From: a virus
Virus record (IMG/VR): IMGVR_UViG_3300047564_003952
Span: 1 to 20,284 of that record
DNA: 20,284 bases
Strand: one strand, 5' to 3'
Shown here: piece after piece, positions 1 to 20,284 of the stretch
How the letters are laid out: each line of letters opens with the position of its first letter
Numbering within the stretch: position 1 is the first letter of the stretch
Program-made: the position numbers and the translations under genes
The notes under the pieces: model-generated
Database searches by the model: none
What the model saw: the letters and a program-made list of their open reading frames with translations, nothing else
What the model was told of the DNA's origin: nothing

Positions 1-350
1 TTACTAACCCATTAATGATTGAAAAATTTCCTATAAGCAATAGTGGAATAGTTGTAGATAATGGAAGATTTCAATTAATAACAAAAAATGATAAACTTTG
101 GGATGTCCATCAAGATACTACAAATTGGGCGTCGGTTGTTTATTTAACACCCAACGCTCCCAAAGATTGTGGAACTTCTTTTTATGAAAAAATTTCTGAG
201 ACTAAAAGTTTTATGAGTATAGAAAATATTTTCAATAGATGTATCATTTACAAATCAAAAATCCCCCACAAATCAACCAATCACTTTGGAAGTGACTATA
301 TTGATGGGAGATTAACTCAAACTTTTTTCTTTAATTTGAAGGACGAATAG
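1..350 (+). CDS. 2OG-Fe(II) oxygenase-like protein (DUF6445-like), 5' end cut by window edge
   Basis: The reading frame is open to the left edge (codons from base 3 on), so the ATG at 15 is probably internal and this is the C-terminal half of a longer protein. Numbered from that ATG, the visible 111 residues hold an HxD motif (H32, D34, in VHQDTTNWASVVYL), a later histidine (H85, in PHKSTNHFG) and an arginine (R99, in GRLTQTFFF). This is the layout of the iron ligands and 2-oxoglutarate-binding Arg of the double-stranded beta-helix oxygenases, and the wording resembles DUF6445-type proteins. Such oxygenases are common in cyanophages; their substrates are mostly unknown. It is the only plus-strand gene seen. 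It converges on the tail chaperone gene and overlaps its end by 20 bp. The family assignment is fairly sure and the substrate is not known. Confidence 0.72.
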   Translation, partial: TNPLMIEKFPISNSGIVVDNGRFQLITKNDKLWDVHQDTTNWASVVYLTPNAPKDCGTSFYEKISETKSFMSIENIFNRCIIYKSKIPHKSTNHFGSDYIDGRLTQTFFFNLKDE

Positions 351-729
351 GCCAGTCTACGTTTGTGACACCACTAGGATGTTCACGAGTGTCACATAAT
401 ATTGGATTAGAATCTTTTGGCAAATCTCTCAATTTTTGTCTATATTCTGCCCAAGGAATTTTTACTGAATCTGGTATATCTGGAGTTTGAGACCAATCAC
501 TGTGATACAAAAGAATATTTCTATATTCCTTTAATCTTTTCATTGGTTCTTGTTCCACCAATATAGGATATATTTCAAGAACTTCTTCTAGTGTTGGTTT
601 TGATTGCTTTTCATCGTGCCATTCTATTGTATTATAATCATCTTCTAAAGACCCTGTTCCTATAGAAACTACCCATTCTGCTCCTGGTCTAAGAGATTTT
701 AATATACAAGTAATATTAGGTGTATTCAT
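331..729 (-). CDS. phage tail-fibre assembly chaperone-like protein (Phage_tail_APC type)
   Basis: This 132-aa soluble protein has a central block (about residues 64-103) with RLKEYRNILLYHSDW, a Pro/Asp-rich turn, then WAEYRQKLRDLP. This is the signature of the small tail-assembly chaperones often found directly after tail-fibre genes (R..RN.LL..SDW ... W..YR..LRDLP). By analogy it would help the preceding fibre fold or trimerise and would not be a major virion part. Its ATG overlaps the stop of the 579-aa fibre gene by one base (TAATG), so it is probably translated by coupling, and no promoter is visible in front of it. The N-terminal 60 residues are acidic and not recognisable. Its 3' end runs 20 bp into the opposing oxygenase gene. 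Confidence 0.75.
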   Translation of the reverse strand: MNTPNITCILKSLRPGAEWVVSIGTGSLEDDYNTIEWHDEKQSKPTLEEVLEIYPILVEQEPMKRLKEYRNILLYHSDWSQTPDIPDSVKIPWAEYRQKLRDLPKDSNPILCDTREHPSGVTNVDWPIRPSN

Positions 730-2468
730 TATGCGATAATTTCTGTGACAACTATGCGAGCATCAGATTGAATTGAATCGTCAAGTTTATTTAGATAGAA
801 AACTTCACTATAACTTCCAGAACCATATTTCGCAAATTGAGTTTTGTATGTTGTTGCGCCTGTAGTTGCGGGAGAATCCAAATAAGTACCAGAGGCAAGA
901 CACGCATCTCCATTAGGTTGTCCAGTGTTTACAAAAATTACTGGATTCCAAGAAGCAAGAACAGTACTTCCGCGTAATAATCTTATGGCACCCCTAATTG
1001 AATTATTTGATTGCCCCAACGCTTCATGAGTCCAAGTAACTAATATTTTATTGCTACTAGATGTTGGGGTAATTGTTACCGATAGATTAGTATCCGCAAA
1101 AGTTCCTGATGTAGTAGACCTTTGAGTCGCATCTGAACCTTGTACAACCTGAACAATACCAGTTCTACCTTGTATTCCTTGAGCACCAGTGTTTCCAGTG
1201 GTTCCTTGAGTACCTGTAGCACCTTGTGTGCCACTAATACCTTGAGTACCCTGTGCTCCAGTCGCACCCTGAGCACCTGTAGTTCCTTGAGTACCTGTAG
1301 TTCCCTGAATACCAGTAGCACCTTGTGTTCCTGTTGTACCTTGAGTACCTTGAATCCCCTGAGTACCCTGTGTTCCTTGAGTACCTAATGTTCCTTGAAT
1401 ACCTTGAATACCTTGAGTACCTTGAATGCCTTGAATGCCTTGAGTACCCTGAGTTCCCTGAGTACCTAATGCTCCTTGAGTACCTTGTGGTCCAGCAGAT
1501 GTGAAGGTAATAATATCAACAATATCACCAGCAACCAGAGGGTCTTGTAGAACAACTGAAGTTCCATTGGTTGCCGTATATTCTGCACCAGTTAAGTGAG
1601 CACCATTCACATAAACATCAATATTACCTACAGCATAAGTTACACTGAATGTTGTCTGACCTGCTGTTGCGGTGAAGTTATTATTAACTCTATCAAAACT
1701 AAATCCTTGAATACCCTGAAGTCCTTGAGTACCAGTGGTTCCTTGAGTACCTTGAGTGCCTTGAATTCCCTGAGTGCCCTGAATACCTTGAGCACCTTGA
1801 GTTCCTTGAATACCCTGAATACCTTGGATTCCTTGAGCACCAGTATCACCCTTATCACCAGTTCTAGCAAAGGTAATGATAATGTCAGTATCTGAGAATG
1901 TTGTTACACTACCAGAAACATAAGAACATAAAACATCATACCAACCACCATTATCAACTAACGATGAAATAGTATAGAGTGCAAAATTTGCAGTATTATT
2001 TTTGTTTGAGATTCTAAAATGACCCTTGATTGTAGAGGTAGAATCATCAATTGTCTGTAAGAAATTATCAATGTTTGTATTACTATCATCAGTATCGTCA
2101 ATATAAAGACGAGTTGCTGATGTAATGTTTACATTATTGAGTCTTAAATTGCCAACTCCAGGATCTGAACTTGTTGTTGAAGGATCAAAGGTATAGTCAA
2201 AAGTAGCACCACCAAAGTTACCCGTGGTTCCTTGAATACCTTGAATACCCTGAGTACCTTGTGTTCCTTGTGGTCCTTGTATACCTTGAATACCTTGAAC
2301 ACCCTGAGTTCCCTGAACACCTTGAGTTCCCTGAACACCTTGAACACCTTGTGCTCCAGGGTCTGGTATTCTTTTCCAGGATGATCCATTCCACTGCCAT
2401 CTGTTACTATTAGCAACGTAGATATCATTTAAACTGGGATTTGCTGGAAAATCTAGTGATGTAGGCAT
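729..2468 (-). CDS. collagen-like tail fibre protein (579 aa)
   Basis: The short N-terminal segment (1-37, with WQWNGSSWKRIP) is of a type seen at the start of cyanophage fibre proteins. Three Gly-X-Y blocks follow, at about residues 38-84, 204-255 and 326-437, dominated by GIQ, GTQ and GVQ triplets. Between them are two globular segments: 85-203, a beta-rich domain, and 256-325, with FSVTYAVGNIDVYVNG, a motif common in phage fibres. The C-terminal domain (about 438-579) has no Gly-X-Y and is probably the folding or receptor-binding head. Proteins of this build form trimeric fibres in phage tails. The gene has its own late box just upstream and is followed by a coupled chaperone gene, which supports a fibre role. 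The triplets contain almost no proline, so triple-helix stability would not come from hydroxyproline. The receptor is unknown. Confidence 0.82.
   Translation of the reverse strand: MPTSLDFPANPSLNDIYVANSNRWQWNGSSWKRIPDPGAQGVQGVQGTQGVQGTQGVQGIQGIQGPQGTQGTQGIQGIQGTTGNFGGATFDYTFDPSTTSSDPGVGNLRLNNVNITSATRLYIDDTDDSNTNIDNFLQTIDDSTSTIKGHFRISNKNNTANFALYTISSLVDNGGWYDVLCSYVSGSVTTFSDTDIIITFARTGDKGDTGAQGIQGIQGIQGTQGAQGIQGTQGIQGTQGTQGTTGTQGLQGIQGFSFDRVNNNFTATAGQTTFSVTYAVGNIDVYVNGAHLTGAEYTATNGTSVVLQDPLVAGDIVDIITFTSAGPQGTQGALGTQGTQGTQGIQGIQGTQGIQGIQGTLGTQGTQGTQGIQGTQGTTGTQGATGIQGTTGTQGTTGAQGATGAQGTQGISGTQGATGTQGTTGNTGAQGIQGRTGIVQVVQGSDATQRSTTSGTFADTNLSVTITPTSSSNKILVTWTHEALGQSNNSIRGAIRLLRGSTVLASWNPVIFVNTGQPNGDACLASGTYLDSPATTGATTYKTQFAKYGSGSYSEVFYLNKLDDSIQSDARIVVTEIIA
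1158..1493 (-). repeat. collagen-like Gly-X-Y repeat block 3 of the 579-aa fibre
   Basis: About 37 tandem 9-base units encode Gly-X-Gln or Gly-X-Gly type triplets (GTQ, GIQ, GTT, GAT, GAQ). The units are near-identical in DNA and could slip or recombine with the other blocks in this gene and in the 630-aa fibre gene. Confidence 0.85.
1704..1859 (-). repeat. collagen-like Gly-X-Y repeat block 2 of the 579-aa fibre
   Basis: This is a tandem Gly-X-Y block of about 17 triplets, starting GDKGDTGAQG and then mostly GIQ and GTQ. It separates the two globular segments of the fibre. Confidence 0.82.
2217..2357 (-). repeat. collagen-like Gly-X-Y repeat block 1 of the 579-aa fibre
   Basis: This tandem block of about 16 triplets, rich in GVQ, GTQ and GIQ, directly follows the N-terminal segment of the fibre. 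Confidence 0.82.
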
Positions 2469-2482
2469 TATGAGTTTTTAGT

Positions 2483-2490
2483 TATTTATT
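2483..2490 (-). promoter_or_regulatory. T4-type late promoter box for the 579-aa fibre gene
   Basis: The minus strand reads AATAAATA and ends 14 bases before the fibre ATG. By T4 spacing the transcript would start near 2477. The box overlaps the TAA stop of the upstream small gene (2486-2488). No sigma70 -35 element is seen. Confidence 0.65.
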
Positions 2491-2758
2491 GTGGTTTAGG
2501 ACCCAACAATTGTTCATCCCAAATTTCTTTAAGTTCTGATGTAACTTCCTCAACCGTTGTTCCAGTGATTTCTGCTTCAGTAACAATATTAGTTACGTCT
2601 CTAAGTGCTTGTTTTTTAATTTTGATTTCTTCAGTATCAGTCCCCAATTCAAGTGCTTTTACAAAATCCACATCTAGTTTTTCTAGAAGTGGTTTTCTCA
2701 CCATTCTCATCTTATCTTTTTGAATTTCTTTTGCTTTGTCTAGATTAATCTTGATCAT
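2486..2758 (-). CDS. small conserved phage tail-region protein (90 aa)
   Basis: The start is taken at the ATG at 2758, not the in-frame ATG at 2779, because an AAAGGAG Shine-Dalgarno lies 8 bases upstream and the ATG overlaps the previous stop (ATGA). The 90-residue product begins MIKINLDKAKEIQKD, is highly charged and probably mostly helical. It contains KPLLEKLDVDFVKALE and, further on, KKQALRDV. Proteins of this pattern occur next to fibre genes in many tailed phages, commonly paired with a partner like the gene just upstream. The role is not established; a tail-fibre assembly function is an inference from the neighbourhood. It lies between two collagen-like fibre genes. Confidence 0.7.
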   Translation of the reverse strand: MIKINLDKAKEIQKDKMRMVRKPLLEKLDVDFVKALELGTDTEEIKIKKQALRDVTNIVTEAEITGTTVEEVTSELKEIWDEQLLGPKPQ

Positions 2759-3018
2759 TTCTTGTACTCCTTTTCCCAATCTTCGTAATCCATTCCATAA
2801 CCTGTTGGTTCTCCAAGTGCTTCTACATCAAGTTCCCAAGCATTAAAGAATGTATGATCGTTTGATACTTCTTCTTCGTTTACAATCCAAAATGGTTGTC
2901 CTGTTGGAGTGTCTTTGAGAGCAATTTCGGTGACTGTATAGGTTTCTAATGCTTCTGGTGTTGGGTAACCTATTGCTACTCCACCAGAGTCATTATACAT
3001 AAGAATTAATTGAGACAT
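2755..3018 (-). CDS. small conserved phage tail-region protein (87 aa)
   Basis: This acidic 87-residue protein contains ALKDTPTGQPFWIVNEEE and, after it, a DHTFFNAWELD segment. The pattern (P.G.P..IV ... D.TF..AW..D) recurs in small proteins encoded beside tail-fibre genes in phages, usually in front of a partner like the 90-aa gene that follows here with a 4-base ATGA overlap. No membrane segment or signal peptide is seen. There is no convincing Shine-Dalgarno before the ATG, but a late box lies 13 bp further upstream. The biochemical function is unknown; involvement in fibre attachment or assembly is inferred from position only. Confidence 0.68.
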   Translation of the reverse strand: MSQLILMYNDSGGVAIGYPTPEALETYTVTEIALKDTPTGQPFWIVNEEEVSNDHTFFNAWELDVEALGEPTGYGMDYEDWEKEYKK

Positions 3019-3036
3019 AGTATGATATTTTTTGAA

Positions 3037-3044
3037 TATTTATT
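3037..3044 (-). promoter_or_regulatory. T4-type late promoter box for the two small tail genes
   Basis: The minus strand reads AATAAATA, with a predicted transcript start near 3031, 12 bases before the ATG of the 87-aa gene. It lies 3 bp beyond the stop of the 630-aa fibre gene. Confidence 0.62.
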
Positions 3045-3047
3045 AAA

Positions 3048-4940
3048 TTATCTAAAAATTGCGGCACAAATAATACTTTCATCTCTTGCGCTATAATAAA
3101 TTCCTGGATTAGCAATGTATGTTTGAAATCTATGTGAAGTAGAAGAATTACTAATAATAACACTCATTGAACTTACACTACCTTGATCGTTTATTTTTCC
3201 ATGCGCAACTCCATAATTTGCATCAGGTAAAGAATTACTAAAATTAAGCGTATAATCCCCTCCACCATTTTTTGTGATAGAAGATACATTACCACTACCA
3301 CGAGTGGTAGGTGTATTGCCATTAAAATTAATCCAAACACGGCATCCATATGCCGTTGCTACTGACCCATATCCTGAGTTAAATTGAAAATTTCCATTGT
3401 TTGCTGCTAATACATTCCAAGAACCAGACGTAGTTAAAAATCCTTGGTTGGCAGCAGAATCTGAGTACCACCATCCACGAGAAGTTCCATCAGCAGTTTG
3501 TAGTTTTATTGAACTTGAACCATTACTTCTAGATCTTGAAAACCATCCATACGTTGTATCTTCATAAAATTGTGCGCCACTTGAGTTATAAAGACCTGTG
3601 CCACCTCCAAGACGAATCCAGTTGTCGTGAACAATGTATCCGTTAGCATCTGTTCTTAAAACAACGTTTGCCCCACTTGTTCCTGAAGAATATCCATTTA
3701 AAGTAGATGCATTTGTAGTTGTTAATCCACCAGCACCTTGAGTCCCTGTGGCACCCTGTGCTCCTGTTGATCCTGTAGTCCCTTGAGAACCAGTAGCACC
3801 TTGAGCACCAGTAGTACCTTGAGTTCCTGTTGTACCTTGTGTACCGGTAATACCTTGTGCTCCAGTTGTTCCTTGACTACCTAAAGTCCCATTGAATCCT
3901 TGAGCACCCTGAACTCCCTGAATACCTTGAACACCCTGAATACCTTGAACACCCTGTAGAGCAGCGGTAGAAATTGTTTCCCACCTCACCCCAGTTCCAG
4001 TTGAAAGAAGAACTGATGTTGCAGCACCTACTTGATTATTAATATCATAAAGACCACCAGTAATTCTGGTATTACTAAGTGTAGAAACACCAGATACATT
4101 CAATTGTGAAGTACTTACTGTCGTATCAGTAACTTGCATACCACCAGCAGCAAGTCTAACTCCATTAGCGATTTGAGTTTTTCCAATACCAACACCATAA
4201 TTAAATATCCAGGCATCAGTGCTTAATCCGGTAAAGCTACCAGACTTAAACCACATCAACTGTTTATAAGTATCTGGTGTAAGTTCTCCACCAGAATTCA
4301 TACTAATGAGTGGGGTTCCTTCAGTTGATGCAATTGCAACACCACCACTACTTGCGGAGATATCAGTAGAAACATCTTGATTTAATATATTTGTCGTATA
4401 TCCAACTACAATATCTTTATCAGTAACTTTAAGTTCATTAACAGCAAAGAATGCCGTAGTACCACCGATTGTTATATTGCCTGCAACATAAAGATTAGAA
4501 CCATCAAAAGTTAGGTTATTAGAACCCGCAGGATTATTTGACGCATTTTTATAAACAATCTGATTTGCAGAACCTGCTACGGGACCAGTAATACCCTGAG
4601 TTCCTTGTACACCCTGAACTCCCTGAATACCTTGGGTTCCTTGAACACCCTGGACACCTTGTAAAGCAGCAGTCGCAATAGGAATCCAACTGACTCCAAT
4701 ACCAGTTGAGATTAAAACAGAAGTCGCAGCGCCAACATTATTATTTACATCATATAAAGGACCAGACAATTTAAGTGCTGGAATTGTTGAGATGCCAGTC
4801 TGGTCAGTGACCGTTACACTTTTTGCTTCAATTCCACTAGAATGAATCCTGGTGTCACCAACCTGATATCCAGAGGTCGTAATAGTTACGGCACTACCTA
4901 CATTTATACCGTTCTTGACTCTAAAATTCTGATCCGCCAC
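3048..4940 (-). CDS. collagen-like tail fibre protein (630 aa)
   Basis: The start is GTG at 4940, with GGGGGA about 10 bases upstream. The N-terminal region (1-94) has GVSTL-type strand repeats like those of the giant neighbour. Gly-X-Y blocks lie at about 95-120 and 330-405. Between them, residues about 156-275 form a module also present in the 2815-aa protein (GGTTAFF..., LNQDVSTD, TYKQLMW, TDAW.FNY). Segments 60-101 and 296-336 are near copies of each other (G-LYD-NN-VGAATSVL). The C-terminal domain (about 410-630) includes YGCRVWINFNG, RGSGNVSSITKNGGGDYTLN and LPDANYGV, a well-known C-terminal pattern of phage tail fibres that probably forms the receptor-facing tip. It is a trimeric fibre by analogy; host specificity cannot be read from the sequence. 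Confidence 0.84.
   Translation of the reverse strand: MADQNFRVKNGINVGSAVTITTSGYQVGDTRIHSSGIEAKSVTVTDQTGISTIPALKLSGPLYDVNNNVGAATSVLISTGIGVSWIPIATAALQGVQGVQGTQGIQGVQGVQGTQGITGPVAGSANQIVYKNASNNPAGSNNLTFDGSNLYVAGNITIGGTTAFFAVNELKVTDKDIVVGYTTNILNQDVSTDISASSGGVAIASTEGTPLISMNSGGELTPDTYKQLMWFKSGSFTGLSTDAWIFNYGVGIGKTQIANGVRLAAGGMQVTDTTVSTSQLNVSGVSTLSNTRITGGLYDINNQVGAATSVLLSTGTGVRWETISTAALQGVQGIQGVQGIQGVQGAQGFNGTLGSQGTTGAQGITGTQGTTGTQGTTGAQGATGSQGTTGSTGAQGATGTQGAGGLTTTNASTLNGYSSGTSGANVVLRTDANGYIVHDNWIRLGGGTGLYNSSGAQFYEDTTYGWFSRSRSNGSSSIKLQTADGTSRGWWYSDSAANQGFLTTSGSWNVLAANNGNFQFNSGYGSVATAYGCRVWINFNGNTPTTRGSGNVSSITKNGGGDYTLNFSNSLPDANYGVAHGKINDQGSVSSMSVIISNSSTSHRFQTYIANPGIYYSARDESIICAAIFR
3726..3953 (-). 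repeat. collagen-like Gly-X-Y block 2 of the 630-aa fibre
   Basis: About 25 tandem triplets (GVQ, GIQ, GTT, GTQ, GAQ, GAT) lie just before the C-terminal fibre domain. Confidence 0.82.
4581..4658 (-). repeat. collagen-like Gly-X-Y block 1 of the 630-aa fibre
   Basis: This is a short block of about 8 to 9 triplets beginning GVQGVQGTQG. It precedes the module shared with the 2815-aa protein. Confidence 0.78.
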
Positions 4941-4969
4941 AGGTTCACTTTCCCCCGTTGGTTTTTAGG

Positions 4970-4977
4970 TATTTATC
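4970..4977 (-). promoter_or_regulatory. T4-type late promoter box for the 630-aa fibre gene
   Basis: The minus strand reads GATAAATA, with a predicted start near 4964. The box overlaps the TGA stop of the giant gene (4976-4978). No -35 element is found 17 bp upstream. Confidence 0.68.
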
Positions 4978-7900
4978 AAACTTTGATACCATTAAATGTT
5001 ACCTTAAAGTTTGTAGAAGAAGCACTGGTTGGTGTTGCGAGTAATCTAATCTTTCCACCAGACACATCAACGTTGTAAGTAGAAACTCCGACATTATTAA
5101 AGATTGAACCATACTCTGTATGATAAGCAGTTGTGCCGTCGTGTAGAGCAATAATCTTCGTTGTGTGGAAGTTGGTTCCTTCAGTTGCCTGAATTGTGTA
5201 CTCTACAGAACGATATGTTGAAGTTGCTAGTGCGGAGTGAATACCTACTTGAGCAGTTGATGATGTTGTAAATGTTGTAGTTCCATAAGAAACATTGTTA
5301 TCAATTGAGAGATAACCATCAACTTGAAGCTTCTCATTCGGAATTGTGGTGCCTACGCCGACATTACCAGTTGTATGAATACCAGCACTTGTACCAATCC
5401 AATAGTTGATATAAGCACCAGAGTTCGCATCAACCCACTGACTGCTAGTGCCATCATCATAATAAACTTTCAGAATACCATAGGTACTATCCCACCAGAG
5501 GTCGCCATTCAAAGCGCCAGCAGGAGCACTTTCACTGATAGTTACGACAGAAGAACCACCATTTGCATCAACCCACTGAGCACTGTTTCCATCATTATAG
5601 TAAATCTTAAGATCGCCAACTGTGCTATCCCACCAGAGATTACCAGCAGCAGTTGAAATACCAGGCGATACCGTAGAGATTGAGACACTTGCACCACCAG
5701 AAGAAATATTACCAAAGTCAATAACTACAGTGCTACCATATCCAGTGATGCTCAGTCCAGTTCCAACAAAGTTGATATCGGTAAATCCAATACCAATTCT
5801 TGCTTCAGGTGTAATGACTCCAGAAAGAGGATTCGTTGCTGTTGAACCAATACCAATACCAGAAGTAAACTTAGTTCCATTCTGATAAAGATTGCCATTA
5901 AAGTTCAGGTCGCCTGCAACATCCAACTTATACTGTGGATTTGTGGTTCCAATTCCCAGCGACCCAGAAACATAACCACCACCAGTGACTTGAAGAGGTT
6001 GTGATGCGGTTCCTGTAGAAGTTCCAGAACCAATCAGAACAGGTCCGTTCGTGAATGTAGAAACCCCAGAAACATTTAATGTAGCGAAGTCATTAGGTGC
6101 AATGGCAATTGCTGCTTCAATCGTCGCAGTAGTAACAGAATCCAGAGAAACAATGTTCTGAAGTTCTCTGGCAGAACTAATGACCTGAGTTCCACTGATA
6201 TAAAGAGAACCAGATGTTACAATACCAGAAGAATTGATTGATTGTGCAGTTAAATCTGTAACTGTAGTAATACCAAGAGTTGAAATACCAGAAACTTGTA
6301 AGGTATTCGCTGTCGCAATTCCAAGACCACTAGACTTCAGAACTCCAAGAGTTGAGAAGATTGGTTCATCAGAAAGTGTAATTGTAGCAATGCTACCACC
6401 AGCATATCCACTAACAACGATATTGCTAGTTTCAACACTTCTAAAGTCAAGAGTTGTAATGCTGCCAGAAGTACCAACAACATTTCCTTGGTCTCTGACT
6501 TCAATACCATCCAGAGTACCAGCACCCGCTGCTGTTACAGGTTGCCAACTCCAACCACCAGCACCATCAGCAACAACAACATAATTTGTTAATCCAGCAG
6601 AATTATTAATATTATCATAAAGACCACCACGAATGCGAACATCACCAAGAACATCTAGGTCATATGCTGGATTTGTGGTTCCAATGCCGACCTGAGACAT
6701 TCTGTAAATGTCGTTACCAAGTCCAGCAGACCAACGAGAAGCAATAAATGGTTGATTGTTTTGATAGAGAAGACCGTTGAAGTTAATGTCTCCATTAACA
6801 TCTAAGAGATACTGAGGATTTGTAGAACCAATACCAAGGTTGGTTGAGATATAACCACCACCAGTAACTTGAAGTGGTTGATTAAAGCTTCCTGTTGAAG
6901 TTCCAGAACCGATTAGTACAGGTCCATTTGCAAAAGTAGAAACTCCAAGAGAATAGATATTACCATTGAAGACTGAAGAAGTTGTAACACCAGCAATATC
7001 CAGATTTCCAGTCAGTCTGGTATCAATATTATTGAAGGTAATGACTTGATAACCACCAGCATTATTAATCTGACCTACGCCAATGGTTCCCTGGAATGCA
7101 ACATTACCAGTGCTGTTGTAGATGTAGAAAGAATTAGTTCCGTCTGCTGCCTGAATATAACCGCTAGAAGGTCTGAATGAATTAGCAGTTACAATACCAG
7201 AAACAGTAACTCTTTCAGTTACAATATCAGCAAGAGTGCTGATGCCAGTTGAATTGATATTTGTTAGAGTGGCATTTGTGCTGTTTAGAGTTGGAATTGT
7301 ACCAACACCAGCAACATTCAGTTGAGTCAGAGTTCCAACAGAAGTCAGTGAAGAGTTGGTAACTCCACTACCTAATGTTGTAGAAGAAAGAACTTCTGTT
7401 CCATCAATCTTATAAACCTTTCCAGAAGCAAGGTCAAGATTCTCACTTGACTTCAGAGAATCACTAGAGTAGTTGTAGATAAAGGTCTTCAGAACATTTG
7501 CAGAACCAATACCAATTCCACCACCATCAAGAAGAAGATTGCTTCCGACTGTGGTTGCGATACCAACTCTGAGGTCAGCAAGTTCAATCGTGGAAGAATT
7601 AACAATAAATTGAGTACCATCTACATAAAGGTCTCCCTTGATTCTGACTGCACCAGTATCATCTCCGATTGCTGCTGGGTCAATAACAATGCTTGAAGGT
7701 CCAGTGATGGAATTATTGCTGATATTAATTCCGATGCTAGGAGAACCTGTAGAGAAGTTCTGAGCATAAACCGTACCCGTTACAGTAACACCAGTACCAA
7801 TAACCTCTAACTTCTTAGAATTATCAAAGTATAGACTTGCTCCACCATCTGCAGTAAAGGATGCTAGAACTTCAGTGCCTGCAGCATTCTGGAAGAAGTG

Positions 7901-10900
7901 CTGTCCAGAATTATAGTAAAGAATGCCAGTATCATTATCAATATAACCAGCTCCACCATCGTGGAAGAGTTTCAGATAATTTGCACCACCAATGTTCAGA
8001 ACATCATTAATTCCAAGGTAAACATTATCCTGGAATGTAGCAATACCAGAAACTTGAAGAGTATTTGCCTGAAGAATATTGAGAGTGCTAATTCCAGTAG
8101 AATTAATATTTGTTAGATTTGACTGAGTGCTATTCAGTGTGGTGATTGTAGCAATACCAGAAGTGAGTCTGGTGTTCGTCAAATCTGTTACGATACCTAC
8201 ATCAATGTAACCATAATCAGCATTCAGGTTGGTAAAGTCAGAATTAGTATAGGTTACATTTGTTCCACTCAGAGTTGTAATCGTACCTAGACCAGAATTA
8301 ATCTGACCGTTGAATGTGGTTGCGGTTACAACACCAGATACTAATACATCACCTTGAACTTGTAACTTAGAGGTTGGATTAGTAACTCCAACACCAAAGT
8401 TACCAGAAACATAACCACCACCAGTAACTTGCAGTCTCTGAGAAGCAGTACCAGTAGAAGTTCCAGAACCAATCTGAACTGGACCATTTACAAAGGTTGA
8501 AACGCCAGCAACATTTAGTGTTTGGAAATCATTAGGTGCATTTGCAATCGCCGCTTCAATAGTTGCAGTAGTGATACTGTCAAGAGAAACAATGTTTTGA
8601 AGTTCTCTAGAATTGCTGATAACTTGTGTACCATCAATATAGAATGAACCAGCAGTAATGATTCCAGTTACATTCAGATTCTGCGTATCAAGTATTCCAA
8701 TTGTAGAAATACCAGTTCCATAGAAATTACCGTAGAAGGTGGTTGCGGTTACAACACCAGATACTAATACATCACCTTGAACTTGTAACTTAGATGTTGG
8801 TGTTGATATGCCAATTCCTGTATTTCCAGAAACATAAGCACCACCAGTAACTTGCAATCTCTGATTAGAAACTCCTGTTGGAGTTCCCATATTCACAAGA
8901 AGATTGCCAAGGCTATCAATTTCTACTCTGTCAGATCCAGAAACAGATGGTCTTTGTTCATAATTTGAAGTGCCTGTTTGGAAAACAATTCTACTATTTC
9001 CAGCACCTTGTTCTGCTCTAATATAAAGAGTTCCGTTGTTATTTTCAAATGCAGAACTTGATTGACCTGGATCTACAAGAGAAATCCAAGAACCATTAGA
9101 ATCGTAAATGGCAAGATTAGAGAATGGATTGGTATAACCAATTCCAACATAAGTTGAAATATAAGCACCACCAGTAACTTGAAGTGTTTGATTAAGAGTT
9201 CCAGTCTGAGATCCAGAACCAATTAGAACTGGACCATTTGTAAAGGTAGAAATACCAGCAACTTCTAATCTCTGTAAGTCTAGACTTGTAATTGAAGCAT
9301 CAGTAGAATTAAAGGTTGTAATTGTACCAACGCCAGTATAATTCAGTCTTGTGCCAGAAATGTCAGTTACGACACCAGTTTGCGAGTAAATATTGTTAGA
9401 ATGAAGATTGCCAATATCCGCACCAGTAATTGTAGCAATTCCACTTGTTAATCTTGAAACCTCAAGAGTATCTGCATTGATTTGCTTATCGGTAATCTGT
9501 ACATTACCAACAGCAAGTCTTACATTATTTGGAACAAGGGTAGATCCAATACCAACGGCATAATTGAACATCCAGGCATCAGTGGTGCCAACTCCATAAG
9601 AGTTTTTAGAAACCCACATCAACTGCTTATAAGTTGCTGGGAGACTACTGAATCCTGCAAGAGCAAGGTCTACTAATGGATATCCCTCTGTAGAAGCAAT
9701 TGCAATACCACCGTGAGATGCTGTAGTATCAGTTGAAACATCTTGATTTAAAGCATTAGTTGTAATGCCAAGAATAATTTCTTTGTCAATAACTCTTAAG
9801 TCTTCAGCAGTAATAACCGATGTAGTTCCACCGATACTTAAGTTTCCTGCGATAAAGACATTATTATAAAATGTTGCTGTTGCATCATAAACATTAAAAT
9901 CACCTTGAACATCAAGATTTTGAATCGTAGCAATACCACTTACAGTTAAATCGGTATTTGTGAGATAATCAATCGTAGCATTTGTGGTGTCTAAGGTTGC
10001 AATCGTACCAACACCAGTATAGTTAAGTCTTGTACCAGAAATATCAGTTACAATACCTACATCAATATATCCATAATCAGCGTTCAGATTAGTGAAATCA
10101 GAATTAGTCGAAGTAAGATTAGTACTATTCAGAGTGGTGATTGTAGCGACACCACTTACATTAAGTAATGTATTATTAAGGTCAGTGATCGTGCCAATTC
10201 CACTACTTAGAATCGTAGCAGTAGCAACACCAACATTAATATAATCACTGGATAGATTATTGATAGTAGCAGTATCACTATCAAAGGTTGTAATTGTACC
10301 AACACCAGTATAATTCAGATATGTACCAGTGATTGCTGTTACAATCCCAACATCAATATTAGCATTATCAGCGTTTAAGTTAACAAAATCAGAATTTGTA
10401 TAAGTTACATTTGTACCACTTAAGGTTGTAATACTTCCAGTAGTTGCATTTAAACTAGTAATCGTAGCAATACCACTGGTTAACCTACTGTTAGAAATCT
10501 CAGTGATAATGCCTGTTACAATGTATCCATTATCTGCATTCAGATTAGTAAAGTCAGAATTGGTAGATACAATATTGGTGCTGTTAATTGTGGCAATTGT
10601 GCCAACACCAGTTACATTCAGTTGTGGTGTTTGTAGTGTATCGTAAACAGTAACGCCATATCCAGTGGTCTCAAATTTTTTGAGGTTGTCGTAATAAAGT
10701 TCTGCTGAACCATTTCTGTTAAAGTAAGCAGCAGTTTCTGTATCATTAACTCTTATAGCAACATCATCCCAGTTTGATATACTTAATAGTCCCTGATTAT
10801 TTGTATATCCAATTCCAGCAGTAAATGCACCATCAACGACTCTGTATAGTGTAGTCGGACCAAAAGCATTAATTACAAATCCACCAGTAGAAGTTGTAAC

Positions 10901-13423
10901 GTCAGTGACCGTAAGATTATCATTAACATTGACCGTTCCACCATTAGAATCAAGTGTTAAATTACCAGTGATGGTATCAATTGTATTATCATTTGTAATT
11001 CCAATTTGAATATTATCAATCGTAGCCCCACCGTTCGCATCAATCGCACCATCAAACGTAGAAATACCAGAAACATTCAGATTGGTTAGATTAGTCTGAG
11101 TACTATTCAGTGTTGCAATCGTACCAACACCAGTATAATTAAGATTTGTACCACTGATATTGGTTACAATTCCACTATTAATATAAGCGTTGGTAGAATA
11201 TAATGTAGCGATACTACCAATACCACTGTTCAGAAGATTATTGGTTAGATTATTAATCGTGCCAGTTGAGCTATTCAGAGTGGTAATTGTAGCGATACCA
11301 CTTGAAAGTCTTGTGTTTGTGAGGTCAGTTACGACACCAACATTAATATAACCATTTGATGCATAAAGGTCAGTAATCGTGCTAGTACCGACAACTTCTC
11401 TAGTAACATCTAGATTTGTAATCGTAGCAATACCAGAAGTCAATCTGGTATTGGTTAAGTCAGTTACAACACCAACATTGATATAACCATTTGATACATA
11501 AAGATCGGTGATACTAGAAATACCACTCAGGAATCTGGTATTATTGATTTCAGTAATGGTTGCATAAGTACCAACCAGAGTTGGAAGAGTACTTAAACCA
11601 GATACATTTAGATTATTAAGAGTTCCAAGATACTGAAGTGAAGAATAAATGACTCCAGAACCAAGAGTATTGTTTGATAGAACATCCGTTCCATCAATCT
11701 TATAAGTTTTACCAACAGCAATATCAAGATTTTCACTTGACTTTAAAGAATCACTTGCATAATTATAGGTAAAAGTCTTCAGAATATTAGTAGAACCAAT
11801 TCCGATTCCACCACCATCAAGGAGCATATTGCTTCCTACAGTGGTCGCAATACCAACTCTTAGGTCGGCAAGTTCAATCGTTCCAGAATTTACATAGAAT
11901 TGGTCACCATCTACATATAAATCACCTTTGATTCTTACGGCACCAGTATTATCACCAACTCCAGCAGGGTCAATGACAATACTTGAAGGTCCAGTGATTG
12001 AATTATTATTGATATTAATACCAACTCCAGAAGCACCTGTAGAGAGTTGGTTTGCAGTTACAATACCAGCATTAATATGAGTACTATCAATTCTGGTAAG
12101 GGTAGCATTCGTACCAGTTAAATCGGTAATTGTACCAACACCACTGGTTAATCTGGTATTGGTAAGGTCGGTAATTGTGGAAACACCGCTTGTAAATCTG
12201 GTGTTTGTAAGGTCGGTAATAACACCAACATTAATATTGGCAGTTGGTGAATATAAAGTAGCAATTGAACCAACACCACTGACATTCAGGATGGTGCTGT
12301 TCAGATTATTAATTGTACCAATACCAGTGTTTAGGATATTGACTGTACCTACACCAGTAGTATTAAAGTTGCTGATTACATTATTGATTGTACCAATACC
12401 ACTAGTCAATCTAGTATTGGTAATGTCAGTAATAACACCAACATTAATATTAGCGACTGGAGCATTTAAGGTCGCAATTGATCCAACACCACTGACATTG
12501 AGAAGGGTGTTGTTCAGATTATTAACTGTACCGATTCCAGTGTTTAAAATATTAACTGTGCCGACACCAGTGTTATTAAAGTTACTGGTGAGATTGTTGA
12601 TTGTACCAGTGTCACTAATAAAAGTGGTAATCGTACCGACACCAGTATAGTTAAGTCTTGTACCTGTTATATCCGTGACGACACCGACGTTGATATTCGC
12701 AGCAGACGAATACAGAGTTGCGATGGAACCAACACCACTTACATTTAATAGGGTATTATTTAAGTTATTAACAGTACCAATACCAGTGTTTAAAATATTG
12801 ACTGTCCCAACACCAGTGTTATTAAAGTTACTGGTAAGATTGTTAATTGTAGCGGTATCACTATTGAACGTTGTAATAGTACCAACACCAGTATAGTTAA
12901 GTCTTGTACCAGAAATATCTGTAACTACACCAACATTGATATTTGCATTTGGTGAATAGAAGGTTGCAATAGAACCAACTCCACTCACATTGAGTTGGGT
13001 GCTATTTAAATTATTAACTGTTCCAATTCCAGTGTTTAGAATTGCAACGGTAGCAACTCCAATGTTTGAAAAATTACTATCAAAATTATTAATCGTCCCA
13101 GCAGTGCCAACAAGATTAAAGATTGTTGCAACACCAGTAATATTTGCATTACGAGCATTTAATTCATCAAAGTAAATATCATCATTTACATATAAGTCTC
13201 CACCAACATAAAGATCACCACCAGTAGTCGTGATACCACCAGATGAGGCAAGTGTTGTAACACCAGTTGTTTGAGTATCACCAATTACATATAAACTTCG
13301 TCCACCAGCGTCCGTCGTTCCAATCCCGACCTTTCCTGTAACTTGAAGTACTGTTTTACTCTCAGTGCTTGATGTAATACCAACATTTAATCTTTGTTGT
13401 CTGCCGGAAAGAAACTTAGACAT
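4976..13423 (-). CDS. giant repeat-rich virion structural / tail-fibre-like protein (2815 aa)
   Basis: This is the largest gene of the window and encodes a Thr/Ser/Asn/Gly-rich protein of short beta-strand repeats (GVGTITTLNS, LNVSGVGSIATL, DLTNTRLTSGIATI). They suggest a long beta-solenoid or fibrous shape. A motif like VGIGTTNP..KLDVxGD recurs at least seven times. Larger modules are duplicated: one of about 140 aa (SITGPSSIVIDP to TLGSG) occurs twice, one of about 100 aa (RELQNIVSLDS) twice, and near the C-terminus a WWDS...YY.DG.S.QWVDA unit occurs twice. Residues about 1193-1310 match a module of the 630-aa fibre. No enzyme motif or membrane segment is seen. Very long proteins of this style sit among tail genes in T4-like cyanophages and are taken as virion parts. 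The exact structure it forms is unknown. It starts 11 bp after the 113-aa gene with no promoter between. Confidence 0.8.
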   Translation of the reverse strand: MSKFLSGRQQRLNVGITSSTESKTVLQVTGKVGIGTTDAGGRSLYVIGDTQTTGVTTLASSGGITTTGGDLYVGGDLYVNDDIYFDELNARNANITGVATIFNLVGTAGTINNFDSNFSNIGVATVAILNTGIGTVNNLNSTQLNVSGVGSIATFYSPNANINVGVVTDISGTRLNYTGVGTITTFNSDTATINNLTSNFNNTGVGTVNILNTGIGTVNNLNNTLLNVSGVGSIATLYSSAANINVGVVTDITGTRLNYTGVGTITTFISDTGTINNLTSNFNNTGVGTVNILNTGIGTVNNLNNTLLNVSGVGSIATLNAPVANINVGVITDITNTRLTSGIGTINNVISNFNTTGVGTVNILNTGIGTINNLNSTILNVSGVGSIATLYSPTANINVGVITDLTNTRFTSGVSTITDLTNTRLTSGVGTITDLTGTNATLTRIDSTHINAGIVTANQLSTGASGVGININNNSITGPSSIVIDPAGVGDNTGAVRIKGDLYVDGDQFYVNSGTIELADLRVGIATTVGSNMLLDGGGIGIGSTNILKTFTYNYASDSLKSSENLDIAVGKTYKIDGTDVLSNNTLGSGVIYSSLQYLGTLNNLNVSGLSTLPTLVGTYATITEINNTRFLSGISSITDLYVSNGYINVGVVTDLTNTRLTSGIATITNLDVTREVVGTSTITDLYASNGYINVGVVTDLTNTRLSSGIATITTLNSSTGTINNLTNNLLNSGIGSIATLYSTNAYINSGIVTNISGTNLNYTGVGTIATLNSTQTNLTNLNVSGISTFDGAIDANGGATIDNIQIGITNDNTIDTITGNLTLDSNGGTVNVNDNLTVTDVTTSTGGFVINAFGPTTLYRVVDGAFTAGIGYTNNQGLLSISNWDDVAIRVNDTETAAYFNRNGSAELYYDNLKKFETTGYGVTVYDTLQTPQLNVTGVGTIATINSTNIVSTNSDFTNLNADNGYIVTGIITEISNSRLTSGIATITSLNATTGSITTLSGTNVTYTNSDFVNLNADNANIDVGIVTAITGTYLNYTGVGTITTFDSDTATINNLSSDYINVGVATATILSSGIGTITDLNNTLLNVSGVATITTLNSTNLTSTNSDFTNLNADYGYIDVGIVTDISGTRLNYTGVGTIATLDTTNATIDYLTNTDLTVSGIATIQNLDVQGDFNVYDATATFYNNVFIAGNLSIGGTTSVITAEDLRVIDKEIILGITTNALNQDVSTDTTASHGGIAIASTEGYPLVDLALAGFSSLPATYKQLMWVSKNSYGVGTTDAWMFNYAVGIGSTLVPNNVRLAVGNVQITDKQINADTLEVSRLTSGIATITGADIGNLHSNNIYSQTGVVTDISGTRLNYTGVGTITTFNSTDASITSLDLQRLEVAGISTFTNGPVLIGSGSQTGTLNQTLQVTGGAYISTYVGIGYTNPFSNLAIYDSNGSWISLVDPGQSSSAFENNNGTLYIRAEQGAGNSRIVFQTGTSNYEQRPSVSGSDRVEIDSLGNLLVNMGTPTGVSNQRLQVTGGAYVSGNTGIGISTPTSKLQVQGDVLVSGVVTATTFYGNFYGTGISTIGILDTQNLNVTGIITAGSFYIDGTQVISNSRELQNIVSLDSITTATIEAAIANAPNDFQTLNVAGVSTFVNGPVQIGSGTSTGTASQRLQVTGGGYVSGNFGVGVTNPTSKLQVQGDVLVSGVVTATTFNGQINSGLGTITTLSGTNVTYTNSDFTNLNADYGYIDVGIVTDLTNTRLTSGIATITTLNSTQSNLTNINSTGISTLNILQANTLQVSGIATFQDNVYLGINDVLNIGGANYLKLFHDGGAGYIDNDTGILYYNSGQHFFQNAAGTEVLASFTADGGASLYFDNSKKLEVIGTGVTVTGTVYAQNFSTGSPSIGINISNNSITGPSSIVIDPAAIGDDTGAVRIKGDLYVDGTQFIVNSSTIELADLRVGIATTVGSNLLLDGGGIGIGSANVLKTFIYNYSSDSLKSSENLDLASGKVYKIDGTEVLSSTTLGSGVTNSSLTSVGTLTQLNVAGVGTIPTLNSTNATLTNINSTGISTLADIVTERVTVSGIVTANSFRPSSGYIQAADGTNSFYIYNSTGNVAFQGTIGVGQINNAGGYQVITFNNIDTRLTGNLDIAGVTTSSVFNGNIYSLGVSTFANGPVLIGSGTSTGSFNQPLQVTGGGYISTNLGIGSTNPQYLLDVNGDINFNGLLYQNNQPFIASRWSAGLGNDIYRMSQVGIGTTNPAYDLDVLGDVRIRGGLYDNINNSAGLTNYVVVADGAGGWSWQPVTAAGAGTLDGIEVRDQGNVVGTSGSITTLDFRSVETSNIVVSGYAGGSIATITLSDEPIFSTLGVLKSSGLGIATANTLQVSGISTLGITTVTDLTAQSINSSGIVTSGSLYISGTQVISSARELQNIVSLDSVTTATIEAAIAIAPNDFATLNVSGVSTFTNGPVLIGSGTSTGTASQPLQVTGGGYVSGSLGIGTTNPQYKLDVAGDLNFNGNLYQNGTKFTSGIGIGSTATNPLSGVITPEARIGIGFTDINFVGTGLSITGYGSTVVIDFGNISSGGASVSISTVSPGISTAAGNLWWDSTVGDLKIYYNDGNSAQWVDANGGSSVVTISESAPAGALNGDLWWDSTYGILKVYYDDGTSSQWVDANSGAYINYWIGTSAGIHTTGNVGVGTTIPNEKLQVDGYLSIDNNVSYGTTTFTTSSTAQVGIHSALATSTYRSVEYTIQATEGTNFHTTKIIALHDGTTAYHTEYGSIFNNVGVSTYNVDVSGGKIRLLATPTSASSTNFKVTFNGIKV
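5925..6215 (-). repeat. RELQNIVSLDS module, copy 2, in the giant gene
   Basis: About 100 codons run from a tail-fibre GIGTTNP-type motif back through GPVLIGSGTSTGTA to RELQNIVSLDS. They closely match a stretch at about 8350-8660 in the same gene, which indicates an internal duplication. Boundaries are approximate. Confidence 0.65.
7319..7735 (-). repeat. SITGPSSIVIDP module, copy 2, in the giant gene
   Basis: About 417 bp encode a module matching 11610-12026 at a constant offset of about 4290 bp. Most residues are identical, including SITGPSSIVIDP, GAVRIKGDLYVDG, ELADLRVGIATTVGSN, LLDGGGIGIGS and YKIDGT.VLS. Boundaries are approximate. Confidence 0.72.
8350..8660 (-). repeat. RELQNIVSLDS module, copy 1, in the giant gene
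   Basis: This is the partner of the block at about 5925-6215. Both carry RELQNIVSLDS, ATIEAAIA and GPV.IGSGTSTGTASQ followed by a VTNP or TTNP motif. Boundaries are approximate. Confidence 0.65.
11610..12026 (-). repeat. SITGPSSIVIDP module, copy 1, in the giant gene
   Basis: This is the partner of 7319-7735. The two copies keep the same length and reading frame and differ mainly at third codon positions and by conservative changes, which suggests duplication followed by divergence under selection. Confidence 0.72.
12270..13070 (-). repeat. tandem long repeats in the N-terminal part of the giant gene
   Basis: The unit LNVSGVGSIATL ... ANINVGV.TD ... NNTGVGTVNILNTGIGTVNNLN recurs with a spacing of roughly 210 to 246 bp (about 81 codons for the best pair). 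The copies near 12488-12605 and 12731-12850 are close to identical in DNA. The block lies within the coding frame and keeps it open. Confidence 0.75.
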
Positions 13424-13434
13424 TTTTGAAGTTA

Positions 13435-13776
13435 TTAGTTAAGTGTTTCTAGGATGCTGCCAATAAATTTGATGTTCGTATTATCACTTGCAGATAATTG
13501 AAGAACATCACCAGATTCAAGAGTTAATTTACCAGCAAGAAGACTTACTGTATCATTACCCTGAACTGGAAAATCTTTCATAATCTCAGTAGTCACCGCA
13601 ATACCAGACTTCGTTCTCTTATGCGAAAACGAAATCGTATGAGTGTTAGTGTCAATATTTGCACACTGGGCAAGCAAAACAACACCAGTGTAACCAACAG
13701 GTGCAGTATAGATGCCGACAGTATTTGTTGTTGCTATTTTTGTAACTGTCTTAAAGACATTTAATGGTAAAGCCAT
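13435..13776 (-). CDS. small virion-type structural protein (113 aa), conserved in cyanophages
   Basis: This 113-residue, beta-strand-rich protein has alternating polar and hydrophobic segments (VGIYTAPVGYTGVVLLAQC, HTISFSHKR, VSLLAGKLTLESGDVLQLSA). That layout suggests one small beta-sandwich domain. A GGGGGAG Shine-Dalgarno lies about 10 bases before the ATG, inside the end of the upstream 620-aa gene, whose stop is only 3 bp away. This indicates co-translation with the flanking structural genes. There are no catalytic motifs, signal peptide or membrane helix. I recognise the pattern as one occurring beside cyanophage tail genes but cannot name its position in the particle. Confidence 0.7.
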   Translation of the reverse strand: MALPLNVFKTVTKIATTNTVGIYTAPVGYTGVVLLAQCANIDTNTHTISFSHKRTKSGIAVTTEIMKDFPVQGNDTVSLLAGKLTLESGDVLQLSASDNTNIKFIGSILETLN

Positions 13777-13779
13777 TTT

Positions 13780-15642
13780 TTATTCTCCCCCTAATGCTAG
13801 AATAAATGGTGTGAGAGTTGAGAACAAACTCTTAGAATAGAATGTGCCAGAAATAGTACCTGTCGTCTGATTGATTGTTACACCCTCACCAATTCTAAAA
13901 TTGCCTGCTTGGTCAGTGCTTGTGTAAACAACCAGACCACCGTTTCTCATATCAATTTCATTGTCTTGAATTGGAACTCCACCTTGATTAGGGAGAGCAC
14001 TGTTAATATTTGTTCCAGATCCAACATATTCAAACGAGTGACCAGAAGCTAAAACTCTACTTTGTTTGAAAAATGGAACCTGAGTTCCATAATCAAATGC
14101 ATATGGTACATTTTCATTTACAGTAATTGTACAAATACCAGATACAATTGGTGTAGAACTTATAATTGAATAATAAGTTGGCAGTACTTCCAACGTTGCC
14201 GTTGCTGTATTTATTCCAACATCAGGAGCACTGATTGTGATTGTTGGAGGAGTTACATATCCACGACCACTTGAAATAATTTCAATAGCAACAACACTAC
14301 CATTCACAATTTCTGCAGCAGCAAGTGCAGTTACACCCCAATCAGTAGGGGGGTCAGAAATTGTGACTGTTGGGGCTTCTAGATATCCTGTTCCACCAGA
14401 TCCGACTCTAATTTTTGAAACAGTGTAATAAAGTGAGTCAAAATAAACAACCTGACCATCAAAAGGTCTGATATCTTTAATGGATGCAGTACCACCAGAA
14501 ACATAAACCTGACCAGGAGTTGTTGATGGTCCAACATTCACAACAAATGAATTTGGAGAAGGTACACTCTTTACCTCAAAAACATATCCATTATTACCAC
14601 TTGGATAAGTTGCAATTCCTGCACTTGGATTTCCAATACAACTAAAACCAAGACCAGCAATCGTAACACCAGTTCCTACATTAAAGTTATGAGGATCTGT
14701 AGTTGTAATCGTTGCAACACCAGTGTTATTATCATAAACAGCATTTGAAACAATGTAGATCGGTTCATCTAAATTAACAGTGAACGTATCACTATTTGCT
14801 TCAGCATCAACTTCAATTAATCCAATATACTTCAAAGGTCCAACACCATCTGCAACTAGACCGTAGTTACCAAACGAAGCATTGGAGTTTGTAAGATCAC
14901 AAGCGCCACCAGATCCACAATAAACTGCAGTGTCTGGACAAATTGTAAAGAGTGAAACTAACTGAGCGTATCCTTCATTCGTGATTGAAACACCAATACC
15001 ATTCGCATTATATTGAGTATAGGAGTCCAAAACCATACTCTTGGTTGGACCAATTGCATCTGTACCATTAACCTTCATTCCAATACTGTTTGGAATAAAG
15101 TTGGTACAGTTCTGAACATAAGGCGATTGGTTCACATAGACTGGTTTATTTGGATTGAATGCTACAATCGCACCAGTATTTGCTGTCCCAACAAAGGACA
15201 TTTCGGCAATATAATTTCCATTACTTACATAAAAAAGGTCTCCTTGATTTTGTGGAGTAACGGAGACTTCTCTTAAACTTGAACCAACAATACTAACTTG
15301 TTCTGGAAGTGCAATTGGATTATTCTCTACATAAGATCCAGCACTAACTTTAATAACAGTTCCTGTTGTTGCTGCGGTGACTGCTGCTCCGATTGTTCGC
15401 TTTGCGTCTCCGAGTTTGAGTCCTGTGTTTGTGTCTTTTCCGTCTGGGGTAACATAAAGAATATTAGTAACAGTAGCGCCAGCGGCAACTCGTACAACTT
15501 CTGATCCGATACCTGCTCTATTTCTTACAGCATAGAGTTCTGCATCATTAATATTGTAGGCTAATTCGCCGTATTGTAGGGCTCCTTGTGCTGGTATTTT
15601 TCCAGGTACAGCAGAGCGTTTAATCCGAATCGGAGTTCCCAT
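13780..15642 (-). CDS. beta-helix-type virion structural protein (620 aa)
   Basis: The N-terminal 60 residues (MGTPIRIKRSAVPGKIPAQG, ALQYGELAYNINDAELY) are a typical start for phage fibre or baseplate-appended proteins. Residues about 60-280 hold LYVTPDGKDTNTGL, RTIGAAVTAA and VSAGSYVENNPIALPEQVSIVGSS, the usual opening of a right-handed beta-helix (pectin-lyase-like) domain. The next part has two similar segments (GGTGYLEAPTVTISDPP and GRGYVTPPTITISAP), an internal duplication. The C-terminal end (GNFRIGEGVTINQTTGTISG) resembles fibre trimerisation ends. No clear active site is visible, so a glycan-binding or depolymerase function remains possible but unproven. It is the first gene of the structural run and has its own late promoter. 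It lacks an obvious Shine-Dalgarno. Confidence 0.78.
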   Translation of the reverse strand: MGTPIRIKRSAVPGKIPAQGALQYGELAYNINDAELYAVRNRAGIGSEVVRVAAGATVTNILYVTPDGKDTNTGLKLGDAKRTIGAAVTAATTGTVIKVSAGSYVENNPIALPEQVSIVGSSLREVSVTPQNQGDLFYVSNGNYIAEMSFVGTANTGAIVAFNPNKPVYVNQSPYVQNCTNFIPNSIGMKVNGTDAIGPTKSMVLDSYTQYNANGIGVSITNEGYAQLVSLFTICPDTAVYCGSGGACDLTNSNASFGNYGLVADGVGPLKYIGLIEVDAEANSDTFTVNLDEPIYIVSNAVYDNNTGVATITTTDPHNFNVGTGVTIAGLGFSCIGNPSAGIATYPSGNNGYVFEVKSVPSPNSFVVNVGPSTTPGQVYVSGGTASIKDIRPFDGQVVYFDSLYYTVSKIRVGSGGTGYLEAPTVTISDPPTDWGVTALAAAEIVNGSVVAIEIISSGRGYVTPPTITISAPDVGINTATATLEVLPTYYSIISSTPIVSGICTITVNENVPYAFDYGTQVPFFKQSRVLASGHSFEYVGSGTNINSALPNQGGVPIQDNEIDMRNGGLVVYTSTDQAGNFRIGEGVTINQTTGTISGTFYSKSLFSTLTPFILALGGE

Positions 15643-15668
15643 TTATGATATGCGGTATCTACCAGAAA

Positions 15669-15682
15669 GCAGTATGTACTGC
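15669..15682 (-). promoter_or_regulatory. small hairpin at the predicted 5' end of the structural-operon mRNA
   Basis: GCAGT and ACTGC arms flank a 4-base loop. With a predicted late start near 15683, the mRNA would begin almost directly with this stem, which could protect the 5' end. Confidence 0.4.
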
Positions 15683-15688
15683 CTCATA

Positions 15689-15696
15689 TATTTATT
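15689..15696 (-). promoter_or_regulatory. T4-type late promoter box for the structural gene run
   Basis: The minus strand reads AATAAATA, with a predicted start near 15683 and a leader of about 40 bases to the ATG at 15642. The box touches the TGA stop of the HNH gene upstream. Confidence 0.68.
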
Positions 15697-16067
15697 CAAC
15701 TTGCATTATTTCTTCTTGGACGATAAGCAAATAAGTTGGTTGGTGGATCAGGTTTCATCCAATTTTTAATTTTCTCATATCTTTCCATATCAAAAAACTC
15801 CTGTGAGAAGTACCAATCTTCCCAAGGAGTATGTCCCTTATCTTGGTTACAAGAGTGGCAGCAGCAGACTACGTTTTTTGTAAAGTCCAGTCCACCTTTT
15901 GACTGAGGAACAATGTGGTCTATGGTGAGGTTTTCTTCTGACCCACAATAGGCACATTGATGATTCCACTGTTCTTTTATATGTTGCCTCCACATTCGTT
16001 TCGCCTCCCCAGAACTTGTTGCGTGTAACTGAAACAAGTATTCTTTTGGAGAGTGTAGAGGTCCCAT
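15696..16067 (-). CDS. free-standing HNH endonuclease (classic HNH, zinc-binding)
   Basis: This 123-residue protein has an HNH domain at about 37-80: Cys pair C38/C41 (QCAYC), the catalytic-type D50-H51 in LTIDHIVPQSKGG, N65 in KNVV, and a second Cys pair C70/C73 followed by N74 (CHSCNQDKG). This is the standard beta-beta-metal nuclease fold with a structural zinc. A basic, Trp-rich tail may help bind DNA. Free-standing HNH genes of this size in T4-like phages are usually homing endonucleases that spread into the same site of related phages. The start codon lies in the 3' arm of a 7-bp hairpin, and a late box lies just upstream. The gene begins 3 bp after a 49-aa ORF. The target site is unknown. 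Confidence 0.85.
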   Translation of the reverse strand: MGPLHSPKEYLFQLHATSSGEAKRMWRQHIKEQWNHQCAYCGSEENLTIDHIVPQSKGGLDFTKNVVCCCHSCNQDKGHTPWEDWYFSQEFFDMERYEKIKNWMKPDPPTNLFAYRPRRNNAS

Positions 16068-16085
16068 AAGTTACTGCGACTTATG
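16065..16085 (-). promoter_or_regulatory. hairpin masking the HNH start codon
   Basis: The arms CATAAGT (16079-16085) and ACTTATG (16065-16071) are perfect complements around a 7-base loop, and the 3' arm ends with the ATG of the HNH gene. A late transcript predicted to start at about 16082 would lack the three bases that pair with the AUG. Read-through RNA from upstream would keep the AUG paired. Confidence 0.6.
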
Positions 16086-16220
16086 AATATTTATCTTCTT
16101 ACAGGCATCACGAGCATATGCCCTTGCCATACTGTCTACATTGGAACAAGGTTTACCAGACTCTCCACAGTAAGGGCACTTAGCATCTGGTGGGTCATTA
16201 GGGTATGAAAACTTCGGCAT
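16071..16220 (-). CDS. small Cys-rich (zinc-ribbon-like) protein, 49 aa
   Basis: This ORF starts with ATG at 16220 and ends with TAA at 16071-16073. It begins MPKFSYPNDPPDAKCPYCGE and contains C15, C18, C25 and C40, so C15-x2-C18 could form half of a zinc knuckle. It overlaps the end of the 107-aa gene by 23 bp and stops 3 bp before the HNH ATG, which fits a tightly packed phage operon. The composition (balanced charge, a CPYCG motif, no low-complexity runs) looks like a true protein. The late box and hairpin of the HNH gene are embedded in its last codons. The function is unknown; a small DNA- or RNA-binding protein is one possibility. Confidence 0.6.
   Translation of the reverse strand: MPKFSYPNDPPDAKCPYCGESGKPCSNVDSMARAYARDACKKINIHKSQ
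16088..16095 (-). promoter_or_regulatory. T4-type late promoter box for the HNH gene, inside the 49-aa ORF
   Basis: The minus strand reads GATAAATA, with a predicted start near 16082, so the leader of the HNH mRNA is about 15 bases. It is placed so that transcription begins within the 5' arm of the start-codon hairpin. Confidence 0.62.
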
Positions 16221-16521
16221 CACTCTGGTTCAATTGTTTTTGCTTTTTAACACCAAACGCATTATCAAATTGTTCATATATTTCTTTCCAAGAACCACCA
16301 ACTCCACCATCCATATTCACAACGATCTCATTGGTCGGCAGTGCCTTAGGAATCTCAACATCCACGACAGGACCCATCAAAAATTTGTTGCGTGTATAGG
16401 TTCGGTTCTGTGGATCAAAAGAAACCATCGCAAGAGCATCAGACTCTTCGCCACAGTCTAAAAGTTTTCTTCCAGTCTTTTTATCTAGAACTGAAAAATA
16501 TTCATCATTATACTTTTTCAT
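16198..16521 (-). CDS. uncharacterised phage protein, 107 aa
   Basis: This 107-residue soluble protein of mixed charge opens MKKYNDEYFSVLDKKTGRKL and has a central GPVVDVEIPKALP segment and GGVGGSWKEIYEQFDNAFG near the end. No catalytic motif, Cys cluster or membrane segment is visible, and I do not recognise the family. The ATG sits inside the last codons of a 40-aa ORF read in another frame, and its own end overlaps the 49-aa zinc-ribbon-like ORF. These overlaps suggest translational coupling in one transcript. There is no clear Shine-Dalgarno before the ATG. The unit lies downstream of the psbD terminator, so its transcription depends on read-through or an unseen promoter. Confidence 0.65.
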   Translation of the reverse strand: MKKYNDEYFSVLDKKTGRKLLDCGEESDALAMVSFDPQNRTYTRNKFLMGPVVDVEIPKALPTNEIVVNMDGGVGGSWKEIYEQFDNAFGVKKQKQLNQSDAEVFIP

Positions 16522-16630
16522 TCTTTGAAGTCTTTTGGTTATTATAGGATACTTTGGCAGGTCTGTAAAGGTTGGGCCAAGTATCTCTAAGAATTTCTGC
16601 GAGTTTGTATGGAGTTGTTGAGGATATCAT
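16508..16630 (-). CDS. possible small protein, 40 aa
   Basis: The ORF starts with ATG at 16630 and ends with TAA at 16508-16510, encoding a product that begins MISSTTPYKLAEILRDTWPN. The first 25 residues could form an amphipathic helix and the tail is Lys- and Asn-rich. The last codons overlap the start of the 107-aa gene, a common coupling layout. Against it are its small size and the lack of a Shine-Dalgarno. No function can be proposed. Confidence 0.42.
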   Translation of the reverse strand: MISSTTPYKLAEILRDTWPNLYRPAKVSYNNQKTSKNEKV

Positions 16631-16647
16631 AGTTGTTTTAAGTTAAG

Positions 16648-16669
16648 AAAAAAGACCCCGAAGGGTCTT
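16648..16669 (-). terminator. intrinsic terminator of psbD with UUCG loop
   Basis: On the minus strand AAGACCC, TTCG, GGGTCTT make a 7-bp GC-rich stem with a UUCG tetraloop, followed by a T run (plus-strand A run from 16648). It lies about 28 bp after the psbD stop. Confidence 0.88.
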
Positions 16670-16696
16670 GCGTTTCCACAGGGTATTATATTTTTA

Positions 16697-17758
16697 TCAC
16701 AAAGCATTGCCTCGTGGAAGAACTTCATCTGGAAAGACAAAGTTTTCTCCTGGTTGGTCAATAGGAGCCATCCAGGCACGAATTCCTTCATTAAGAAGTA
16801 TGTTCTTTGTTACGAAGGTCTCAAATTCTGGATCGGAAGCAGCACGGATTTCTTGTGAAACAAAATCATAAGCACGGAGATTAAATGCCAAACCAACAAT
16901 ACCAATAGATGCTACCCAGAGCCCCATCACTGGCACGAACAACATAAAGAAATGGAGCCAGCGTTTGTTACTAAAAGCAATACCAAAAATTTGCGACCAG
17001 AAGCGGTTCGCTGTAACCATAGAATAAGTTTCTTCCTCTTGAGTAGGTTCAAATCCTTTAAATGTGTTTGCCGCAGAACCATCTTCATAAAGTGTATTTT
17101 CCACAGTAGCACCGTGAATAGCACACAATAAAGCACCACCAAGAATACCCGCTACGCCCATCATATGAAACGGATTTAGCGTATAGTTATGAAATCCTTG
17201 TATAAACAACAAGAACCTGAAGATCGCTGCCACACCAAATGATGGGGCAAAGAACCAACTGGACTGACCCAGTGGATACATCAGGAATACAGAAACGAAT
17301 ACTGCGATGGGACCAGAGAATGCGATTGCGTTGTAAGGTCTGATGCCCACAAGACGAGCAATCTCAAACTGACGAAGCATAAATCCGATTAAGCTGAAAG
17401 CCCCGTGGAGCGCCACAAAAGTCCAGAGTCCCCCAAGTTGGCACCAGCGGACGAAACTCCCTTGAGCCTCAGGACCCCAGAGAAGAAGAAGAGAATGACC
17501 CATAGAATCTGCTGGAGTGCTAACTGCCGCAGTAAGAAAGTTTGCACCCTCAAGATAGGAACTTGCCAACCCGTGAGTATACCAACTCGTAACGAAAGTT
17601 GTCCCAGTAAGCCAACCACCAAGAGCAAGATAAGCAGTGGGAAAAAGAAGAAGTCCAGACCAGCCAATAAAAACGAAACGATCTCTCTTAAGCCAATCAT
17701 CCAGGACATCGAACCACCCCCGTTGTTGAATAGGTTGTGAAAGTGTTGAAGAAGTCAT
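16697..17758 (-). CDS. psbD: photosystem II reaction-centre protein D2
   Basis: This 353-residue protein is full length compared with cyanobacterial D2 (about 352). It has the transmembrane pattern of the family and ends VLPRGNAL as D2 does. Key residues are in place, with numbering one higher than usual: Y161 (redox-active TyrD) in LMYPLGQ, H190 near it, H198 (P680 chlorophyll ligand) and the non-haem iron ligands H215 (IHG) and H269 (WLHFF). D2 pairs with D1 in the thylakoid membrane and holds the QA site. In infected cyanobacteria the phage copy is thought to keep photosystem II supplied while host synthesis stops. A strong GGGAGG Shine-Dalgarno, a dual promoter and an intrinsic terminator make it a self-contained unit. 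No intron or frameshift is seen. Confidence 0.98.
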
Positions 17759-17779
17759 AACCTCCCTAGTAATTTCTCA

Positions 17780-17787
17780 TATTTATC
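17780..17787 (-). promoter_or_regulatory. T4-type late promoter box of psbD
   Basis: The minus strand reads GATAAATA, with a predicted start near 17774. The leader is about 16 bases and contains the GGGAGG ribosome site. Its first bases are shared with the sigma70-like -10 element. Confidence 0.72.
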
Positions 17788-17813
17788 TTAACATTCCTTA
17801 ACAAAAAGGTCAA
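17785..17813 (-). promoter_or_regulatory. sigma70-like promoter of psbD, overlapping the late box
   Basis: The -35 element TTGACC (17808-17813), an exact 17-bp spacer and the -10 element TAAGAT (17785-17790) are read on the minus strand. The -10 runs into the late box. The -35 lies just beyond the stop of the endonuclease VII-like gene. The same layout precedes psbA. Confidence 0.6.
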
Positions 17814-17819
17814 TGGGTA

Positions 17820-18257
17820 TTAGTGCTTATGTTCTTCCAAATACTTAATCATACTTTCAATCACACTCACATTATCTCCAAGAAGTCCCATTGCTGTGTT
17901 GCAATTATGGCAAAGAAGTTTTCTATTCTTACCAGTTGTATGGCAATGATCTACAACAAAATAATCAGTATTGTGCCTTCCACCAGGTTCTGTGGTATTA
18001 CAAATAGCACACTGGTTATTTTGTTCTGCAAGCATTAATTCATAATCTTTTTGAGTAATGCCATACGTTCTTTTAAGGTGTTGTTCCCGATACTTGATGG
18101 GATCGTGATTTTCTTTAACTCTTTTTCTATCACATTCTTTACAAGTTGAATGTCTAACCATACTGGTTTTATTTCTCAAATAAAAATCATCAATTGGTTT
18201 AGTAGTATCACAACTCTTACAATACTTAATTCCTTCTACCTGAATTGCTCTTGCCAC
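17820..18257 (-). CDS. endonuclease VII-like HNH homing-type endonuclease
   Basis: The start is taken as GTG at 18257; earlier frames are closed by stops and the next Met is at residue 33. The 145-residue protein has a possible N-terminal zinc ribbon (C13/C16 in KYCKSC, C39/C42 in TCKEC). A recombination endonuclease VII-type domain follows (about 64-140), opening with YGITQKDYELMLAEQ: C83/C86 (QCAIC), the catalytic D103-H104 in VVDHCHTTGK, and C116/C119 with N120 (LCHNCN). Stand-alone proteins of this type in phages are usually homing endonucleases and not Holliday-junction resolvases, which is also inferred here. It sits between the psbA terminator and psbD. An endonuclease gene downstream of psbA is also known from cyanophage S-PM2, where it targets psbA. 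Whether this one cuts psbA or psbD is unknown. Confidence 0.87.
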   Translation of the reverse strand: MARAIQVEGIKYCKSCDTTKPIDDFYLRNKTSMVRHSTCKECDRKRVKENHDPIKYREQHLKRTYGITQKDYELMLAEQNNQCAICNTTEPGGRHNTDYFVVDHCHTTGKNRKLLCHNCNTAMGLLGDNVSVIESMIKYLEEHKH

Positions 18258-18284
18258 TTTACTCGTGCTTTATTCTCATTCATT

Positions 18285-18313
18285 ATTATATAGTAAAAAA
18301 GGGACTTTTGCAA
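18285..18313 (-). promoter_or_regulatory. sigma70-like promoter embedded in the psbA terminator
   Basis: On the minus strand TTGCAA (18308-18313, spanning the terminator loop), an exact 17-bp spacer and a perfect TATAAT (18285-18290) precede the endonuclease VII-like gene by about 28 bases. The -35 matches the consensus at 4 of 6 positions. Confidence 0.5.
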
Positions 18314-18318
18314 GTCCC
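18295..18318 (-). terminator. intrinsic terminator of psbA with GCAA loop
   Basis: On the minus strand GGGACTT, GCAA, AAGTCCC form a 7-bp stem with a GNRA-type tetraloop, followed by six Ts. It starts about 28 bp after the psbA stop. Confidence 0.88.
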
Positions 18319-18346
18319 CTTTTGATATTATTCTGTTTTTATTTTA

Positions 18347-19426
18347 TCAACCAATGGCAGGAGCAGTGAGAGCAACAGGTGTGCTTTCAGCAGCAGCAAG
18401 ATCCAATGGGAAATTGTGAGCATTACGTTCATGCATAACTTCCATCCCGAGTCCAGCACGGTTCAGAACATCAGCCCAAGTGTTAATAACTTTACCTTGA
18501 CTATCAACGATAGACTGGTTGAAATTAAAGCCATTTAAGTTAAAGGCCATCGTAGAAACACCAAGAGCGGTGAACCAGATGCCTACAACAGGCCAAGCAG
18601 CGAGGAAGAAGTGCAGCGAACGGGAGTTATTGAACGATGCATATTGGAAAATAAGGCGTCCAAAATAACCGTGAGCGGCAACGATGTTATAAGTCTCTTC
18701 TTCTTGACCGAACTTGTAACCATAGTTCTGCGACTCATTCTCGGTGGTCTCACGAACCAGCGAGGAAGTAACCAGAGAACCGTGCATAGCACTGAACAGA
18801 GAACCACCGAACACACCAGCAACTCCAAGCATATGGAAGGGGTGCATCAGGATGTTATGCTCTGCCTGGAACACAAGCATATAGTTGAACGTACCAGAGA
18901 TACCCAGAGGCATCGCATCAGAGAAAGAACCTTGACCGAAAGGATAGACCAGGAACACTGCGCTAGCAGCAGCAACAGGTGCGCTATAAGCAACACAGAT
19001 CCAAGGACGCATACCCAGACGATAGGAGAGTTCCCACTCACGACCCATATAGGCGTAGATACCGATCAGGAAGTGAAACACAACCAGTTGGAAAGGACCA
19101 CCGTTGTAGAGCCACTCATCTAGGGAAGCAGCTTCCCAAATGGGGTAAAAGTGCAGTCCAATAGCATTGGACGAAGGAATCACAGCACCAGAAATGATGT
19201 TGTTTCCGTACATGAGTGAACCAGCAACGGGTTCACGGATACCATCAATGTCCACAGGAGGTGCGGCAATGAAGGCAACAATGAAGCAGATAGTAGCAGC
19301 AAGCAGGCAAGGCACCATCAATACACCAAACCACCCCACATAGATGCGGTTGTCTGTGCTAGTAATCCAGTTACAAAATTGTTCCCAAGTATTTGATTGT
19401 CGTTGTTGTGAAAGTGTAGCAGTCAT
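18347..19426 (-). CDS. psbA: photosystem II reaction-centre protein D1
   Basis: This 359-residue protein is full length and uninterrupted, so no intron is present. Functional residues are all found: Y161 (TyrZ), D170, E189, H190, H198 (P680 ligand), H215 and H272 (iron ligands), S264 (QB site), H332, E333, H337, D342 and A344 (Mn cluster). The precursor tail [15 protein letters not shown] after A344 would be removed by the host CtpA protease. Residue 130 is Glu, the form associated with high-light D1 isoforms in cyanobacteria. D1 turns over fast in light, and phage copies are thought to sustain photosynthesis during infection. The ATG has no Shine-Dalgarno. The gene has a dual promoter, a leader of about 170 bases rich in hairpins, and its own terminator. 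Base composition is visibly richer in G+C than its AT-rich neighbours, in line with a host origin. Confidence 0.99.
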
Positions 19427-19600
19427 TTTTGTTAAGAGAGTTAGATAAAAGTTCGGGGGGACGAACCGTTAGTATTATTCCCCACAGCACCCTCCACTGT
19501 GGGTATGAGAGACATCTTTTACTTGCCTAGTCTCGGTGAGGAGTTTCGTCCCTTTTCGGCAAGAACTTGTGTTAAGAACCTGTTACATTTCTTAACCCGT
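19427..19600 (-). promoter_or_regulatory. structured psbA 5' leader (four hairpins)
   Basis: From the predicted late start (about 19600) to the ATG, four inverted repeats follow one another on the minus strand. The first has GTTAAGAA/TTCTTAAC arms (19571-19596, 8 bp, 10-base loop). The second has CTTGCC/GGCAAG (19522-19563, 6 bp around 30 bases). The third has CCCACAG/CTGTGGG (19482-19504, 7 bp, loop TGGAGGGTG). The fourth has GTTCG/CGAAC (19451-19466, 5 bp, C-rich loop). The last 24 bases are unstructured, pyrimidine-rich and A-rich, without a Shine-Dalgarno. I recognise no known riboswitch class. Confidence 0.55.
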
Positions 19601-19605
19601 TGTTG

Positions 19606-19613
19606 TATTTATC
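19606..19613 (-). promoter_or_regulatory. T4-type late promoter box of psbA
   Basis: The minus strand reads GATAAATA, with a predicted start near 19600 immediately before the first leader hairpin. It overlaps the sigma70-like -10 element by three bases. Confidence 0.72.
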
Positions 19614-19639
19614 ATAACACCATCCTTTTAAGAAGTCAA
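19611..19639 (-). promoter_or_regulatory. sigma70-like promoter of psbA, overlapping the late box
   Basis: On the minus strand TTGACT (19634-19639), a 17-bp spacer and TATGAT (19611-19616) are close to the bacterial consensus. The -35 overlaps the stop codon of the HNH gene upstream. The layout is the same as at psbD. Confidence 0.65.
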
Positions 19640-20121
19640 GTGGTGTATTGATTAATTCCTCTTATGTTCCCACCCCTTTGCTCACATCCCTTTTGAGGTC
19701 CAGGTTTAAGGTGAAGTTCATATCCAAACTTTGAGCACTCACAAATAGCCCTTTTGACTTGATGTTCTTTTAGCCCAAGTAAATCGGCAACTTCTTTTCT
19801 TGATAAACCAGATTGACGATATTTTAATATTGAAAGTTCTTGTTGTGTGGGTTCAGTTTTCTTTGGCGGTTTTCCTCTTTTTTCAGTTGAGTTTCCTTTA
19901 CTCTTCTTTGCCCAGTTAATTGCTTGTTTATCGTGAATAAGTTTATGAGTTGCTGGATGATAAACATAAAGATGCTCTGGAATATTTCTACCACCTTCAC
20001 ATCTTGGTGGGTTATGGTGAATATCAATGTCCTTCATCTGCTCATCGGTAAGTCCATAATGTTCTTGGGCAACCTTACGATAGTTGTGTTTATCAGTAGA
20101 AAGAACAATAGCAGAGCACAT
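19636..20121 (-). CDS. HNH endonuclease with C-terminal helix-turn-helix
   Basis: This 161-residue protein has an HNH-type core at about 33-64: DIHHNPPRCEGG (H35/H36), the Asn-containing RNIPEHLYVYHP, and THKLIHD (H59, H63). A basic linker follows (about 73-88, KRGKPPKK). Then comes a helix-turn-helix at about 96-128 (YRQSGLSRKEVADLLGL, HQVKRAI), which would read a DNA site. A nuclease domain plus a DNA-recognition domain is the usual build of free-standing homing endonucleases in T4-like phages. The gene ends at the psbA promoter. Its Shine-Dalgarno GGAG lies in the 3' arm of a 9-bp hairpin, with a late-type box in the loop. The target site is unknown, and psbA is only a guess from adjacency. 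Confidence 0.8.
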   Translation of the reverse strand: MCSAIVLSTDKHNYRKVAQEHYGLTDEQMKDIDIHHNPPRCEGGRNIPEHLYVYHPATHKLIHDKQAINWAKKSKGNSTEKRGKPPKKTEPTQQELSILKYRQSGLSRKEVADLLGLKEHQVKRAICECSKFGYELHLKPGPQKGCEQRGGNIRGINQYTT

Positions 20122-20124
20122 AAA

Positions 20125-20162
20125 AACTCCAAATCTATTATTATTTAGGTAGGTTTGGAGTT
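20125..20162 (-). promoter_or_regulatory. hairpin masking the Shine-Dalgarno of the HNH gene
   Basis: The arms 20125-20133 and 20154-20162 (AACTCCAAA / TTTGGAGTT) are perfect 9-bp complements around a 20-base loop. On the minus strand the 3' arm holds GGAG, five bases before the ATG. A T run after the stem means it could also act as a weak terminator for the gene to the right. Confidence 0.65.
20142..20149 (-). promoter_or_regulatory. late promoter-like box inside the hairpin loop
   Basis: The minus strand reads CCTAAATA, keeping the TAAATA core but not the first two bases of the late box. By T4 spacing the transcript would begin near 20136, after the 5' arm, leaving the Shine-Dalgarno free. 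Confidence 0.45.
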
Positions 20163-20172
20163 GTAATGAAGT

Positions 20173-20284
20173 TTATGTTAGTATTTCTAAATGTTTAAAA
20201 GTCTCTCTCCAATTATATAACTTTTCTTCCACTACTTTAATATTATCAACAATTTTGGGAATATTTTTTTCCTCTATATAAAAG
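20173..20284 (-). CDS. C-terminal end of an unidentified gene, cut by window edge
   Basis: A minus-strand frame is open from the right edge to a TAA at 20173-20175. It gives 36 residues that are charged and probably helical (IPKIVDNIKVVEEKLYNW, then RETFKHLEILT). The composition looks like real coding sequence, and the stop is followed by the hairpin in front of the HNH gene. The start lies outside the window. No family can be named from this fragment. Confidence 0.55.
   Translation of the reverse strand, partial: FYIEEKNIPKIVDNIKVVEEKLYNWRETFKHLEILT

Follow-up and report, generated by a model that had tools for sequence, protein, structure and literature searches.

With good probability, the sequence immediately upstream of the HNH endonuclease gene is where a mobile HNH cassette of T4-like cyanophages carries its 5' module for late expression; a hairpin over the start codon would act there at most as a weak extra brake. 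A late box and a short leader are conserved among relatives and move with the gene from one neighbourhood to another, and the arm that could mask the AUG is not conserved; promoter activity, the start site and a function for the leader are what we infer. The encoded 123-aa protein matched PF14279 (HNH_5, 1.5e-14) and PF01844 (9.5e-9) as well as PHROG 2214, HNH endonuclease (5e-34), and its M1 start was aligned in nearly all relatives, which came from searches at the protein level in viral contigs and phage records. The relevant features of the window, that is, the whole 20,284-nt stretch of viral DNA that was analysed, are as follows.

16065–16095, minus strand: start region of the HNH gene, reading GATAAATA-TTCAT-AAGTCGCAGTAACTT-ATG.
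16088–16095, minus strand: late promoter box of the HNH gene, T4-type (gp55), exact GATAAATA, with TAAATA conserved among relatives.
16083–16087, minus strand: promoter spacer TTCAT, fast-evolving, holding the CAT (16085–16083) that is the potential partner of the AUG.
16082, minus strand: predicted late transcription start, an A and the sixth base past the box, where the conserved block begins.
16068–16082, minus strand: 15-nt leader AAGTCGCAGTAACTT, conserved in 76 distinct leaders.
16079–16082 and 16068–16071, minus strand: inner stem AAGT/ACTT inside the 15-nt leader.
16065–16085, minus strand: 7-bp hairpin CATAAGT...ACTTATG, with its outer three pairs unconserved.
15696–16067, minus strand: HNH endonuclease gene, 123 aa, start without a Shine-Dalgarno (SD) sequence, stop TGA, identified by Pfam, PHROG and the M1 alignment.
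16071–16223, minus strand: upstream small ORF, in frame, running through the box and the 5' arm of the hairpin and ending at a TAA that stands 3 nt upstream of the HNH AUG.
15689–15695, minus strand: second late box, ATAAATA, right after the HNH stop and serving the tail-fibre gene, with TAAATA near the HNH stop in relatives.
13780–15642, minus strand: downstream tail-fibre gene (PHROG 17885, tail fiber protein, 3.7e-190).
20122–20162, minus strand: I-TevI-type switch before the gene at 19636–20121, conserved in relatives.

The late box that the first-pass annotation had placed at 16088–16095 is an exact GATAAATA, and almost all relatives keep a late box in this position. Exact copies of GATAAATA occurred four times on the minus strand of the window and not at all on the other strand. 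In cyanomyoviruses, NATAAATA is accepted as the late promoter (PMC2984593), and GATAAATA provides such a T4-type box about one helical turn before the predicted start. The HNH site therefore resembles the late promoters of S-PM2 and Syn9 in the box and in its placement relative to genes (PMC2984593), but other late genes lack a shared leader and have variable distances between box and ATG. Across more than 70 distinct leaders of the HNH family, the pattern was a TAAATA box 19–21 nt before the AUG, followed by AAGTCGCA-NNN-ACTT-ATG. In a set found by protein similarity alone, TAAATA started at −27 to −25 in 61 of 64 distinct leaders, and the box-to-ATG distance was 20 nt in 103 of 125 HNH genes, compared with a broad spread in other genes.

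Conservation was concentrated downstream of the predicted start. Among the 76 distinct leaders with standard spacing, column information was 1.4–2.0 bits at −15 to −8 (AAGTCGCA) and 1.2–2.0 bits at −4 to −1 (ACTT); it was low at −7 to −5 and in the spacer columns, of which −18 carried only 0.12 bit. Changes counted by parsimony on a coding-sequence tree of 118 genes followed the same profile: 33, 26, 40, 19 and 14 at positions −20 to −16; 0, 3, 5, 3, 9, 4, 2 and 1 at −15 to −8; 19, 23 and 22 at −7 to −5; and 9, 11, 4 and 0 at −4 to −1. The sharp drop at −15 falls on the predicted +1 (box end + 6). A start near 16082, as had been proposed from the sequence, is predicted because A and G are preferred at the sixth base after the boxes of 153 non-HNH cyanophage late genes (A 66%, G 18%). 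Since the conservation border coincides with this predicted start, the conserved block would be transcribed leader and the CAT at 16085–16083 would belong to the promoter spacer, predicted to be absent from the late-promoter transcript.

The leader pattern appears, from collection-wide DNA scans, to stand essentially only before this HNH family. Among the listed matches to TAAATA-N8-TCGCA-N6-TATG, nearly all with a substantial ORF were located before an HNH gene of this family, and the remaining handful (e.g. L100, L118 and L152) preceded different proteins with unrelated leaders and look like chance. A second scan, with AAGTCGCANNNACTTATG and no box requirement, returned HNH genes, almost all with a box, or unrelated box-less chance sites. 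The pattern has limits within the wider family: at about 54% identity, members from ACG-2014f lacked the canonical box and leader and those from S-CAM7 and S-N03 had other leaders; a search with the ACG-2014f-type protein yielded only three further loci, and relatives in T7-like and other non-T4 cyanophages had neither late box nor leader. Several other origins of the leader were considered. It is not a general late-promoter feature, as other late boxes lack it; it is not HNH coding sequence, as leader and ATG are separated by an in-frame TAA both in the window and in GTAACTT variants; and it is not the C-terminal code of the upstream gene, as upstream genes end in varied frames and places. 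No nearby homing site of which it might be a copy was found in 1.5 Mb of flanks and empty loci.

The hairpin itself was present as described. CATAAGT (16085–16079) is fully complementary to ACTTATG (16071–16065), with a 7-nt loop and the HNH AUG in the 3' arm. The isolated 21-nt hairpin had a free energy of −3.9 kcal/mol (z −3.8), was absent from the minimum-energy fold of its 91-nt context, and left that 91-nt stretch no more stable than shuffles (z −0.46). Of the 591 ATGs in the window, 4 (0.7%) lay within a perfect stem of 7 bp or more, as did 0.4% in random sequences of local composition; for a single gene, such a stem is out of the ordinary without being extreme. A chance hairpin that regulates nothing and happens to lie next to an ordinary late promoter would be consistent with these frequencies and with the unconserved outer pairs. 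Strong conservation of the four inner pairs and of the CGCA loop across many insertion sites means that the underlying sequence is not due to chance even if the hairpin is, and we regard chance as an unlikely account of the site. Four of the seven pairs come from the family-conserved leader; the other three, which involve the AUG, are shared with this copy by only a minority of relatives.

In the reading of the first-pass annotation, the site is a switch: the CATAAGU arm masks the AUG in read-through mRNA, and late transcripts start within that arm, lose the AUG pairs and are translated. Its two structural premises stand, since the stem exists and the predicted late start, under a dedicated and conserved late promoter, removes the CAT; the same logic is also established for I-TevI, segB and mobE (PMC2988022). 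The masking arm is not maintained among relatives. Among the HNH-family leaders, the box is kept (in the 61 of 64 given above) and, with G-U allowed, all seven pairs form in 33 of 76, but an exact CAT occurs in only 16 of 76. All three AUG pairs, G-U allowed, formed in 49% of the 76 leaders. The product of the column frequencies is 0.70 × 0.92 × 0.78 = 0.50, and this agreement with independent columns indicates that the mask is not maintained in a coordinated way. Inferred changes showed no bias toward pairing, with 12 breaking and 2 making the pair at −16, and 17 breaking and 15 keeping it at −18. In a 35-row pair count, no pair changed on both sides and no compensatory changes were seen. With this CAT count, the 0.12 bit at −18 and common pair-breaking changes, the AUG mask is the least conserved part of the site.

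Accessibility calculations gave a mixed picture. In the window, the AUG was unpaired with a mean probability of 0.336 in the read-through transcript, 0.348 in the late transcript and 0.336 with a shuffled spacer, values that are essentially unchanged. The family means were 0.24 for read-through, 0.36 for late transcripts and 0.33 for shuffled spacers. AUG-covering stems of at least 6 bp, G-U allowed, occurred in 38 of 76 HNH leaders vs 13 of 153 other late genes, in a comparison where the HNH-family relatives are non-independent and share one ancestral leader. Because of this family-mean shift and the G-U stem excess, a weak masking effect on read-through mRNA is possible. The predicted late transcript would lose three of the seven hairpin pairs and keep the 4-bp AAGU/ACUU core. 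A ribosome on the upstream ORF (16071–16223) would also cross the 5' arm and stop at the UAA 3 nt before the AUG, and would thereby melt the stem in read-through mRNA. With the unconserved CAT, the unchanged window accessibility and the lack of compensation, an AUG-masking switch was rejected as the main explanation of what is selected here; the low stability and the missing SD also speak against it, and we consider it very unlikely. The 7-bp hairpin is probably for the most part a by-product of the leader, and an on/off switch improbable.

We then asked what the conserved leader might do in a late-expression module. The inner AAGU/ACUU pairs form in 61 of 76 leaders, and pairing with AAGT could be the reason why the ACTT directly ahead of the AUG is conserved. 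Because there is little variation in most columns, pairing and sequence conservation are inseparable for this inner stem. A role in late mRNA, as a 5'-terminal element read from +1 that serves SD-less initiation or 5'-end protection, with a weak stem ending beside the AUG, is a serious candidate that we nonetheless put somewhat below even. It fits the onset of conservation at the predicted +1 and the rarity of SD-like motifs, which were found in 3% of HNH-family leaders vs 19% of other late genes; sequence inspection revealed no SD in the leader of the window. The diverged leaders also have different short stems at the same place, UAUAC-GCAA-GUAUA in S-CAM7 and GUUG/CAAC in S-N03/MC09, and these hint, suggestively only, at a kept stem. 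The points against an mRNA element are that the inner stem showed no excess of compensatory changes, that stem-like leader ends were only modestly above shuffles (a statistic that is uninformative on unclustered, near-identical leaders), and that the loop CGCA is conserved as strongly as the stem arms. We also observed the UAUAC-GCAA-GUAUA hairpin, of GNRA type, right after the late box in the diverged leaders at L212:1470–1503 and in L326.

Alternatively, the leader may be a DNA operator, with the HNH protein binding AAGTCGCA...ACTT over the late start and repressing its own gene as I-TevI does. The block is conserved and partly dyad-symmetric, lies directly on the predicted start, and accompanies no protein other than this HNH protein; for I-TevI, autorepression via an operator that overlaps the late promoter is established (PMC2988022). 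In both cases a homing endonuclease gene has a conserved sequence at its late start. The I-TevI operator, however, resembles its homing site, and no recurrent leader-like site was found on either strand of 1.5 Mb of flanks plus empty loci, although the target may lie elsewhere; binding at the HNH leader is only putative, and we find an operator rather doubtful.

A second site in the window provided a comparison. The first-pass annotation had held that the HNH site follows the same logic as 20122–20162, and that two endonuclease genes sharing it argues against chance. The sites are alike in having a late box and an inverted repeat before an endonuclease-like gene on the same contig. They differ in kind: 20122–20162 is a 14-bp, SD-sequestering switch and far stronger. 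Its stem was found in 13 of 15 relatives at −18 to −23 kcal/mol (with one mismatch in two of these), its SD GGAG lies in the 3' arm, its late box is in the loop, and the 5' arm is wholly lost from the late transcript; the distant relatives L420 and L421 had neither stem nor SD. This is a true I-TevI-type arrangement, matching I-TevI, segB and mobE (PMC2988022; PMC3014915). The known systems, I-TevI, I-TevII, I-TevIII, segB and Aeh1 mobE, have late-promoter-trimmed hairpins over the ribosome-binding site that are very stable and sequester the SD (PMC2988022, PMC3014915). The HNH site shares with them a homing-type gene, a late promoter directly upstream, and an inverted repeat over the start that lies partly upstream of the late start. 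It differs in having no SD, a stability of about −4 kcal/mol only and outside the 91-nt minimum-energy fold, an unconserved AUG tier, and a core that stays in the late mRNA. Because the HNH site lacks an SD, stability and a conserved masking arm, the two sites lend each other no support, and the argument from their co-occurrence fails.

The gene at 19636–20121 (minus strand) encodes a protein of 161 aa whose C-terminal part is HTH-like (HTH_23, 5.6e-5, below the cut-off) and whose N-terminal part contains DIHHNPPRC...H. It had no Pfam HNH match, and is possibly a diverged HNH homing endonuclease with an HTH. Another gene of the window, at 17820–18257 (minus strand), belongs to the Endonuclease VII family and lies between the psbA and psbD genes, a setting like that of F-CphI in S-PM2; its leader had no late box of the HNH-gene type.

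Gene-context analysis supports that the late-expression module is mobile together with the gene. Module and HNH gene were found beside about 28 upstream and about 19 downstream gene families in 45 combinations, as defined by a simple clustering that is possibly somewhat over-split, and from this diversity it follows that the element travels with the HNH gene. The family of the small ORF at 16071–16223 preceded the HNH gene in 24 loci, with its stop at −3 in 17 of them. As expected of a free-standing homing endonuclease, the HNH gene was present or absent at similar loci in several contexts. Comparable loci without it (L402, L360, L393, L397, L399 and L406) had one late box before the tail-fibre gene, and occupied loci had a box-HNH-box arrangement; the upstream gene type of the empty L402 is common to the HNH-bearing L011 and L012. 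Given the single box at empty loci and the second box after the HNH gene, the gene is thus bracketed by late boxes at such sites. In about half of 133 loci, mostly those with a tail-fibre gene downstream, TAAATA lay no more than 10 nt from the HNH stop, and the idea that the cassette always ends in a late box was rejected on this count. We also noticed that the upstream gene often ends on a stop codon supplied by the late box TAAATAA, and that this happens in more than one reading frame (e.g. L012, L016 and L026). F-CphI and other free-standing cyanophage homing endonucleases are comparable: their genes too are free-standing, of HNH or Endo VII type, and lie close to late and psbA-region genes in cyanomyoviruses. 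F-CphI has a single psbA target, whereas the HNH family lies beside many different genes.

The tail-fibre leader has features of its own. On the minus strand, 15642–15695 contains the late box, the palindrome GCAGTAcaTACTGC and then GGTAgATACC before the AUG, with a hairpin at 15669–15682 and GGTAGATACC at 15654–15663. Over 97 such leaders, the four core stem pairs of the hairpin formed in 94–99% of ungapped rows, each with several pair types (GC, CG, GU, AU and UA), and GGTANATACC was present in 78 of the 97. This 5'UTR hairpin is strongly covarying and is present at HNH-less loci too.

The mechanism that we propose for the HNH site is a mobile, free-standing, homing-type HNH cassette with a gp55-type box at a fixed distance and transcription starting at A16082, from which a fixed 15-nt SD-less leader, AAGUCGCAGUAACUU, would run into the AUG. 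Settled between late genes, the HNH gene would have its own late box, as would the following late gene (e.g. the tail fibre), and it would be chiefly the late promoter that times HNH expression. The leader is most likely kept for its sequence, in either the late mRNA or its DNA, as a translation-initiation element, a 5'-end element or an operator. The 7-bp hairpin would then consist of the AAGU/ACUU inverted repeat of the leader plus three pairs from the variable spacer, acting as a brake on read-through mRNA at most. More speculatively, though possible, this may be a selfish HNH gene with a portable late cartridge (a box that often gives the upstream stop, plus an invariant SD-less leader) that settles at late promoters genome-wide and leaves box-HNH-box behind, its leader being a new initiation element or an autoregulatory operator.

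A start-codon hairpin beside a late box is insufficient for calling an I-TevI-type switch, and 20122–20162 passes the same comparative test. The compact, conserved, SD-less leader is directly testable. Homing endonucleases must fit the expression programme of their host phage, and a gene that takes one late promoter and leader to dozens of places would show how selfish DNA in T4-like phages can become independent of position.
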